DNA of 64,000 nucleotides from a bacterium (GTDB lineage: Bacteria > Pseudomonadota > Alphaproteobacteria > Rhizobiales > Aestuariivirgaceae). The translations under genes were made by a program, and so were the position numbers. Positions within the stretch are counted from its first letter, which is position 1, and every line of letters begins with the position of its first letter. Shown piece after piece: positions 1 to 64,000 of this stretch. The notes beneath the pieces are model-generated. The model was not told where the DNA came from. It ran no database searches and was given only the letters and a program-made list of their open reading frames with translations. The stretch is from positions 1 through 64,000 of the forward strand of contig JALHQC010000016.1 in NCBI GenBank assembly GCA_022842165.1, in the 5' to 3' direction.

Positions 1-2
1 TC

Positions 3-785
3 TCCTACATCACCATGGCCTTCGTGGTGGCGCCCATGGTGGCGCCGGCATTGGGCGGCTTCATCGACGTTCACGGCGGCTGGCGGCTGAGCTTCTGGCT
101 CTTGAGCGTGCTCGGCGCCATCGTGCTCGCCGCATCATGGTTCTTTCTGCCCGAAACCCACGTCACGCGAACCGCGCCCGGCAGCGGCATGGGGCTGATC
201 GGCGGTGCAGCGCGCCTCTTCGCCCTGCCGAAGTTCAGGGGCTACACGGCAACGCTTGCCTTCACCTCGGCGGTGTTCTTCGCCTTCCTCGGCGGTGCTC
301 CCCACATCATGATCGACATCCTGAAGCGCACGCCCATGGAGTACGGCTTGTGGTTCGTCATCATCTCGGCGGGCTACATGCTGGGGAACTTCCTGTCGGG
401 CCGCTACACCAGGGCGGTGGGCATCGACCGCATGATCATGACCGGTTGCATCATCACGCTGGCCGGCGGCCTCCTGTGCTTTGCCGCCGCCATCACCGGC
501 CTGCTCACGCCCGCAACGCTCTTCGTGCCCATGTCGCTCGCCGCACTCGGCAACGGCCTGACGATCCCCAACGGCACGGCCGGCGCCATCAGCGTCGACG
601 CGCGGCTGACAGGTGCCGCCGCCGGCTGGTCCGGCTTCGCCCAGATGGCCTGCGGCGCCGCCGCCTCGCAGCTTGTGGGATCATTGCAGGCCGGCTTCCC
701 CTTCGCCGTTTTCTGGTTCATGGCGGCGGCCAGCGCCATGGCGCTCGTCACCCACGCAACCTCCATGCGCACCAGTCATTCCTGA
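3..785 (+). CDS. Bcr/CflA-type MFS drug exporter, 5' end outside window
   Basis: This is the C-terminal two thirds of a 12-helix major facilitator. The frame is already open at base 3 and the start lies upstream of the window. Visible are the end of the first helix bundle (VAPALGGF, then a WRLSFW stretch), a short cytoplasmic loop with FLPET, and six further hydrophobic segments up to the stop at 785. The VAPxxGG plus WRxxFW pattern is typical of Bcr/CflA (DHA1) proton-coupled multidrug exporters of the inner membrane. The substrate cannot be deduced. It stands 58 bp upstream of uvrB on the same strand, with no clear terminator between them. Confidence 0.85.
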   Translation, partial: SYITMAFVVAPMVAPALGGFIDVHGGWRLSFWLLSVLGAIVLAASWFFLPETHVTRTAPGSGMGLIGGAARLFALPKFRGYTATLAFTSAVFFAFLGGAPHIMIDILKRTPMEYGLWFVIISAGYMLGNFLSGRYTRAVGIDRMIMTGCIITLAGGLLCFAAAITGLLTPATLFVPMSLAALGNGLTIPNGTAGAISVDARLTGAAAGWSGFAQMACGAAASQLVGSLQAGFPFAVFWFMAAASAMALVTHATSMRTSHS

Positions 786-843
786 CAGCAGCTGTCAGCA
801 GCATCGCTTGGCCTTCCAGCCTGCCGCGCCTATATGAGGCCTC

Positions 844-3165
<2,322 letters not shown>

Positions 3166-3174
3166 ACCCGTTCC

Positions 3175-3245
3175 CCTCTCCCCTTGCGGGAGAGGAGCCT
3201 GTCCCCGGACTTGATCCGGGGATGCCCGAAGGGCGGGTGAGGGGT
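3175..3245. repeat. Intergenic palindromic (REP-like) element after uvrB
   Basis: Two stem-loops sit back to back. The first is CCTCTCCC/GGGAGAGG (3175-3182 with 3188-3195), the second CCCCGGA/TCCGGGG (3203-3209 with 3215-3221). A GCCCGAAGGGCGGGTGAGGGG tail-like stretch follows. The form matches GC-rich interspersed palindromes common in Hyphomicrobiales genomes. It may also act as an mRNA 3' end for uvrB, but there is no U-tract. Confidence 0.7.
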
Positions 3246-3299
3246 CGCCTGCCAAGCAGACAGTGGCAACCTTTCCCCCTCTGTGATATTTTCTTCTCC

Positions 3300-3500
3300 A
3301 TGACCAGGCTCGAAAAGATCGAACAGGAAATCGCCTCGTTGGACCCGGCAGACATCCGCCGCCTCGCCGAATGGCTCGCCGAATTCCAAGCCGACCTGTG
3401 GGACAAGCAGATCGAAGATGACGCCAAAGCGGGAAGGCTTGATAAGCTTTTCGCCGATGCCGAGGCTGATATCGCTGCCGGCAAAATTCGGCCACTTTGA
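3300..3500 (+). CDS. Antitoxin of a RelE/ParE-type toxin-antitoxin pair
   Basis: A 66-residue acidic protein with an N-terminal helix-rich segment (LDPADIRRLAEWLAEF) followed by DLWDKQIEDDAKAG and a short C-terminal tail. That arrangement is characteristic of small plasmid and chromosomal antitoxins paired with ParE/RelE-like cytotoxins. It should bind and neutralise the product of the next gene and probably represses the operon. The start is the ATG at 3300; an in-frame ATG further upstream would read through a palindromic repeat and adds unrelated sequence. It overlaps the toxin gene by four bases (TTGA), implying coupled translation. Family assignment is from sequence pattern only. Confidence 0.8.
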   Translation: MTRLEKIEQEIASLDPADIRRLAEWLAEFQADLWDKQIEDDAKAGRLDKLFADAEADIAAGKIRPL

Positions 3501-3766
3501 AGCAAGATCTGAGACACCAGACGACCCACAGGTTCTGGGCCCTGTACAGTGAGTTGCCCGATGACATGCGCGAATTGGCGGATCGCAACTTTCAACTGTT
3601 GAAGAGCGACCCGAAACATCCCTCGCTTCACTTCAAGACGATCGGGCGCAATCGCTGGTCAGTCCGCATCGGCCGCAATTTCCGCGCACTCGCGCAGGAA
3701 CGCGACATGGTGTTCACTTGGGTCTGGATTGGATCACATGAAGAATATGACCGGCTGATCCGCTGA
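3497..3766 (+). CDS. RelE/ParE-family toxin
   Basis: An 89-residue basic protein. It has the compact RelE/ParE layout: two N-terminal helices (DDMRELADRNFQLL), then beta strands containing HPSLHFKTIG, WSVRIGRNFRALA and a terminal FTWVWIGSHEEYDRLI. The SVRIGRNFRAL strand and the final HEEYD resemble the catalytic sheet of mRNA interferases and gyrase-directed ParE toxins; which target applies cannot be told. The start is TTG at 3497, overlapping the antitoxin stop. The pair lies between the uvrB 3' end and its duplicate, so it probably arrived by insertion or recombination. Confidence 0.85.
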   Translation: MKQDLRHQTTHRFWALYSELPDDMRELADRNFQLLKSDPKHPSLHFKTIGRNRWSVRIGRNFRALAQERDMVFTWVWIGSHEEYDRLIR

Positions 3767-3767
3767 C

Positions 3768-3935
3768 AATCCCCGCGCCCGCAATCCCTCCTCGCGCAGC
3801 GGGGAGGGTGGCGCGTCAGCGCCGGGTGGGGCCAGCGCCATACAGGACGCTACCGCAAGCTGGCCTAAACTCAAGGGCGACCGCAAGGCGAATTCAAAGG
3901 CAGGGACGCGGGCATATCGGGGACCGAAGAAATGA
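3768..3935 (+). pseudogene. Duplicated, diverged copy of the uvrB 3' end
   Basis: These 56 codons align with the last 59 codons of uvrB (2989-3165), with a single three-codon deletion (Gly-Lys-Pro). Of 55 aligned residues 47 are identical, the frame is preserved to a TGA stop, and several codon differences are synonymous. No start codon or upstream uvrB sequence is present, so it is a gene fragment and not a functional gene. It includes the palindromic repeat. The direct repeats bracket the toxin-antitoxin pair. Confidence 0.85.
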
Positions 3936-3978
3936 TAACTGGACTTATTTTGATTTGAGCGAGTTCCTGATCATGGAG

Positions 3979-5052
3979 TTAGCTCTCAAGGTCATTAGGA
4001 ACTGTCGCTAAATCTGAGGAGTTGGTAAACTCTTTTGCTCGCAAGTCACCATTTACTCCCACTACGAACTGCGAAAAATCCTCCACGGTAATCAGTTTAA
4101 AACTAATTGCTTTTCCGTTCCGGACAGGTACGATTGATTCAGACGATGACAACATACTTTGCCAATAGGTTTGATCCTCTTTGAATCGTCCTTCTTGCCA
4201 GACGTAGACATAACCATCTCTAAGACTCAAATGAAATCTGCGCTTGCCGGCGACACGGTACATTAGTGCTTTTCGATTTCGATTGTTTTCCTGGCCTCGC
4301 TTAATCTCATCTCTGAAAAATGCAGTGGCAGCGCAGGGCTTATACGCTGTGAGTAGTTCTTCCCAAGTCGTGGTCTCATCCACACCTGTATCTCGGAGCT
4401 TCCTCCTTCTGATTGCTAATTCAGTTAACTCAGGAGGAGGATATACGCGACTACAAGAAAAGTATTCTTGAGCTGCGTCAGAAGACAAAGCAATTCTGTA
4501 ACACCTTACATCAACATCATGTTTTTCTGATAGCCACTCAGCCGTGATCAATACTTCAAAGTCAAATTGTTCTGCCAAAAGGACAATTCTCTGGGTTCTA
4601 TTGATTCCATCTACATCTCCATCTTCGAGAACGTCCTCAAGTTCCTCCCTAGCCTCCTCCATACTCTGGCTATTTTTTGATCCATATGATCGATTGAAGT
4701 TAATAAGATTTTCAACAAAATACTTAGGATCGTGCCTCGCCACCATGCCAGCGTACGACAGGGCTTGGAGCAACTGCAGCTTATGACTATCTCGCTTAAT
4801 CTCTATGACAACCGTCACACCGTCTGGGTCAACACCAAGTAGATCAACACGATCTAATACAAAATCTGATGGACTTACTTCACTTCCAACAAGATGGATG
4901 TACTCTCCAAGTTCTTCACAAAATGCACCCGGTGACCTGCAAATCATTTCTTGGATGTCACGCCTCTCCCAATAACCAGCTTCTCGCATAGTAATTTTTT
5001 TTAGCGCAGTTAACTTTTTCTGCCCACTTTCAATCTTCAGCATCTGATTCAA
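3979..5052 (-). CDS. Putative PD-(D/E)XK nuclease, DUF91/NucS-like, next to retron
   Basis: A 357-residue soluble protein. Residues 65-90 show the nuclease core: VDLLGVDPDG followed by VVIEIKRD, giving Asp70, Glu84 and Lys86 as the D...ExK active site. Residues 88-115 (QLLQALSYAGMVARH) and a later segment with EQFDFEVLITAEWLSE fit the NucS/DUF91 nuclease-like domain found in many defence and repair proteins. A separate C-terminal half (about 220-357) resembles no domain I can name. The gene is AT-rich compared with its neighbours and lies 183 bp downstream of the reverse transcriptase on the same strand, so it may be the effector of the system or an independent defence gene. A spacer of that length allows its own promoter. 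Confidence 0.7.
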   Translation of the reverse strand: MNQMLKIESGQKKLTALKKITMREAGYWERRDIQEMICRSPGAFCEELGEYIHLVGSEVSPSDFVLDRVDLLGVDPDGVTVVIEIKRDSHKLQLLQALSYAGMVARHDPKYFVENLINFNRSYGSKNSQSMEEAREELEDVLEDGDVDGINRTQRIVLLAEQFDFEVLITAEWLSEKHDVDVRCYRIALSSDAAQEYFSCSRVYPPPELTELAIRRRKLRDTGVDETTTWEELLTAYKPCAATAFFRDEIKRGQENNRNRKALMYRVAGKRRFHLSLRDGYVYVWQEGRFKEDQTYWQSMLSSSESIVPVRNGKAISFKLITVEDFSQFVVGVNGDLRAKEFTNSSDLATVPNDLES

Positions 5053-5213
5053 TCCAACGATTAGCTAGCACGTGAAACACAAGAAAACATGAGAGTTGAC
5101 TGGCTAATAGATACGCACCTACTCTGCATGGCAGCGCTATCGACTCCTAGTATTCTATACCTACTGATTTAGTGCCATTCAAACGCCGAAGCCTGCAGAG
5201 AGGAGGACTCCAG

Positions 5214-5227
5214 AAATCCGAGGATTT
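5214..5227. repeat. Short inverted repeat after the reverse transcriptase gene
   Basis: AAATCC-GA-GGATTT, immediately downstream of the reverse transcriptase stop on the minus strand. It is a possible RNA hairpin at the 3' end of that transcript. There is no clear U-tract, so its function is open. Confidence 0.35.
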
Positions 5228-5235
5228 GCGCTAAA

Positions 5236-6126
5236 TCATTGCGGAGTTGCAACTTCGATTGCAGCAATTTGGCTGACCTGCCCATTCAAACCAGTAAGCC
5301 GCTCATTTAGCTTTTTCCTCACATTGACGGTCACATTGCGACGAAGAGCAACTCGCGTTTCGTTGAGTTTTTTAAGCTGCCTATTCGGTGCAACAAGCAT
5401 GTCTCCATCAACGACAACTCCTGTTATCTCGGCAGGCCTATCCACAAAGTGCTTTTCCTTGTGGTATCGCAAACCAGAACGATGAATTGCCTTCTTGATT
5501 TCCCACATGGCTATGGGAGAGAGCGATTGACCTGAGATTGTGACATCATCAATGTAGACGGTGAGACGGTACCCATGCGCTTTGCATAGCGCGGCAATAT
5601 TTTCCCAAACATCATAATGGGCGAAGAATGCCATTATGGGGCTGAGTGGACTGCCGGTCGGCAAATGCCCTTTATAGCAAGCCAGTTTCGACAGTAGAGC
5701 AGCTATGTCTCTTTCGCACTGCAATACACTATGAAAAAACCAAAAAACTCTTCGCGAAGACGTACTCGGAAAATACTTACGGACATCAAGACAGCGCACT
5801 ACTCTTTGTCCTCTGTGCTGCGCAGCATTAGTTACGTAGCAACGGCCCTTAACCGGACAGAACAGATAATCAGGAGGCGCAATGCGACCCAGAAAACGCG
5901 CAATTCTCGCTTGAACCAATTTAAGTTTGCGACGGGGATTTTCCACCCCTCGCAAACCACCTGTTTTCTTGGGTACATCAAATTCCGAATAGAGAGAGTC
6001 TGCATGCTTTGCCAGATTACGCAATTCACCTGTTGAGATTTTGAGCAACGCAGCAAGGCGCTTTTTGTTGTTCTGTTTGAACAACGGAGATTGGTGTATT
6101 GGATATGACTTTCCTCTAGTCGGCAT
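5236..6126 (-). CDS. Retron-type reverse transcriptase
   Basis: A 296-residue RT without maturase or endonuclease domains. It begins with the usual retron N-terminus (SPLFKQNNKKRLAALL). It then shows the NAxxH signature (NAAQH, residues 100-104), RT motif with LDVRKYFPS (Asp114), the LPTGSPLSP motif, the catalytic YIDD (191-194), KEKH, and an ITG equivalent of the retron VTG motif (234-236). These signatures separate retron RTs from group II intron and DGR enzymes. It should prime on a structured ncRNA to make msDNA. The ATG at 6126 is preferred because residues before it are not RT-like. It overlaps the XRE gene by 11 bases, so the two are translationally coupled. Confidence 0.9.
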   Translation of the reverse strand: MPTRGKSYPIHQSPLFKQNNKKRLAALLKISTGELRNLAKHADSLYSEFDVPKKTGGLRGVENPRRKLKLVQARIARFLGRIAPPDYLFCPVKGRCYVTNAAQHRGQRVVRCLDVRKYFPSTSSRRVFWFFHSVLQCERDIAALLSKLACYKGHLPTGSPLSPIMAFFAHYDVWENIAALCKAHGYRLTVYIDDVTISGQSLSPIAMWEIKKAIHRSGLRYHKEKHFVDRPAEITGVVVDGDMLVAPNRQLKKLNETRVALRRNVTVNVRKKLNERLTGLNGQVSQIAAIEVATPQ

Positions 6127-6421
6127 GAACGCTTTCCGTGCGATCCTCAAGAAACTGCATCAATTTTATGATCTTTGACGCAACGAATGTTCGAGCTCTC
6201 TCTCTAGTTGGGGCTTTGCCCATGTTCTCCGCGAAGAACATTATCGAAGATACTGGAATGCCGAAACAAACTTCATATTTCCTAAGTAGATCAAGTGAAG
6301 GCTCCTTGTGTCCCTTCTCGATTTCCGACAGATACGACTTAGAGATTCCAAGCCTCTCCGCCGCCTCGTTCTGTTTCATGTCGTGATAGACACGGATCAG
6401 GCGAAGCGCCTCATTTAACAT
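6116..6421 (-). CDS. XRE/Cro-CI family regulator of the retron locus
   Basis: A 101-residue protein with a clear helix-turn-helix in residues 7-62 (MKQNEAAERLGISKSYLSEIEKG), of the XRE/Cro-CI type, and a short helical C-terminus. It has a strong Shine-Dalgarno (AAGGAGG) six to twelve bases before the ATG at 6421. A perfect 12-bp palindrome (6432-6443) abuts that site, suggesting autoregulation. It overlaps the start of the reverse transcriptase. XRE proteins occur beside several retron lineages, either as regulators or as parts of the toxic effector; which applies here is unknown. Composition is AT-rich like the rest of the island. Confidence 0.88.
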   Translation of the reverse strand: MLNEALRLIRVYHDMKQNEAAERLGISKSYLSEIEKGHKEPSLDLLRKYEVCFGIPVSSIMFFAENMGKAPTRERARTFVASKIIKLMQFLEDRTESVHAD

Positions 6422-6431
6422 AAAATCCTCC

Positions 6432-6443
6432 TTGTATATACAA
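6432..6443. promoter_or_regulatory. Palindromic operator-like site before the XRE gene
   Basis: TTGTATATACAA is a perfect 12-bp palindrome touching the Shine-Dalgarno of the XRE gene. Small dyads in this position are typical self-repression sites for XRE proteins. Binding is inferred, not shown. Confidence 0.5.
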
Positions 6444-6456
6444 AGCAGGGCGGCGG

Positions 6457-6633
6457 TTACTCCCGCAAGACCTTAACAACCATGTAGAACAGCCACACCA
6501 GATTGGTTACGAGCTTTCCTACTGCTATCAAGAACGTTACCGTTCTCGGGTTCCGCAAGACTTTCATCCGACTCGCCCAAGTCTTCGATTTCGTCCGCCG
6601 CCGTTCCCGATCGATATGCTTCGATGTTTCCAT
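6457..6633 (-). CDS. 58-residue single-pass membrane peptide upstream of the XRE gene
   Basis: Small gene read on the minus strand from ATG 6633 to TAA 6459-6457, with a good ribosome site (AAAGGAAA) about eight bases before the start. The N-terminal half is strongly basic (METSKHIDRERRRTKSK). The C-terminal half holds one hydrophobic helix of about 20 residues, beginning VTFLIAVGKLVTN and continuing through VWLFYMVV, ending KVLRE. It lies 35 bp upstream of the XRE gene in the same direction and so should share its transcript. Several retron and toxin systems use small membrane peptides as toxic effectors; that role here is inference. I recognise no named family. Confidence 0.6.
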   Translation of the reverse strand: METSKHIDRERRRTKSKTWASRMKVLRNPRTVTFLIAVGKLVTNLVWLFYMVVKVLRE

Positions 6634-6639
6634 CGCAGT

Positions 6640-6950
6640 TTCCTTTCACACCAACCTGAGCGGGATTGCCAAGGTTGCCATCGGGGCGTGAAAAGTAGGG
6701 GCAGGAACGGTTAAACCCTGTCTGTACGGGCGTGCCCCCGCCATCGGGGCACGCCCGCGCCGCCACGCGCGCTATCGCACATACCGGCCGGAAATCAGAA
6801 GATTATCAATCTCCCACGAAGCGCCGTCTCAGGAGCTTCAGCAAATGATGACATTTCCCCTTTCAGCAATCGACGTTCCATATATGGCAGTTCAGCGGGG
6901 TTTCTGCAAGAAGATAATTCGCTACCAGCGAATTTTGTGCGCGAGCATTC
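6640..6950 (-). ncRNA. Candidate retron ncRNA (msr-msd) region
   Basis: This 310-bp stretch, immediately upstream of the membrane-peptide, XRE and RT genes, is rich in dyads. An 8-bp/3-nt hairpin lies at 6916-6934 and a palindrome at 6878-6887. Short stems occur at 6844-6857 and 6800-6812, and an 11-bp/7-nt hairpin at 6728-6756. On the minus strand the segments at 6946-6936 and 6781-6771 can pair (6 plus 3 bp with a 2x2 internal loop) and would enclose about 154 nt, like the a1/a2 stem of retron RNAs. The exact ends and the branching guanosine could not be fixed by eye. Placement upstream of the RT cassette is the main support. Confidence 0.4.
6728..6756. repeat. Strong GC hairpin in the presumptive retron ncRNA region
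   Basis: GGGCGTGCCCC, a 7-nt loop, then GGGGCACGCCC: a perfect 11-bp stem. There is no U-tract on either side, so it is not a simple terminator. Its right arm overlaps an 11-bp direct repeat (GCCATCGGGGC at 6677-6687 and 6740-6750), so an alternative pairing is possible. Confidence 0.75.
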
Positions 6951-7098
6951 TGTGCGCCGTAGAGCACGGGCGTAAACATGGCGAGGATACGTAGTCCGGC
7001 ATCACGGCGAAAGCCGGGGCCCCGCTTGCTTTCACAAATTCGGGTGACACAGGCAAAGGTGTCCGCTTCGCGCCACCCTCATCCGGCGTTTCACGCCA

Positions 7099-7125
7099 CC
7101 TTCTCCCGCCACGGGCGGGAGAAGG
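7099..7125. repeat. Palindromic repeat
   Basis: CCTTCTCCCGCC-ACG-GGCGGGAGAAGG, a perfect 12-bp stem of the same intergenic family as 26226-26252. It marks the return to GC-rich chromosomal sequence after the island. The rest of 6960-7203 holds no gene I can support. Confidence 0.75.
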
Positions 7126-7203
7126 GATTGCAATCCGGCATTGTGGCGCCTTCGTATCGCCCGTACAGTCCCTGTCCTAACAACACTTCAGGAGTTCACC
7201 ACC

Positions 7204-7557
7204 ATGCGAAACACGATGCTTGCGGCCACCGCCGCGCTGATGGTCATGGCGCTGCCGGCGGCAGCCGAGATGGCCAAGGGCGATCAGATCACGGCGGCCA
7301 TTTCCGGCAACACGGTGCAGGGCAGCATGGATTCGTCGGGCCCCTATGCCGAGCATTACGGTGCGGATGGCGTGGTGCATGGCAAGGACTACAAGGCCAA
7401 GTGGTCGGTCGAGGGCGACACCATGTGCTGGGTCTATGACGGCACGCCGAAGGATTGCTGGGGCGTGGAAATCGCCGGCGATCAGGTGAAGTGGGTGAAG
7501 GACGGCAAATCCCAGGGCACCGGCACCATCCTGCCCGGCAACCCGAACAAGTTCTGA
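7204..7557 (+). CDS. Small exported protein, paralogue group member 1
   Basis: 117 residues with a typical Sec signal peptide (ALMVMALPAAAE, cleavage after about residue 21). The mature part has the pattern ITAAISGNT, then an H/Y-G-ADG strand, a KWSVEGDTMCWVY strand and DCWGVEI. The same order (I-x-x-x-ISGKT, Y-x-x-DG, W-x-x-x-G-x-x-C) occurs in the lipoproteins at 8754-9173 and 10723-11178, so the three are probably distant paralogues of one small beta-rich family. It is preceded by an AGGAG ribosome site. Function is unknown; the periplasm is the likely location. Confidence 0.8.
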   Translation: MRNTMLAATAALMVMALPAAAEMAKGDQITAAISGNTVQGSMDSSGPYAEHYGADGVVHGKDYKAKWSVEGDTMCWVYDGTPKDCWGVEIAGDQVKWVKDGKSQGTGTILPGNPNKF

Positions 7558-7695
7558 GGCTCGGGCGGCGGGGGGTTATCGAGGTTTCCGAACGCCCCGC
7601 CCGCCGCTGACGCAATCGTGAGATGACAGGCGCACTCCGCTGCAACAGATTCGGCGGCGTGGATGGCAGTTCCATTTCCTTGTCGAGGTTTGCCC

Positions 7696-8043
7696 ATGCG
7701 CGCCCTGCTGCTTGCCCTTCCCGCTCTCGCCGTCCTCACCCTCCCCGTCCTTGGCCATCACGGCTGGGGCTCCTATGATGCGACAAAGCCGATGACCATC
7801 ACCGCCACCATCAACGAGGTGACGATCGGCAACCCGCATGGCGACCTGATGCTCACCCACAATGGCGAGATGTGGCATGTGACGCTCGCCCCCATGTCGC
7901 GCATGAACCGGCGCGGCGCCACGGCGGAGATCGTCACCCAGGGCGCCGAGATCACCGCCTATGGCTATCCGAAGCGCGACGGCACGAAGGAAATCCGCGC
8001 CGAGTGGATCGAGATCGGCGGCCAGCGCTACGAGCTCCGCTAG
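7696..8043 (+). CDS. DUF6152-like exported protein
   Basis: A 115-residue protein with an N-terminal signal peptide ending around LGHHGWGSYD. The conserved HHGWGSYD start, followed by a beta-rich body (PMTITATINEVTIGNPHGDL) and a C-terminal KEIRAEWIEI strand, matches the DUF6152 family of small periplasmic proteins. The His pair may bind metal, but that is speculation. It is followed after two bases by a membrane protein of the DUF6644 type, with which it probably forms a two-gene unit. The start at 7696 gives a normal signal peptide; an ATG 33 bases upstream does not. Confidence 0.75.
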   Translation: MRALLLALPALAVLTLPVLGHHGWGSYDATKPMTITATINEVTIGNPHGDLMLTHNGEMWHVTLAPMSRMNRRGATAEIVTQGAEITAYGYPKRDGTKEIRAEWIEIGGQRYELR

Positions 8044-8045
8044 CG

Positions 8046-8498
8046 ATGGAGGCGGTCTGGGCGGCGCTCGAAGGCTCGGGCTTCGGCGCCTATGTCCGCA
8101 ACTCCGTCTTCCTCTATCCCGCCGCCAACATCCTGCATGTGCTGGCGGTGATCGGCTTCTTCGCAACCGTCGCCGCGATGGACCTGAGCCTCATGAACGT
8201 GCTGCGCGGCGCCGAGCCGCGTCAGGTCATTGCCCGGCTGCGCGGTTGGGCCATCGCCTGCTTCGTGGTGATCGCCGCCACCGGCACGGTGCTGTTCGCG
8301 GCCGAGGCGACGGCGATTGCCGCCAATCCGGTCTTCCGGCTGAAGCTGCTGGCGATCCTGCTGGCGCTCGCCAATGTCGCGGTCAATGAATGGGCGCTGC
8401 GCCGTGGCGAAGGCGCGGCCGCCCGCCGCACCGCTTTTGCCTCGCTGCTGCTCTGGCTCACGGTCGCAGGCCTCGGCCGCGCCATCGCCTATGTCTGA
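8046..8498 (+). CDS. DUF6644-like integral membrane protein
   Basis: A 150-residue inner-membrane protein with about four helices (a VFLYPAANILHVLAVIGFF segment, a RGWAIACFVVIAATGTVLF segment, FRLKLLAILLALANVAV and a C-terminal FASLLLWLTVAGLGRAIAYV). His-31 in the first helix is a conserved feature of the family. The gene starts two bases after the DUF6152 stop, so the pair is probably co-translated. Function is not known; no cofactor motif is evident beyond the membrane His. Confidence 0.75.
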   Translation: MEAVWAALEGSGFGAYVRNSVFLYPAANILHVLAVIGFFATVAAMDLSLMNVLRGAEPRQVIARLRGWAIACFVVIAATGTVLFAAEATAIAANPVFRLKLLAILLALANVAVNEWALRRGEGAAARRTAFASLLLWLTVAGLGRAIAYV

Positions 8499-8540
8499 GC
8501 TGTGAACGAGCGCCGCGACCCTCCGAAAAGGCTCCGATTC

Positions 8541-8573
8541 CGCTCGAAAAACGCTCCAAAAACGCTCCAAAAA
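8541..8573. repeat. Three tandem 11-bp repeats
   Basis: CGCTCGAAAAA, CGCTCCAAAAA and CGCTCCAAAAA follow each other without gap in the 255-bp space between the DUF6644 gene and the next lipoprotein gene. Evenly spaced A-tracts at 11 bp would give a static bend. No gene lies in this spacer. Confidence 0.7.
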
Positions 8574-8753
8574 CCGGCTGGAATCGTGCAGCTTGCGCGG
8601 CCTCTGCGCCGCCTGATCTGCAGCGCCGATTCCGGCCCCGTCAAAATCTTGCCAGTATTGGCGGGTCTAGGACTTTGCACATCTGCCATCTTTCATGGCA
8701 ATCGCCAATTGTGTATGGAAAGTCCGTTGAGACCTCCGGGGAGTCGTTTGCCG

Positions 8754-9173
8754 ATGACGTTGAAGATGAGTGCTGTGAACCGGTTCGCGGCCCTGTCGCT
8801 GGTGGCCCTGCTGGCCGCCGGCTGTTCCCTGTCCGACAGGTCCGGCAGCAGCAGTTCCGACGCCAATATCGCGCCCGCCGGCCTTTCCGGCAGTGAAATC
8901 CGCAACATACTGGCGGGAAAAAGCTGGCGTTTCACCGGCCCCAACAACACCGGCACCACGCTTTATGCCGAGGATGGCTCGTCCCTCGTCGAGGTTGACG
9001 GCAAGGGCACCACCAAGGGCAAGTGGACCACCAAGGACGGCCAGCTCTGCGAGAGCTTCGACCCCGCCCCCTTCCTGCCCGGCGGCGTGCCGATGAGCTG
9101 CTATCCCTTCTCGCGCGGCTCGAGCCCCGATTCCTATCAGGCGGGCAAGGCCACCTTCACCGTTGCGCTATAG
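8754..9173 (+). CDS. Small lipoprotein, paralogue group member 2
   Basis: A 139-residue protein with a lipobox (LLAAGC) near residue 23, so it should be diacylated by Lgt (38092-38925) and anchored to a membrane. The mature part is related to the proteins at 7204 and 10723: SEIRNILAGKSWRFTG, TTLYAEDGSS, GKWTTKDGQLCESF and a final Cys (MSCYPF). The two Cys could form a disulfide. The ATG at 8754 was chosen because it gives a compact signal; an ATG at 8766 is also possible. Function unknown. Confidence 0.78.
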   Translation: MTLKMSAVNRFAALSLVALLAAGCSLSDRSGSSSSDANIAPAGLSGSEIRNILAGKSWRFTGPNNTGTTLYAEDGSSLVEVDGKGTTKGKWTTKDGQLCESFDPAPFLPGGVPMSCYPFSRGSSPDSYQAGKATFTVAL

Positions 9174-9285
9174 CAACAGTGTGATCGCCCGCCATATTTG
9201 AGCCACAGGCTCACCAAAGTGCTGCCCTCTGCGGAACCGATAGCCTTGTGAAACGGTTTTCAGCCACTCACAAGGGTATCGCCGC

Positions 9286-10002
9286 ATGATCACGCGCCTC
9301 TCGCGCCGCAGTTTTTTGTCGGGCAGCATCGCCGTTTCTGCCTTTTCTTCCAAGGCCTTGGCACAGAACGAGCCGTATATCGAGTTTGATGATCCGGTGC
9401 CCGATACAGCCCCGGGCGGCCAGCCGATCGTCACCGAGGAGCAGTATTTCGATCCCGCACTCCTGCCGCCCCCTGAGTCGGAAATCGACTTTCCCATCGA
9501 GCCCATCAACCCGCGCAAGATCAAGAAGCAGTTCCGCCGCCAGATGGTGGATTTCGAGGGTTACGAGGATCCCGGCACCCTCGTCGTCGATCCCGACAAC
9601 CGCTTCCTCTACCATGTCCTCGCCTATGGCCGCGCCAAGCGCTATGGCGTGGGCGTGGGCCGCGCCGGCTTCGCCTGGGCGGGCGATGCCAAGATCGGCA
9701 TGAAGCGCCGCTGGCCGCGCTGGGTGCCGCCGCGCGAGATGGTGGACCGCGACGAGAACGCCCGCAAATGGGTGAACGGCCAGCCCGGCGGCCCGGATAA
9801 TCCGCTTGGCGCGCGCGCGCTCTACCTCTATGCCAATGGTGTGGACACACTTTACCGCATTCACGGCACAACCGAGCCGCAAAGCATCGGCAAGGCCATG
9901 TCGTCTGGCTGCATCCGCATGCTGAACCAGGACGTCGCCGAGCTGTTCGAGAATGTGCTCGTCGGTACTCCCGTGACGGTGCGGCCCTCGCGGGGCGTCT
10001 GA
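9286..10002 (+). CDS. L,D-transpeptidase (YkuD domain)
   Basis: 238 residues. The N-terminus carries a twin-arginine-like export signal (RRSFLSGS). The C-terminal half is a YkuD catalytic domain with His193 in RIHGTTEP and the nucleophile Cys209 in SSGCIRM. Such enzymes form 3-3 peptidoglycan cross-links or attach outer-membrane proteins to peptidoglycan in the periplasm. An acidic Pro-rich linker (residues 30-80) precedes the domain. The HAD gene starts three bases after the stop, so the two are co-transcribed. Hyphomicrobiales encode many paralogues; which one this is cannot be told. Confidence 0.92.
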   Translation: MITRLSRRSFLSGSIAVSAFSSKALAQNEPYIEFDDPVPDTAPGGQPIVTEEQYFDPALLPPPESEIDFPIEPINPRKIKKQFRRQMVDFEGYEDPGTLVVDPDNRFLYHVLAYGRAKRYGVGVGRAGFAWAGDAKIGMKRRWPRWVPPREMVDRDENARKWVNGQPGGPDNPLGARALYLYANGVDTLYRIHGTTEPQSIGKAMSSGCIRMLNQDVAELFENVLVGTPVTVRPSRGV

Positions 10003-10004
10003 GC

Positions 10005-10712
10005 ATGGCGGAGCGGCGCGCCGTCACCGCCATCGGATTCGATGCCGACGACACGCTGTGGCAGAACGAAACCTTCTTCCGCCTGACCGAGCAACGCTTC
10101 ACCGAACTTCTCTCCGACCATGGCGAGCATCAGGTGATCTCCGCCAGGCTGCTGGAGGCCGAACGCCGCAATCTCAAAATCTATGGCTATGGCGTCAAGG
10201 GCTTCACCCTGTCGATGATCGAGACCGCCCTGGAGATGACCGATGGCAAGCTGAATCCCGCCGTGGTGGCAGAAATCTTGAGGTTTGGCCGCCAGATGCT
10301 GCAGAACCCGGTCGAGACCTTGCCGCATGTCCACGAGACCCTCGAAGCGCTGGCTGGCCGGTATCGCATCATCCTCATCACCAAGGGCGATCTGTTCGAC
10401 CAGGAGCGGAAGCTGGCGCAATCCGGCCTCGGCGAGTATTTCGATGCCGTCGAAATTGTCAGCGAAAAAACGCCGCAGACCTATGGCCGGATCTTCGCGC
10501 GCCATACCGATGGCGCGGAGCATTCGATGATGGTCGGCAATTCGCTGAAATCGGATGTGGTGCCCGTGATCGACGCGGGCGGCTGGGGCGTTCACGTCCC
10601 GCATGAACTGACCTGGGTTCTGGAACATCACGACGCGCCGGAAACCAGTCCCCGCTTCCGCCGCATTGCGGATTTAAGCGGGCTGTTACCCCTTCTGGGG
10701 CAAATCGCTTGA
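10005..10712 (+). CDS. HAD-superfamily hydrolase
   Basis: A 235-residue cytosolic protein. HAD motif I is FDADDTLW (nucleophile Asp13, acid Asp15), motif II LITKGD, the Lys in SEKTPQTYGRIF is motif III, and MVGNSLKSDVVP is motif IV. A helical cap lies between motifs I and II. The family includes phosphatases of sugars and nucleotides; the substrate is not predictable. It follows the L,D-transpeptidase after three bases. Confidence 0.9.
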   Translation: MAERRAVTAIGFDADDTLWQNETFFRLTEQRFTELLSDHGEHQVISARLLEAERRNLKIYGYGVKGFTLSMIETALEMTDGKLNPAVVAEILRFGRQMLQNPVETLPHVHETLEALAGRYRIILITKGDLFDQERKLAQSGLGEYFDAVEIVSEKTPQTYGRIFARHTDGAEHSMMVGNSLKSDVVPVIDAGGWGVHVPHELTWVLEHHDAPETSPRFRRIADLSGLLPLLGQIA

Positions 10713-10722
10713 AGGCAAGCAC

Positions 10723-11178
10723 ATGCTGTGGCAGATGCCCGGCACAGTTTCGAGGACGTTGATATTGACCGGCAGGACCAATCCTACACTGAGTATTCTG
10801 GCTGTAGCCGTCATTCTGGCCGCCTGTTCGAGCGGCCCATCGGGCGTACGCATCACCAATGGCGGCACCTCCGCCACGACGGACAAGCACGTCGAGCCGA
10901 TCCGCAACTTCAGTGCCGGCGAAATCCAGGCGGCGATTTCAGGCAAGACCTTTCAGTACACCCGCTCCGACGGCAACGGCTTCGTCACTTACAACGCCGA
11001 CGGCACCTTCAGTTTCCAGGATGACGTGAAGGGCGGCGGGACCGGCAGATGGTCGGTCAACGGCTCGCAGTTCTGCGAGAGCTTCGGGGCCGGCGCACCA
11101 ACCGATTGCGGCGACTTCAAGAACACCGGCGATGCCTTCTTCGCCGCCAAGTCGCGCCTGGTGGAGATGAAGGTCTAA
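10723..11178 (+). CDS. Small lipoprotein, paralogue group member 3
   Basis: 151 residues with a signal peptide and lipobox (ILAACSS, Cys near residue 36). The mature region shares the pattern of the proteins at 7204 and 8754: GEIQAAISGKTFQYT, a TYNADGTFSF strand, GRWSVNGSQFCESF and a C-terminal Cys (PTDCGDF). The gene ends in a four-base convergent overlap with the MBL-fold gene. The start at 10723 has several extra residues before the hydrophobic stretch; a start at MPGTVSRT (10735) is equally possible. Function unknown. Confidence 0.75.
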   Translation: MLWQMPGTVSRTLILTGRTNPTLSILAVAVILAACSSGPSGVRITNGGTSATTDKHVEPIRNFSAGEIQAAISGKTFQYTRSDGNGFVTYNADGTFSFQDDVKGGGTGRWSVNGSQFCESFGAGAPTDCGDFKNTGDAFFAAKSRLVEMKV

Positions 11179-11816
11179 CCCTGCAGGAACGGGTTGGACT
11201 TCCGTTCCTCGCCTACCGTGCTTGGCGAACCGTGGCCGGGCAGAAACACCACGTCATCGCCCAGCGGGAAGATCTTCTTGCGGATCGAGCGCAGCAGCGT
11301 GTCATGGTCGCCGCGCGGAAAATCGGTGCGGCCGACCGATCCCTGGAACAGCACATCGCCCATCAGCGCGAAGCGGTTTTCGTCGTTGAAGAACACGACC
11401 GATCCCGGCGTGTGCCCCGGCGCTTCGTAAACCGCAAAGCTCAGACCGCCGACCGTGACTGCATCGCCCTCCTTCAGCCAGCGGTCGGGCGTTACCGCGC
11501 GCGCATCCATCATGCCGTATTTGGCACCGCTCTCGGGCAGGGCTTCAAGCAGAAACAGATCCTCCGGATTGGGTCCCTCGATCGGCACCTTCAGGGCGTC
11601 CTTCAGGGTCGCGGCACCGCCGGCGTGATCGATGTGGCCATGCGTCAGCAGGATTTTCTCGATCCTGACGCCGCTCTTCCCGATCGCTTCGAGAATGCGC
11701 GGAACATCGCCGCCGGGGTCGACGATTGCACCGATCTTTTGTTCCTCGTCATAGACGAGCGAGCAATTCTGCTGGAACGGCGTCACGGGAATGATGAAGG
11801 CTTGAAGCTTGGTCAT
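11175..11816 (-). CDS. MBL-fold metal-dependent hydrolase (glyoxalase II-like)
   Basis: 213 residues with the beta-lactamase-fold metal motif THGHIDHAGG (residues 55-64), further His in APGHTPG, the bridging Asp in LMGDVLF, and a last His in FLPGHGSPS. The compact form with these ligands matches YcbL/GloB-like hydrolases that act on S-lactoylglutathione or related thioesters in the cytosol. The start at MTKLQAF was chosen because residues upstream are Arg/Ala-rich and not conserved. Convergent with the lipoprotein gene, with stop codons overlapping. Confidence 0.88.
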   Translation of the reverse strand: MTKLQAFIIPVTPFQQNCSLVYDEEQKIGAIVDPGGDVPRILEAIGKSGVRIEKILLTHGHIDHAGGAATLKDALKVPIEGPNPEDLFLLEALPESGAKYGMMDARAVTPDRWLKEGDAVTVGGLSFAVYEAPGHTPGSVVFFNDENRFALMGDVLFQGSVGRTDFPRGDHDTLLRSIRKKIFPLGDDVVFLPGHGSPSTVGEERKSNPFLQG

Positions 11817-11890
11817 GGCGCGGCTGCATAGCTGTGCGCGCCGTTCGGCGCAACCCGCCCTTGCCCGAAGCACTTGACGCCGCTAGAGCC

Positions 11891-11910
11891 TGTTGAACGC
11901 CAGTTCAACA
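11891..11910. promoter_or_regulatory. Perfect dyad operator upstream of the MFS operon
   Basis: TGTTGAAC-GCCA-GTTCAACA, two 8-bp arms separated by four bases, ending 15 bp before the ATG at 11926. It has the size and symmetry of a TetR/MarR/GntR-type operator and would control the exporter operon. No cognate regulator gene adjoins it. Confidence 0.6.
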
Positions 11911-11925
11911 CAGCAAGCCCGCGAC

Positions 11926-13092
11926 ATGTCAACCTTTCAGGCCAGCGCCCCGCGATACGGGAATCTGATCGCCGCCATCGCGGCGGTCGCCTCGTGCGAC
12001 ATCGCGCTGGGCCTGACGCTGCAGCTCCTGCCGCTGCTGATGGAAAGTCAGGGCATTCCGGCCTGGGTCATCGGCCTCAATGCGGCGATGGGGCCGATCG
12101 GAATTCTCCTGGCCGGTCCCTTCCTGCCGCATGTGCTGGGCAACACCGGCACGAAGCGGGCAGCCTTCATCATCATCGCCCTCCTCGTCTGCATCCTGCT
12201 GGCGATCAAGCTGTCGCCGTTCTGGATGTGGTTTCCGCTGCGCTTCCTCTTCGGCATCTGCACCGGGGCGCTGTTCACCATCAGCGAGGCCTGGGTCTTG
12301 ACCTATGCCGGAGACGGCAACCGCGGCCGCGTGATGGGAATTTACACCAGCGTCCTCGCGGTGTCGTTTTCGGTAGGGCCTCTCATCATCCCCTGGACCG
12401 GCATCGACGGCTGGCTCCCCTGGACGATCGGCATCGCCTGCATCATGCTGGCGGCATTGCCGATGGCCTTCGTCGTCGTCGATGGCGATGACTTCCGCCA
12501 GACGGAGGGGGGCGGCTTCTTCGCATTCGTCAGGAAGGCGCCGCTTCTGCTGTTCGCGGTCTGCGCGGCAACTCTGTACGACAATGTCTTCATTTCCTTC
12601 TTCACGATTTTCGGTCTGCGCCATGGGTTGGACCTTGATGTCGCCAGCCGCATCCTTGGCATCGGCATCATCGGCAACGTCGTGCTGTTCTATCCGATGG
12701 GCTGGCTTTCCGACCACTGGTCGCGGCGCGGCGTCGTGGTGCTGACCGCATCGCTGGCCGTGTTGCTTTCTTTGAGCCTCATCATCCTGATCGACCACTG
12801 GCTGATCTGGCCGGCGGTCATCCTGCTCTCGGCCTCCGCCTTCGGCGTCTATGTGGTGGCGCTTGCCACCATGGGCGACGCCTTCAAGGGCCCGGACGTG
12901 ATGGCCGGCGCCGCGGCGATTGCCGCCATGTGGGGCATCGGTGGCCTGATCGGCCCGCCCGTGGCCGGCCTGGCGATCGACGTCTTCGGCATCAACGCCA
13001 TGCCGGTGACGCTCGCCTCCTTCTATGTGATTCTGCTGGCCGGCCTGTTCTTCACTGGCGGCGAACTGGTGCGGAAGCCCGTCAATGGATAG
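11926..13092 (+). CDS. MFS transporter (YcaD-like), first of a tandem pair
   Basis: A 388-residue, 12-helix carrier of the inner membrane. The first half has IGLNAAMGPIGILLAGPFLP, and the central loop carries DGDDFRQ. The next gene has the same topology and matching motifs (IGYNAAMQPLGI), so the two are tandem duplicates. The closest named family is the YcaD-type MFS; the substrate is unknown. ATG at 11926 is preferred to a TTG at 11893, which would fall inside the palindromic operator. It overlaps the second carrier by eight bases. Confidence 0.87.
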   Translation: MSTFQASAPRYGNLIAAIAAVASCDIALGLTLQLLPLLMESQGIPAWVIGLNAAMGPIGILLAGPFLPHVLGNTGTKRAAFIIIALLVCILLAIKLSPFWMWFPLRFLFGICTGALFTISEAWVLTYAGDGNRGRVMGIYTSVLAVSFSVGPLIIPWTGIDGWLPWTIGIACIMLAALPMAFVVVDGDDFRQTEGGGFFAFVRKAPLLLFAVCAATLYDNVFISFFTIFGLRHGLDLDVASRILGIGIIGNVVLFYPMGWLSDHWSRRGVVVLTASLAVLLSLSLIILIDHWLIWPAVILLSASAFGVYVVALATMGDAFKGPDVMAGAAAIAAMWGIGGLIGPPVAGLAIDVFGINAMPVTLASFYVILLAGLFFTGGELVRKPVNG

Positions 13093-14236
13093 GCAGCGCA
13101 TCGTAAACCTGGCGGCGGCAACCGCCGCCATCACCGTGTTTGGCTTCACGCTGGGGCTCATGTTCCCGCTGCTCTCCCTCATCATGGAAGCGCAAGGCGT
13201 GCCATCGGACGTGATCGGCTACAACGCGGCCATGCAGCCTCTGGGCATCATGCTGGCGGTGTTCACGATCCCGCCGGTCGTCCGCCGCTTCGGCGCCAAG
13301 CGCGCGGTGATCGGGGCTGCCCTGCTGACGGCCGCGGTCATCCTCTGTTATCCCTTCACGCCGGTCTTCTGGTGGTGGTTCGGCCTCCGCGTGCTGCAGG
13401 GCTTCTTCGTGTCGACGCTGTTCGCCATCAGCGAGGCGTGGATCGTGCGCTTCGCCGAAGGCCCCTACCGTTCGCGCATTCTCGCGGCTTACACATCGAT
13501 CCTCGCGCTGAGTTTCGGCGGCGGGCCTGTCATCATCAGCTTCACCGGAATTGACGGCCCCCTGCCCTTTCTCATCGGCGCCGCCGTTCTGCTCGTCGCC
13601 ACGCTGCCGATCTTCTTCGTGAAGGACGAAGCAGTCGACAGCGAGGACGAGGCCCCGCTGTCGGTGATCGCCTTCGCGAAAAAAGCGCCGATCCTGCTGT
13701 TCGCAGTCGGCATGTTCGCGATCGTCGACGCCGCGAACCTGAGCTTCCTGCCGGTCTACGCCGTCAAGAAGGGTTTCGACCAGGAAACGGCGGCCATGGC
13801 GCTCACCGCCTTCATCGTCGGCAACACCATTCTGCAGTTTCCCATCGGCTGGGCGGCGGACCATTTCCCCAAGCGTCTTGTCATGCTGTGCTGCGGCATT
13901 GCCACGGCGCTGGCCTCGCTGCTCGTGCCGGTGACGTTCGGAACATGGATGCTGTGGCCGATCCTGACGATCGTCGGCGCCACCTCGGCAGGAATATACA
14001 CCGTGGCGCTGGGCGAACTGGGCGAGCGCTTCTCCGGCCATGAACTGGTCACCGGCACGGCATCGTTCTCGACCACCTGGGGTCTCGGCGCCCTGGCGGG
14101 ATCGCTGTCGGCGGGATGGTCCATCGCCGCCTTCGGCCCCGATGGCATGCCCTATTCGATGTCGGCCATCTTCGTGATCTTCATTGCCGCCACGTTGCAA
14201 AGCCTGCGCAGCACCTATCGCGCCAGGCCCGCATGA
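13085..14236 (+). CDS. MFS transporter (YcaD-like), second of a tandem pair
   Basis: 383 residues with 12 hydrophobic segments. Helix 2 region reads IGYNAAMQPLGIMLAVF and helix 5 VSTLFAISEAWIVRF, both echoed in the upstream carrier. The central cytoplasmic loop is acidic (DEAVDSEDEAP). It overlaps the upstream gene by eight bases and shares an ATGA with the EamA gene, so three carriers are made from one transcript. Whether the two MFS proteins act separately or as a heteromeric exporter is not known. Confidence 0.87.
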   Translation: MDRQRIVNLAAATAAITVFGFTLGLMFPLLSLIMEAQGVPSDVIGYNAAMQPLGIMLAVFTIPPVVRRFGAKRAVIGAALLTAAVILCYPFTPVFWWWFGLRVLQGFFVSTLFAISEAWIVRFAEGPYRSRILAAYTSILALSFGGGPVIISFTGIDGPLPFLIGAAVLLVATLPIFFVKDEAVDSEDEAPLSVIAFAKKAPILLFAVGMFAIVDAANLSFLPVYAVKKGFDQETAAMALTAFIVGNTILQFPIGWAADHFPKRLVMLCCGIATALASLLVPVTFGTWMLWPILTIVGATSAGIYTVALGELGERFSGHELVTGTASFSTTWGLGALAGSLSAGWSIAAFGPDGMPYSMSAIFVIFIAATLQSLRSTYRARPA

Positions 14237-15186
14237 GTCCGAAGGCCTTCAGCTACACCGCAGGAGTTGCCTTCACGGCGGCGGGCGCGATGTGCTGGAG
14301 CCTTGGCGGCGCGCTCGTGCGGCTGACCGATAATCTGGACGTCTGGCAGATCATCTTCTACCGCTCGCTGACCGTGTTGGTCTGCATGGGCATCTGGCTC
14401 GCCTTTCGCTTCGGCGGAAGCCTGCCTGCAAGAATAAGGGATGCGGGCCTCAACGCCGTGATCGCCGGTATTGCCGTCGGCACGGCTGGCCTCACCTTCG
14501 TGGCCTCACTGTTCTATACGACCGTTGCCGAGGCGATCTTCATGGTCGGCATCTCGCCGTTCCTCTCTGCCATGCTGGGTTTCTGGATCCTGCGCGAACG
14601 CATTCCCCCGATCACCTGGGTGGCGATGACCATAGCGCTCATCGGCATGGGGGTGATCTTCTACGGCAACAGGGGTGGCGGCGCCTTCACCGGAACGCTG
14701 CTGGCGATTTATTCCTCCTTCTGCTTCTCCTGCTATGCCGTGCTGCTGCGCTGGGGCCAGAAGACCGACATGTCTGTCGCACTGGTGTGGAACGCCATCT
14801 ATCTCATCATCATCAGCGCCCTCGTGATGCTGATGCCCACAGGCCTGCGCGGGACGGCAGGTCTTGAAAGCTTCGCCATCGGCTGGTGGAATGCCGGCGC
14901 CGTCGTCATCATGGGTGCCATCCAGCTCACTCTTGGCCTCATCCTCTTCACCATCGGCTCGCGCAGCGTGCCGGCCGCACAGCTGTCGCTGATCGCGCTG
15001 GTCGAGCCTGTCCTGTCGCCGCTCTGGGCCTGGCTCGTGGCAAACGAGTTGCCGCCCATCTCGACATTTGCCGGCGGTGCTGTGATTGTGGCGGCCATCG
15101 TGATACAGGCGCTGTTCAGCGCCGCCAGGGAAAGCCGCAATGCCAGACGCCAACGCCGCAGCGAACCAGCTTACGACCGTCCGTGA
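14233..15186 (+). CDS. EamA-family (DMT) transporter
   Basis: A 317-residue protein with ten helices in two EamA repeats (first repeat from SYTAGVAFTAAGAMCWSLGG, second from TLLAIYSSFCFSCYAV). EamA proteins export amino acids, metabolites or drugs by proton exchange. The start ATG overlaps the MFS stop as ATGA. The last 47 bases overlap the prmB start region. The C-terminal tail is basic (ARRQRRSEP). Confidence 0.88.
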   Translation: MSPKAFSYTAGVAFTAAGAMCWSLGGALVRLTDNLDVWQIIFYRSLTVLVCMGIWLAFRFGGSLPARIRDAGLNAVIAGIAVGTAGLTFVASLFYTTVAEAIFMVGISPFLSAMLGFWILRERIPPITWVAMTIALIGMGVIFYGNRGGGAFTGTLLAIYSSFCFSCYAVLLRWGQKTDMSVALVWNAIYLIIISALVMLMPTGLRGTAGLESFAIGWWNAGAVVIMGAIQLTLGLILFTIGSRSVPAAQLSLIALVEPVLSPLWAWLVANELPPISTFAGGAVIVAAIVIQALFSAARESRNARRQRRSEPAYDRP

Positions 15187-16057
15187 CTTTCTGCGCTGGG
15201 CGTTGAGCGAGTTTCGCGCCGCGAAGCTCAGCCACGGGCATGGCACGGCATCGGCGCTCGACGAGGCCGCGTTCCTGATCCTCGAAACGCTGCATCTGCC
15301 TGTTGACGACATCAACCCCTGGCTCGACGCAAAGCTTCTCGAAACCGAGCGCGCCGCAGTTGCGGAAATCATCGCCAGGCGAATCGAAACGCGCATTCCG
15401 GCCGCCTATCTGGTGAAGCGCGCCTATATCCATGGCGTGCCCTTCTACGTCGATGAACGCGTGATCGTGCCGCGTTCCTATATCGGCGAACTCATGTTCA
15501 CCGGCGTTTTCGGCGGCGAGGATGCCAGCCTGATCGAGGATATCGCTGCGGTGACCAGCGTTCTCGACCTCTGCACCGGCTCGGGCTGCCTCGCCATCAT
15601 CGCCGCGGGCCTGTTTCCCGAAGCCGAGATCGATGCCGCAGACCTCTCCGAAGACGCGCTGGACGTGGCGCGCATCAACATCGATCAGCATGATTTCGGC
15701 AACCGTATCAACATCTTGCAGGGCGATCTTTTCGAAGCGGTTGAAGGCCGCAGCTATGACCTGATCATTTCCAATCCGCCTTATGTGGCGGGCGATGAAG
15801 TGGCAGCGTTTCCGCCCGAATACGGGCATGAACCGATCATGGCGCATATCGGCGGCGAGGATGGGCTCGACCTTGTGCGCCGCATCCTCGATGAGGCGGC
15901 GGACCATCTCAACCCCGGCGGCGGTCTGCTCTGCGAAATCGGCACCGGGCGCGACCGTCTGGTCGCCGCCTATCCGCATCTCGATTTCCTGTGGCTCGAC
16001 ACTGAAGAGAGCCAGGGCGAGGTCTTCTGGATCACCCGCGAGCAGCTGCTCGGCTGA
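15140..16057 (+). CDS. prmB: Ribosomal protein L3 N5-glutamine methyltransferase
   Basis: 305 residues of the HemK/PrmB family. It has an N-terminal helical bundle, then a Rossmann methyltransferase domain with the SAM site VLDLCTGSGCLAI and the Gln-methylation motif NPPY in IISNPPYVAGDE. The YGHEP and HIGGEDGLD stretches after NPPY are the PrmB version; PrmC differs here. It modifies Gln of ribosomal protein L3 during ribosome assembly. The start at 15140 lies inside the eamA 3' end. It is convergent with the amidotransferase gene, with no base between the stops. Confidence 0.92.
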   Translation: MPDANAAANQLTTVRDFLRWALSEFRAAKLSHGHGTASALDEAAFLILETLHLPVDDINPWLDAKLLETERAAVAEIIARRIETRIPAAYLVKRAYIHGVPFYVDERVIVPRSYIGELMFTGVFGGEDASLIEDIAAVTSVLDLCTGSGCLAIIAAGLFPEAEIDAADLSEDALDVARINIDQHDFGNRINILQGDLFEAVEGRSYDLIISNPPYVAGDEVAAFPPEYGHEPIMAHIGGEDGLDLVRRILDEAADHLNPGGGLLCEIGTGRDRLVAAYPHLDFLWLDTEESQGEVFWITREQLLG

Positions 16058-16783
16058 TTATTTCCGCAATCCGGTCGCGATGACGAGGTTGTCGTACATG
16101 CGCCGCGTCATCTCCGCCATGCGCGGCATGAGCGGAAAGGACTGGGCGACGAGTGCATCATAGGCACCGGGGCCCCGGTGCTTCTCGAGGTTGGCGATAT
16201 AGGCCGGCATCGATGACCAGCCCGCCACCGTTTGCGGCGTGAACTCGCAATGAAACTGCGTGCTCATCGCATGATCGTCGATGGCGATGGCCTGAACGGC
16301 GGTACGCGGCGAGGTGGCCAGCACGATCGCCTGCTGCGGCGCGCGTTTCACCTCCGCCATGTGCCACTGCATCACCTTGTGAGATCCGTCGAGCCCCGCC
16401 ATCAGCGGGTGGGTGCGCGCGTCGTCCGTCAGGGCCACGTCGAATACGCCGACCTCGCCTTCATCCGCCAGCGCCACTTCACCGCCCAGTGCGGTTGTCA
16501 GCAGCTGATGCCCGAGGCAGACGCCGAAATAGGGCTTGGCGCGGTCCATCACCCATTCGCGGATGGCCTGCTTTTCCCCGGCAAGCCACGGGTGTTCGTC
16601 CTCCTGCCAGGTGTCCTGCGCACCGCCGAGCACGAACAGGAAGTCATAGGGCGCGAGATTGGGAATGGCCTGCCCCTCAAACAGCCGCACCGGCTCGGGG
16701 ATGATTCCGTCCTCCGCGAAGAAGTCGAGGAACCGGCCGGGATGATCATGGTCCATGTGCTGGAAGACAAGCGCGCGCTTCAT
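16058..16783 (-). CDS. GMP synthase-like class I glutamine amidotransferase
   Basis: 241 residues. It has the class I amidotransferase fold with nucleophile Cys89 in GVCLGHQ and His178/Glu180 in FHCEF. There is no ATP-pyrophosphatase domain, so it is not GuaA itself. Stand-alone proteins of this type include gamma-glutamyl hydrolases and uncharacterised amidases. The start at MKRALVF gives the usual N-terminal strand. It is downstream of the RNase T2 gene on the same strand, ten bases apart. Confidence 0.88.
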   Translation of the reverse strand: MKRALVFQHMDHDHPGRFLDFFAEDGIIPEPVRLFEGQAIPNLAPYDFLFVLGGAQDTWQEDEHPWLAGEKQAIREWVMDRAKPYFGVCLGHQLLTTALGGEVALADEGEVGVFDVALTDDARTHPLMAGLDGSHKVMQWHMAEVKRAPQQAIVLATSPRTAVQAIAIDDHAMSTQFHCEFTPQTVAGWSSMPAYIANLEKHRGPGAYDALVAQSFPLMPRMAEMTRRMYDNLVIATGLRK

Positions 16784-16793
16784 TCGGCAATCC

Positions 16794-17495
16794 CTATCGA
16801 ACCGGCGGCATGACCAGCGTTCTGGCCCGGCACTGCCGCTCTTCATTCTTGCCGCATTGCCTGAAATTTCCGCGCCTGTCGATGCAGATGCGCAGTTCCG
16901 AGAGCCTTGCGCGGTCCCTCGCATTGCCGCATTGCACGGAGATCATGGACGCCGTCAGATCGCGGTTGGTCTTGACGAAATCGGTGACCAGCTGTTCGGG
17001 CGTCGTCAGCACCGGAGCCTGCGGCGAGAGATAGCGCGCCGGAATGCTGATCTTCTCGAACAGCAACCGCGTCACCTCGAAGTAGTCCGCCATCGAAAGG
17101 CCGGCACAGCTGCCGTGCTTTTTCCATTCGTGGATGACGAGCTTCTTCGAGGGCATGATGTCGAGCATCGCGTCGATCTGCGATTGCGGGACCCAGTTTT
17201 CCGCGGTGGCGCAGGATTCAGGCCAGCCCTCGTCGTACTGCGGCCAAAGCCCGTGAACCACGAAGGCAAAGCGCTTTCCCGGCGCGCATTGCTGGCGGTC
17301 GTCCTGGGCCTCGGGGCTGGCGCAATAGCTGGGCGACCACGACAGGGCCAGCACGAAATAGTCGAAGACGCCCGATTTGTGGTTCTCCCGCGCTGAGGCG
17401 GCAGGCGGCGGGATCAGCAGGAGGGCAATGAAGATCGCGGCAATTGCAACAGTCTGGCAAGCGGCCGCGATGCGGGCAGTTTGGCTTCGGGGCAT
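16794..17495 (-). CDS. Ribonuclease T2 family protein, exported
   Basis: 233 residues with a signal peptide (a hydrophobic run around residues 15-30). Both catalytic segments are intact: HGLWP (His81) and HEWKKHGSC (His122, Glu123, Lys126, His127). Such enzymes cleave RNA in the periplasm through 2',3'-cyclic phosphates. Eight or more Cys fit several disulfides. Its start overlaps the upstream Cys-rich gene by 82 bases, indicating coupling. ATG at 17495 is the best start; longer versions lose the signal-peptide geometry. Confidence 0.9.
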   Translation of the reverse strand: MPRSQTARIAAACQTVAIAAIFIALLLIPPPAASARENHKSGVFDYFVLALSWSPSYCASPEAQDDRQQCAPGKRFAFVVHGLWPQYDEGWPESCATAENWVPQSQIDAMLDIMPSKKLVIHEWKKHGSCAGLSMADYFEVTRLLFEKISIPARYLSPQAPVLTTPEQLVTDFVKTNRDLTASMISVQCGNARDRARLSELRICIDRRGNFRQCGKNEERQCRARTLVMPPVR

Positions 17496-17692
17496 GTCTC
17501 GCCGATAATTTTCCACGAGGAGTTGTTGAGGTTCATCTCGCACCGTGCCAGCTTGCCACGAATGCAGGCTTCCTGTCCCTGATTGTAGATCTTGCCAAAG
17601 GCGCGGCATTTGCAATCATGTGCCGCAGCCGGAACTGCGATCAGCAGGACAGCGGAAACGGCAGCCGCAATGGCCGGAACTACCCCATGCAC
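17414..17692 (-). CDS. Small Cys-rich exported protein upstream of RNase T2
   Basis: 92 residues with a signal peptide (AVLLIAVPAAAH). The mature part reads HDCKCRAFGK, EACIRGKLARC and GETCPEA, giving five or six Cys. Small secreted proteins with this spacing precede RNase T2 genes in other Hyphomicrobiales as far as I recall. The conserved part ends near GETCP. The remaining residues overlap the RNase T2 coding start in another frame, which may only be a read-on tail. Role unknown, possibly an RNase partner. Confidence 0.65.
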   Translation of the reverse strand: MHGVVPAIAAAVSAVLLIAVPAAAHDCKCRAFGKIYNQGQEACIRGKLARCEMNLNNSSWKIIGETCPEAKLPASRPLARLLQLPRSSLPSC

Positions 17693-17730
17693 AGCACCTC
17701 GTCACGCAAGCGCTGCCGTTCTTGCAGCGA

Positions 17731-17943
17731 TCAGATCAATTGCAACTCGACGGCCTGGGGCCCGCGCCCCTTCTTGTCAGGCTGGATCTCGAAGCTGATT
17801 TTCATGTTTTCCGAAAGCTCAGGGATTCCCGACCGCTGGACGGCCGTGATGTGAACGAACACATCCTTGCCGCCATCGGCTGGCGAGATGAACCCGTAGC
17901 CCTTGGCTTGGTTGAAAAACTTCACAGTGCCGTTCTGGCGCAT
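17731..17943 (-). CDS. Cold-shock domain protein (CspA family)
   Basis: A 70-residue single OB-fold cold-shock protein. RNP1 (KGYGFI) and RNP2 (VFVHI) are intact. It binds single-stranded RNA as an antiterminator or chaperone. The 306-bp stretch upstream (17944-18249) contains no gene and should hold its promoter and leader, as well as the promoter of the divergent DUF922 gene. Confidence 0.95.
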   Translation of the reverse strand: MRQNGTVKFFNQAKGYGFISPADGGKDVFVHITAVQRSGIPELSENMKISFEIQPDKKGRGPQAVELQLI

Positions 17944-18249
17944 GATGAAGGACGTCCCCTAATCCGTGTTCTCATTGCGTCCGCCGGATACCGCCATGGG
18001 CGGAAGACGGCGGACGGACAAGGCCCGGCAACTGTCTCAAACTGCAAGCACGAAACCTCGGACGTATGATCAGAGGTCACTTTCAACCACTTTGGATCAG
18101 CACAGCCGGCATCTGGATCTGTCGTTCCAGACAACCGGGAGTATGCGGCACCCATGCACTTATCGCAAGGGGGGCCAAACGCAAGAACAGGGCTTGATTT
18201 GCGCTGCCATCCTGCCAATAGTCGATGGCTGGCTGAGCGGGGAGTTTTC
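17944..18249. other. Intergenic region between csp and the DUF922 gene
   Basis: No gene, repeat or RNA that I can support. It should carry the divergent promoters and, on the minus strand, the leader of the cold-shock mRNA. I saw no strong hairpin. Confidence 0.5.
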
Positions 18250-18864
18250 ATGAAATTGACTTCTGTTCTGGTGCTGTCGGCGGCGGCCGTGGCATTTGCA
18301 GGCGGTGCGGCTGTGGCCAAGCCGGATTTCAAGACCAAGTATACCTACTATACAGTGGGCGGGGACTCCGCCCAGGAAATCTACAACGCCATGCTGCGCA
18401 AGGGCCCCAAGGTGAACGGCGCCAAGGCCTATGCCGCAACCTCCGCCACGACGACGCAGGACGGCAAGCTGCTTCAGGCCTCGTCCTGCAAGATCGCGGA
18501 TTACAAGCTGAAGATCGACTTCGTGATCAAGCTGCCGCGCATCAAGAACGAAAAGGTGCTGCCCGCCACCGACCGCAGCCGTTGGCAGCAGTTCTCGTCT
18601 TTCCTGAAGAAGCACGAGGAAACCCACCGCTCGATCTGGCTCGGCTGCGCGGCAGACCTTGAAAAACAGGTCCGCGCGGTCAAGGCGAAAACCTGCGGCG
18701 AGGCGGACCGGAAAGCCGCCGCCCTGTGGGAAAAGATGCGGACGTCCTGCAGCAAGAAGCACAATGCCTTCGATGCGGCAGAGCAGAAGAAGCTGATGAA
18801 GCATCCCTTCGTGAAGCTGGTCTATGGCCGCTCCACGCAGACGGCGGGCGCCAAGGTCCAGTAG
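18250..18864 (+). CDS. DUF922 domain protein, putative periplasmic Zn-dependent protease
   Basis: 204 residues with a signal peptide ending at GGAAVAKP. The body has the DUF922 pattern: YYTVGGDSAQEIYNAM, a SCKIADYKLKIDFVIKLP strand, then FLKKHEETHRSIW. The HEETH stretch has the HExxH zinc-protease form. The family is found in many alphaproteobacteria and has no established substrate. Convergent with mtnP. Confidence 0.85.
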   Translation: MKLTSVLVLSAAAVAFAGGAAVAKPDFKTKYTYYTVGGDSAQEIYNAMLRKGPKVNGAKAYAATSATTTQDGKLLQASSCKIADYKLKIDFVIKLPRIKNEKVLPATDRSRWQQFSSFLKKHEETHRSIWLGCAADLEKQVRAVKAKTCGEADRKAAALWEKMRTSCSKKHNAFDAAEQKKLMKHPFVKLVYGRSTQTAGAKVQ

Positions 18865-18867
18865 GCT

Positions 18868-19740
18868 CTAGCGGTTCAGCACCCGCCCCGCCACGGCATC
18901 GAGCTTTCTCAGCAACGCCGGATCGCGCTTTTCCGGCGTGGTCATGATGGCGAATTCCAGCGCCATGTCAGACCCGATCGGGCATGGCTGATGCGTGCGC
19001 GGAAAGTCCATGGCGATCCGGTTGACGAGTCGCTTCGCATTCCCCGCATTGGCCTGCATCACGGCGATCACCTTGGCGACATCGACGGTGCCGTGCTCTT
19101 CGTGCCAGGAGTCGTAATCCGTCACCATGGCGATGGTGCAGTAGCAAATCTCCGCCTCGCGGGCGAGCTTGGCTTCGGGCATGTTGGTCATGCCGATGAC
19201 GGAAGCGCCCCACGACCGGTAGAGCTGCGACTCGGCGAGTGTCGAGAATTGCGGGCCCTCCATCACCACATAGGTGCCGCCGCGCGCATGCGCGATGCCC
19301 TCCGCCTCAAGGGCCTTCGCGGCAATATCTGCGAGGCCGGGCGACACCGGATGCGAGAACGGCACATGCCCGACGCAGCCCGTGCCGAAGAATGTCTTCT
19401 CGCGGCCGAACGTTCGGTCGATGAACTGGTCCACCAGCACGAAGGTGCTGGGCGGAAGTTCCTCCTTCAGCGAGCCGACGGCGGACAGCGAGATGAGATC
19501 GGTGACCCCTGCCCGCTTCATGACATCGATATTGGCCCGATAATTGATGGTCGTCGGCGAATAGACATGACCCCGGCCATGGCGCGGCATGAACACCACG
19601 GGCAGCCCGGCGATCTCGCCCCGCCGCACCTGGTCCGATGGCTCCCCCCACGGCGAGGAAACCGTTTCCCACCGGGCGTTGCTCATCTCGATATCGTAGA
19701 CGCCCGAGCCGCCGATGATGCCCAGAACTGATGCTGTCAT
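18868..19740 (-). CDS. mtnP: S-methyl-5'-thioadenosine phosphorylase
   Basis: A 290-residue enzyme of the purine phosphorylase family. It phosphorolyses methylthioadenosine to adenine and methylthioribose-1-phosphate in methionine salvage. Visible are GIIGGSGVYDI at the start, PRHGRGH for phosphate, the SLSAVGSL loop, and MEGPQFST plus NMPEA in the substrate site. The adenine released would be used by apt (25673-26218). ATG at 19740 is chosen because a GGAG ribosome site lies just upstream; a GTG at 19752 is also in frame. Confidence 0.93.
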   Translation of the reverse strand: MTASVLGIIGGSGVYDIEMSNARWETVSSPWGEPSDQVRRGEIAGLPVVFMPRHGRGHVYSPTTINYRANIDVMKRAGVTDLISLSAVGSLKEELPPSTFVLVDQFIDRTFGREKTFFGTGCVGHVPFSHPVSPGLADIAAKALEAEGIAHARGGTYVVMEGPQFSTLAESQLYRSWGASVIGMTNMPEAKLAREAEICYCTIAMVTDYDSWHEEHGTVDVAKVIAVMQANAGNAKRLVNRIAMDFPRTHQPCPIGSDMALEFAIMTTPEKRDPALLRKLDAVAGRVLNR

Positions 19741-19794
19741 GAAGAACTCCACACGAGGTCAGAAGCGAATAGTAGTTGAAGGCGCGCAAAATAC

Positions 19795-19821
19795 AAAAGA
19801 GGCCGTCAAGCGGCCCCTTTT
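19795..19821. terminator. Hairpin terminator after petC
   Basis: AAAAG-A-GGCCG-TCAAG-CGGCC-C-CTTTT: a ten-pair stem with one mismatch, flanked by A and T runs on both sides. It lies 24 bp past the petC stop on the minus strand and should end the petABC transcript. Confidence 0.75.
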
Positions 19822-19844
19822 CTATTCGCTATTCGCTACTCCCA

Positions 19845-20666
19845 TCAGTGGGCGTCGGCCCAGATCTTCTTCTTTACGAGGTAGAGCAGCAGCGAGAGAA
19901 TGCCGAGATAGATGAGAACCATGAAGCCGGTGCGCTTGCGCTGTTCCATCTTGGGCTCCGCCGTCCACGCCATGAAGGCCGAGACGTCCTTTGCCATCTG
20001 GTCGAGGGTCGCAGGCGTGCCGTCGTCATAGGTCACCTGGTCATCGGTCAGCGGCTGCGGCATGCCGATCCAGTGCCCGGCCGCAAAGTAGGGATTGTAG
20101 CTCTTGCCTTCGGGTGCTTCCGCCGCAAGTTCGGCGGGCGGCTCCTGATAGCCGGTCAGCACGGAGTAGACATATTCCGGACCGCCGATGCCGTTCACCA
20201 GCTGGTTGAAGGTGCCATACCAGCCCGGGCGCGACTTCGTCAGCAGCGAGAGATCCGGCGGATAGGCGCCGCCATTGGCAGCCTGCGCCGCCTCGCGGTT
20301 CGGGAAGGGAGACGGGAACCTGTCGAAAGGCAGGCCGGGGCGCTCGAACATCTCGCCATCGCCATTGGGGCCATCCTGCACGGTGTAAGTGGCGGCGACA
20401 GCCTTCACCTGTTCTGCCGTGAATTCCGGACCACCGGGATCAGAGAGGTTGCGGAACGAGACGTAGTGCATCGAATGGCAGGAAGCGCAAACTTCCTTGT
20501 AGACCTTGTAGCCGCGCTGCAGCTGCCCGCGGTCGAACTTGCCGAAAGGCCCTTCGAAGCTGAAGGACACATCGCGTGCCGGCTTCTGGCCCTCCGCCGC
20601 GAAGGCGAGGCCGGTGGCGAGTACGAGGCTGGCAGCGCCAATGCCGAGTGTCTTGAGCAATTTCAT
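19845..20666 (-). CDS. petC: Cytochrome c1 of the bc1 complex
   Basis: 273 residues. There is a signal peptide, then the haem c motif CASCH (Cys60, Cys63, His64), the axial-Met region GHWIGMPQPL, and a C-terminal membrane anchor (FMVLIYLGILSLLLYLV) followed by a basic end. It receives electrons from the Rieske protein in the periplasm. It is a separate gene, unlike the fused cytochrome b/c1 (fbcH) of Bradyrhizobium. Last gene of petABC. Confidence 0.97.
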   Translation of the reverse strand: MKLLKTLGIGAASLVLATGLAFAAEGQKPARDVSFSFEGPFGKFDRGQLQRGYKVYKEVCASCHSMHYVSFRNLSDPGGPEFTAEQVKAVAATYTVQDGPNGDGEMFERPGLPFDRFPSPFPNREAAQAANGGAYPPDLSLLTKSRPGWYGTFNQLVNGIGGPEYVYSVLTGYQEPPAELAAEAPEGKSYNPYFAAGHWIGMPQPLTDDQVTYDDGTPATLDQMAKDVSAFMAWTAEPKMEQRKRTGFMVLIYLGILSLLLYLVKKKIWADAH

Positions 20667-20682
20667 CTGTATGTCCCCCAAA

Positions 20683-21930
20683 TCACTCAGCAGGCGCAAG
20701 CGCGGGCTTCTTCTTGGCAAGCACGTCGTCGGATATCGACGACGGCAGCGGCTTTGGACTTTCGAGAAGGCCAAGCAGCGGCAGGATCACCAGGAAGTGG
20801 GCGAAATAATAAGCCGTCAGGATGCGCGACCAGATCACATAGGCGCCTTCCGCAGGCTTGGAGCCAAGATAGCCCAGCGCCACGCAGACAATCGCGAAGA
20901 TCAGGAAGAAGCCCTTGAACAGCGGCCGGTAGTTGCCCGAGCGCACCTTGGATGTATCGAGCCACGGCAGCACGAACAGGATCAGGATCGAGCCGAACAT
21001 CGCGATGACGCCCCCAAGCTTGTCGGGGATGGCGCGCAGGATCGCGTAGAACGGCAGGTAATACCATTCGGGCACGATGTGGGCGGGCGTCACCAGCGGG
21101 TTGGCTTCCTCGTAATTGATGGCATGGCCGAGATAGTTCGGGCTGAAGAACACCCAGGCGGCGTAGAACATCAGGAAGACCACGATCGCGAAGGCATCCT
21201 TCATCGTGTAGTAGGGATGGAAGGGCAGCGTATCCTGAGCCCCCTTCACCGAAACGCCGGTCGGGTTGTTGTTGCCCGGCACATGCAGCGCCCAGATGTG
21301 GAGGCCCACGACGCCGGCCAGCACGAAGGGCAGCAGGTAATGCAGCGAGAAGAAGCGGTTGAGCGTCGGATTGTCGACCGAGTAGCCGCCCCACAGCAGC
21401 GTGGTGATCGAATCGCCCACGAAGGGAATGGCCGAGAACAGGTTGGTGATGACCTTGGCGCCCCAGAACGACATCTGGCCCCACGGCAGCACATAGCCCA
21501 TGAAAGCCGTCGCCATCATGAGGAGATAGATCAGCACGCCGATCATCCACAACACTTCGCGCGGCGCCTTGTAGGAGCCGTAATACATGCCGCGGAACAT
21601 GTGGATATAAACGGCGATGAAGAACATCGACGCGCCATTGGCGTGGAGATAGCGGATCATCCAGCCCGAGTTCACGTCGCGCATGATGTGCTCGACCGAG
21701 GCAAACGCCATGTCGACATGCGGCGTATAATGCATCGCCAGCACGATGCCGGTGACGATCTGTACCACCAGCATGACGGCGAGGATGCCGCCGAAGGTCC
21801 ACCAGTAGTTCAGGTTCTTCGGAGTGGGGAAATCAAGCGCCTGGCCCTGCACCAGTTCCATGACGGGAAGGCGCTCGTGCATCCACTTTCCGAAAGCCGT
21901 GGTGGGCTTGTAATTCGAGGGTCCGCTCAT
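20683..21930 (-). CDS. petB: Cytochrome b of the bc1 complex
   Basis: 415 residues with eight membrane helices. Haem ligands are His96/His110 and His197/His211. The Qo-site PEWY motif appears in [13 protein letters not shown]. The product oxidises ubiquinol and pumps protons as the core of complex III. The short spaces to petA (15 bp) and petC (16 bp) mark an operon. Confidence 0.98.
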
Positions 21931-21945
21931 GACGAAAAGTCCTTC

Positions 21946-22533
21946 TTAACCGATGCGGATCTTGGTGTCGGCGATATAGGCGTAAGGCGGCACCGGAAGG
22001 TTCTCGGGCGCCGGACCCCGGCGGATGCGGCCCGCCGTATCATAGTGCGAGCCGTGGCACGGACAGAACCAGCCGCCAGCCTTCGCGGCACCCTCGACGA
22101 CGGCATAGTCGCCCTCGTTGCCGATCGGCACGCAGCCCAGATGGGTGCACACGCCCATCATCACGATATACTGTTCCTTGCCGCCCACCACGCGGTTGAC
22201 GTCGGTGGCGGGCTCGCCGTCCTTCACGTTGGCGCTGCGGGCCAGCGGATCGGGCAGTTCCTCGATATTGACGGCCTTGGCCGCCTCGATTTCGGCGGGC
22301 GTGCGATGGCGGATGAACACCGGGTTGCCGCGCCACTTGATGGTGATGGCCTGACCTTCGGCGATGGGCGCCAGATCGACCTCGACGGAGGCGAGCGCCA
22401 GGACCGAGGCATCGGGGTTCATCTGGTTGATAAATGGCCAGACCGTCAGCGCTGCGCCGACGGCACCGACGGCGCCCGTTGCGATGTAAAGAAAATCGCG
22501 CCGGTTGACTTCCGCATGTTCCGCTGTGGACAC
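21946..22533 (-). CDS. petA: Rieske iron-sulfur subunit of the bc1 complex
   Basis: 195 residues. It has an N-terminal Tat signal-anchor (NRRDFLYIATG), then the Rieske domain with CTHLGC (Cys129, His131, Cys134) and CPCHGS (Cys157, Cys159, His160). The [2Fe-2S] cluster is held by Cys129/His131/Cys157/His160, and Cys134-Cys159 is the disulfide. First gene of petABC, with a 173-bp divergent promoter region shared with trmL. Confidence 0.97.
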   Translation of the reverse strand: MSTAEHAEVNRRDFLYIATGAVGAVGAALTVWPFINQMNPDASVLALASVEVDLAPIAEGQAITIKWRGNPVFIRHRTPAEIEAAKAVNIEELPDPLARSANVKDGEPATDVNRVVGGKEQYIVMMGVCTHLGCVPIGNEGDYAVVEGAAKAGGWFCPCHGSHYDTAGRIRRGPAPENLPVPPYAYIADTKIRIG

Positions 22534-22706
22534 GTCCGTTGTTCCCTTTTGTTGCCGCGCCAGCCCTCAAGATATATGGGGGGCAAAGTTCCCCGGCGCT
22601 CAAACCCGCGACCTTTTGGCATTGTGATCCTGAGAAGTCTAGCCATCAAGTGTCGCAGCAACAGGTAATTTCGCCGCGCCTGCCTGTCCGCTAAGGAAGC
22701 GAAATC

Positions 22707-23177
22707 ATGGTCGAAATTGCCCTCTACCAGCCGGACATCGCGCCCAACGCGGCAACCATCCTGCGGATGTGCGCCTGCTTCGGCCTCACCTGCCGGATCA
22801 TCGCGCCCGCTGGCTTCGTCATGGGTGATTCCAGCTTCCGCCGGGCGGGAATGGATTACCTCGGCCGCGTCAGCCTGGTGGACGATCCCTCATGGAACGC
22901 CTACCGCGCGGCAACGGCCGGCCGGCGCAGTGTGCTGGTGACGACCAGGGCTGCCCTGCCCTACACGGAGTTTTCCTTCCGGGAGGACGATATCATCCTG
23001 ATGGGCCGCGAGAGCGCCGGCGTTCCGGACCATGTTCACGAGGCGGCCGAAGCCCGGATCGTCATCCCCATGAAGCCGGGCCTGAGGTCCCTCAACGTGG
23101 CGATCGCTTGCGCAATGGTGACGGGCGAGGCCTTGCGCCAGCTTGGCTCGTTTTCAGCCGCAGCGGTTACTGGATGA
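22707..23177 (+). CDS. trmL: tRNA (cytidine(34)-2'-O)-methyltransferase
   Basis: 156 residues, a SPOUT methyltransferase with the deep trefoil knot. Motifs are NxxT-like APNAATILR, GRESAGVP, IPMKPGLRSLNVA. It methylates the wobble ribose of tRNA-Leu isoacceptors. Length is standard. It ends in an 11-base convergent overlap with the TadG-like gene. Confidence 0.92.
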   Translation: MVEIALYQPDIAPNAATILRMCACFGLTCRIIAPAGFVMGDSSFRRAGMDYLGRVSLVDDPSWNAYRAATAGRRSVLVTTRAALPYTEFSFREDDIILMGRESAGVPDHVHEAAEARIVIPMKPGLRSLNVAIACAMVTGEALRQLGSFSAAAVTG

Positions 23178-24552
23178 TGCGCAGCTTGGTCAGCGAGGCG
23201 CCGATCTTGCCGAAGGCCGCCTGCAGGGCGATGGCGTCGTCCGCCACATAGCTCATCGAAGCGTCGGTGGCGCAGTTGCGCAGCAGCGCCTCGATCTTCG
23301 GATCCTCGACATCGAAGAGCACCGTGAAAATCAGCGTCCCGTCGGCCTTGATGTTCTCGCACAGCGTGGCGGTCAGATTGTCGGTATAGGTTCCATCGCC
23401 ATAGGGCGTGTTGTTGTGCGGGCCGTAATTGCCATCCGCATAGGTCGACGAGGTGTTGGCGCCGTCCGTCATCAGCACCACGGCCTTCCGTCCGCCCTTG
23501 GCCTTGATGTCGGCCATCGGCTCGGCCTCCTGCAGGGGCGCCTCCGGCGTCAGCATGTTCCATGCCCAGATCAGGCCCGATGGAATATGCGTGTCGCCGC
23601 TGGGATAAAGCCCGTCGATGGCGTCGAGCACATCGTTGCGCGACGCTGTCAGCGCCAGCATCGGCGCCCCGCACGACCAGGTTCGCCCCGGATAGGGCAC
23701 GCTGTTGGCATCGGCGATCGAGCTGTGATAGGCCTCGGGCCGCGCCGCGACGCACCCTTCCCACTTGTACGTGACGCTTGACGTCGAGCAATTCTGCTTC
23801 ACGGGGTCGCCCCAATGGGTGCAGTTCTCGACATTGCATGAATAGGGAACGCCGTCGGCATAGCAGGTGGTCTGCGTGGTGCAGCCGCTGCGGTCCGGAT
23901 AGGTCCAGCTGCAGGACTCATAGGTTTCGGTCTTGTTCGGCGGCACGGCGATCCACGGCTCGTGCTTGTATTTCAGCCCGGCGTGAAAATAGGAGGCAAA
24001 GGGCGCAACGCCCACTTTCACCTTGCCGCCGGTCATCAGCGAATTGACCATGTCGGTGGCCGCCGTCTTCAGCGTGCCGATCTTGTCGTTGCTGGTCATC
24101 GAATATGTGGTGTCGAGCGCGAGCACCAGTTCCAGCGGCCCGCTCGAGCCGCGCTTGACCTCCGACATGGCCTCGATCTCCATATCGGAAACTCCGGCCA
24201 GCGACATGAAGCTGGTCTTGAGCTTGCCTCTCACGACCACCTTGAACGATCCGTTCGCCTCGTCGTTGGTGATCTGCGCCACCTCCAGCGTGTCGAGCGC
24301 CTCGGCGGCGCCATTGGCCTGCAGGTAGCTTGTGGCGACCGCCTTGAGATCCTTGAGCTTGTCGGCCTTGGAACTGCCGCCAGCCAGCGCCGCGGCGTCG
24401 GCCGCCCCCTGCAGCGTGCTGCGGGCGTCATTGGCGCGCATCATGTCGACACCCACACCCACTGCCAGCATTATGGGAACGATTGCAAAGGCGAAGGTAA
24501 CGGCCACATTCCCGGCCTGACTTGCACGAAGTTTCCGCAACAGCGCTGTCAT
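23167..24552 (-). CDS. TadG-like pilus-assembly protein with vWA domain
   Basis: 461 residues. The N-terminus has a TadE/G-type prepilin-like helix (GNVAVTFAFAIVPIMLAVGVG). A vWA domain follows, starting at ALDTTYSM (a MIDAS variant with D-x-T-x-S) and including VVLMTDGANT. The middle (about residues 225-290) is an insert with eight or more Cys, probably disulfide-bonded outside the cytoplasm. TadG-like proteins take part in Flp pilus secretion, but no other tad gene is nearby. A CtrA-type box lies 106 bp upstream of the start. Confidence 0.85.
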   Translation of the reverse strand: MTALLRKLRASQAGNVAVTFAFAIVPIMLAVGVGVDMMRANDARSTLQGAADAAALAGGSSKADKLKDLKAVATSYLQANGAAEALDTLEVAQITNDEANGSFKVVVRGKLKTSFMSLAGVSDMEIEAMSEVKRGSSGPLELVLALDTTYSMTSNDKIGTLKTAATDMVNSLMTGGKVKVGVAPFASYFHAGLKYKHEPWIAVPPNKTETYESCSWTYPDRSGCTTQTTCYADGVPYSCNVENCTHWGDPVKQNCSTSSVTYKWEGCVAARPEAYHSSIADANSVPYPGRTWSCGAPMLALTASRNDVLDAIDGLYPSGDTHIPSGLIWAWNMLTPEAPLQEAEPMADIKAKGGRKAVVLMTDGANTSSTYADGNYGPHNNTPYGDGTYTDNLTATLCENIKADGTLIFTVLFDVEDPKIEALLRNCATDASMSYVADDAIALQAAFGKIGASLTKLRIIQ

Positions 24553-24657
24553 TGAAATTTCTTTACTTGTCTTTTCAGGTCCCTGAAATGTAGCGCCGAC
24601 TCCCTAACAGCTACCTACTTCAATCATATGTTGCGTATCGGCCATTGTGAGTCACCC

Positions 24658-24672
24658 TTAACGCCGTGTTAA
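24658..24672. promoter_or_regulatory. CtrA-type box
   Basis: TTAA-CGCCGTG-TTAA, a perfect TTAA-N7-TTAA site for the cell-cycle regulator CtrA. It is placed between the divergent TadG-like gene (start 24552) and hemF (start 24704). CtrA commonly controls pilus genes in alphaproteobacteria, so the TadG-like gene is the more likely target. Confidence 0.5.
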
Positions 24673-24703
24673 TGCCACCTGCCATGAAATCCGGAACCCG
24701 TGC

Positions 24704-25537
24704 ATGACCAACCCGATTGCCAGACATCAATTCACGGCCCGCGCCTGGTTCGAAACGCTGCGCGACATGATCTGCACCAGCCTCGAGGAGATCGACGGGA
24801 CAAGGTTCGAGCGCAAACCGTGGGAACGCCAGGACGGCGGCGGCGGCGTCATGTCGATGTTGCACGGCAAGGTGTTCGAGAAGGCGGGCGTCCACACCTC
24901 GACCGTCCATGGCGAATTCAGCCCGGAATTCCGGAAGCAGATTCCGGGCGCCGAGACCGATCCGCGCTTCTGGGCATCGGGCATCTCGCTCATCATTCAC
25001 CCCTGGAACCCCTTTGTCCCCGCCGTTCACATGAACACCCGCTTCATCGTGACGACGAAAACCTGGTTCGGCGGCGGCGCCGACCTGACGCCGGTTCTCG
25101 ACCGCCGGCGCAACCAAACCGATCAGGACACGCTCGATTTCCACGCCGCCATGAAATCCGCCTGCGATGCGCATGCAGTGGCGGACTATGAAAAATTCCG
25201 CAAATGGTGCGACGATTATTTCTGGCTTCCCCACCGGAACGAACCGCGCGGCATCGGCGGCATCTTCTACGACCATTTCAATTCGGGCGACTGGGATGCC
25301 GACTTCGCTTTCACCCAGGACGTAGGCCGCGCCTTTCTGGAGATCTATCCGCAGCTCGTTCGCCGCAACATGGATACGCCCTGCACCGAAGCCGACCGCG
25401 AGGAACAGCTGATCCGCCGCGGCCGCTATGTGGAATACAACCTGCTCTACGACCGCGGCACGATCTTCGGCCTCAAGACCGGCGGCAACGTCGAATCGAT
25501 TCTCTCCTCCATGCCGCCGCTGGTGAAGTGGCCATGA
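24704..25537 (+). CDS. hemF: Oxygen-dependent coproporphyrinogen III oxidase
   Basis: 277 residues. It decarboxylates two propionates of coproporphyrinogen III to give protoporphyrinogen IX, with O2. Family markers are [34 protein letters not shown], and [11 protein letters not shown], with FTQDVGRAF and [11 protein letters not shown] nearer the end. It forms a dimer in the cytosol. The apt gene follows after a palindromic repeat. Confidence 0.97.
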
Positions 25538-25541
25538 TCAT

Positions 25542-25657
25542 CCCTCCTCGCGAATCGCAGGGGAGGGTCCGCCGCGCACGCGGCGGGGGTGGGGTCAGTC
25601 GACAGTTGCTCCCCCCGTCTCGCTTCGCTCGACACCCTCCCCGCAAGCGGAGAGGGA
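25542..25657. repeat. Palindromic intergenic repeat between hemF and apt
   Basis: The outer arms are TCCCTCCTCG and AGCGGAGAGGG, with an inner CGCCGCG/CGCGGCG hairpin and the shared GGGGGTGGGGT core. It resembles the 116-bp element at 28423-28538. Confidence 0.75.
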
Positions 25658-25672
25658 TAGAAAGGACTGACA

Positions 25673-26218
25673 ATGGACCTCCGCAACGGCTTCGACATCA
25701 AGCGCTATATCCGCACCATTCCGGACTATCCGAAGCCCGGGATCATGTTCCGCGACATCACCACGCTCTTGTCAAACCTGCACGGCTTCCGCGCGGCGGT
25801 CGATGAGCTCGCCTGGCCCTTCCTGAAGGGCGAGATCGACTATGTGGCGGGGATCGAGGCGCGGGGATTCATCCTCGGCGGCGCCGTAGCGCATAACTTG
25901 GGCCGCGGCTTCATCCCGATCCGCAAGAAGGGCAAGCTGCCTCACAAGGTCATCGGTCAGGAATACGCGCTGGAGTACGGCGTCGACACGATCGAGATCC
26001 ACGCCGATGCCATCCAGAAGGGCGACCGTGTGCTGCTGGTCGACGACCTGATCGCCACCGGCGGCACGGCCGGCGCCGCGATCGACCTGATCCGCAAGTC
26101 AGGTGGCGAAGTCGTCTCCGCCGCCTTCGTGATCGACCTCCCCGACCTCGGCGGCGCCGCAAAACTCAAAGCCAAGGGCGTAAAGGTCCACACGCTGGTG
26201 AGTTTCGAGGGGCATTGA
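25673..26218 (+). CDS. apt: Adenine phosphoribosyltransferase
   Basis: 181 residues. It makes AMP from adenine and PRPP. It has the N-terminal [16 protein letters not shown] segment, the flexible loop with GQEYALEYG, and the PRPP motif [18 protein letters not shown] is supplied by prs (32851-33783) and adenine by mtnP, both in this window. A ribosome site (AAAGGA) precedes the ATG. Confidence 0.96.
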
Positions 26219-26225
26219 AAAACGT

Positions 26226-26333
26226 CTTCTCCCGCTCCTTCAGCGGGAGAAGAAGGGACCCGCGAAGCGGGGAGATGAGGGGAAGTCTCGAGGTGGTGCC
26301 TGCGGTCCCTCACCTACCCCGGCTGCGCCGGGG
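26226..26333. repeat. Palindromic intergenic repeat after apt
   Basis: It contains CTTCTCCCGCT-CCTTC-AGCGGGAGAAG (26226-26252) and CCCCGG-CTGCG-CCGGGG (26317-26333). The first hairpin is the same type as 7099-7125. It could end transcription between convergent apt and the MaoC pair. Confidence 0.7.
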
Positions 26334-26367
26334 CCCCTTCCTCTCCCGCCTTGCAGAAGAGGACAAG

Positions 26368-26850
26368 TTACGATGGCCTAAGCGGCGTCAGCACCTTGCC
26401 TTCAAAGCTGAACACCAGATCGCCACTCTGATTGAATCCCTCGTTCAGCGAGAACACCAGCCCCCATCCGGGCCGCGAGTTCAGTTCGCGCTTTCCCGTC
26501 ACGCTCGTGCGGTAGGTGATCGTGTCTCCGGGGCATACGGGCTTCAGCCAGCGCAGATTGGTAAAGCCGGGCGATGGCCCGAGCGGTGCCGGCTCCCTGC
26601 CCTCTGCCCGCATCTCCGCTTCCGCCGCCTGATTGGTCGCCACATAGCGCTTCATCCAGGCCGAAGCCGTGTGCCATCCGCTCGCCGAAAGCCTGCCGAA
26701 CGGGCCCTTCGCAGCCGCCTCCTCATCGAGATGAAACGGCTGCGGATCATATTGTCTCGCGAAGGCAAGAATCGCATCCTTGGTGAAATGATGGTTGCCG
26801 AGTTCAACCACGCGGCCAATCTCGATCTCTTCCAGGTAAAGCCCGATCAT
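26368..26850 (-). CDS. MaoC-family dehydratase, second of a pair
   Basis: 160 residues, a hot-dog fold. The active-site segment is ARQYDPQPFHLDEEAA (the hydratase 2 motif with Asp and His), and a second loop reads ASGWHTASAWMKRY. It hydrates enoyl-CoA or a similar thioester. The start overlaps the upstream MaoC stop as ATGA, and the two share motifs, so they may form a heterodimer. Exact substrate unknown. Confidence 0.88.
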   Translation of the reverse strand: MIGLYLEEIEIGRVVELGNHHFTKDAILAFARQYDPQPFHLDEEAAAKGPFGRLSASGWHTASAWMKRYVATNQAAEAEMRAEGREPAPLGPSPGFTNLRWLKPVCPGDTITYRTSVTGKRELNSRPGWGLVFSLNEGFNQSGDLVFSFEGKVLTPLRPS

Positions 26851-27296
26851 GGATGCCTGACCCCCATGAACTGCACGCCGGTGATTTCCACCTTCGCTTC
26901 GCCCGCCGTACTGAAAAGCTCCCACTTGCACTTGAGAATGCCCATCTCGGGCCGCTTGGATGACACGCGGCGCGACAGCACGGTGACGCGCCCCGTCAGC
27001 GTCTCACCGGCATAGACGGGCTTCAGCCACTTCACCTCTTCCATGCTGTTCGAAGCCATGGCGGCGGACCTGTTCGCATAGCCATCGACCGACAGCCGGA
27101 TCAGGATCGCGCTCGACTGCCAGCCCGACGCCGCCAATCCTCCGAGTACGGAGTGTTTTGCGGCTTCCTCGTCCATGTGCATCGGCTGCGGGTCCCACTC
27201 CGCCGCATAGGCGATCACTTCTTCGCGCGAAAGGTGATAGGTGCCAAGCTCCAGCACCAGCCCTTCGGTAAAGTCCTCGTAGTGGAGCAATCCCAC
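26847..27296 (-). CDS. MaoC-family dehydratase, first of a pair
   Basis: 149 residues. The hydratase motif is AAEWDPQPMHMDEEAA, followed by GLAASGWQSSAILIRL. Related to the neighbour downstream, with which it overlaps by four bases. Pairs of MaoC genes in this arrangement are common in alphaproteobacteria, but the pathway is not established. ychF lies 12 bp upstream. Confidence 0.88.
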   Translation of the reverse strand: MGLLHYEDFTEGLVLELGTYHLSREEVIAYAAEWDPQPMHMDEEAAKHSVLGGLAASGWQSSAILIRLSVDGYANRSAAMASNSMEEVKWLKPVYAGETLTGRVTVLSRRVSSKRPEMGILKCKWELFSTAGEAKVEITGVQFMGVRHP

Positions 27297-27308
27297 CGCT
27301 GCCTCGCC

Positions 27309-28406
27309 CTATGTCGCAAACCGGAAGTGCAGCACGTCGCCGTCCTTCACCACATAATCCTTGCCTTCGAGGCGGAACTTCCCGGCCTCGCGCGCGCCGC
27401 CTTCGCCATTCCCCGCCACATAGTCATCATAGGCGACGGTTTCGGCGCGGATATAGCCCTTCTCGAAATCGGTGTGGATGACGCCCGCAGCGGCGGGCCC
27501 CTTGGTGCCCTTGGTGATGGTCCAGGCGCGGGCTTCTTTCGGCCCCACGGTAAAGTAGGTGACGAGATGCAGAAGATCATAGCCCGCGCGGATCACGCGG
27601 TTGAGGCCGGGTTCGATGAGTCCCACGGCTTCGAGATAGTCCTTCTGGTCGGCCTCCGGCAGCACCGCGATTTCGCTCTCGATCTTGGCGGAGACGACGC
27701 AGGCCACCGCGTTTTCCTCCTCCGCGCGCTTGAACACGCGGGCGGAGAATTCATTGCCCTTGTCGGCGGCGGCCTCTTCCACGTTGCACACGTAAAGCAC
27801 CGGCTTCGAAGACAGAAGCCCCAGCCCCTTGAAGGCCTTCTCCTCCTCGGGCGTGCGCTCCACGAGGCGCGCGGGCTTGCCGTCCCGCACCAGCACCAGC
27901 GCACGGTTCATCAGGTCCGCCAGTTCCTTGGCTTCCTTGTCGCCGGTCTTGGCCTTCTTCTCCAGCGGCGCGACACGCTTTTCGAGGCTGTCGAGATCGG
28001 CCAGCATCAGTTCCGTCTCGATCGTTTCGATATCGGCGATCGGGTCGATCTTGCCTTCAACATGCGTGATGTCGCCATCTTCGAAACACCGCACCACATG
28101 CGCAATGGCATCCACCTCGCGGATGTTCGCAAGAAACTGGTTGCCCAGCCCCTCCCCCTTCGAAGCCCCGCGCACAAGCCCTGCGATATCGACGAAGGTG
28201 AGCCTGGTCGGGATGATCTGCGCGCTCCCTGAGATCTTCGCCAGCACGTCGAGGCGCGGATCGGGAACGCCCACATCGCCGACGTTCGGCTCGATGGTGC
28301 AGAACGGATAATTCGCGGCCTGCGCCGCCGCCGTCTGCGTCAGCGCGTTGAACAGCGTCGACTTGCCGACATTGGGAAGCCCCACGATGCCACATTTGAA
28401 ACCCAT
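27309..28406 (-). CDS. ychF: YchF/OLA1 redox-regulated ATPase
   Basis: 365 residues. The G1 loop is GLPNVGKST; G3 is DIAGLV; G4 has NVEE in place of NKxD, the change that makes YchF prefer ATP. A TGS domain closes the C-terminus (LHFRFAT end). It binds ribosomes and is linked to stress tolerance. The start codon overlaps the pth stop as TAATG, a conserved pair in bacteria. Confidence 0.96.
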   Translation of the reverse strand: MGFKCGIVGLPNVGKSTLFNALTQTAAAQAANYPFCTIEPNVGDVGVPDPRLDVLAKISGSAQIIPTRLTFVDIAGLVRGASKGEGLGNQFLANIREVDAIAHVVRCFEDGDITHVEGKIDPIADIETIETELMLADLDSLEKRVAPLEKKAKTGDKEAKELADLMNRALVLVRDGKPARLVERTPEEEKAFKGLGLLSSKPVLYVCNVEEAAADKGNEFSARVFKRAEEENAVACVVSAKIESEIAVLPEADQKDYLEAVGLIEPGLNRVIRAGYDLLHLVTYFTVGPKEARAWTITKGTKGPAAAGVIHTDFEKGYIRAETVAYDDYVAGNGEGGAREAGKFRLEGKDYVVKDGDVLHFRFAT

Positions 28407-29101
28407 TATTCTATCTCCTTTATCCCTCTCCGCTTGCGGGGAGGGTCCGGGCGAAGCCCGGGGGTGGGGTCTGACGTGATGGAGCTAGCTCCACCCGGCA
28501 CACTGCGCGTGCCACCCTCCCCGCTACGCGGAGAGGGATTGAGCGCCAGATGAACCTTGTTCTGGAATGAGCCGTCCTCGCCGTGCACGAGGAGCGGAAT
28601 ATTTTCGGCAACCGCCGCGATCAGCGGATCGAGCCATTGGCGATCGGCCTTGGCGAAATCGCTCAGCACATGCGGATGCACCAGCGCCTTGTCACCCGGA
28701 TGCCCAATGCCCAGCCGCACCCTTTGGAAATGCGGCCCGCAATGCGCGATCATCGAGCGGATGCCGTTGTGGCCCGCAGCACCGCCGCCGAACTTCACCC
28801 GCACCTTGCCCGGTTCGAGGTCAAGCTCGTCATAGAGCACGATCACCTGTGCCGGATCGATGTCGTAGAAGCGCATGGCCTCGCCGACCGCCCGGCCGCT
28901 CTCGTTCATGTAGGTCATGGGCTTCAGTACCAGCACCTTCTCCCCGCTGAAGGTTCCTTCCGAAACCTCGCCCTGGAAGCGCTTGCGCCAGGGGGAAAAG
29001 CCATGGCGGCGGACCATTTCGTCCACCGCCATGAAACCGATATTGTGCCGGTTGCCCGCATATTTGGGGCCGGGATTGCCGAGCCCCACGAGAAGGTGCA
29101 T
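28406..29101 (-). CDS. pth: Peptidyl-tRNA hydrolase with repeat-encoded tail
   Basis: 231 residues. It releases tRNA from peptidyl-tRNA that drops off ribosomes. The catalytic His19 is in [16 protein letters not shown] and YDELDLEPG complete the site. The conserved enzyme ends near residue 188. The last 40 or so residues (from [10 protein letters not shown]) are read from the palindromic element at 28423-28538 and replace the normal short end. The ychF start overlaps its stop. Confidence 0.95.
28423..28538. repeat. 116-bp palindromic element inside the pth 3' end
   Basis: It has perfect 11-bp terminal inverted repeats, TCCCTCTCCGC and GCGGAGAGGGA, with a CCGGGC/GCCCGG hairpin and an AGCTAGCT centre. 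On the pth strand it starts like the element in uvrB (3006-3055) and is read in the same frame. Confidence 0.85.
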
Positions 29102-29125
29102 GTCGCCCTCCCGAGGCGGAGAATG

Positions 29126-29881
29126 TTACTTCTTCTTGGCCGCCGGAGCAGCCGGAGCCGCGCCCTTGGCAGGCGCCGCACCCTTGGCCGGCGCTGCCGC
29201 AGCGCCCTTGGCGGGAGCCGCACCCTTGGCCGGAGCCGCAGCCGCCGCACCAGCGGCCGGAGCCTTCTGGTTCGTCGCTGGAACTTCGGCGGCAGCTTCG
29301 GCCGGAGCCTCTTCTTCCTTGGCCTGAGCCGTCACGGCGCAAAGCGTGACGTCGTCCTTGGAGACGGCGGTAACGCCTTCAGGCAGCGTGATCTGCGAGA
29401 GATGGATCGACTGGCCGACCTGCATGCCGGTGAGATCTACGGTGATCTCGTCGGGAATGAGGTTGGCCGAGCAATAGAGCGCCACCGTGTGCGACACGAT
29501 GTTGAGCGCGCCGCCGGTCTTGATGCCGGGAGCGGCTTCCTGGTTCTTGAAGTGCACAGGCACGTCAACCGCCACGCGGGCATCCTTGCCGAGGCGCAGG
29601 AAGTCGACGTGGATGATGAAGTCGCGGACCGGTTCGAACTGAACGTCGCGCGGGATGGCGCGGATGGTCTGGCCATCGACCTCGAGGTCGACGAGCGTCG
29701 CCATGAAGCGGCCGGTCTGGACATGGGGGAGGACGTCGCCGTAGACGAGCGACACGAGCTGGGGTTCACGCTTGTCGCCATAGACGACACCCGGAACGAG
29801 GCCTTCACGGCGAACTGCGCGAGAGGCCCCCTTGCCTGCCCGGGCGCGCGACGCGGCCTTGAGCTGCACGATCTTGGACAT
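29126..29881 (-). CDS. rplY: Ribosomal protein bL25, Ctc form, with Ala/Lys-rich tail
   Basis: 251 residues. Residues 1-95 are the 5S rRNA-binding L25 domain; residues 96-185 are the CTC/TL5 beta domain. The tail from about 188 onward is made of repeats of the type AAPAKGAAPAKG ending in AAKKK. Similar tails occur in alphaproteobacterial L25. The tail is encoded by near-identical tandem bases and may vary in length. It is followed by pth and ychF, a conserved order. Confidence 0.96.
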   Translation of the reverse strand: MSKIVQLKAASRARAGKGASRAVRREGLVPGVVYGDKREPQLVSLVYGDVLPHVQTGRFMATLVDLEVDGQTIRAIPRDVQFEPVRDFIIHVDFLRLGKDARVAVDVPVHFKNQEAAPGIKTGGALNIVSHTVALYCSANLIPDEITVDLTGMQVGQSIHLSQITLPEGVTAVSKDDVTLCAVTAQAKEEEAPAEAAAEVPATNQKAPAAGAAAAAPAKGAAPAKGAAAAPAKGAAPAKGAAPAAPAAKKK

Positions 29882-30004
29882 GGTATACTCCTGATATGAT
29901 GAGTCCGGCCAGCCTTCCTCCAGGGGTGAACGACGCTAGACGGACGGCGGCCCTATAGCCGAACAGGCGCGCAAGTGCAACCCGGCCACCGAATTGGTCG
30001 TATT

Positions 30005-30238
30005 TCAGTCTGAACTTCGTAAAAGCTCTGCTTCTGCCAACTCGACACTGGCATAAATCCCTGATTGGTATTCGGCCTGCCAGCCATACTCGATGCCTTC
30101 ATCTTCTTCAGCTGGATGCCAAAAGCGCTCTATCAGATAGAAAAACTGCCCATCAGGTCGCCGCATGATGATTGTGCGCCTATCCGGATTTCGCGAGGGT
30201 ATCGTCTTGCACCTTTCGCCAATTGGCTGTTCGATCAT
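30005..30238 (-). CDS. Small conserved-looking hypothetical protein
   Basis: 77 residues, soluble and acidic at the end. It has an N-terminal basic part with RRPDGQFFYLIERFWHP, then EYGWQAEYQSGIYASVELAEAELLR. The codon use is a little less GC-rich than its neighbours, and the protein looks like a real globular domain. I do not recognise it. It lies alone between rplY and a secreted protein. Confidence 0.6.
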   Translation of the reverse strand: MIEQPIGERCKTIPSRNPDRRTIIMRRPDGQFFYLIERFWHPAEEDEGIEYGWQAEYQSGIYASVELAEAELLRSSD

Positions 30239-30282
30239 GCTGCATTCCTCTATTTGATCGGAGCACGCTCACGCCTGACCCT

Positions 30283-31017
30283 TTACCCCGCTTCTGAGTA
30301 TTCAGGCGCGAAACCCTCGCCCCATTCGCCCAGATCGTCGATGGTGACCACTGGGTTCGTCTTCAGCCGCTTCACCGTGCTCTTGCCTTCGTCCTCCGAG
30401 ATATTCCCGGTGGTGATGATCACCTTCCCCGTCAGCAAATTGATGCTCACTTCGTCGATCTTGCCGCTGGCACGGTGCACATTGTAGCTGTCATATCCGA
30501 TCAGCCGCAGCTTTTCCTTCTCGATGCGGAAGCGGAAACTGGTGTTGCCCATGTCCCAGCCGCCGGCACTCATGAACAGGTAGAGCGTCACCTTCAGCGT
30601 CCCGTTCTCGATGGTGACGCCGCCCGTTTCCGAGAGCGGATCATCCTGCGAGGAATTCACATTGCGCGGAATGAGCGTGTGGTTCTCGAAGGCCAGCCGA
30701 TAGCCACCCTCTTGCCCCAGCGCCACCGCCAGCATGCGGGGGTTGGTGTCGAACATGGTGTCCGAACCTTCATAGGCCTTGATGACATTGGCCGGGTCCG
30801 CCATGCGCAGCACCAGCGCCAGATCCTCCGTCCCGTCCTTGTCGAGGTCGCCCTTGATCTCGCTCTCAAGCTTCCAGCCCTCCGGCACGAAAGCCTTGGC
30901 GTCCGCGCCCTGCGTGGCAAGCGTGGGATAGCTCACGGGCGGCGGCTCGCCCTCTTGTGCCAGCGCGGACGAAATGCCCAATCCGGCGAGGAATGAAACG
31001 GCGGCAAGCAAGCGCAT
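30283..31017 (-). CDS. Exported protein with a Ca-loop-like motif
   Basis: 244 residues with a signal peptide (SFLAGLGISSALAQ). Residues near 57-67 read GDLDKDGTEDLAL, a form seen in EF-hand-like or FG-GAP calcium loops. The rest is beta-rich (GTLKVTLYLFMSAGGW, then FRFRIEKEKLRLIGYD). Similar proteins are described only as hypothetical. It probably acts in the periplasm. Confidence 0.7.
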   Translation of the reverse strand: MRLLAAVSFLAGLGISSALAQEGEPPPVSYPTLATQGADAKAFVPEGWKLESEIKGDLDKDGTEDLALVLRMADPANVIKAYEGSDTMFDTNPRMLAVALGQEGGYRLAFENHTLIPRNVNSSQDDPLSETGGVTIENGTLKVTLYLFMSAGGWDMGNTSFRFRIEKEKLRLIGYDSYNVHRASGKIDEVSINLLTGKVIITTGNISEDEGKSTVKRLKTNPVVTIDDLGEWGEGFAPEYSEAG

Positions 31018-31099
31018 GGAAGTCTCCGGCAGGCCTTGAAGTTGAGTTACGCTCTAGCGGCATCCTGAAAGCTGCGATGTGACCCAGGTCACGGCTAGA

Positions 31100-31861
31100 C
31101 TAGTTCTTGAGGCGATAGCCCGTCCTGAACATCCAGGCCACGATTGCCATGCAGGTGACGAGAAAGAACAGCGTCATGCCGAGGCTCACCATCACGCTCA
31201 CATCCGCCACCTCGTTGAAGCTCCAGCGGAAGCCGCTCACCAGATAGACGACGGGATTGAACAGCGAGACCGTCTGCCACACCGGCGGCAGCACGTTGAT
31301 CGAATAGAAGCTGCCGCCCAGAAACGTCAGCGGCGTGATGACGAGAAGCGGAATGATCTGCAGCTTCTCGAACCCGTCTGCCCACAGCCCGATCATGAAA
31401 CCGAACAGGCTGAAGGTAACTGCCGTCAGCACCATGAAACCGATCATCCAGAACGGATGCGCGATCGACAGCGGCACGAACAGCGCCGAGGTGGCCAGGA
31501 TGATGAGGCCGATCAGGATCGATTTTGCCGCCGCCGCGCCGACAAACCCGAAAATCATCTCGGCTGCCGAAACCGGTGCCGCGAGGAATTCGTAGATCGT
31601 GCCGGAAAACCGCGGAAAATAGATGCCGAATGAGGCATTCGAAATCGACTGCGTCAAGAGCGACAGGATGATGAGCCCCGGCACGATGAAGGCGCCATAG
31701 CTCACGCCCTCGATTTCCTGGATGCGCGAGCCGATGGCCGCGCCGAACACCACGAAATACAGAACCGTCGAGATGACGGGCGAAAAGAGGCTCTGCCCCA
31801 GCGTCCGGAAGAACCGCTTCATCTCGTAGGAAAAGATAGCCCAGACCGCGCGCCAGTTCAT
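31100..31861 (-). CDS. ABC-2 type transporter permease
   Basis: 253 residues with six helices. The segments around [19 protein letters not shown] and [17 protein letters not shown] are typical of ABC-2 permeases of the drug/polysaccharide exporter type (DrrB/NodJ-like). Its start overlaps the ATPase stop as ATGA. The complex would be two permeases plus two ATPases. Substrate unknown. Confidence 0.92.
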
Positions 31862-32778
31862 GTGCTGAGCAATCCCATGAAAATGTCTTCGAGCGAGCTC
31901 TGCTCGGTGTGGAGATCGGTGAAGTCCACCTTGGCGGCAGCCAGCGCCGCAAGAAGCCGGGGCACGTCATCGCGGCTGTCATGGGTATCGAACGTATAGG
32001 ACAGCGACGTGCCATCCGTTCCGAGCTCCAGCTTGAAACCGTCGAGTGACGGCGGAATGACGGGCAATGGCCGTGCCAGCTGCAGGATGAGGCGCTTGCG
32101 GCCCAGCTTGCGCATCAGCGTCTTCTTGTCCTCCACCAGAATGATGCGCCCCTTGTTGATGACGCCCACCCGGTCGGCCATTTCCTCGGCCTCTTCGATG
32201 TAATGCGTGGTGAGGATGACGGTGACGCCACCATCGCGCAAATCGCGCACCACGTTCCACATCTCCTTGCGGAGTTCGACATCGACACCCGCCGTCGGCT
32301 CGTCGAGGAACAGGATGCGCGGCTCGTGCGCCAGCGCCTTGGCGATCAGCACACGCCGCTTCATGCCGCCGGACAGCGTCATGATCTTGGAGTTCTTTTT
32401 CTCCCACAGCGACAAAAGGCGGAGCAACTTCTCGATATGGGCTGGATTGGCTGCCCTGCCATAAAGGCTGCGGCTGAAGCTCACCGTGTCCCAGACTGTT
32501 TCGAATATCGAAAGATGAAGCTCCTGCGGCACCAAGCCGATCAGCGAACGCGCCGCGCGAAAATCGCTGACATTGTCATGGCCATCGACCGTGATGGTTC
32601 CGCCCGTCTTGTTGACGATGCCGCAGATGATGCTGATGAGCGTCGTCTTGCCCGCGCCATTGGGGCCCAGCAGGGCCAGGATCTCGCCACGTTCAATGTC
32701 GAGGTTCACATCGCTCAGGGCGTTGAAACCGCTCTTGTAGGTTTTCGACAGGTTCTTGACGGCAACAATGGCGCTCAT
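31858..32778 (-). CDS. ABC transporter ATP-binding protein
   Basis: 306 residues. Walker A is GPNGAGKTT, signature LSGGMKRR, Walker [12 protein letters not shown], switch His in [10 protein letters not shown]. The C-terminal 80 residues are the extra domain of the DrrA/NodI-like exporters. It energises the adjacent permease. Confidence 0.94.
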
Positions 32779-32850
32779 GGGAAAGCTCTATAGAGGAGGC
32801 CATGGCAAAGGAGAACAGCGATGCCGCGATGCGCCGCTCAGCCGCCATCC

Positions 32851-33783
<933 letters not shown>

Positions 33784-33917
33784 CATTTCCGAAAACCCCT
33801 CGATCCGCCTTGTGCCGCGCTCTATAACAACCGTGTGAAGGCCTGCAAAGCGGCAATTCGCGCATGCACACATAACGGACACTTATGGTGAAGGCTGCGG
33901 CAGCGCGCCGTCCGGGC

Positions 33918-35111
33918 CTACTGGAAGCGGTTGACGATGTCGAAGATGCCGGAGGCTGCAGCTTCCGCGACGGCGAAGGCGGCCATGCCCCAGCCAGCAT
34001 CCAGCGTGCCGCGCGGCACGCTGTTTGCCTGTTTCACGTCGCCCAGCGTCTTGCCATCGGGCGACTGCACTTCCCAGCGCACCGAGACGGATTGCTGGGC
34101 GGACGTCTTGTCGTCAATCTTGACGCGGCCGACGATCGTCAGCGCATCGGGCTGGCGTTTCGTCACCACCGGCCATCCGGCGGCGGACAGGGTCTTGCGC
34201 ATGGCGGCCGTCAGTTCGGCATCGCCGCCGCCGGGCGAACCCTTGACTGGCATTACCGCAACGGCACGAATCTGGGTGCCCGCATCTTTGGTCTTCGCCG
34301 CCGGCTTCGGCGGTTTGGAAACTCCGGCAACTTCGGTCTCATCGGGCGGTGCGGCAGCCTCGCGGCCATCAGCCGAAAGTGCAGCCACCGCCTTCGCCAT
34401 TTCGCCCTCGCCGGGGATCGGCTCCACGAAGGCTGTCGAGGCTTCCGGCACTTCCGGCGGGGCGGTTTCCGCGTCTAGGTCAGCCATCGCCACGCCGGGT
34501 CCATTCAGCGTTTCGAAATCGACTTCGCGATGGGCGTCGGGGCTCGCCATGGCGAAATACTCGGCCGGCGGAACATGGAGCCGCGACAGCCGTGTCGCAT
34601 AGCCCAGCTGCGCCAGCTTGGCGGCCATCGATTCGATCGAACTCCGCGCGATCCGCTCGATCACCGACGGCGACACTGCAGCCCACGGGTCGCTGCCGGT
34701 CGGCACGCCGGCATTGTCCTCGCCGTCGATTGTCTGCACCAGCACGCCCTCGGCATCGCGCAGCTGCCACTGATAGACGACGCGCACGCCAGAACTTTCG
34801 GCGAAAGTCCGGAACTGCCCGGTGAGCGTGAAGGCTCCGGACTGAAAATTTCCTTCCACAATGCCGATGTCGCGCTGCCCGCCGGCCACCGCCATGGCAG
34901 CCTTCATGTCGGCGAGTTTCGAGGGCGGCAGCCCCGTCACTTGCGAAATCGCGACCGGCGGCACCGTCTTGCCCCGCGGCTCGGTCGGCGCGGTGTCGGT
35001 CAGCACCGACGTGCCGCTGCACGAGGCCAGCAGAATGACCAGCGCGGCCAACACCGCACTCAATCCTCCGCGCCTGAACAGCCCCGGCCACAGGGAAATG
35101 CGAAACTGCAT
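33918..35111 (-). CDS. Large putative lipoprotein
   Basis: 397 residues. The N-terminus has a signal with lipobox (VILLASCS, Cys near 31). The first domain (about 50-180) contains GGQRDIGIVEGNFQSGAFTL; a Pro/Glu-rich linker (215-270) follows; the last domain begins RAVAVMPVKGSPGGGDAELT. The second domain recalls lipoproteins with a TolB/LpoB-like fold, but the match is weak. Unknown role at the cell envelope. Confidence 0.75.
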   Translation of the reverse strand: MQFRISLWPGLFRRGGLSAVLAALVILLASCSGTSVLTDTAPTEPRGKTVPPVAISQVTGLPPSKLADMKAAMAVAGGQRDIGIVEGNFQSGAFTLTGQFRTFAESSGVRVVYQWQLRDAEGVLVQTIDGEDNAGVPTGSDPWAAVSPSVIERIARSSIESMAAKLAQLGYATRLSRLHVPPAEYFAMASPDAHREVDFETLNGPGVAMADLDAETAPPEVPEASTAFVEPIPGEGEMAKAVAALSADGREAAAPPDETEVAGVSKPPKPAAKTKDAGTQIRAVAVMPVKGSPGGGDAELTAAMRKTLSAAGWPVVTKRQPDALTIVGRVKIDDKTSAQQSVSVRWEVQSPDGKTLGDVKQANSVPRGTLDAGWGMAAFAVAEAAASGIFDIVNRFQ

Positions 35112-35129
35112 GTCTAAGGCACTATCTCG

Positions 35130-36281
35130 CTATCGAACGATCATTTCCAGCGGGTACTTCGATACCGGCTCCGGCTTCTTATCACCAATGATATAGGTGC
35201 GGCCAAGGCAATAGGCCGCCCCTGCGTCGGAATTCATCAGGATCATGTGCGCGAAGAACACCATTCCGGAACGAATCTCAACCGGATTATCCTTGTAGAA
35301 CATCGGACTGTCCATCCACGATGGCGTGAATTTCGCCCCCAGCGAATAGCCGCAGGCATTCAGCCGGTGCTCCTTCATGCCATGCGCGTCCATCACCTCC
35401 GCATGGGCGGCAAACACCTCGCCCGCCGTATGGCCGGGCCTGAGCTTCTCCTCGACGGCGGCGAGCGCCTCCTGTGCCGCGGCATCCATCGCCACATGAT
35501 GCTTCGTCGGCTTCCCGATCATCACCGTGCGCATGAAGGCGGCATGATAGTGGCGGTAGACCCCTGCCCATTCCAGCGTCAGCTGGTCGCGCTTCGACAG
35601 TTTCCGCCGCCCCGACTTGTAGCGGCAGAGCAGCGCATCGCGGGCCGAACCGATGATGAACTCATTCGCCGGATAATCGCCGCCACCGGCGAACACCGCG
35701 GCCTGCTGGGCGGCGAGTATGTCGCCCTCGTCCGCACCCGCCTTGGTCTTCCTGATCGCGGCCTTCAACGCCGCATCGCCCAGTTCGCCGGCCTTGCGCA
35801 CATATTTCAGCTCGGCCTTGGACTTCACCACGCGGATCATGTTGACGAGGTCGTTTGCGTCCTGAAGCTTGCAGAAGCCCGAGAGCGCCTCATCCACCGC
35901 CTTGCCGTTGAAATGCGTCAACCCGTAGGACTGGCTCTCGATGCCAAGGCGCTTGCCGCGCGCGCCAAGGCTCTCCAGCATGTCTTTCAACTGCACCGCG
36001 GGCTTGGCGCCCGCCGCGTCGGTCCAGATGCGGATGTCCGCGATGATCGAGGTATGCTGTGCTTGGCGGAGGTCGGCCGAGCGCGTCAGCAGCGCCAGCT
36101 TGCCATCGCTTCCGAGATAGAGGCACTGGAAAAAGCAGAAGCCGAAGGTGTCGTAGCCGGTGAGGTAATACATGCTCTCCTGCTGGAACATCAGCAGCCC
36201 GTCGAGCCCTTGGCTCTCCATCGCGGCGATCGTGTTGGCGATCCGCGCCTTGTATTCGGCGCGTTCGAAATGCAGTGCCAT
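35130..36281 (-). CDS. M24-family protein, metal ligands replaced (creatinase/DoeA-like)
   Basis: 383 residues: an N-terminal creatinase domain (1-150) and a C-terminal pita-bread domain. The metal-binding stretch reads LTLEWAGVYRHYHAAFMRT where aminopeptidases P have Asp...Asp; the first Asp is Glu and the second is Ala. That is as in creatinase and ectoine hydrolase DoeA, which work without metal. A C-N hydrolase role is therefore more likely than prolidase activity. The substrate cannot be assigned from this window. Confidence 0.82.
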   Translation of the reverse strand: MALHFERAEYKARIANTIAAMESQGLDGLLMFQQESMYYLTGYDTFGFCFFQCLYLGSDGKLALLTRSADLRQAQHTSIIADIRIWTDAAGAKPAVQLKDMLESLGARGKRLGIESQSYGLTHFNGKAVDEALSGFCKLQDANDLVNMIRVVKSKAELKYVRKAGELGDAALKAAIRKTKAGADEGDILAAQQAAVFAGGGDYPANEFIIGSARDALLCRYKSGRRKLSKRDQLTLEWAGVYRHYHAAFMRTVMIGKPTKHHVAMDAAAQEALAAVEEKLRPGHTAGEVFAAHAEVMDAHGMKEHRLNACGYSLGAKFTPSWMDSPMFYKDNPVEIRSGMVFFAHMILMNSDAGAAYCLGRTYIIGDKKPEPVSKYPLEMIVR

Positions 36282-36285
36282 GATC

Positions 36286-37053
36286 CTATCCCTCGTTCAG
36301 TGAAATGGCGGATATGAGCCGCCCATAATCTTTCTCATTGCGGTGCGTGGTGCGGCGATAGCTGAAGAATAGCTCTTCGTCACTGAATGTGCAGAGCGCG
36401 AGGTTCACGACCTCGCCGGCGCCATCCGCCTTCAGCCGGTTTTCCAGATAGCCCGGCAGGTCGAACAGGAAATGCCCGGCCCGGGACGATGGCGTGAAGA
36501 AGCGCGCGTTCGAACTCTCCGCATCGGTGAAGCGCGACGGAAACTCAGGTCCGACCTCGTAGGCCGCCTTCGAAATCATGGGCCCGATGACTGCAACGAT
36601 CCGGGCACGTTGGGCGCCCTGGCCCTCCATCGCCTCAAGCGTGCGGGTGGTAACGCCGGTGAGAGCGCCCTTCCACCCGGCATGCGCCGCGCCGATCACA
36701 CCTGCGGCAGGATCGGCAAACAGCACTGGCCCGCAATCCGCCGTCAGCACGCCCAGCGCCAGACCGCGCGTGCGCGTCACCAGCGCATCGACGCGCGGCC
36801 GCTCTTCCGTCTCCCACGGCTTCGAGACGACCTGCACATCCGGGCTGTGAATCTGCCACGCCGAAAGCAGCGCATCGGGCGCCACATGCATTGCCTCCGC
36901 CACCGTGGCGCGATTCTTCAGAACCGATTGGCGCGCATCGCCTGACCCCATGCCGCAGTTCAGCGACGAGAAGATGCCCGTCGAATGCCCGCCCTGCCGG
37001 GTGAAGAACCCATGCGACAGTGAGGGAGAGGCAAGTGCGTCGGTCTGGATCAT
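36286..37053 (-). CDS. pgeF: YfiH-type laccase-domain protein
   Basis: 255 residues. Motifs of the Cu/Zn-oxidoreductase-like family: HGFFTRQGG at the N-terminus, QIHSPDV, LTADCGPVLF and GAAHAGWKG. Members act as purine nucleoside phosphorylases and as PgeF, a peptidoglycan editing factor. Its start overlaps the midA stop. lgt-midA-pgeF is a conserved alphaproteobacterial order. Confidence 0.9.
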   Translation of the reverse strand: MIQTDALASPSLSHGFFTRQGGHSTGIFSSLNCGMGSGDARQSVLKNRATVAEAMHVAPDALLSAWQIHSPDVQVVSKPWETEERPRVDALVTRTRGLALGVLTADCGPVLFADPAAGVIGAAHAGWKGALTGVTTRTLEAMEGQGAQRARIVAVIGPMISKAAYEVGPEFPSRFTDAESSNARFFTPSSRAGHFLFDLPGYLENRLKADGAGEVVNLALCTFSDEELFFSYRRTTHRNEKDYGRLISAISLNEG

Positions 37054-38105
37054 GAGCGTCCGAATGGATAGGGCGTGGCAAGGCCCGGTGAAACGGCGGC
37101 AAGCACCTTGAACAGGTTACCCATCTGGCTTTCGCCTGCAAGCCTTGTCATCTGGCGCTCGAGCATGGCACGCGTGCGGGCATCGGATTTCGCGGCGAGC
37201 ATCGCCGTGCGCTGCTCCAGCCCCATGGCGAGAAGAAACCCCCGCTGCGTGAGGCCGGGCATCGCTGCCGCACCGCCATCCGTCAGCGCCTTTCCCAAGG
37301 CCTCGAAATCGACATGCGAGGTGAGATCGCAATGGCCGGGGCTTTCGAGAATGGAGACGAAACCGTGCCTGCGCATGGCCTGCAGCGTATCGCCGAGAGC
37401 GCTCGCCAGGTGACCATAATCGATGATGAGGCTCGCCCCTGGCTGGCGCGACAACCGCTCGCCGATCTCCCGCGCGATTGCGCTGCGGGCGGGTGCGAAC
37501 TCGACAATGTCGCCTTCCGCACCCTGCGGGCCGAGGTCTGCCGCGATCAGCCCGAGCACCAGCCCGTCATCCTTCAATCCCACCACGCGCTCGTGCCAGC
37601 GGTCGTCGCGCTTCTCGAACTGGCGGATGGGAATGGCATCGAAGAACTCGTTGGCAATGACGATCAGCGGCCCCTCCGGCACATCCGCAAGGCGGTCATG
37701 CCAGATTGCGTCCACGCCGAGCATTTCTCGCTGCATCTGCCGCAGCACGGGGCTGGTTTCCACGAGATGCAGCAACGCGGCCTCGGCAAATTGCGGAGCG
37801 GCACGTCTCGCCGTCCGCAGCATGTCCTTCATCAGCGTGCCGCGTCCTGGCCCAAGCTCCACGAGATGAAACGTGGATGGCTGCCCCATCGCAGTCCAGG
37901 CGGCGATGCACCAGACGCCGATCAGTTCGCCGAAAATCTGGCTCACCTCCGGTGCGGTCACGAAGTCGCCGGTCTCTCCGAACGGGTTGCGCGCCATGTA
38001 GTAGCCATGCTCCGGATGGCCGAGGCACAAGCTCATGTAGCGGTCGAGCGGAAGCGGCCCCTCGCTGACGATCAGTTCACGGATCAGTTTCTCAAGCGGC
38101 GTCAC
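37050..38105 (-). CDS. MidA/NDUFAF7-family SAM-dependent methyltransferase
   Basis: 351 residues. The N-terminus has ELIVSEGPLPLDRYMSLCLGHPEHGYY and GDFVTAPEVSQIFGELIG; the SAM loop is LVELGPGRGTLM. The mitochondrial homologue methylates an Arg of complex I subunit NDUFS2. A role in complex I assembly here is plausible by family. It overlaps lgt (14 bases) and pgeF (4 bases). Confidence 0.93.
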   Translation of the reverse strand: MTPLEKLIRELIVSEGPLPLDRYMSLCLGHPEHGYYMARNPFGETGDFVTAPEVSQIFGELIGVWCIAAWTAMGQPSTFHLVELGPGRGTLMKDMLRTARRAAPQFAEAALLHLVETSPVLRQMQREMLGVDAIWHDRLADVPEGPLIVIANEFFDAIPIRQFEKRDDRWHERVVGLKDDGLVLGLIAADLGPQGAEGDIVEFAPARSAIAREIGERLSRQPGASLIIDYGHLASALGDTLQAMRRHGFVSILESPGHCDLTSHVDFEALGKALTDGGAAAMPGLTQRGFLLAMGLEQRTAMLAAKSDARTRAMLERQMTRLAGESQMGNLFKVLAAVSPGLATPYPFGRS

Positions 38106-38925
38106 GGCGCGATCTCAATAGCAGCCAGATGCCGATCAGGCAAAGCGGCACCGACAGGATCATGCCCATGGTGATGAAGCCCGCGAAATAGCCAAGATGC
38201 GCATCGGGCTCGCGGAAGAATTCGACGATGATGCGCGACATCCCATATCCCAGCGCGAAGATGCCCGAAACGCGGCCCGGATATTTCAGCGCGCCAAACC
38301 GGTGCGTGGCGATCCGCACGGCGATGAACAGGAGCACGCCCTCGAGCACACCCTCGTAAAGCTGGCTGGCATGGCGCGGCACCTGCAACGCATCGCCCGG
38401 AAAGACGAAGGCCCAGGGCGCGTCCGTCGGTCTGCCCCACAATTCGCCATTGATGAAATTGGCGAGCCGCCCCAGCCCCAGCCCCACCGGAACCGATGCG
38501 CCGCCCAGATCAAGCATCCGGTCGAGGCTGGTGCCGATCATCCGTCCGAAGGCAAGCGCCGCCACCACGACGCCGAGGAAGCCGCCATGAAACGACATTC
38601 CGCCATCCCACAGCTGGAAAATCTCCAGCGGGTTGGCGGCATAATAGAGCGGCTTGTAGAACAGCACATAGCCAAGCCTGCCGCCCAGCACGACACCGGC
38701 GACCGACCAGATGAAGAAGCCATCGACCTGGTCGACCGTCATTGATGGCTTCGTCCCGCCCCACAGCTTAGGGTTCGAAACCAGCCGTTTCATGTACCAC
38801 GAGGCAAACAGCAGGCCGGCGATATAGGCCAGCGCATACCAGCGGACGGCGAAGGGCCCGATCTGGAACAGAACGGGATCGATATCTGGAAACGGCAGCA
38901 CGGCGAACATCATGGCGGCGGACAC
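38092..38925 (-). CDS. lgt: Prolipoprotein diacylglyceryl transferase
   Basis: 277 residues with seven helices. It adds diacylglycerol to lipobox Cys. Conserved parts: RWYALAYIAG, HGGFLG, the signature RLANFINGELWGRP (Arg, Asn and Glu) and SQLYEG. The window holds several substrates (8754, 10723, 33918). The ATG at 38925 may be replaced by 38913. Confidence 0.96.
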   Translation of the reverse strand: MSAAMMFAVLPFPDIDPVLFQIGPFAVRWYALAYIAGLLFASWYMKRLVSNPKLWGGTKPSMTVDQVDGFFIWSVAGVVLGGRLGYVLFYKPLYYAANPLEIFQLWDGGMSFHGGFLGVVVAALAFGRMIGTSLDRMLDLGGASVPVGLGLGRLANFINGELWGRPTDAPWAFVFPGDALQVPRHASQLYEGVLEGVLLFIAVRIATHRFGALKYPGRVSGIFALGYGMSRIIVEFFREPDAHLGYFAGFITMGMILSVPLCLIGIWLLLRSRRDAA

Positions 38926-39031
38926 TGGGCGGACCGCTCCTTTGCGTCAAGGACTGAACGCCTGTGGCGACGCTACACCTTGAAGTGCGGGGACAAAACC
39001 CATAGCTAGGGTCAATTGAAAGGGCCCCGTC

Positions 39032-39316
39032 ATGACCACCACCCAGACCCGTTTCTTCGATGAACTCGCCAAGCTGATGACCAATGCCGCTGGCGCTGCC
39101 CAGGGCCTGCGCCGCGAGGTCGATACTCTCGTCCAGTCGCAGATGGAGCGCATCCTCAACAACATGGAACTCGTGAAGCGCGAGGAATTCGAGGCCGTGA
39201 AAGCCATGGCGCAGAAGGCGCGCGAGGAGAATGACAGCCTCTCGCAACGTCTCGCCGTCCTGGAATCCAGGCTGGCGCCAACGCCTGAATCCGCCTCCGA
39301 CACAAGGGCAGACTAG
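39032..39316 (+). CDS. UbiK/BMFP-family accessory factor
   Basis: 94 residues. Helical, ending in a coiled coil (REEFEAVKAMAQKAREEND, SLSQRLAVLESRL). It matches the BMFP (DUF526) family, represented by UbiK, which assists ubiquinone biosynthesis and binds membranes. The symbol ubiK is likely but not certain. Confidence 0.85.
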   Translation: MTTTQTRFFDELAKLMTNAAGAAQGLRREVDTLVQSQMERILNNMELVKREEFEAVKAMAQKAREENDSLSQRLAVLESRLAPTPESASDTRAD

Positions 39317-39470
39317 AGTCACTTATCCACAGAACTTGACTCAGCGGCCGGAAAAAACGCCTGCCGAAACTGCGAATAGCGCGCGTAACCTTAACTCCCT
39401 GTGGAGGAATCACTTAACTCGCGTTCTAGACTCTTGAAGCGACTCAAGACCTTGGGCACGGTCTGTTCCA

Positions 39471-39496
39471 CGGCTGACAAGCTGATTCGTCAGCCG
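39471..39496 (+). promoter_or_regulatory. Leader hairpin next to the ybjN-like ribosome site
   Basis: CGGCTGAC-N10-GTCAGCCG, an 8-bp stem ending two bases before the GGAGG ribosome site (39499-39503) of the next gene. It may influence translation. A smaller stem (CTTGA/TCAAG) precedes it at 39433-39448. Confidence 0.5.
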
Positions 39497-39510
39497 ACGG
39501 AGGAACGCCG

Positions 39511-40011
39511 ATGGCCCTCGAGGCCCATGAAATTGAAGAAACCGCGAACCCGCTCGACCGTGTCGAGCGGATCGCCGAAGCCTATGAGTGGGCATTCGAC
39601 CGCACCAACCATGCCGAAGTCACCATGCGTGTCGAAGGCGGCTGGAGCGATATGACCGTGTCGCTGAACTGGCGCGACGAATTCGAAATCCTGCATGTCG
39701 CCGTCAACTTCGAGGCAAAGGTGCCTCCGGCCCGGCGCGAGGAAACCACTCGCCTCATCTCCCGCATCAACGAGCAATTGCTGGTGGGCCATTTCGACCT
39801 TTGGCAAAGCGACGGCAGCCTGATGTTCCGCAATTGCCTGCTGCTGACCGGCGGCGCCGTCACCAACGATGCCCAGTGCGAGGCGCTGATCCGCTTTGCC
39901 GTCGAAACCTGCGACCGATATTTTCCGGCCGTGCAGTTCGTCGTCTGGGCTGGCCAGCCCGCCGAACAGGCGCTGGAAGCCGCCATGATCGAAACCATGG
40001 GCGAGGCGTGA
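39511..40011 (+). CDS. YbjN domain protein
   Basis: 166 residues, the YbjN/bacterial sensory transduction regulator fold, related to type III secretion chaperones. Typical parts: WDMTVSLNW-type strand (SDMTVSLNWRDEFEILH), ISRINEQLLVGHFDLW and GGAVTNDAQCEALI. It overlaps proC as TGATG. Members modulate regulators, but no mechanism is established. Confidence 0.88.
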   Translation: MALEAHEIEETANPLDRVERIAEAYEWAFDRTNHAEVTMRVEGGWSDMTVSLNWRDEFEILHVAVNFEAKVPPARREETTRLISRINEQLLVGHFDLWQSDGSLMFRNCLLLTGGAVTNDAQCEALIRFAVETCDRYFPAVQFVVWAGQPAEQALEAAMIETMGEA

Positions 40012-40829
40012 TGCTGAAACTCAAGGGAACGCTGGTGCTGGTGGGTGCCGGCAAGATGGGCGGCGCCATGCTGGAAGGCTGGCTGAAAAGCGGCGCCGAC
40101 CCTGCAAAAGTCGTGGCGATCGATCCCGCCCCGCCCGCCGAGGTGAAGGCCCTGCTCGCGGCGAAAGGCGTGCGCCTCAATCCGCAAGTGGCAGGGATAA
40201 ACGATGCCGAAGTGATCATCGTGGCGGTGAAGCCGCAGGTGATGGAAGACGTGCTCCCCACTATCGTGCCGCTGAAATCCTCGAAACCGCTCGTCCTGTC
40301 GGTCGCAGCGGGGAAGACCATCGCCACCTTCGAACGCCACTTCGGGGCAGACGCTGCCGTCATCCGTACCATCCCCAACACGCCTGCCGCCGTCGGCCGC
40401 GGCATCACCGCCATGGCGCAGAACGCCAACGTCTCGCCGGCGCAGCTGGAACTTGCCCGCACGCTGCTCTCCGCCGTGGGCGAAGTGGTGACGGTGGACG
40501 ATGAGTCGATGATCGATGCGGTTACTGCTGTTTCCGGCTCAGGCCCTGCCTATGTGTTCTATCTCACCGAATGCCTCGCCGCCGCCGGCGAGAAGATCGG
40601 CCTTCCGCCGGCTCTCGCCATGCAACTGGCGCGCGCCACCGTTGCGGGCTCCGGCGAACTGATGCGGCAATCGGGGATCGAGGCGGCAACGCTGCGCCAG
40701 AATGTCACTTCGCCCAAGGGAACCACCTACGCGGCACTCCAGATCCTGATGGCGGAAGACGGCATGCAGCCCCTTTTCGACAAGGCCATCGATGCCGCCG
40801 CGCGGCGTTCCCGCGAGCTGGCAAGCTGA
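40011..40829 (+). CDS. proC: Pyrroline-5-carboxylate reductase
   Basis: 272 residues. NADPH-dependent last step of proline synthesis. The N-terminal Rossmann motif is [11 protein letters not shown]; later [24 protein letters not shown] and TSPKGTT. It overlaps both neighbours by one or two bases. Confidence 0.95.
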
Positions 40830-41164
40830 TGACCATCTCGTTTGACGATTTTCTGAAAGTCGACATCCGGATCGGCACCATCGTCGGCGTCGATCCCTTC
40901 CCCGAAGCCCGCAAGCCCGCCTTCAAGCTGAAGATCGATTTCGGGCCGGAGATCGGCGTGAAGAAATCCTCCGCCCAGATCACGAAATACTATACGCCCG
41001 AAACGCTGATGGGACGGCAGGTGGCAGCCGTCGTCAACTTCCCGCCGCGCCAGATCGGACCTTTCATGTCGGAAGTCCTGACCCTGGGCTTTCCGGACGA
41101 GGGAGGCGAAGTGGTGCTGACCGCCGTCGAGCGCAAGGTGCCGAACGGCGGCCGGCTGTTTTAG
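40829..41164 (+). CDS. csaA: CsaA-type tRNA-binding protein
   Basis: 111 residues, an OB-fold EMAP/Trbp111-like dimer. Conserved: [39 protein letters not shown]. CsaA has chaperone and export-related roles in Bacillus. Convergent with the esterase gene with no base between them. Confidence 0.92.
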
Positions 41165-42271
41165 TTAGTTCGATGAGGTCGTCAGCAGATCTTCCTTGAT
41201 CTGCTCGACGGCAAAGTCCTGCGCTTCCGCGGCCTTCTGAACGACGGCATCCATGCCGAAGAACTCGTGCGTCACGCCTTCGAAATTGCGGGCCGTGGCT
41301 TGTCCGCCAGCCGCCTTGATGCGTTCGGCGAGCTCCGTGCCTTCCGATCTCAAGGGGTCTATCTCGGCTGTAATGATGGTGACCGGCGGAAGATTGTTGA
41401 GATTGACCGCCTTGACCAGATCGAGTCGCGGATCCGACAGGTCACTCTGTTCCTGCACCGTGTTATCGAAAAACCACCGCATTGCCGCCTTGTTCAGCGG
41501 CTTGGCATTCTCGTTCTCCATGTAGGATTGCGTGTCGAGGTTGGTGCCCGCCACCGGATAGACAGCCACCACATGGAGCGGCGCCGTCAGGTTCTTGTCG
41601 CGCGCCGCCATCGCGGCGGTGATTGCCATGTTGCCGCCCGCGCTCTCGCCGACGATCACCGCCTTTTGAGGGTTGCCTCCCCAGCTTTGGGCATTTTTCA
41701 GCATCCAGTCATAGGCTGCATTGATGTCGTCGTGCGCGGCGGGAAACTTGTGCTCGGGGGCCTGCCGGTAATGCACCGATGCCACGATGGCGTTGGCTTT
41801 CTTGGCGAGCGCGCGGGGCGTTGCGTCATAGGTGTCGAGATCGGCGATCACCCAGCCGCCGCCATGGATATAGAGGATGACGGGAAGGTCGGCGGCTGCA
41901 TTTTCGGGCTTGTAGATGCGGGCAGGAATCTCGCCGCCCGCGGCGCCTGGATAGGTCACGTCCTGCGTGGAGACGCCAGACTGCGCCTTCATCTGTGCGG
42001 GATCCTTGCCCTGCGCCTTGAGAACCTCGGCAACGGCATCGGCGGGCGTCGGCTGCCGGCGGGCTTCCGCGGCGCTGAGCTCGGCCAGCGGTTTCGGATT
42101 GAGCTCTTGCAGCTTCATCAGCACGTTCCGCATGTCGGCATCGGCCCGTTCCATCGTGCCGCTGTCAGCGGATTTGGGCGCTTCTTGTGAAGCAGCCGGG
42201 CCGATCTGGATGCCAGCCATGGGTACGGCCAGAAGCGTGGCGGTTAGGAGCATGGTTGCAAAGCGTTTCAT
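41165..42271 (-). CDS. Exported alpha/beta hydrolase of the HSL family
   Basis: 368 residues with a signal peptide. The oxyanion motif HGGGW, nucleophile GESAGG, Asp in EIDPLRSEG and His in THEFFGM form the catalytic set of hormone-sensitive-lipase-like esterases. Region 25-120 is an extra helical cap. Periplasmic esterase of unknown substrate. Confidence 0.9.
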   Translation of the reverse strand: MKRFATMLLTATLLAVPMAGIQIGPAASQEAPKSADSGTMERADADMRNVLMKLQELNPKPLAELSAAEARRQPTPADAVAEVLKAQGKDPAQMKAQSGVSTQDVTYPGAAGGEIPARIYKPENAAADLPVILYIHGGGWVIADLDTYDATPRALAKKANAIVASVHYRQAPEHKFPAAHDDINAAYDWMLKNAQSWGGNPQKAVIVGESAGGNMAITAAMAARDKNLTAPLHVVAVYPVAGTNLDTQSYMENENAKPLNKAAMRWFFDNTVQEQSDLSDPRLDLVKAVNLNNLPPVTIITAEIDPLRSEGTELAERIKAAGGQATARNFEGVTHEFFGMDAVVQKAAEAQDFAVEQIKEDLLTTSSN

Positions 42272-42358
42272 GATCTTGAGCCTTCAGGGTTGACCTGTGT
42301 GGCTCAACGATCTGCCGCGCTGGAGTGTTCCCCGGCGTTCGGACGATCTGCTTTCCTG

Positions 42359-42829
42359 CTATTCCATCCCGAACATCTTCCGCATGTTCTTCATTCCCTG
42401 CTCCCAGGGGCTTTCCGGCGCGGGGCCTTGGCCCCAGATGTCCATCGGCGGCTTGGTGCCGAAAATCGTCTCGTAGGATTTGAGCGTCGCCGCCCAGGCG
42501 TCGCCCATGCTGCCCACGGTCTTGGCGTCCATGCCGCCCGCCACCGGCCTCTCGGCGATCATCTTGCCGAGATTTTCCCAATAGTCCTGTGTGGTCTGCA
42601 TGTGCTTCATCCACACATCGTTGACGATGCCAGGCGGGATCACCTGATGGCCCGCCCGCATCGCCAGGAACAGGAACTTGCGGTACTCCTCGATGACGCG
42701 TTGCGCCATCTCGGTATTGGTGCCCATCTGCTGTTCCATCATCTTCAACATGGGCGCGAAGGCCTGCAGCCCTTGGGCATTCATCATGTTGAGCTTGAGC
42801 CAGAGCGGGTCGAGCCGATAGTCCATCAT
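42359..42829 (-). CDS. GRDP-like hypothetical protein
   Basis: 156 residues. The part EYRKFLFLAMRAGHQVIPPGIVNDVW followed by MKHMQTTQDYWENL is like the plant/bacterial glycine-rich-domain-protein (GRDP) pattern, which has VDxxWHxHIxxTxxYxxxC. Here the His pair is not kept. The N-terminus is Met-rich and amphipathic. It is 7 bp downstream of the histidine kinase, so it may be in its operon. Confidence 0.55.
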   Translation of the reverse strand: MMDYRLDPLWLKLNMMNAQGLQAFAPMLKMMEQQMGTNTEMAQRVIEEYRKFLFLAMRAGHQVIPPGIVNDVWMKHMQTTQDYWENLGKMIAERPVAGGMDAKTVGSMGDAWAATLKSYETIFGTKPPMDIWGQGPAPESPWEQGMKNMRKMFGME

Positions 42830-42836
42830 GGCCTCC

Positions 42837-44186
42837 TCATACCGGTATCTGAACGACGGCCCGAAGGCCGCCTTGCGGGCTGTCGTCGAGTTTCAGTTCG
42901 CCACCATGGGCCCTTGCGATATCGAGCGCAATCGCCAAGCCGAGGCCGGTGCCCGTTTCATCGAGGTTTCGCGCATTGTCGAGGCGGACGAAGGGCCGGA
43001 ACGCTTCCTCGCGCTTGTCGGGGGGAATGCCGGGGCCATCGTCATCGACCGTCAGCGTCAGCAGATGATCTGAAATGACGGCCTTCACCTCGACCTTCTT
43101 CGCATGCCGCATGGCGTTGCCGATGAGATTGGACAGAAGCCGGCGGAAGGCATTGGGCTTCACCCTCACCATCTGCCCATCCGGCACATCGACGGCCAGT
43201 GTGCTGCCCGGCCTTTCGGAGGTGCGCGCCGCGGCCTGCACCAGCGATCCGAGATCGACCTCGCTGGCCTTCTCCCCGCCATCGCCCTTGACGAAGGCCA
43301 TGTAGGCTTCAAGCATGCGCTGCATCTCGTCCACGTCTTCCTTCAGCGGCTTGACCTTTGGGCCATCGCCAAGGAAAGCGAGTTCGAGCCGGAAGCGGGT
43401 GAGTATGGTGCGAAGGTCGTGGCTCACCCCCGCCAGCATCGCGGTGCGCTGTTCCACCTGCCGCGCGATGCGGTCGCGCATGTCCACGAAGGCCTCGCCC
43501 GCCAGCCGCACTTCGCGCGCGCCGCGCGGCCGGAAGGCGCCTGTGTCGCGCCCCGTCCCGAAGCTTTGCGCGGCGGCGGCGAGATCGGTGATGGGCCGGA
43601 TCTGGTTCCTGAGGAAGATCGTGGCAATCCCCAGAAGCAGCAGCGACGAGATCACCATCCACAGCAACAGCATATCGGTGCTGGTCGCCTGGGCGCGTTC
43701 TTCGCGCGTCAGCAGGCGGAATACCACATCCTTCTCGACGGCAACCCGGATGTCGACGAATCCCGGCTCGCTCTGGCTGTCGATCCAGAACGACTTGCCG
43801 GTTTCGACATTCAGTTCCCGCGTCAGCCGCGCATGAAACCGCGAGAACAAGGGCTCCGGTGCCGGGTCGGGCAGCGTTGCGCCGGTCTGAATGGTAAGGC
43901 CGAGCACCAGGCGTTCATTGGCCAGTTGCTGGATGCGCTTGATATCCGCCTCCGTTTTCGCCGAATCCTCGTAGAGCGTGATCAGCAGGCTGACATCGCG
44001 TGCCAGAGAACGCGCCAGCAGCCGCGTGACGTTCTCGAAATGCCGCTCGAGGATCAGCCCCGTCATGATCGACTGCAGCAGGATCATGGGCGCCACGAGG
44101 ATGATGAAGGCGCGCGCGAACAGCCCCTCCGGCATGTGCCGCTCGAGGAACAAATTGAACCGCCGGTAGAGCCAGTTCTGCGGCAT
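42837..44186 (-). CDS. EnvZ-like sensor histidine kinase
   Basis: 449 residues. Two transmembrane helices (about 25-48 and 172-192) bound a periplasmic domain; a HAMP follows; the H box is GVSHDLRTILTRFRLEL with His256; the N, G1 and G2 boxes are NLIGNAMRH, DDDGPGIP and GTGLGLAIA. EnvZ-type kinases have Pro after Arg-Thr in the H box; here it is Ile261. It should phosphorylate the adjacent regulator. Confidence 0.93.
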   Translation of the reverse strand: MPQNWLYRRFNLFLERHMPEGLFARAFIILVAPMILLQSIMTGLILERHFENVTRLLARSLARDVSLLITLYEDSAKTEADIKRIQQLANERLVLGLTIQTGATLPDPAPEPLFSRFHARLTRELNVETGKSFWIDSQSEPGFVDIRVAVEKDVVFRLLTREERAQATSTDMLLLWMVISSLLLLGIATIFLRNQIRPITDLAAAAQSFGTGRDTGAFRPRGAREVRLAGEAFVDMRDRIARQVEQRTAMLAGVSHDLRTILTRFRLELAFLGDGPKVKPLKEDVDEMQRMLEAYMAFVKGDGGEKASEVDLGSLVQAAARTSERPGSTLAVDVPDGQMVRVKPNAFRRLLSNLIGNAMRHAKKVEVKAVISDHLLTLTVDDDGPGIPPDKREEAFRPFVRLDNARNLDETGTGLGLAIALDIARAHGGELKLDDSPQGGLRAVVQIPV

Positions 44187-44201
44187 GGGCCTCAGCCGTT
44201 C

Positions 44202-44882
44202 TCAGTCGACGAGGAGGACATAGCCTGCCCCGCGCACCGTCTGGAGATAGATGGGGTTCGAGGGATCATCCTCGATCTTCTGCCGCAGCCGGTTGATCTG
44301 CACGTCGACGCTGCGCGCCCCCTCTTCCGAGCCCTCGGGCGCCAGCTCGCTGCGCGGCACCGGCGAGCCCGCCCGCGTGGCCAGCACGCGGAGGAATTCC
44401 TTCTCGCGCGTGGTCAGCCGGATCGGCTCCACGCCCTTCCGCAATTCGCCGCGATGCGCGTTGAAGGTGAAGCTTCCGAACTGCACGTCGCCGCGCCGGG
44501 CGCCGGGAATATCCTGCCGCCGCAGCAGCCCCTTGATGCGGAGCAGCAGTTCGCGCGGCTCGAAGGGTTTTGCCAGATAGTCGTCGCTGCCGGTCTCGAG
44601 CCCCGCGATGCGGTCGGACGCGTCGGCCAGTGCCGACAGCATCAGCACCGGAACCTTGTCGCCGTCGGACCGCAACGACTGGGTGAGATCGAGGCCGCTT
44701 TCGCCCGGCATCATGATGTCGAGCACCACGAGGTCGAACACCATGCCGCGCATCTTTTCCCGCGCCTCGGCGGAGCTTGCGGCGGCGCTGATGCGGAAAC
44801 CGTTTTCGAGCAGATAGGATTGCAGGAGCTGGCGGATACGCCGGTCGTCGTCGACCACCAGGATATGCGGAAGATCATCCAT
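44202..44882 (-). CDS. OmpR-family response regulator
   Basis: 226 residues. The receiver has DDD at 11-13, phospho-acceptor Asp55 (VLDIMMPG) and Lys in AKPFEP. The winged-helix effector is OmpR-like. Gene order MarR regulator then regulator resembles petP-petR of Rhodobacter, which control cytochrome bc1 genes; the pet genes here are 22 kb away. An assignment as petR is therefore tentative. Confidence 0.92.
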   Translation of the reverse strand: MDDLPHILVVDDDRRIRQLLQSYLLENGFRISAAASSAEAREKMRGMVFDLVVLDIMMPGESGLDLTQSLRSDGDKVPVLMLSALADASDRIAGLETGSDDYLAKPFEPRELLLRIKGLLRRQDIPGARRGDVQFGSFTFNAHRGELRKGVEPIRLTTREKEFLRVLATRAGSPVPRSELAPEGSEEGARSVDVQINRLRQKIEDDPSNPIYLQTVRGAGYVLLVD

Positions 44883-45408
44883 GCTCGCCAGACTCCTCCC
44901 CGATCGCGGCCGCGCGCTCGATCCAGTCTCTCACGGACTCGCGGTTTTCGGGGTTCACCATATGATAGAGGATCTTGCGGTAGAGCTGGGCGGCATCGCC
45001 ACCTGATTGCGCCACGGCCCGCCGGATGCGCTCCGCCTGCGGCAGCATGAGGCGCAGGCGCAACTCCTCGCCTTTCGCGGTCAGGTAAAGCAGCCGTTGG
45101 CGCCGGTCGGACTCGCCTTCCTTCTGGAAGACATATCCCTTGTCGATCAATTCCTTCAGCACCCGCCCCAGGCTCTGCTTGGTAATGCGCAGCAAATCCA
45201 GCAGCTGCTGCACCGTCATGCCGGGATCGCGGCCCACGAAATGAACGACCCGGTGATGCGCCCGCCCGAAACCGAACTGGCTGAGAATTTCATCGGGATC
45301 GGACACGAAGTCGCGATAGGCAAAAAACAGCAACTCGATCAGTGCAACGGTGTCTTGATCGCTCAGTCTGCCGCCGCTCAAATCTTGGGCAGAAATTATG
45401 TCAGCCAT
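44875..45408 (-). CDS. MarR-family regulator (PetP-like)
   Basis: 177 residues. A winged HTH occupies residues 60-125 (PGMTVQQLLDLLRITKQSLG, DKGYVFQKEGESDRRQRLL). It overlaps the response regulator by eight bases. A palindrome spans its own start codon, so it probably represses itself. The divergent gene is ilvE. Confidence 0.9.
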   Translation of the reverse strand: MADIISAQDLSGGRLSDQDTVALIELLFFAYRDFVSDPDEILSQFGFGRAHHRVVHFVGRDPGMTVQQLLDLLRITKQSLGRVLKELIDKGYVFQKEGESDRRQRLLYLTAKGEELRLRLMLPQAERIRRAVAQSGGDAAQLYRKILYHMVNPENRESVRDWIERAAAIGEESGEHG

Positions 45409-45417
45409 ATTGACATA
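45397..45417. promoter_or_regulatory. MarR-type operator over the marR start
   Basis: TATGTCA-N7-TGACATA, a perfect 21-bp dyad that contains the marR start codon and overlaps the -35 box of the ilvE promoter. It is likely bound by the MarR protein. Confidence 0.55.
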
Positions 45418-45438
45418 TTTTTCCGTCTTTGTTACGTT
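45410..45438 (+). promoter_or_regulatory. Sigma-70-type promoter of ilvE
   Basis: TTGACA, 17 bp, TACGTT. The -35 is perfect and the -10 keeps T, A and final T. It lies 88 bp upstream of the ilvE start and overlaps the MarR-type operator. Confidence 0.5.
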
Positions 45439-45525
45439 GAAGCATCACTTAGCGAAATGTTGTTGCGCGAACCACGATTCCACCGTGCTCGCAGCCACAT
45501 ATAGGCCGGACAGGAGCATCAAGCC

Positions 45526-46413
45526 ATGACCATCATTCCTTTCGACCAGCGCGACGGCTGGATCTGGTTCAATGGCGAGATTGTGCCGTGGAAGGAAGCA
45601 AAGGTCCATGTGCTCACCCATGGCCTGCACTATGGCTCTTCGGTGTTTGAAGGCGAGCGCGCCTATGGCGGCGTCATCTTCAAGTCCACCGAGCATTCGA
45701 TCCGTTTCCGCAAATCCGCCGAGATCATGGATTTCGAGATCCCCTTTTCGGTCGAGGAACTGAATACGGCGAAGGACAAGGTCGTGGAACTGAACGGCGG
45801 TGGCGACCAGTATGTGCGCCCCGTCGCCTGGCGGGGGTCCGAGATGATGGCCGTCTCCGCCCAGCACAACAAGATCCACGTGGCCATCGCCACCTGGGCC
45901 TGGCCTTCGATGTTCGATCCCGAGACCAAGATGAAAGGCATCAAGCTCGACATCGCGGATTATCGCCGCCCCGACCCCGCATGCGCGCCCGTTCATGCCA
46001 AGGCCGCCGGCCTCTACATGATCTGCACGATCTCGAAGCACAAGGCCGAGAAGAAGGGCTATGCCGACGCCATGATGCTGGACTGGCAGGGCCGTGTCGC
46101 CGAATGCACCGGCGCCAACATCTTCTTCACGCGCGATGGCGCCATCCACACGCCGATTGCCGATTGCTTCCTCAATGGCATCACCCGCCAGACGGTGATG
46201 GCGCTCGCCAGGGAACAGGGCCTCGAGATCATCGAGCGCCGCATCATGCCGGAAGAGCTTTCCACCTTCAACGAGTGCTTCATCGTCGGCTCCGCAGCCG
46301 AGGTGACACCCGTGGCCGAAATCGGCCCCTACAGCTTCAAGCCCGGCAACATCAGCCGCACCATGATGGATGCTTACACCAACGCGGTAAGGCCGAAGGC
46401 CAAAGCGGCATAA
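45526..46413 (+). CDS. ilvE: Branched-chain amino acid aminotransferase
   Basis: 295 residues, fold-type IV PLP enzyme. Motifs: THGLHYGSSVFEGERAY, EYxEEG-type replaced by KKGYADAMMLD with the PLP Lys in SKHKAEKKGYAD, ECTGANIFF, and GITRQTVM. It makes leucine, isoleucine and valine from keto acids and glutamate. The stop TAA is followed in the same frame by the DUF2161 coding region. Confidence 0.95.
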   Translation: MTIIPFDQRDGWIWFNGEIVPWKEAKVHVLTHGLHYGSSVFEGERAYGGVIFKSTEHSIRFRKSAEIMDFEIPFSVEELNTAKDKVVELNGGGDQYVRPVAWRGSEMMAVSAQHNKIHVAIATWAWPSMFDPETKMKGIKLDIADYRRPDPACAPVHAKAAGLYMICTISKHKAEKKGYADAMMLDWQGRVAECTGANIFFTRDGAIHTPIADCFLNGITRQTVMALAREQGLEIIERRIMPEELSTFNECFIVGSAAEVTPVAEIGPYSFKPGNISRTMMDAYTNAVRPKAKAA

Positions 46414-46428
46414 CCGGGGCATTTCAAC

Positions 46429-47055
46429 ATCGCCGAGACCGACCTCTATTTGCCTGTAAAGCTTTACCTCGAGGCCCAAGGCTATGAGGTGAAGTCCGAG
46501 ATCAGGTTTTGCGATGTCGTGGGCATGAGGCCCGGCGAGGTGCCGGTCATCGTCGAGCTCAAACAGGCAATGTCGCTCGCCCTGCTCTATCAGGCGATCG
46601 AGCGTCTGGCCGTCACTGAGCATGTCTATATCGCCATCGCCCGCCCAAAACGCGGCATTGCGTCCTCGGCTGTGAAGCTTTGCCGAAGGCTGGGCCTTGG
46701 CCTGATGATTGTCACGGCCGCGGGCAGTATCGAAGTGATGGCCGACCCGGTCGCCTACACGCCAAGACAGAACACGAAGAAGCGCGGGCTTCTGCTCAAG
46801 GAATTCAATGCCCGGAGCGGTGACCCCAATCTCGGTGGTTCGACGCGAACCCCCCTGATGACCGCATATCGCCAGGACGCCATCAGATGTGCCGATTATC
46901 TGTCAGTCTACGGACCAACTCGTATCAGCGTCCTCAAGGCCGCTACTCAGGTCGACCGCGCCGCAGCAATCCTGCGTGGCAACGTATATGGCTGGTTTCA
47001 AAAGGCCGAACGCGGCATCTATGAGCTTTCGTCACTGGGCAAGGCAAGGGGCTGA
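46429..47055 (+). CDS. DUF2161 domain protein with non-standard start
   Basis: About 208 residues. The family start is expected as M-A-E-T-D-L-Y-L-P-V-K; in this sequence that first codon is ATC (46429-46431), so a usual start is missing. GGGG eight bases upstream could be a ribosome site. The nearest standard start is TTG at 46450 within YLPVKLYL. The body has VIVELKQAMSLALLYQAIERL, a PD-(D/E)XK-like strand with ExK, and ends GIYELSSLGKARG. DUF2161 proteins are putative nucleases/phosphodiesterases. Confidence 0.75.
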   Translation: MAETDLYLPVKLYLEAQGYEVKSEIRFCDVVGMRPGEVPVIVELKQAMSLALLYQAIERLAVTEHVYIAIARPKRGIASSAVKLCRRLGLGLMIVTAAGSIEVMADPVAYTPRQNTKKRGLLLKEFNARSGDPNLGGSTRTPLMTAYRQDAIRCADYLSVYGPTRISVLKAATQVDRAAAILRGNVYGWFQKAERGIYELSSLGKARG

Positions 47056-47178
47056 AGCCAGAAGCGGCGGCAGATCATGCACGGAACTCGGACATACGTC
47101 TTCCGGCTTGATCTGTGTCATTGTCCTGTCGCAGGTGCACCGTGAAATCTGCGCCTGAGAATATGCCGGACGAGAAAG

Positions 47179-48135
47179 ATGAGCGACCCACGCAGCGAAC
47201 ATGCCAAATACGAGCGTTTGATTGCCGCCGCCCGGCAGAACCCGCCCGTTCCAACGGTCGTTGCCCATCCCTGTGACGAGGCCGCATTGCGTGCCGCGGT
47301 CGAGGCGGCGGAAGCCGGGCTGATCCTGCCCATCCTCGTCGGGCCGCAGAGGAAGATCGTCGCCACCGCGCTGGCCAACTCGCTCGACATTCTCAAATAC
47401 CGCCTGGTCGATGCGCCCCACAGCCATGCCGCCGCCGCCATGGCCGTGGAGCTGGTGCGCAAGGGCGAAGGCGAGCTTCTGATGAAGGGCAGCCTCCACA
47501 CCGACGAGTTGATGGCGGAAGTGATGAAGTCAGACACCGGGCTTCGCACCGCGCGGCGGATCAGCCATGTCTATGTCATGGACGTGCCCACCTATGCCGA
47601 AACCCTGTTCATCACCGACGCGGCGATCAACATCTTCCCCGACCTTGATGCCAAGCGCGACATCATCCAGAACGCCATCGACCTGCATCTTCAGTTGGGG
47701 CTTGGCACGCCGCGCGTCGCCATTCTCTCGGCAGTGGAAACGGTGACGGCGAAGATCCCGTCCACGATCGAGGCGGCGGCACTGTGCAAGATGGCCGATC
47801 GCGGACAGATCACCGGCGGCGTGGTGGACGGCCCGTTGGCCTTCGACAATGCCATCGACCCGCAAGCCGCGGCGATCAAGGGAATAAAATCCGAAGTGGC
47901 CGGCCGCGCCCAGATCCTCGTGGTGCCGGACCTCGAGGCCGGCAACATGCTGGCGAAGAACCTGACGTTCCTTACCAATGCCGATGCGGCGGGAATCGTG
48001 CTGGGCGCGCGCGTGCCGATCATCCTCACCTCGCGCGCCGATTCGGTGCGCTCGCGCCTGGCCTCCTGCGCGGTGGCCGTCATCTGCGCCAGCGCCCAGC
48101 GGCTTGCCGCCGCAGCCGCCATTGCCGCCTCCTGA
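47179..48135 (+). CDS. Phosphate acetyl/butyryltransferase family protein
   Basis: 318 residues. The Pta/Ptb fold: PILVGPQRKI, GELLMKGSLHTDELM, ITDAAINIFPDLDAK, VVPDLEAGNMLAKNLTF. It lacks the MaoC part that occurs in bifunctional versions. The protein ends in Ala-rich AAAAAIAAS. It forms acyl phosphates from acyl-CoA. Acetyl or butyryl preference is not decided. Confidence 0.9.
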   Translation: MSDPRSEHAKYERLIAAARQNPPVPTVVAHPCDEAALRAAVEAAEAGLILPILVGPQRKIVATALANSLDILKYRLVDAPHSHAAAAMAVELVRKGEGELLMKGSLHTDELMAEVMKSDTGLRTARRISHVYVMDVPTYAETLFITDAAINIFPDLDAKRDIIQNAIDLHLQLGLGTPRVAILSAVETVTAKIPSTIEAAALCKMADRGQITGGVVDGPLAFDNAIDPQAAAIKGIKSEVAGRAQILVVPDLEAGNMLAKNLTFLTNADAAGIVLGARVPIILTSRADSVRSRLASCAVAVICASAQRLAAAAAIAAS

Positions 48136-48179
48136 ACGCGCCGCTTGAGCGCCATCCCCCGCTCGTGCACTGTGTTCCC

Positions 48180-49637
48180 ATGACGCAGACTTGCGATTAC
48201 CTCATCATCGGCGGCGGCTCTTCGGGAGCGGTCGTCGCCAAACGGCTGGCTGAGAAAACCTCTGGACGCATCATCCTGCTCGAAGCCGGAAAATCGGACG
48301 AAGGCGACCCCGCCGCCACCGATTTGAAACGTCTCGACGAGCAGACCGATGACTACGACTGGGGCTTCAAGGCCTCGACAATGACAGGCGCTCCGCCGGA
48401 TCTCAAATACGCACGCGCCAGGCTTCTCGGCGGCTGCGCCAATCACAACGACTGCGCCTTCATCCGCCCGCCGGACAGCGACTTCGACAACTGGGATAAG
48501 CTCGGCGCCACGGGCTGGAACGCCGCCGCCATGGCGCCCTACTGGCAGCGCATCCGCGATACCATCACCATTGAAAACGCACCCTGCCATCCGGTCAGCC
48601 GCGCCTTCATCGAGGCCGGCAAGGAACTGGGGCTCGATGAAGTGGACTTCTCGAAAGAGGTGAAACCGGGCGTCGGCCTGTTCCCGCTGAATGCCAGAGG
48701 CCGCCTGCGTCAGTCCTCCTCGGTTGCCTATCTGCATCCGCTGGCGAGCCTGCCGAAGCACCTCGAGGTCTGGACAGGCTGCATGGCAACGCGCCTCCTC
48801 CTGAACAACGGCAAGGCCATCGGCGCTGAAACGACGCGCGGAGAAATCCACGCATCAAAAGCCGTCATCCTCGCCTGCGGGTCGATCCAGACGCCGCAAT
48901 TGCTGATGGTCTCGGGCCTCGGCCCCGCTGCACACTTGAAGGCCCACGGCATCGCGGTGGTGGCGGACCTGCCCCATGTCGGCCAGCATCTGCAGGACCA
49001 TGTCGCCGCACCCATCGTGTGGGAAACGAAAGAACCCGTTGCCGATTGGGAGATCTGTCCCTTCGAGGCGACGATGATGCTGAAGCTCGACCATGATGCG
49101 CCAGCCCCGGACATCCTGTTTCACTTCGGGCTTCGTGTGCGTGAGAAATACGGCGATCATCCGCGCCTCGCCACCCATGGTCCCGCCGTGAAAGCCTCGC
49201 CCAATGTCACGCGCGCGAAGAGCGAGGGCGAGGTCCGCCTCTCTGGCCCCACGATGGCGCACCAGCCCGTCATCAACCTCAACTACTTCTCGCATCCCGA
49301 TGATCTGGCGCTGTTGCTCCGCGCCATGCGCGTCACCCGCAAGATCGGCAACACGGCGGCCATGCGTTCGATCTGCCGCGCCGAAATTCACCCCGGTCCG
49401 GACGTTCAGAGCGACGAGGACTGGATCGACTATATCCGCAATGTCTGCGAGACGGTCTACCACCCCTGCGCCACGGCAGCGATCGGCAAGGTGGTGACGC
49501 CCGACCTGAAGGTCATGGGCATCGAAAGCCTCTTCATCGCCGATGCCTCGGTCTTCCCCGCGCTCATCACCGTGAACATCAACTCGGCCGTGATGATGAC
49601 GGCGGAAAAGGCAGCGGACTGCGTGCTTGGCCGCTAA
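48180..49637 (+). CDS. GMC-family FAD oxidoreductase
   Basis: 485 residues. FAD-binding YLIIGGGSSGAVVA at the start, ARLLGGCANHND, QTPQLLMVSGLGP, and active-site His428 in VYHPCATAAIG with Asn near 466-468 (VNINSAVMM). It resembles choline/alcohol dehydrogenases of the GMC family, somewhat shorter than usual. Substrate unknown. The 3' end overlaps the pseudouridine synthase by four bases. Confidence 0.92.
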   Translation: MTQTCDYLIIGGGSSGAVVAKRLAEKTSGRIILLEAGKSDEGDPAATDLKRLDEQTDDYDWGFKASTMTGAPPDLKYARARLLGGCANHNDCAFIRPPDSDFDNWDKLGATGWNAAAMAPYWQRIRDTITIENAPCHPVSRAFIEAGKELGLDEVDFSKEVKPGVGLFPLNARGRLRQSSSVAYLHPLASLPKHLEVWTGCMATRLLLNNGKAIGAETTRGEIHASKAVILACGSIQTPQLLMVSGLGPAAHLKAHGIAVVADLPHVGQHLQDHVAAPIVWETKEPVADWEICPFEATMMLKLDHDAPAPDILFHFGLRVREKYGDHPRLATHGPAVKASPNVTRAKSEGEVRLSGPTMAHQPVINLNYFSHPDDLALLLRAMRVTRKIGNTAAMRSICRAEIHPGPDVQSDEDWIDYIRNVCETVYHPCATAAIGKVVTPDLKVMGIESLFIADASVFPALITVNINSAVMMTAEKAADCVLGR

Positions 49638-50392
49638 AGCGCGATCCCGCGCCCTGCCAGATACTCGATGAAGGACTTCACCTGCGCAGGCGGCACCTCG
49701 CGGACCGCACCGATGGGAATGTCCTCCAGCGCGAAAGGCCCATACTGCACGCGGATGAGCCTGTTCACCACGCAGCCGAAATGCTCCATCAGCTTGCGGA
49801 TCTCGCGGTTCTTGCCCTCGGTCAAGACGCAGCGGTACCAGCTGTTGGAACGCCCGCTCTTGCCATATTCCTCGACGAACTCTGCCCCGCGATAGTTGAC
49901 GCCATCGACGGTGATGCCTTCAGCCAGCGCCGCGATGTGTTCCGGCTTCAGCGCGCCCCGCACCCGCACGCGATAGACGCGCGACAATCCGGTTTCGGGG
50001 CTCATCATCGCCTGCGCCAGCGGCCCGTCGGAGGAGAGCAGCAACAGCCCCTCGCTGTTGACGTCAAGCCGCCCCACATTCATCAGCCGCGGCATGGAGG
50101 CCTTCCACAGCGGCGGCTTCAAGGCGGGAAGATCGAAGATCGTCGGCCTGCCCTTGTGGTCGCGATGCGTCACCAGAATATCGTTCGGCTTGTTGAGCAT
50201 GAACAGCCGCGGCAGCGGCTTCGTGTCGGGCGCCACCGGCCTGCCGTCGAGCGTCACGGCATCGCCGTCTTCCACCGGCGTCGTGGCAAGTGCGGCAATA
50301 CCATTTACGCTCACGCGGCCCTCGGCCACCATGCGCTCGGCCTCGCGCCGGCTGCCGATGCCGGCCTTCTGGAGATAGACGTTGAGGCGCAT
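49634..50392 (-). CDS. RsuA/RluB-family pseudouridine synthase
   Basis: 252 residues. An S4 domain (NVYLQKAGIGSRREAERMV) precedes the catalytic domain with NVGRLDVNSEGLLLL, in which Asp is the catalytic residue. TEGKNREIRKLMEHFG is the RluB/E/F type motif. It modifies 23S rRNA. ATG at 50392 is the conserved start. Confidence 0.93.
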   Translation of the reverse strand: MRLNVYLQKAGIGSRREAERMVAEGRVSVNGIAALATTPVEDGDAVTLDGRPVAPDTKPLPRLFMLNKPNDILVTHRDHKGRPTIFDLPALKPPLWKASMPRLMNVGRLDVNSEGLLLLSSDGPLAQAMMSPETGLSRVYRVRVRGALKPEHIAALAEGITVDGVNYRGAEFVEEYGKSGRSNSWYRCVLTEGKNREIRKLMEHFGCVVNRLIRVQYGPFALEDIPIGAVREVPPAQVKSFIEYLAGRGIAL

Positions 50393-50399
50393 GCCCGGC

Positions 50400-50651
50400 C
50401 TACCCGCCGGTGACGGGCGGAAAGAATGCGATCTCGCGCGCACCGGCAATCGGTGCATCGAGCGCCACATGGTTCTGGTCGATCGCCGCGCGCAGCGTCC
50501 GCCGCTCGGCGAAGGCCGCAGCCAGGTTCTCGTCGCGCCCGCTCAGATATTCGATCAGTTCACTGACGGTCGTGACCGTGTCCGGAACCTCGATCTCGTC
50601 CGATCCCCGTCCGGCGATCTGGCGTATGCGTGCAAAATAGAGGATCTTCAT
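50400..50651 (-). CDS. moaD: Molybdopterin synthase sulfur carrier subunit
   Basis: 83 residues with a ubiquitin-like beta-grasp fold and the C-terminal Gly-Gly (FFPPVTGG) that takes the thiocarboxylate. It starts one base after the pgsA stop. pgsA-moaD is a usual alphaproteobacterial order; moaE is expected next but is not present here. Confidence 0.92.
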   Translation of the reverse strand: MKILYFARIRQIAGRGSDEIEVPDTVTTVSELIEYLSGRDENLAAAFAERRTLRAAIDQNHVALDAPIAGAREIAFFPPVTGG

Positions 50652-50652
50652 C

Positions 50653-51258
50653 TCAGTCCACGACGTGGCGAATGCCGGCGCGGAAATAGTCATAGCCGGT
50701 GTAGAGCGTGAGGCCCGCCGCCACCCAGAGCAGGCCCAGCCCGAATTCGGTGAGATAGGGAATGATCGTATCGCCCGCCGGCCCGGCAATAAGGAAGCCG
50801 ATGGAGACAAGCTGCACCGTCGTTTTCCACTTGGCGATCTTGGTGACCGGCACCGACACCTGCAACTCGCCCAGATATTCGCGCAAGCCCGAAACCAGAA
50901 CCTCGCGCGACAGGATGATGATCGCGGCCCAGATATGCCCGCCATAGAGGATGGGAGACGCGCACAGCACCAGCAGCACCACGGCCACCAGAACCTTGTC
51001 GGCGATCGGGTCCAGCATGCGGCCAAGCGAGGATTGCTGCTGCCACTTCCGCGCCAGGTAGCCATCGAAGAAATCGGTGATGGCGGCGATCACATAGATC
51101 GCCAGCGCAATCCAGCGCGCCGTGTAGGTGTCCCACATCAGGAGGCCCGCAACCACGGGAACGGCCACGATGCGGCCATAGGTCAGCATATTGGGAAGGT
51201 TCCAGACCTTCGAATATTTCACAGCCTTCTGCGTATCCAGTCCCATTGCGTCGCTCAT
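50653..51258 (-). CDS. pgsA: CDP-diacylglycerol-glycerol-3-phosphate 3-phosphatidyltransferase
   Basis: 201 residues with four to six helices. The CDP-alcohol motif is [20 protein letters not shown] followed by IADK. It makes phosphatidylglycerol phosphate. It overlaps uvrC as ATGA. Confidence 0.95.
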
Positions 51259-53162
51259 TCCGCACCCTCGTGGAAGTGGTCGTAAATCGCTTGCGCCAGC
51301 GCGGTGCTGACGCCCTCCACGGCGGCGAGGTCGGTGACGCTCGCCCGCGCTACCGCTTTGGCCGAACCGAAGGCTTGCAGCAAGGATTTCTTGCGCAAGG
51401 GTCCTATGCCGGGCACCTCGTCCAGCGGGTTGACGCCGATCGCCCTGGAGCGGCGCGCCCGGTGCGAGCCGATGGCGAAGCGGTGCGCCTCGTCCCGCAG
51501 CCGCTGGATATAATAGAGCACCGGGTCCCGCGCCTCCAGCATGAAGGAAGGCTTGCCGCTCACGTAGAAGTGTTCGCGCCCCGCGTCGCGGTCCGGACCC
51601 TTGGCAACGCCCGCCAGCGGAATATCGCTTAAGCCCAGCTCGTCGAGCACGGCCTTCGCGGCCGATAACTGCCCCTGCCCGCCATCGATCAGCACGAGAT
51701 CAGGCCTGGCCGGCGTATCCGCCGCCGTCTCCTCGGGCTTTTCCCCCTGTTCCTTCAGCAGCCGGGTGAAGCGCCGCGTCAGCACTTCGCGCATCATGGC
51801 GAAATCGTCCGACCCGATGTCCTCGGTCCGGATGTTGAATTTCCGGTATTGCGATTTTGTCAAGCCGTCAGGCCCCGCCACGATCATGGCGCCCACCGGA
51901 TTCGTGCCCTGGATATGCGAATTGTCATAAACCTCGATCCGTCGCGGCGCCTCGGCCAGCCCGAACACCCGCTGCACGCCTTCCAGCAATTTCGCCTGTG
52001 ACGAAGATTCGGCGATTCTCCGCCCCATGGCTTCGCGCGCATTCGTGACGGCATGATCAACAAGGCCTTTCTTTTCGCCCCGCTGCGGCACCGATACTTC
52101 GATCTTCCGGCCAGCATGGGTCGATAGTGCTTCTTCCAGAAGTGCCCGCTCCTCGATCTCGTGCGACAGCAGCACCAGCGCGGGGATAGGCTTGTCGTCG
52201 TAGAATTGCGCGAGGAACGAGGCTAGAATCTCCGGCGCGTCGAGTGACCGGTCGGCCTTCGGATAATAGGCGCGGTTGCCCCAGTTCTGCCACGAGCGGA
52301 AGAAGAACACCTGGATGCAGGTCTGCCCGCCCTCCTGCGCCAGACCGAAGACATCGGCTTCCTCCACAGTCTGTGGATTGATGCCCTGCGTCTGGGTCAC
52401 GAAGCTCATCGCCTGGATGCGGTCGCGGTAAGTGGCGGCCCTTTCGAAGTCGAGGTTCTCGGCCGCCTCTTCCATCTGCCGGGCAAGGTCTTCCTTGACG
52501 CTCTGGCTCTTGCCGGAGAGGAAAGCCTCCGCCTCCTTCACCAGCGCGTCATAGGCCTCGGGCTTGATATAATCGACGCAAGGCGCCGAGCAGCGCTTGA
52601 TCTGATACAGCAGGCATGGCCGCGTGCGGTTGGCATAGACGCTGTCGGTGCAGGTGCGCAGCAGGAACGCTTTCTGCAAGGTGTTGATCGCCCGGTTCAC
52701 CGAACCGGCGGAGGCGAACGGACCGTAGAAATTGCCCTTGCGGTTCCGTGCACCCCGGTGCTTCGCCATCTGCGCCACGGGATGATCCTTGGCGATCAGG
52801 ATATAGGGAAACGACTTGTCGTCCCGCATCAGCACGTTGAAGCGCGGGCGCAGCTTCTTGATGAGATTGGCCTCGAGCAGCAGCGCTTCGGCTTCCGTCG
52901 TCGTCGTCAGGAACTCCATATTGGCGGTAAGCGCGATCATCGCCGCAATGCGGCTCGTGTGCCCCTGCATCCGCGTATAGCTCGAAACCCGGTTCTTCAA
53001 GTTCCGCGCCTTGCCGACATAGATGACCTCGCCCTTCGCATCATACATGCGGTAAACGCCAGGCTTCCCCGGAAGCCTGGTGACAAAATCGCGGATGATG
53101 TCTGAGCCTGTCAGGCCTGACTCCGAAGGCTCAGGGCTGGAAGGCGACTCGATGTTGGTCAT
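51255..53162 (-). CDS. uvrC: Excinuclease ABC subunit C
   Basis: 635 residues. It has the GIY-YIG nuclease ([20 protein letters not shown]) at the N-terminus, a UVR motif ([19 protein letters not shown]), the RNase H-like domain with VYDNSHIQG and [14 protein letters not shown], and helix-hairpin-helix at the end ([20 protein letters not shown]). It cuts DNA both sides of the lesion after UvrB. The partner uvrB is at 844. Confidence 0.97.
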
Positions 53163-53222
53163 GGTGGCGAACTATTACATCTGCACGCCTCAATTGGGGA
53201 GTGTCCCACCGGAAACCAAAGA

Positions 53223-53256
53223 AAAAGCCGGCACCCCTCTGGGAGCACCGGCTTTT
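53223..53256. terminator. Hairpin terminator between the BA14K gene and uvrC
   Basis: AAAAGCCGG-N16-CCGGCTTTT, nine pairs, with the A/T ends giving a U-tract in both directions. It should end the BA14K transcript on the minus strand. Confidence 0.75.
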
Positions 53257-53276
53257 GCCGCAAGTCAGGATGTGGT

Positions 53277-53768
53277 TCAGTTATAGGGGCTGTTGCACTG
53301 GCGGACCTGGCCGCTGTACGACACCCAGGTGTTGGTGCGGACATTGTAGGAGCGATAGCGGTCGCGGCACCAGCGCACATGCGCGTTGCCAGATCCGCGA
53401 TTGTAGTTCCCGCTGTTGAGGATGATGCTTCCGCCGATCAGCGGCAGCGTCCACCATGGCGTTTCGTAGTAGTAGCCGCGATAGTAGTGGCGGCAACCTC
53501 CAAGGCGCCTCAGGCAACGGTCGCCATGGCGCCTGCGGTCCCAACGGCGTTCGCGGCGGTCTTCGCGGCGGTCGCGGCGGGCTTCACGGCGGTCGCGGCG
53601 GGCTTCACGCGCGCTGTGGCCGGGACGATGGGTGACTTCCACCAGATTATCACCCTGAATGACCGGATTCGGCACGAAGGGAACCGTCACTGCATTGGCG
53701 GACACGGATGAAAGGCCCAGCGCGCCCGCACCGATGATCGCAAGAGAAAGCAAACCTTGCTTGAACAT
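53277..53768 (-). CDS. BA14K-family exported protein with Arg-rich repeats
   Basis: 163 residues with a signal peptide (IIGAGALGLSSVSANA). The middle has repeats of REARRDRREARRDRRE type. The end is the BA14K motif: HVRWCRDRYRSYNVRTNTW, then SGQVRQCNSP. BA14K, first described in Brucella, is an immunoreactive protein with lectin-like properties. It is a Hyphomicrobiales marker. Confidence 0.85.
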   Translation of the reverse strand: MFKQGLLSLAIIGAGALGLSSVSANAVTVPFVPNPVIQGDNLVEVTHRPGHSAREARRDRREARRDRREDRRERRWDRRRHGDRCLRRLGGCRHYYRGYYYETPWWTLPLIGGSIILNSGNYNRGSGNAHVRWCRDRYRSYNVRTNTWVSYSGQVRQCNSPYN

Positions 53769-53894
53769 TTTGATTACTCCAATGTTGGTCCGCCCCATTC
53801 GTTGCAGGAGCGTTGTTGAGTGTTGGAGTAACGTGATGTTGCGCCGATGGTTCCTCTTTACAGCGTCACAAAAGCCTTGTGTGCAGAACCGCGC

Positions 53895-54296
53895 TCAGCG
53901 CGTCCTCTCGATTTCGACGCCCACGCTGCGGGCATTGGGTATGATGTCGGGCTTTTCCACCCGCACGCGCGCCGCCACAACCCGCTTGTCCTTGAGGCAG
54001 GCGGCAGCGATCTTCTCGCACAGGGTTTCAACGAGGTTGATGTGCCCCTCGGCGATGATGGCCTCGACCTTCTTCACCACGATCTCGTAGGACACCACAT
54101 GCCCGATCTCGTCGTCCTTCGGCCCCTCGCCCTCGACGACGGAGAGATCGATATTGACGATGATGCGCTGCGGCGCTGCCTTCTCGGACTCATAGATGCC
54201 GATCCGCGCATCGAGCGTCAGATCGCGCACGAAGACATGGCGGAGGCCAGACGAGGCACTGGCCACATGATTGCTGAAGATCGGCTTTTTGCTCAT
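53895..54296 (-). CDS. folB: Dihydroneopterin aldolase
   Basis: 133 residues. It converts dihydroneopterin to hydroxymethyl-dihydropterin in folate synthesis. Markers: LDARIGIYESEK, INLVETLCEKIA (Glu) and RVRVEKP (Lys). It overlaps the SDR gene as ATGA. Confidence 0.93.
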   Translation of the reverse strand: MSKKPIFSNHVASASSGLRHVFVRDLTLDARIGIYESEKAAPQRIIVNIDLSVVEGEGPKDDEIGHVVSYEIVVKKVEAIIAEGHINLVETLCEKIAAACLKDKRVVAARVRVEKPDIIPNARSVGVEIERTR

Positions 54297-55045
54297 TCAT
54301 TGACCTCGACCACGTCCGGCGTCTGCCAGACCAGATGCTGCCCACCGTCGAGGGCGATCATCTGCCCGGTCAGTGCCGGTTGCGACAATATGAACTTCAC
54401 CGCCGCCGAAATTTCCTCGGGCGACGTGCCGCGGCCCAGAAGCGTCAGCCGCGCCTGCTTCTCGAACTCTGCCTGGTCCATCCGCACCGATGGCAGCGCC
54501 GGGCCAGGTCCGATTGCGTTGACGCGGATGCGCGGCGCCAGCGCCTGCGCCAGCGTGCGGGTTCCGGTCCACAGGGCTGACTTCGACATCGTGTAGGAAA
54601 AGAATTTCGGATTGAGCTTCCACACCCGCTGGTCGATGATCGAGATGATGTTGCCCTCGATGCCTTCCGGCAATTGCCGCGCAAAGGCCTGGCTCAGGAA
54701 AATCGGCGCGCGCAGATTGGTGTCGAGGTGCTCGGCCCAGCTCGCCTGCGTGATCGCGCCCACTTCATCGGGCTCGAACAGCGACGCGTTGTTGATGAGG
54801 CAGGAGAGCCCGCCGAGGCCTTGCGCCGCCTCGCGGATCAGGCGGTCCGCCACGTCGGCGTGTGATAAGTCGCCCCGCACGATCACCGCGCGCCGTCCCA
54901 TGGCGCGGATGGCAGCGGCCACGTCCTGCGCCTCCGCAAACGAGGCATTGCAGTGAACCGCGACATCCCACCCCTCGCCGGCAAGGTCGAGCGCCAGCCG
55001 CCGGCCGATGCGCTTGGCCGAACCCGTGACGAGAACCGACTTCAT
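54293..55045 (-). CDS. SDR oxidoreductase, pteridine-reductase-like
   Basis: 250 residues. The coenzyme motif is TGSAKRIGRRLAL, the TGxxxRIG form of FolM and PTR1 pteridine reductases, not the usual TGxxxGIG. Other motifs: INNAS and SYTMSKSAL with catalytic Tyr and Lys. Coupled to folB, it probably reduces dihydropterins or dihydrofolate. Confidence 0.88.
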   Translation of the reverse strand: MKSVLVTGSAKRIGRRLALDLAGEGWDVAVHCNASFAEAQDVAAAIRAMGRRAVIVRGDLSHADVADRLIREAAQGLGGLSCLINNASLFEPDEVGAITQASWAEHLDTNLRAPIFLSQAFARQLPEGIEGNIISIIDQRVWKLNPKFFSYTMSKSALWTGTRTLAQALAPRIRVNAIGPGPALPSVRMDQAEFEKQARLTLLGRGTSPEEISAAVKFILSQPALTGQMIALDGGQHLVWQTPDVVEVNE

Positions 55046-55407
55046 GCTTTCGGCATCAGGATCACATAATGCTTCCTGACCTTCTTCACCGTCTCCCACG
55101 TGCCCTTGAAGCCCGCCGGGATGATGAAGCCGTCGCCCTTCTTCAGCGTCCAGGACTTGCCCTTGTCATTGGTGAGGATCGCCTTGCCCTCTATGAAGTG
55201 GCAGAACTCCCATTCCTTGTAGTCGACGTTGACCTTGCCCGGCGTTGACTCCCAGATGCCGCAATAGAGCCGGTCATCCTCGCCGGTGAAGTGGTTCCAG
55301 GTCTTTGTCGCGTATTTGCCCTTCAGGAGCTTCTCTGGTTCCGGCTTTCCCTTGTCCACCGCGGGGGCGCTCTTGCCCTTGGTCTTCATCACCAGAATAT
55401 CGGCCAT
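55042..55407 (-). CDS. Cupin (DUF861-like) protein
   Basis: 121 residues, a single beta barrel: YKEWEFCHFIEGKAILTND and KKGDGFIIPAGFKGTWE, matching the (S)-ureidoglycine aminohydrolase-like DUF861 cupins. It overlaps the SDR gene by four bases. Enzymatic role unknown. Confidence 0.85.
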   Translation of the reverse strand: MADILVMKTKGKSAPAVDKGKPEPEKLLKGKYATKTWNHFTGEDDRLYCGIWESTPGKVNVDYKEWEFCHFIEGKAILTNDKGKSWTLKKGDGFIIPAGFKGTWETVKKVRKHYVILMPKA

Positions 55408-55470
55408 GTCTTTCTCCTGTTTCGCCTTGCGGTTTACGTCTGGAAGCGAAGCCGGGTTCATGCCCGTCCG

Positions 55471-56655
55471 TCAACTGCGGAATTTCTCCAGAAGCTCGAC
55501 CTTACCCGGCTTGAAGCCGGATGCCACCCACCAGTCCTCCATGCGGCGCAGCGCCAGCCCCATTTCGGGACCGGGCTTCATCCCGGCCTCGATCAGGTCG
55601 CGCCCCGAAACCGGCAATTCCGGCAGGTCCCACCTGTCGGGAAGCCGCAACAGCCGCCGCCATGCGGGATCATCCATCGGCGCCTTCGACCGCGCCCAGG
55701 CCACATGCACCAGGTCGCGCCAGGTGCCGGGCCCTATCTGGTAGAGAATGATCCGCTGCTCCTGCGGGCGAAGCGACGGCGACGGCGCCATGAAACCGGT
55801 GATCGCTTCGATGCGCCGGGCATCCTCGTTCGAAAGCCGCCACCGCTCCTGAATCGCGCGTGGCTCGCGCGCCAGCACGGAAAGGCGCAGCACCGGGTCC
55901 GGCGGCAGGCGCGAGATCACCCGCCACTCCTCCGTATGCGGAAGAAGACGGGACAGGATGCCATGTTTCGCCATCATCTTCAGCGTCGGCACGGCGCCGG
56001 CCGCCGCCAGCAGCTTGAACATCTCCTGCCGCACGCGCTCGGCCGACAACCCGTCAAGTCCCTTGCGGTGCCTTATGCAGGCCGCCAGCCCCGCCTTGTC
56101 GGGCGCTCCCCGGCCATAGCGCGCATGAAACCTGAAGAAGCGCAGGATGCGGAGGTAGTCTTCTTCGATGCGTTTCGCAGGGCTTCCGACGAAGCTGATT
56201 CTCTTTCTCGAGATATCCCGGTAACCGCCTGTAAAGTCATATATATTCCCACGCGCATCGCAGTACATGGCATTCATCGTGAAATCGCGGCGCATGGCGT
56301 CCGCCTGCCAGTCGTCGGTGAATTTCACCTTGGCGCGGCGGCCATCGGTCTCGACGTCATGGCGCAGCGTCGTCACTTCATAGGGCTGATGATCGGACAC
56401 AACCGTCACCGTTCCATGGTCGATCCCGGTCGGATGAACACTGAGGCCCGCGGCCCGGCACGCCGCCATCACGCGCTCCGGCGAGAGCGTCGTCGCGATA
56501 TCGACTTCCGAGACCTTTTCCTTCAGCAGCGCGTTACGAACCGCACCCCCGGCAACGCGGGCCTCGCCGCCGACCTCCGCGATGATGCCGAACACCCGCT
56601 GCAGCTCTGGCGCCTTCAGCCAGGCCGCGCGCGCCAGCGAGGGAAGCCCGCTCAT
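55471..56655 (-). CDS. CCA tRNA nucleotidyltransferase / poly(A) polymerase family
   Basis: 394 residues. Class II nucleotidyltransferase with GGAVRNALL, VSEVDIATT (catalytic Asp pair is reduced to Asp-x-Ile-like DIA), RRDFTMNAMY, and RIEEDYLRILRFFRFHARY. It should add CCA ends to tRNA. It overlaps the NUDIX gene as ATGA. Confidence 0.93.
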   Translation of the reverse strand: MSGLPSLARAAWLKAPELQRVFGIIAEVGGEARVAGGAVRNALLKEKVSEVDIATTLSPERVMAACRAAGLSVHPTGIDHGTVTVVSDHQPYEVTTLRHDVETDGRRAKVKFTDDWQADAMRRDFTMNAMYCDARGNIYDFTGGYRDISRKRISFVGSPAKRIEEDYLRILRFFRFHARYGRGAPDKAGLAACIRHRKGLDGLSAERVRQEMFKLLAAAGAVPTLKMMAKHGILSRLLPHTEEWRVISRLPPDPVLRLSVLAREPRAIQERWRLSNEDARRIEAITGFMAPSPSLRPQEQRIILYQIGPGTWRDLVHVAWARSKAPMDDPAWRRLLRLPDRWDLPELPVSGRDLIEAGMKPGPEMGLALRRMEDWWVASGFKPGKVELLEKFRS

Positions 56656-57281
56656 TGCGCCTCGTACATCAGCGAATAGAGATTGCGGATCATGCCGGCG
56701 GTTGCTCCCCAGATGTATCGCCCCTCGTATGGCATGGCGAAATAGAAGCGTTCGCGGCCCTGCCACTCGCGGGAATGACGCTCATGATGCTTGGGGTTCA
56801 TCAGAAAGGCCAGCGGCACCTCGAACACATCCGCCACTTCGCTCTGCTGTGGCGTCACCGTGAAGCCATGCCGCAAAATGCCGACGACGGGGATCACCCG
56901 ATACGCCGTGCCGGTGAGATAGGTGTCGAGGAACCCGATGGTCTCGACATAGCCCCGGTCGATCCCCGTTTCCTCCTCCGTCTCGCGCAACGCCGCGGCA
57001 ACGGGGTTTTCATCCGTGTCGTCGATGCGGCCTCCCGGAAACGCCACCTGTCCTGCATGGCGCGACAGGTGCTCGGTCCGCTGGGTCAGGATCATGTGAA
57101 GCCCGGTCTCGCGCGGCACCAGCGGCACCAGCACGGCGGCGGGCCGCGGCACGGCGCCCGGCACGATCAGGCGGGCCTCCGGGTTCAGGTCGTCATCGCT
57201 CCGCCGCGCCACATCCGGTGGCGCACTATGCAGGGCCGCAGCCCGCAGCCTGAACTCCGCCTCGTCAAACCGGAAGCTCAA
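56652..57281 (-). CDS. NUDIX hydrolase, CoA pyrophosphatase type
   Basis: 209 residues. The CoA-hydrolase signature LSRHAGQVAFPGG runs into the Nudix box with RETEEETGI. It cleaves CoA or acyl-CoA. The likely start is TTG at 57281, overlapping the DUF1285 stop as TTGA; an ATG at 57350 would lie inside that gene. Confidence 0.9.
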   Translation of the reverse strand: MSFRFDEAEFRLRAAALHSAPPDVARRSDDDLNPEARLIVPGAVPRPAAVLVPLVPRETGLHMILTQRTEHLSRHAGQVAFPGGRIDDTDENPVAAALRETEEETGIDRGYVETIGFLDTYLTGTAYRVIPVVGILRHGFTVTPQQSEVADVFEVPLAFLMNPKHHERHSREWQGRERFYFAMPYEGRYIWGATAGMIRNLYSLMYEAQ

Positions 57282-57859
57282 GATGCCAGCCCGATCTCGG
57301 CCGCCTTCTGCATGGGAAAGAAAATACCCGATGACCAGACACCGAACCACCCGTCCACCACCGTGCCAACCGCAGCAAGATCATAGAACAGCGCCCGCGT
57401 CACCAGTGCCTCCAGCCTTCCCCGCACCAGCACATAGGGCTTCAGTCCCTCCGTCCCGTCTTCCGTTTCGAACCGCAGCGGATGCGCGGTATCGACGATC
57501 ACCTCGTCATCCACATTCGTCTCGAAGCGGATGACCTGATTCCGCCCCTCACCCTCGACCTTCATCCGCACCGCCGAAAACGGCGCGTCATCGACCCTGA
57601 TTCCAACCTTTTCCACAGGCGTGACCAGATAGTATTTTCCATCCTCGTCATGGCGCAGCACGGAGGCGAAAAGCTGCATCAGCGGCTTCCGGCCGATCGG
57701 CGAATTCATGTAGAACCACGTCCCGTCCGCGGCGATCCGCATGTCGATGTCGCCACAGAACGGCGGGTTCCACAGATCGACAGGCGGCGGCCCCTTGGCC
57801 CTTGCCGCCTCGCTTAAGCCCCTGAGGGGGTTGCTTGCGTCTCTCTGATCTGTGCTCAT
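57278..57859 (-). CDS. DUF1285 domain protein
   Basis: 193 residues: PFCGDIDMRIAADGTWFYMNSPI, YYLVTPVEKVGIRVDDAPF, TRALFYDLAAVG, all DUF1285 features. The family has a two-domain structure and no assigned function. First gene of the DUF1285-NUDIX-CCA block. A divergent 128-bp promoter region separates it from moxR. Confidence 0.9.
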   Translation of the reverse strand: MSTDQRDASNPLRGLSEAARAKGPPPVDLWNPPFCGDIDMRIAADGTWFYMNSPIGRKPLMQLFASVLRHDEDGKYYLVTPVEKVGIRVDDAPFSAVRMKVEGEGRNQVIRFETNVDDEVIVDTAHPLRFETEDGTEGLKPYVLVRGRLEALVTRALFYDLAAVGTVVDGWFGVWSSGIFFPMQKAAEIGLAS

Positions 57860-57987
57860 CTTCCAATCGTAGCTCTGAGTCGGGGGTCACCCGCCTCTTT
57901 TAGGCCATTCTCGTTCACGAGGATGTCAATATGAACAATCCTGTGCCGCAAGCCATTATAGCCTGCAGCCAAACTATAGTGAGCCTC

Positions 57988-58986
57988 ATGCCGAGCATCA
58001 ATGAAGCAGACCGCCAGATTATCGCCGATCTCGAGGCATCGGGAGAGCGCCTGACAAAGGCCCGCGCCGCCATCGGCAAGATCATCTTCGGACAGGACGA
58101 GGTCGTCGAACAGGTGTTGATCGCCATTCTGGGCGGCGGACATGCGCTGCTGGTCGGCGCCCCCGGCCTCGCCAAGACCAAGCTGGCGACGACGCTGGGC
58201 CGCGTGCTCGGCCTTGATGAAAAGCGCGTGCAGTTCACGCCAGACCTGATGCCCGCCGATATTCTTGGCTCCGAAGTGCTGGACGAGACGGAGAGTGGCC
58301 GCCGCCAGTTCCGCTTCGTGCCCGGCCCCGTCTTCTGCCAGCTGATGATGGCGGACGAGATCAACCGCGCCTCTCCCCGCACCCAGTCGGCACTCCTCCA
58401 GGCCATGCAGGAGCATCACGTCACCGTCGCTGGCGTCCGCCACGATCTGCCGCGCCCCTTCCATGTGCTGGCGACGCAAAACCCCATCGAGCAGGAAGGA
58501 ACCTACCCCCTGCCGGAGGCCCAGCTCGACCGCTTCTTGGTCCAGATCGATGTGCCCTACCCCTCGCTCGACGCCGAGCGCCGCATGCTCTTCGCGACGA
58601 CGGGTGCCGGCGAGGCCGAGGCCGAGAAAATTCTCTCCACCACCGAGCTCATGAACGCCCAGCGCCTGACACGTCTCATTCCGGTTGGCGAACAGGTGGC
58701 CGAAGCAATTCTGAGGGTCGTGCGCGCCGCCCGTCCCGGCCCCGATGCCGACGACTTCGTGAACAAGAACGTCGCCTGGGGTCCAAGCCCCCGTGCCTCC
58801 CAGGCCCTGATGCTGGGTGCCCGTGCCCGTGCCATGCTGCAGGGCAGGCTGTCGCCGTCGCTTGACGATGTCGCTGCCCTGCTCGGCCCGGTGTTCCGCC
58901 ATCGCATGGCGCTGAACTTCACGGCCCGTGCCGACGGCCAGACCATCGATGGCACGATCGAGCGTCTGGCCAAGCTGATCGCCTGA
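57988..58986 (+). CDS. MoxR-family AAA+ ATPase
   Basis: 332 residues. Walker A GAPGLAKT, Walker B MMADEINRASPRTQSALL, sensor and ATQNPIEQEGTYPLPEAQLD. MoxR proteins are chaperone-like ATPases that activate vWA partners. ATG 57988 is preferred; 57931 adds 19 residues. The operon continues with DUF58 and DUF4159 proteins. Confidence 0.93.
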   Translation: MPSINEADRQIIADLEASGERLTKARAAIGKIIFGQDEVVEQVLIAILGGGHALLVGAPGLAKTKLATTLGRVLGLDEKRVQFTPDLMPADILGSEVLDETESGRRQFRFVPGPVFCQLMMADEINRASPRTQSALLQAMQEHHVTVAGVRHDLPRPFHVLATQNPIEQEGTYPLPEAQLDRFLVQIDVPYPSLDAERRMLFATTGAGEAEAEKILSTTELMNAQRLTRLIPVGEQVAEAILRVVRAARPGPDADDFVNKNVAWGPSPRASQALMLGARARAMLQGRLSPSLDDVAALLGPVFRHRMALNFTARADGQTIDGTIERLAKLIA

Positions 58987-58990
58987 TCAG

Positions 58991-59872
58991 ATGAACCAGG
59001 CCGTAACCGCGCTTGCCCTCACCGATCGTGCCGAATCCGCCTCCCGGGTTCTGCCGCCTTTGCTGGTGGAGGCAGAGCGCATCGCCGCGACCGTGATCCT
59101 CGGCGATCACGGCCGGAAGCGTGCGGGCCCCGGCGAAAGCTTCTGGCAATACCGGCCCTACAGCTTCGGCGATTCGACCCAGCGCATCGACTGGCACAAG
59201 TCCGCCCGCTCGGACCGCGTCTATATCCGCGAGAACGAATGGGAGGCCGCCAACACCCTCTGGCTCTGGACGTCGCCGCACGCATCGATGGATTTCCGCT
59301 CGCATCTCTCGAAGTTCACCAAGCGCGAGCGCGCCCAACTGATTACGCTCGCAGCCGGCGCATTGGCGGTCCGCGCGCATGAGCGGATCGGCGCCATTGG
59401 TTCCCCCTATGCGCCCGATCATTCGCGCGGCACGCTCGTCAAGATCGCCGGCTGGATCTTGGATGGCAGGGGCGATCCGCTGCCGAGCTTCACCCGCATG
59501 CCGCGCTTTTCCAGCGCGCTGCTGGTCAGCGATTTTTTTGACCGCATCGATGACATCACCAGGGCCATGACGACTCTCGCCTCCGCAGGAATTCGCGGCC
59601 ATCTCGTACAGGTGGTCGATCCCGCCGAAGAGAGCCTCCCTTACTCAGGCCGCGTCGAATTCCAGGAAATGGCGGGGCCGCTCAAATATCTCTCCGCCAA
59701 GACCGAGACGCTGCGCGAGGCCTATGGCACGAGGCTCGAGTCGCAGCGCGAGGCGCTGCGCGAATTGAGCAGCAGGATCGGCTGGACCTTCACGATCCAT
59801 CGCACCGATGAAGCACCCGCCCGTCTCTTGATGATGCTGCACGCCTTGATCTCGGGGGCGATGGGACGATGA
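58991..59872 (+). CDS. DUF58 domain protein
   Basis: 293 residues. The DUF58 signature RPYSFGDSTQRIDWHKSARSD and RVYIRENEWEAANTLWLW are clear. The rest is a vWA-like fold. It is the standard partner of MoxR ATPases. Four bases follow the moxR stop; ATGA overlaps the next gene. Confidence 0.93.
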   Translation: MNQAVTALALTDRAESASRVLPPLLVEAERIAATVILGDHGRKRAGPGESFWQYRPYSFGDSTQRIDWHKSARSDRVYIRENEWEAANTLWLWTSPHASMDFRSHLSKFTKRERAQLITLAAGALAVRAHERIGAIGSPYAPDHSRGTLVKIAGWILDGRGDPLPSFTRMPRFSSALLVSDFFDRIDDITRAMTTLASAGIRGHLVQVVDPAEESLPYSGRVEFQEMAGPLKYLSAKTETLREAYGTRLESQREALRELSSRIGWTFTIHRTDEAPARLLMMLHALISGAMGR

Positions 59873-62655
59873 ATTTCATCCAGGCCTTGACCTTCACGAC
59901 GCCGATGGCGCTGGGCGCACTCCTGCTGCTGCCGGTGATCTGGTGGCTGCTGCGCTTCACGCCGCCGAAGCCTGAGACGCTGCGATTTCCGCCGATCCGC
60001 CTGCTGCTCGATCTCGTCAACCGCGAGGAACAGCCGGACAAGACGCCGTGGTGGCTGCTGCTTCTGCGCCTCGCCGTGGCGGCCTTCCTCATCATCGGCG
60101 TCGCACATCCCTTCTATGCGCCGGGCCGCGTCGATACGATCGCTTCCACGCCGCTGCTGCTGGTGGTGGATGATTCATGGGCAGCCGCGAAGGACTGGAA
60201 CAAGCGCCAGGAGATCATGGCCGAGATTCTCGACGGTGCGCAGCGCGCCGATGCGACAGTGACCCTTGCCACATCAACGCCGCAGGCCCGCCCGCAGTCC
60301 CTCGAGCCGGCCGATGCGGCAAGCGCCAAGACCAGGACCGCAGCATTGGCGCCACGCGCGCTCGACCCCGACCGCGGCGCATTGTTGAGCGCGCTTCAGG
60401 AACGCTTTTCGTCTGCATCCCAACTCCGCGTGATCTGGCTCAGCGACGGCATTGACGACGGCAAGGCCGTGGCCTTTGCCAACGGCCTCGCAGGCCTCGC
60501 CAATGGCGCGGCAAGCGTCGAGGCGATCGTGCCTGAAACATCATCCCTTCCCGCCGCCCTTGCCGCGCCGGGCTTCGATGGCGGCCGCATCAGCGTGACG
60601 GCCTTGCGCGTTGCAGGCGATGCCCGGCCGATCCGCGTTGCCGCGCGGGCCTCCAACGGCAGGCCGCTTGGCGAAGTCGAACTGAGTTTCGCCGCCAACG
60701 CCACCAAGGCCCAGGGCACCATCGAACTCCCCATCGAACTTCGCAACGAAACCGGCCGCATCGAGATCGCGGGCGAGCGCAATGCCGCCGCCACCTTCCT
60801 GATGGACGACCGCTGGCGCCGGAAAACCGTGGCGCTCCAGTCGGGCGCGTCCAGCGAAAGCGCTCAGCCCTTGCTGTCACCGCTCTACTATGTGTCGCGC
60901 GCGCTGGAACCCTTCGGCGAAATGAGCGAGCCTGCCGATACCGCAGCGTTGAAGGCGGCACTCGACCAGGGCCTGTCGATGCTGGTGCTGGCTGATATCG
61001 GCGTGCTGCCGCAGGAACAGCAGGAGCTGGTGTCAGGCTGGGTCGAGCGTGGCGGCGTGCTGCTGCGCTTTGCGGGCCCCCGCCTCGCCGGAACCCAGGA
61101 CAGCCTGATTCCCGTGACGATCCGCGAAGGTGGCCGCGCGCTCGGCAGCGCGCTCAGTTGGGAGACGCCGCAAAGCCTGCAGGCTTTCCCCGAAGCCAGC
61201 CCCTTCGCCGGCCTGCCGATGGACGCGACCGTGAGGGTCACGCGCCAGGTTCTGGCGGAGCCTGACGCGGAGCTTCCCGGCAAGGTCTGGGCCACGCTCG
61301 AAGACGGCACGCCGCTCGTCACCGCCAGCCGCAATGGCAAGGGCCTGATCGTGCTGTTCCATGTGACCGCCAATGCCGACTGGTCGAACCTGCCGCTCTC
61401 GGGCTTGTTCGTTGAAATGCTCCGCCGCGTGCTCGATCTGGCGCCGGCCGCCGGCGGCGGTGCTGCCAACGCGGCCGCCCAGGCCGATGCGCAGGCCTTC
61501 GCACCCTGGCGCGCGCTCGATGGTTTCGGTGAACTCACCGACCCCTCGCCCGATATCCAGCCCATCCCGGCTTCCGCCATCGACAGGGCGGAGGCCTCGC
61601 CGGCAACGCCCGCCGGGCTTTACCGCCGTGGGCTTCAGGAACGCGCCCTGAACATCATGCGCACGGGAGACGCCTTGACCCCCATCACCGGATTACCGGC
61701 TTCGATCACGCTGCGCTCGCTCGTTCCCCTGCCCGCCCTGCCGCTGGCGCCCTATGCCTTCGCGCTCGCCATGCTGCTGTTCTTAGGCGACTGCCTCGCG
61801 GCACTCTTCCTGGGCGGCGGCATCAACCGCCTGCGCGCCCGCAGCGCCGCCTTAGGCATGCTGGCGCTCGCCATGCTGATCCCGTGGCACTCCGCCGCCA
61901 ATGCTCAGTCCACTGACGACTTCGCGATGCGGAATGCACTCGAAACCCGCTTCGCCTATGTGACGACGGGCGACGATGCAATCGACCAGACCAGCGAACA
62001 GGGCCTGAAGGGCCTGAACTTCGTCCTCCGCGACCGCACCTCGGTAGAGGCGGGAGACCCCGTCGCCGTCAATATCGAGCGCGACGAGATCGTGTTCTTC
62101 CCCATCCTCTACTGGCCGGTGCGCGCCGATGCGCCCGTCCCGTCGGACGCCGCCCTCGCCCGCATGGACACCTACATGAAAAATGGCGGCACGATCTTCT
62201 TCGACCTCCGCGAGGATGGTGCCGGAACCGATGCGCTCTCCGGCGGCGCCACCGCCGCGTCCGACGCGCTTCGCCGCATGCTGGCGAAGCTCGACATTCC
62301 GCCGCTCGAACCCGTGCCGGAATCCCATGTCCTCACCAAGAGCTTCTACCTGCTCGACCGTTTTCCCGGCCGCTATGCGGGAGGCCAGTTGTGGGTCGAG
62401 CGGACGGATTCGGAAGGTGCCGCATCCGGCAACACCGATGGCGTCAGCACCATCATCATCGGCTCCAACGACTATGCAGCGGCCTGGGCGCTGGACGATA
62501 ATGGCGAACCCCTCTACGCCTCGGTTCCGGGTTCCGATCGTCAGCGCGAATTCGCCTTCCGCACCGGCATCAACATCGTGATGTATGCGCTGACCGGCAA
62601 CTACAAGGCAGATCAGGTCCACATCCCCGCATTGCTGGAAAGGCTCGGTCAATAA
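59869..62655 (+). CDS. DUF4159 membrane protein with BatA-like N-terminus
   Basis: 928 residues. Two helices at the N-terminus (MALGALLLLPVIWWLLRF, LLRLAVAAFLIIGVAHPF) in BatA style, a vWA-like domain from residue 90 (LLVVDDSWA), a GATase-like region around 350-420, two helices near 630-670, and a C-terminal DUF4159 domain (NGGTIFFDLRED, LDRFPGRYAGGQLWVE). Part of the MoxR stress complex. Confidence 0.9.
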   Translation: MNFIQALTFTTPMALGALLLLPVIWWLLRFTPPKPETLRFPPIRLLLDLVNREEQPDKTPWWLLLLRLAVAAFLIIGVAHPFYAPGRVDTIASTPLLLVVDDSWAAAKDWNKRQEIMAEILDGAQRADATVTLATSTPQARPQSLEPADAASAKTRTAALAPRALDPDRGALLSALQERFSSASQLRVIWLSDGIDDGKAVAFANGLAGLANGAASVEAIVPETSSLPAALAAPGFDGGRISVTALRVAGDARPIRVAARASNGRPLGEVELSFAANATKAQGTIELPIELRNETGRIEIAGERNAAATFLMDDRWRRKTVALQSGASSESAQPLLSPLYYVSRALEPFGEMSEPADTAALKAALDQGLSMLVLADIGVLPQEQQELVSGWVERGGVLLRFAGPRLAGTQDSLIPVTIREGGRALGSALSWETPQSLQAFPEASPFAGLPMDATVRVTRQVLAEPDAELPGKVWATLEDGTPLVTASRNGKGLIVLFHVTANADWSNLPLSGLFVEMLRRVLDLAPAAGGGAANAAAQADAQAFAPWRALDGFGELTDPSPDIQPIPASAIDRAEASPATPAGLYRRGLQERALNIMRTGDALTPITGLPASITLRSLVPLPALPLAPYAFALAMLLFLGDCLAALFLGGGINRLRARSAALGMLALAMLIPWHSAANAQSTDDFAMRNALETRFAYVTTGDDAIDQTSEQGLKGLNFVLRDRTSVEAGDPVAVNIERDEIVFFPILYWPVRADAPVPSDAALARMDTYMKNGGTIFFDLREDGAGTDALSGGATAASDALRRMLAKLDIPPLEPVPESHVLTKSFYLLDRFPGRYAGGQLWVERTDSEGAASGNTDGVSTIIIGSNDYAAAWALDDNGEPLYASVPGSDRQREFAFRTGINIVMYALTGNYKADQVHIPALLERLGQ

Positions 62656-64000
62656 TGGGCTGGAGCGTAAACTTCGCGCCCATTCTGCCATGGGCTGTGG
62701 TGATCGGTTTCGCGATCGCTGGCGTCTTGCTGGTCGCCGTCATGGCCTATGCCCGCACCCGCGGCGTGGTGCTGCGCTTGGCGGCACTGGCGCTGCTGGT
62801 GGCGGCACTCGCCAACCCCTCGATCCGCAACGAGGAGCGCGAGGAACTGACCGACATCGCCGTCGCCGTCATCGACCGCTCGCTGAGCCAGGAGAATGGC
62901 GAGCGCACTGCCCGCACCGCCGAGGCGGAGTCAGCACTGAACGCGGCAATTGCAAGACTGGGAAACACCGAGCTTCGCACCGTCGAGGTCCGCTCCGGCA
63001 TCAGCGCCGAGGATGACGGCACCCGCGGCTTCGAAGCCCTGAACCGCGCGCTGGCCGATATCCCTCCGGAACGTTTCGCAGGCGCCGTCATGATCACCGA
63101 TGGCCAGATCCACGACGTGCCTGAGGATCTCGCCCAGCTCGCCATCGGCGGCCCGCTTCACGGCCTTATCACCGGATCGAAACGCGAGCGCGACCGCAAG
63201 GTGGTGATCGACAGGGCCCCGCGCTTCGGTATCGTCGGCAAGGAACAGACGCTCACCTTCCATGTCGAGGAAACCAACGGCCCGAATTTGCCGGTCGACG
63301 TGACGATCAGCCTCGGCAAGGACGATGTCCGCATCGTCACGGTAACGCCGGGAGTTGAAACCGAGGTGACGATCCCCGTCGATCATGGCGGCCAGAACAT
63401 TGTCGAGATCGGCGTGCCGCCGCTCGAGGGTGAAATCTCCGCCCAGAACAACCGTGCCGTCACCGTGATCGAGGGCGTGCGCGACCGCTTGCGCGTGCTG
63501 CTGGTGTCGGGTGAGCCTCACGCCGGCGAGCGCACCTGGCGCAACCTGCTGAAGGCCGATGCCTCGGTCGATCTCGTGCACTTCACCATCCTCCGCCCGC
63601 CGGAAAAGCAGGACGGAACGCCAACCAAGGAACTGGCCCTCATCGCCTTCCCCACGCGCGAACTCTTCGTCGAGAAACTCGACGAGTTCGATCTCGTCAT
63701 CTTCGACCGCTACCGGCGGCAGACGGTGCTGCCCTCCGTCTACATGAGCAACATCGCGCGCTATGTGGAAGATGGCGGCGCCGTGCTGATCGCCTCTGGC
63801 CCCGATCTCGCCAGCGAAGATGGCCTCTATTACACGCCGCTCTCCGACATCATCGCCGCGGCGCCAACCGGCGAAGTGCTCGAAGGCGGCTTCAAGCCGA
63901 TGCTGACCGATGCCGGAAAGAAACATCCCGTCACCAGCGATCTGCCGGGAAGTGCCGGCGACACGCCAAGCTGGGGCCGCTGGTTCCGCCTCGTCGACAC
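62655..64000 (+). CDS. Membrane protein of the MoxR-DUF58-DUF4159 operon, 3' end outside window
   Basis: At least 448 residues. It starts with TAATG overlap to the DUF4159 gene. Two helices (ILPWAVVIGFAIAGVLLVAV and LRLAALALLVAALANPSI), then a vWA-like domain (IAVAVIDRSLSQ), and a GATase-like domain with LRVLLVSGEPHAGERTWR. It corresponds to the conserved fourth gene of this operon in Hyphomicrobiales. Confidence 0.88.
   Translation, partial: MGWSVNFAPILPWAVVIGFAIAGVLLVAVMAYARTRGVVLRLAALALLVAALANPSIRNEEREELTDIAVAVIDRSLSQENGERTARTAEAESALNAAIARLGNTELRTVEVRSGISAEDDGTRGFEALNRALADIPPERFAGAVMITDGQIHDVPEDLAQLAIGGPLHGLITGSKRERDRKVVIDRAPRFGIVGKEQTLTFHVEETNGPNLPVDVTISLGKDDVRIVTVTPGVETEVTIPVDHGGQNIVEIGVPPLEGEISAQNNRAVTVIEGVRDRLRVLLVSGEPHAGERTWRNLLKADASVDLVHFTILRPPEKQDGTPTKELALIAFPTRELFVEKLDEFDLVIFDRYRRQTVLPSVYMSNIARYVEDGGAVLIASGPDLASEDGLYYTPLSDIIAAAPTGEVLEGGFKPMLTDAGKKHPVTSDLPGSAGDTPSWGRWFRLVD

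Follow-up and report, generated by a model that had tools for sequence, protein, structure and literature searches.

The window, by which we mean the whole 64,000-nucleotide stretch analyzed here, carries on its minus strand a cassette in which an operator-like repeat and a structured ncRNA precede genes for a small peptide, an XRE-type HTH protein and a reverse transcriptase (RT), followed by a nuclease-like ORF (Table 1). All of the elements named in a preliminary description of this DNA are present on that strand, and coordinates could be assigned to them. The AT-richness it reported is evident, as GC content is 0.435, 0.469 and 0.507 in 1-kb windows across 4001-7000 versus 0.58–0.69 in the rest of the 64-kb stretch. 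The three RT motifs it listed can be read in the translation, and its structured upstream region corresponds to a perfect 12-bp hairpin and a repeated 11-mer.

Table 1. Features of the cassette and its downstream neighbor
Feature	Position	Strand	Basis or remark
Retron cassette	5236-6934	minus	operator-like repeat, structured ncRNA, peptide, XRE-type HTH, RT
Putative HTH operator AATTCGCTGGTAGCGAATT	6916..6934	minus	inverted repeat in promoter region; candidate binding site
5′ msr element TCATC	6847..6851	minus	complementary to leader copy with one G-U
msr stem-loop 1	6817..6840	minus	compensatory changes in stem, 11-sequence alignment
msr stem-loop 2	6796..6816	minus	compensatory changes in stem, 11-sequence alignment
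Putative msd hairpin, GC-rich	6726..6758	minus	apical loop GATGGCG 6739-6745; perfect 12-bp hairpin 6727-6757
Leader copy GCCCCGATGGC of msd loop	6677..6687	minus	11-mer also at 6740-6750; permutation tests
Leader hairpin, outer and inner stem	6643..6695	minus	adjoins and partly pairs Shine-Dalgarno ~6639-6646
58-aa cationic, hydrophobic peptide, putative toxin	6457..6633	minus	same kind of ORF in 49/52 RT+HTH loci
XRE-type HTH protein, HTH_VI	6116..6421	minus	PADLOC HTH_VI E 5.7e-36
Retron reverse transcriptase, type VI	5236..6126	minus	PADLOC RT_VI E 8.7e-89; NAAQH, YIDD, ITG
PD-(D/E)xK-like ORF	3979-5052	minus	183 bp after RT

The RT comprises 296 aa from an ATG at 6126, its 5′ end overlapping the end of the HTH gene; the first-start ORF opens at a TTG at 6150. 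Retron RTs carry motifs named NAxxH and VTG-like, which the NAAQH and ITG of the window RT fit, and its closest PDB relatives are the retron RTs Ec86 and Ec67. In PADLOC profile searches, the RT scores 295.5 bits against RT_VI and 141.8 against the runner-up model, and the HTH protein scores 120.7 bits against HTH_VI, covering model positions 1–91 of 92, both well ahead of the other models, which bears out the retron identity given earlier. Type VI retrons are described, in the available part of the source, as consisting of an RT, a DNA-binding protein and a small auxiliary protein (PMC8541194, citing Mestre 2020), and the cassette shares with them RT_VI, an HTH_VI gene immediately ahead of the RT gene and the small auxiliary protein. 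Judged by these profiles, it is almost certainly a type VI retron, and as such an anti-phage defense of known type, with a putative defense role here. The four phages that the same part of that paper names for type VI are the sources of four of our loci (L056, L058, L059 and L071). The window RT, used as a query, found no match in viral contigs.

Loci entered our tests only if both an RT and an HTH gene were found. There were 38 distinct RT+HTH loci at first, with L019, L045 and the window set aside as duplicates of L011 or L003, and 14 later loci brought the number to 52; the peptide is encoded in 49 of these. The window probably belongs to the genus Aestuariivirga, since L045, a duplicate of L003, sits in a genome of the same genus. 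RTs without an HTH match (L012, L016, L017, L047 and L048) and HTH genes without an RT (L027–L042) were left out, and L024–L026 were dropped for a weak HTH match (25–35%) and a different ORF of ~80 aa upstream. Plasmid, phage and E. coli loci were hand-picked from longer match lists, and two scans of small classes yielded no further loci. Because HTH presence was required for entry, its conservation in the 49 loci is partly by choice; among relatives retrieved by the RT alone, HTH and membrane peptide are both kept in 10 of 10. In 30 of the 49 loci, a TTCGC-N(3–7)-GCGAA repeat is located at -420 to -200 relative to the start of the peptide ORF.

Although the peptide ORF is absent from 3 of the 52 RT+HTH loci, it encodes in all 49 others a product of 47–67 aa with an N-terminal charge of +3 or more (some start codons were placed by eye), and hydropathy exceeds 1.0 in 40 of these. 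The peptide is constrained at the protein level, with pN/pS below 1 in each of eight chosen pairs. The window peptide has no match in Pfam, PADLOC or NCBIfam; it is a membrane-type peptide of 58 residues and a putative toxin.

In an RNAalifold analysis of 11 sequences, 15 of 44 predicted pairs in the upstream structure are changed on both sides, and we infer that this conserved structure is the msr-msd, the region having no family match in Rfam. A distance rule, fixed only after inspection of the first 35 loci, picks out an msd-type hairpin at all 49. The loop of this hairpin recurs in the leader of the peptide gene, the two having at least 6 nt in common in 38 of 49 peptide-bearing loci and fewer in the other 11. 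Loop and leader letters vary in step across clades: for 27 representatives, none of 50,000 permutations reached the observed match at any of four loop-window sizes, and none of 2,000 leader shuffles did so. For 21 representatives with less than 55% RT identity, the mean match is 6.52 nt versus 4.72 when permuted (0 of 100,000). Nine of the 14 later loci formed a separate sample, which gave 6.0 versus 4.69 nt (27 of 100,000) and includes three loci (L071, L074 and L079) whose RTs are 64–99% identical to those of earlier loci. The six later loci whose RTs are no more than 55.5% identical to any in the first set, a limit reached by L066 relative to L057, gave 5.5 versus 4.53 nt (4 of 720); in three of these six, 16, 12 and 9 of 21 unrelated leaders equal the locus's own leader in loop match. 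Two controls, the reverse complement of the loop (21,717 of 50,000 permutations) and the stem arm (10,399 of 50,000), showed no such relation.

Among the first 35 loci, 29 have a leader copy beginning 45–62 nt ahead of the peptide start; in L013, L052 and L060/L074 the best loop match lies 88–90 nt upstream, and in L004 the leader is matched by the 5′ element and not by the msd loop. In most predicted leader folds the Shine-Dalgarno sequence is concealed and the repeat left single-stranded, with median unpaired probabilities, computed without a shuffled control, of 0.19 for the Shine-Dalgarno (49 loci) and 0.81 for the leader copy (35 loci). The window's own Shine-Dalgarno is predicted, likewise without a shuffled control, to be only half paired (0.49), and its leader copy has a predicted mean unpaired probability of 0.71. 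We also considered a small upstream ORF opening at the leader ATGG but discarded it, since L008 reads GACGG at that place.

A complementary form of the loop copy appears to constitute a third element, at the 5′ end of the RNA. RNAalifold, with the same number of sequences, pairs this 5′ element with the leader GATGG unprompted, and L008 carries a compensatory double change. When the element was anchored on stem-loop 1, its match to the leader was reached in 60 of 100,000 permutations at first, and subsequently in 0 of 50,000 for 27 representatives, 56 of 50,000 for the first 21 and 1,378 of 50,000 for the six later loci alone; the anchoring rule misplaced the stem-loops in at least L008, L051, L055, L061, L066 and L067, all of which were retained. 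An initial, unanchored test was not significant (9,883 and 19,577 of 100,000). A role as a1/a2 may fall to the 5′ element together with the leader copy, and a separate a1/a2 stem, visible by eye in single loci, is unsupported overall (5,935 of 50,000). What appears to be new here is the set formed by a co-varying msd loop, peptide leader copy and complementary 5′ element.

How might these elements act together? Our preferred reading, to which we give a probability of roughly 0.6, is that the cassette is a toxin-antitoxin module resembling type I, in which msDNA would be the antitoxin. A single transcript would carry the ncRNA (msr-msd), the leader and peptide gene, the HTH gene and the RT gene in that order, and the RT would produce msDNA by copying the msd hairpin. 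The loop of this msDNA would be antisense to the peptide leader, since the msd loop sequence recurs there. With the Shine-Dalgarno held in the leader stem, the single-stranded repeat could be a ribosome standby or switching site. The full-length RNA would be silenced by pairing of its own 5′ element with the leader site; following reverse transcription and template removal, msDNA (the DNA loop with linked msr RNA) would cover the site in trans. If the msDNA were damaged by a phage, sequestered or blocked in its synthesis, the peptide would be translated, perturb the membrane and thereby halt the infection. The HTH protein would repress its own promoter. The data establish the gene content, the constraint on the peptide as a protein and the co-variation of the three elements; the production of msDNA, its ends, the sign of regulation, the toxicity of the peptide, the phage trigger and the HTH target are inferred. 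That type VI RTs as a class make a DNA antisense antitoxin, the msDNA loop pairing with the leader of a toxin mRNA on the same transcript, the act of reverse transcription perhaps trimming the mRNA into an active form, we consider an even bet.

Matches of 5–10 nt are short for antisense control. Complementarity of the 5′ element to the leader implies complementarity to the msd loop as well, and the likeness of loop and leader needs no contact between DNA and RNA. It is thus conceivable, if unlikely, that the switch is made of RNA only: the 5′ element would pair with either the msd loop or the leader, reverse transcription would pick the winner by removing the msd RNA, and the DNA loop would never contact the mRNA. 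However, such a switch needs no lasting msDNA, whereas retrons are described as acting through msDNA (PMC12409349, in the part available), and the mean match of loop and leader (6.3 nt) exceeds that of 5′ element and leader (4.6 nt), although the window sizes of the two tests differ.

The repeat could also be read by a protein. Somewhat less probable again is a canonical tripartite retron, in which msDNA, RT and HTH protein restrain the peptide through protein contacts and the motif is an RT or HTH site in the RNA. The HTH gene does adjoin the RT gene, and according to the accessible part of one account the RT, msDNA and toxin of a retron form a complex that is inactive until phage enzymes release it (PMC12409349). 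A protein site, however, would have to shift jointly in loop, leader and protein in each clade, a complementary 5′ copy is not predicted, and the leader fold is left without explanation.

The reading in the preliminary description, a four-gene defense cassette with the nuclease as effector, is very improbable: nuclease and RT lie close together on the same strand, both are AT-rich and the nuclease family is a PADLOC defense candidate, but the fetched flanks, mostly 0.5–6 kb long and in L073 reaching just 84 bp past the RT, contain no nuclease at the other 48 retron loci and no retron RT around seven relatives of the nuclease family, and different genes follow the RT elsewhere. Among the latter are ThsB-like TIR genes in L049 and L054. 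As the pair is not kept in relatives, we rejected the nuclease as a fourth component, and it is a neighbor rather than a conserved part of the retron as far as these flanks indicate; the proposal of one system thus holds for RT, HTH and peptide only. The NucS/DUF91-like label draws on a match to the PADLOC candidate family PDC-S11 (111 bits), on a D...EIK motif that can be read in the translation and on a weak NCBIfam NucS match (E 0.0016, 17.6 bits) that falls below the family cut-off of 216; there is no match in Pfam. The ORF also has no sequence relative in the PDB, and a single-sequence structure model was discarded (mean pLDDT 31). Because RT, HTH and small peptide match the known type VI and the nuclease-like ORF is a mere neighbor, the gene set is not new. 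RT plus HTH is already a described retron type, and the combination, which the preliminary description could not place among such types, agrees with the type VI description as far as that source is available (PMC8541194); the nuclease-like neighbor is the one difference.

Returning to msDNA as an antitoxin, several known systems offer comparisons, and a logic of this kind is established for tisB/istR-1 and timP/timR. In tisB/istR-1 the antitoxin is an RNA from a separate gene, whereas the DNA antitoxin proposed here would be copied from the transcript of the toxin itself, and the cassette is not filed as a type I system as the proposed complementary strand is DNA. Shared with tisB/istR-1 are a small membrane toxin (putative here), a hidden ribosome-binding site and a single-stranded site upstream (both predicted here), the available text on tisB also describing an mRNA that becomes active only once processed (PMC7708055). 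In timP/timR, according to the part of the source available, the toxin mRNA switches structures and the antitoxin targets the active form (PMC11228461), but this antitoxin is RNA and there is no RT. With the tripartite retrons Eco1 (Ec86) and Sen2, in which msDNA restrains a toxin until the msDNA is altered or degraded by phage enzymes (PMC12409349, in part), the cassette shares a retron RT and, as proposed, an msDNA-restrained toxin; there the toxin protein is complexed, whereas here its synthesis would be controlled. A correspondence between ncRNA loop and toxin leader is not mentioned in the available part of the type VI description (PMC8541194).

If the loop/leader match is functional, a stable single-stranded DNA would control translation of one specific mRNA, a mode of control absent from the retron mechanisms in the accessible literature. 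A search limited to openly accessible journals and a minority of preprints found no paper on a type VI retron toxin or mechanism. A recent preprint may report control of toxin translation by a DNA-RNA hybrid of a retron, in which case the mechanism proposed here would be a confirmation rather than a first. The loop/leader element can be sought in other type VI loci, and relatives of the P2_2H1 cassette are present in 99 of 5,426 complete E. coli genomes.

The RT, HTH and peptide genes of the cassette fit the description of type VI retrons in PMC8541194, and the gene combination that the preliminary description had called unfamiliar is, for these three genes, a described one. The RT matches the PADLOC model RT_VI with 295.5 bits (next best model, 141.8), and the PDB entries closest to it in sequence are two retron RTs, Ec86 and Ec67, which upholds the earlier identification of a retron RT; the regulator matches HTH_VI with 120.7 bits. 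The AT-richness ascribed to the cassette is also borne out: the three 1-kb windows of 4001-7000 have GC contents of 43.5, 46.9 and 50.7%, compared with 58-69% in the remaining window. Short repeats at both ends of the AT-rich insert recur in the same genome and in same-genus genomes, and are possibly linked to island entry. Two copies of the uvrB 3′ end (140 nt, 91% identity) bracket a small module, and the second ORF of this module matches a ParE-like toxin domain. The same genome contains a second retron-like RT (L012, at G000:C38; L-numbers denote fetched comparison loci), an open frame of 442 amino acids assigned to PADLOC RT_other/RT_outgroup, with no HTH match in its fetched flanks.

Features of the type VI retron cassette and its surroundings
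Feature	Position	Strand	Remark
Inverted repeat AATTCGCTGGTAGCGAATT	first element of 6934..5236	minus	
Structured untranslated region	between inverted repeat and 58-codon ORF	minus	~230 nt
5′ element	6847-6851		TCATC
msr-like stem-loop 1	6817-6840		
GC-rich hairpin	6726-6758		putative msd hairpin
Leader copy	6677-6687		11-mer
58-codon ORF	6457-6633	minus	peptide
XRE-type HTH gene	6116-6421	minus	follows 58-codon ORF
Reverse transcriptase gene	5236-6126	minus	overlaps HTH gene
357-codon ORF	3979-5052		nuclease-like; 183 bp beyond RT gene
Repeats at AT-rich insert ends	3784-3839, 6993-7136		
Duplicated uvrB 3′ end	2986-3125, 3765-3904		
Second ORF of module	3497-3766		ParE-like

The proposal that HTH and membrane peptide belong with the RT is supported by their neighborhoods: in all ten close relatives found by searching with the RT alone (60-77% identity), both are kept in unchanged order, with a peptide of 56-62 amino acids. 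Adding loci from further genomes, plasmids and phages gave 38 distinct loci with RT and HTH, four weaker RT_VI matches without an HTH match (L016, L017, L047 and L048) being excluded. Three of the 38 (L024, L025 and L026), whose RT and HTH are weakly related and in which an ORF of ~80 amino acids replaces the cationic peptide, were left out, leaving 35; they may represent a sister retron type. Fourteen loci added later, from plasmids, one phage and E. coli prophages and including Enterococcus and Staphylococcus, encode the cationic peptide throughout (14/14), for an overall count of 49 of 52 distinct RT and HTH loci. The 49 peptides are 47-67 amino acids long with an N-terminal charge of at least +3, and in 40 of them mean hydropathy exceeds 1.0 over a stretch of 17 residues. 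In all eight chosen pairs, the point estimates of pN/pS were 0.16-0.69. From these comparisons of sequence, we take the peptide to be a real gene that diverges in sequence while its kind is kept.

Upstream of the peptide, RNAalifold applied to an 11-sequence alignment predicts two msr-like stem-loops, the GC-rich hairpin and a hairpin ahead of the peptide start, with both-sided changes in 15 of the 44 predicted pairs, in agreement with the structured region noted earlier; Rfam models gave no match to this region. GATGGC, the loop sequence of the GC-rich hairpin, reappears inside an 11-mer of the peptide leader, 63 nt further downstream. Other loci keep this relation with other letters: CGACGGGG in L008, GGGCGAG in L059, ACGAGGC in L014, CGAAGAC in L055, CCGACGAC in L046, TGGCGTGA in L018, CGCGATGAC in L043 and AGGCAAC in L051, a cyanobacterial plasmid. 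The match is at least 6 nt in 38 of 49 loci and at least 5 nt in 47; 35 of the 38 longer matches lie within 75 nt of the peptide start, and in 29 of the 35 discovery loci the copy starts 45-62 nt before it. Loci with matches below 6 nt include L004, L020, L021, L022, L050, L052 and L061. In L004, a natural variant, the leader copy GATGG fits the 5′ element CCATC, but the putative msd loop is AAGGT.

To score this relation, we chose the best hairpin whose loop is centred 85-145 nt ahead of the peptide start and then measured the longest stretch of the leader that is identical to part of the 15 nt surrounding the loop; this rule was fixed after inspection of 21 representative loci. For these representatives (<55% RT identity), the mean match is 6.52 nt versus 4.72 nt when loops and leaders of different loci are paired at random (observed mean reached in 0/100,000 permutations). 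The later set, in nine groups, gave 6.0 versus 4.69 (27/100,000), and the six later groups that share no more than 55.5% RT identity with any earlier locus gave 5.5 versus 4.53 (4/720). For three of these six, 16, 12 and 9 of the 21 discovery leaders match the loop equally well, and single cases there are therefore weak. Across all 27 representatives, loop windows of 9-15 nt gave 0/50,000 permutations and leader shuffles 0/2,000, and there was no signal from the reverse complement of the loop (21,717/50,000) or the outer stem arm (10,399/50,000).

The leader copy has another potential partner, since it is complementary to the segment immediately 5′ of stem-loop 1; in the window this pairing includes one G-U. 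Corresponding elements are CCTCGT in L014, AGTCGTC in L046 and, by eye, CTCCAGT in L070 (leader ACTGGAG). An unanchored test of this complementarity gave no significance; anchoring on stem-loop 1 gave 60/100,000 in a first run and, with later loci included, 0/50,000 for 27 loci and 1,378/50,000 for the six later ones alone. RNAalifold selects the pairing unprompted, and L008 retains it by a double change. By position, it may correspond to a1/a2 pairing in classical retrons; a separate a1/a2 stem was unsupported by test.

How might these elements act together? In 49 folded leaders, the median predicted unpaired probability of the Shine-Dalgarno is 0.19, and that of the loop copy is 0.81 (35 loci with a copy of at least 6 nt inside the leader); the window values are 0.49 and 0.71. 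Folding energies lie below those of 20 shuffles per leader (median z -2.4), a control that covers the energies alone. The tisB ribosome-binding site is sequestered and translation requires a single-stranded upstream standby site (PMC7708055); the predicted type VI folds resemble this leader and that of timP (PMC11228461). The most likely mechanism, we propose, is that msDNA copied from the GC-rich hairpin presents a loop complementary to the leader and, by covering the landing site, would leave a putative toxin untranslated. Before reverse transcription, the 5′ element would play the same role on the full-length RNA, and phage interference with the msDNA would release the toxin. We infer the existence of msDNA, a repressing rather than activating effect of the pairing, and the toxicity of the peptide. 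If reverse transcription begins beside the leader copy, the strand that hides the Shine-Dalgarno would also be removed and, more speculatively, mRNA processing and antitoxin formation would be one act. The HTH protein may bind TTCGC-N(3-7)-GCGAA, a putative operator present upstream in 30 of 49 loci and absent from the P2-like group (L056, L071 and L075-L079).

The nuclease-like gene, which the preliminary description had counted as a cassette member, probably does not belong to this set. It is absent from the fetched flanks of retron loci other than the window's own copies (flanks behind the RT are mostly 0.5-6 kb, and 84 bp in L073). Among 199 genomes of the order, seven others have relatives by the PDC-S11 model, and their fetched flanks contain neither a retron RT nor the HTH. 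Alignment of the window with the same-genus relative L003/L045 is confined to 5414-6815. We conclude that the gene is a neighbor of the retron. At 1e-20, it was found in one of 240 genomes of the class, the window's own, and in no plasmid; viral contigs also gave no match. In two alphaproteobacterial plasmids, a ThsB-like TIR gene lies directly behind the type VI retron (L049, 4477-5436; L054, 4399-5364).

We found no account of the mechanism of type VI retrons in the literature searched. A related mechanism may have been reported in a preprint. Relatives of the P2_2H1 cassette occur in 99 of 5,426 complete E. coli genomes. The RT has matches, some possibly not type VI, in 17 records of phages (threshold 1e-20) and in 69 of plasmids (1e-30).
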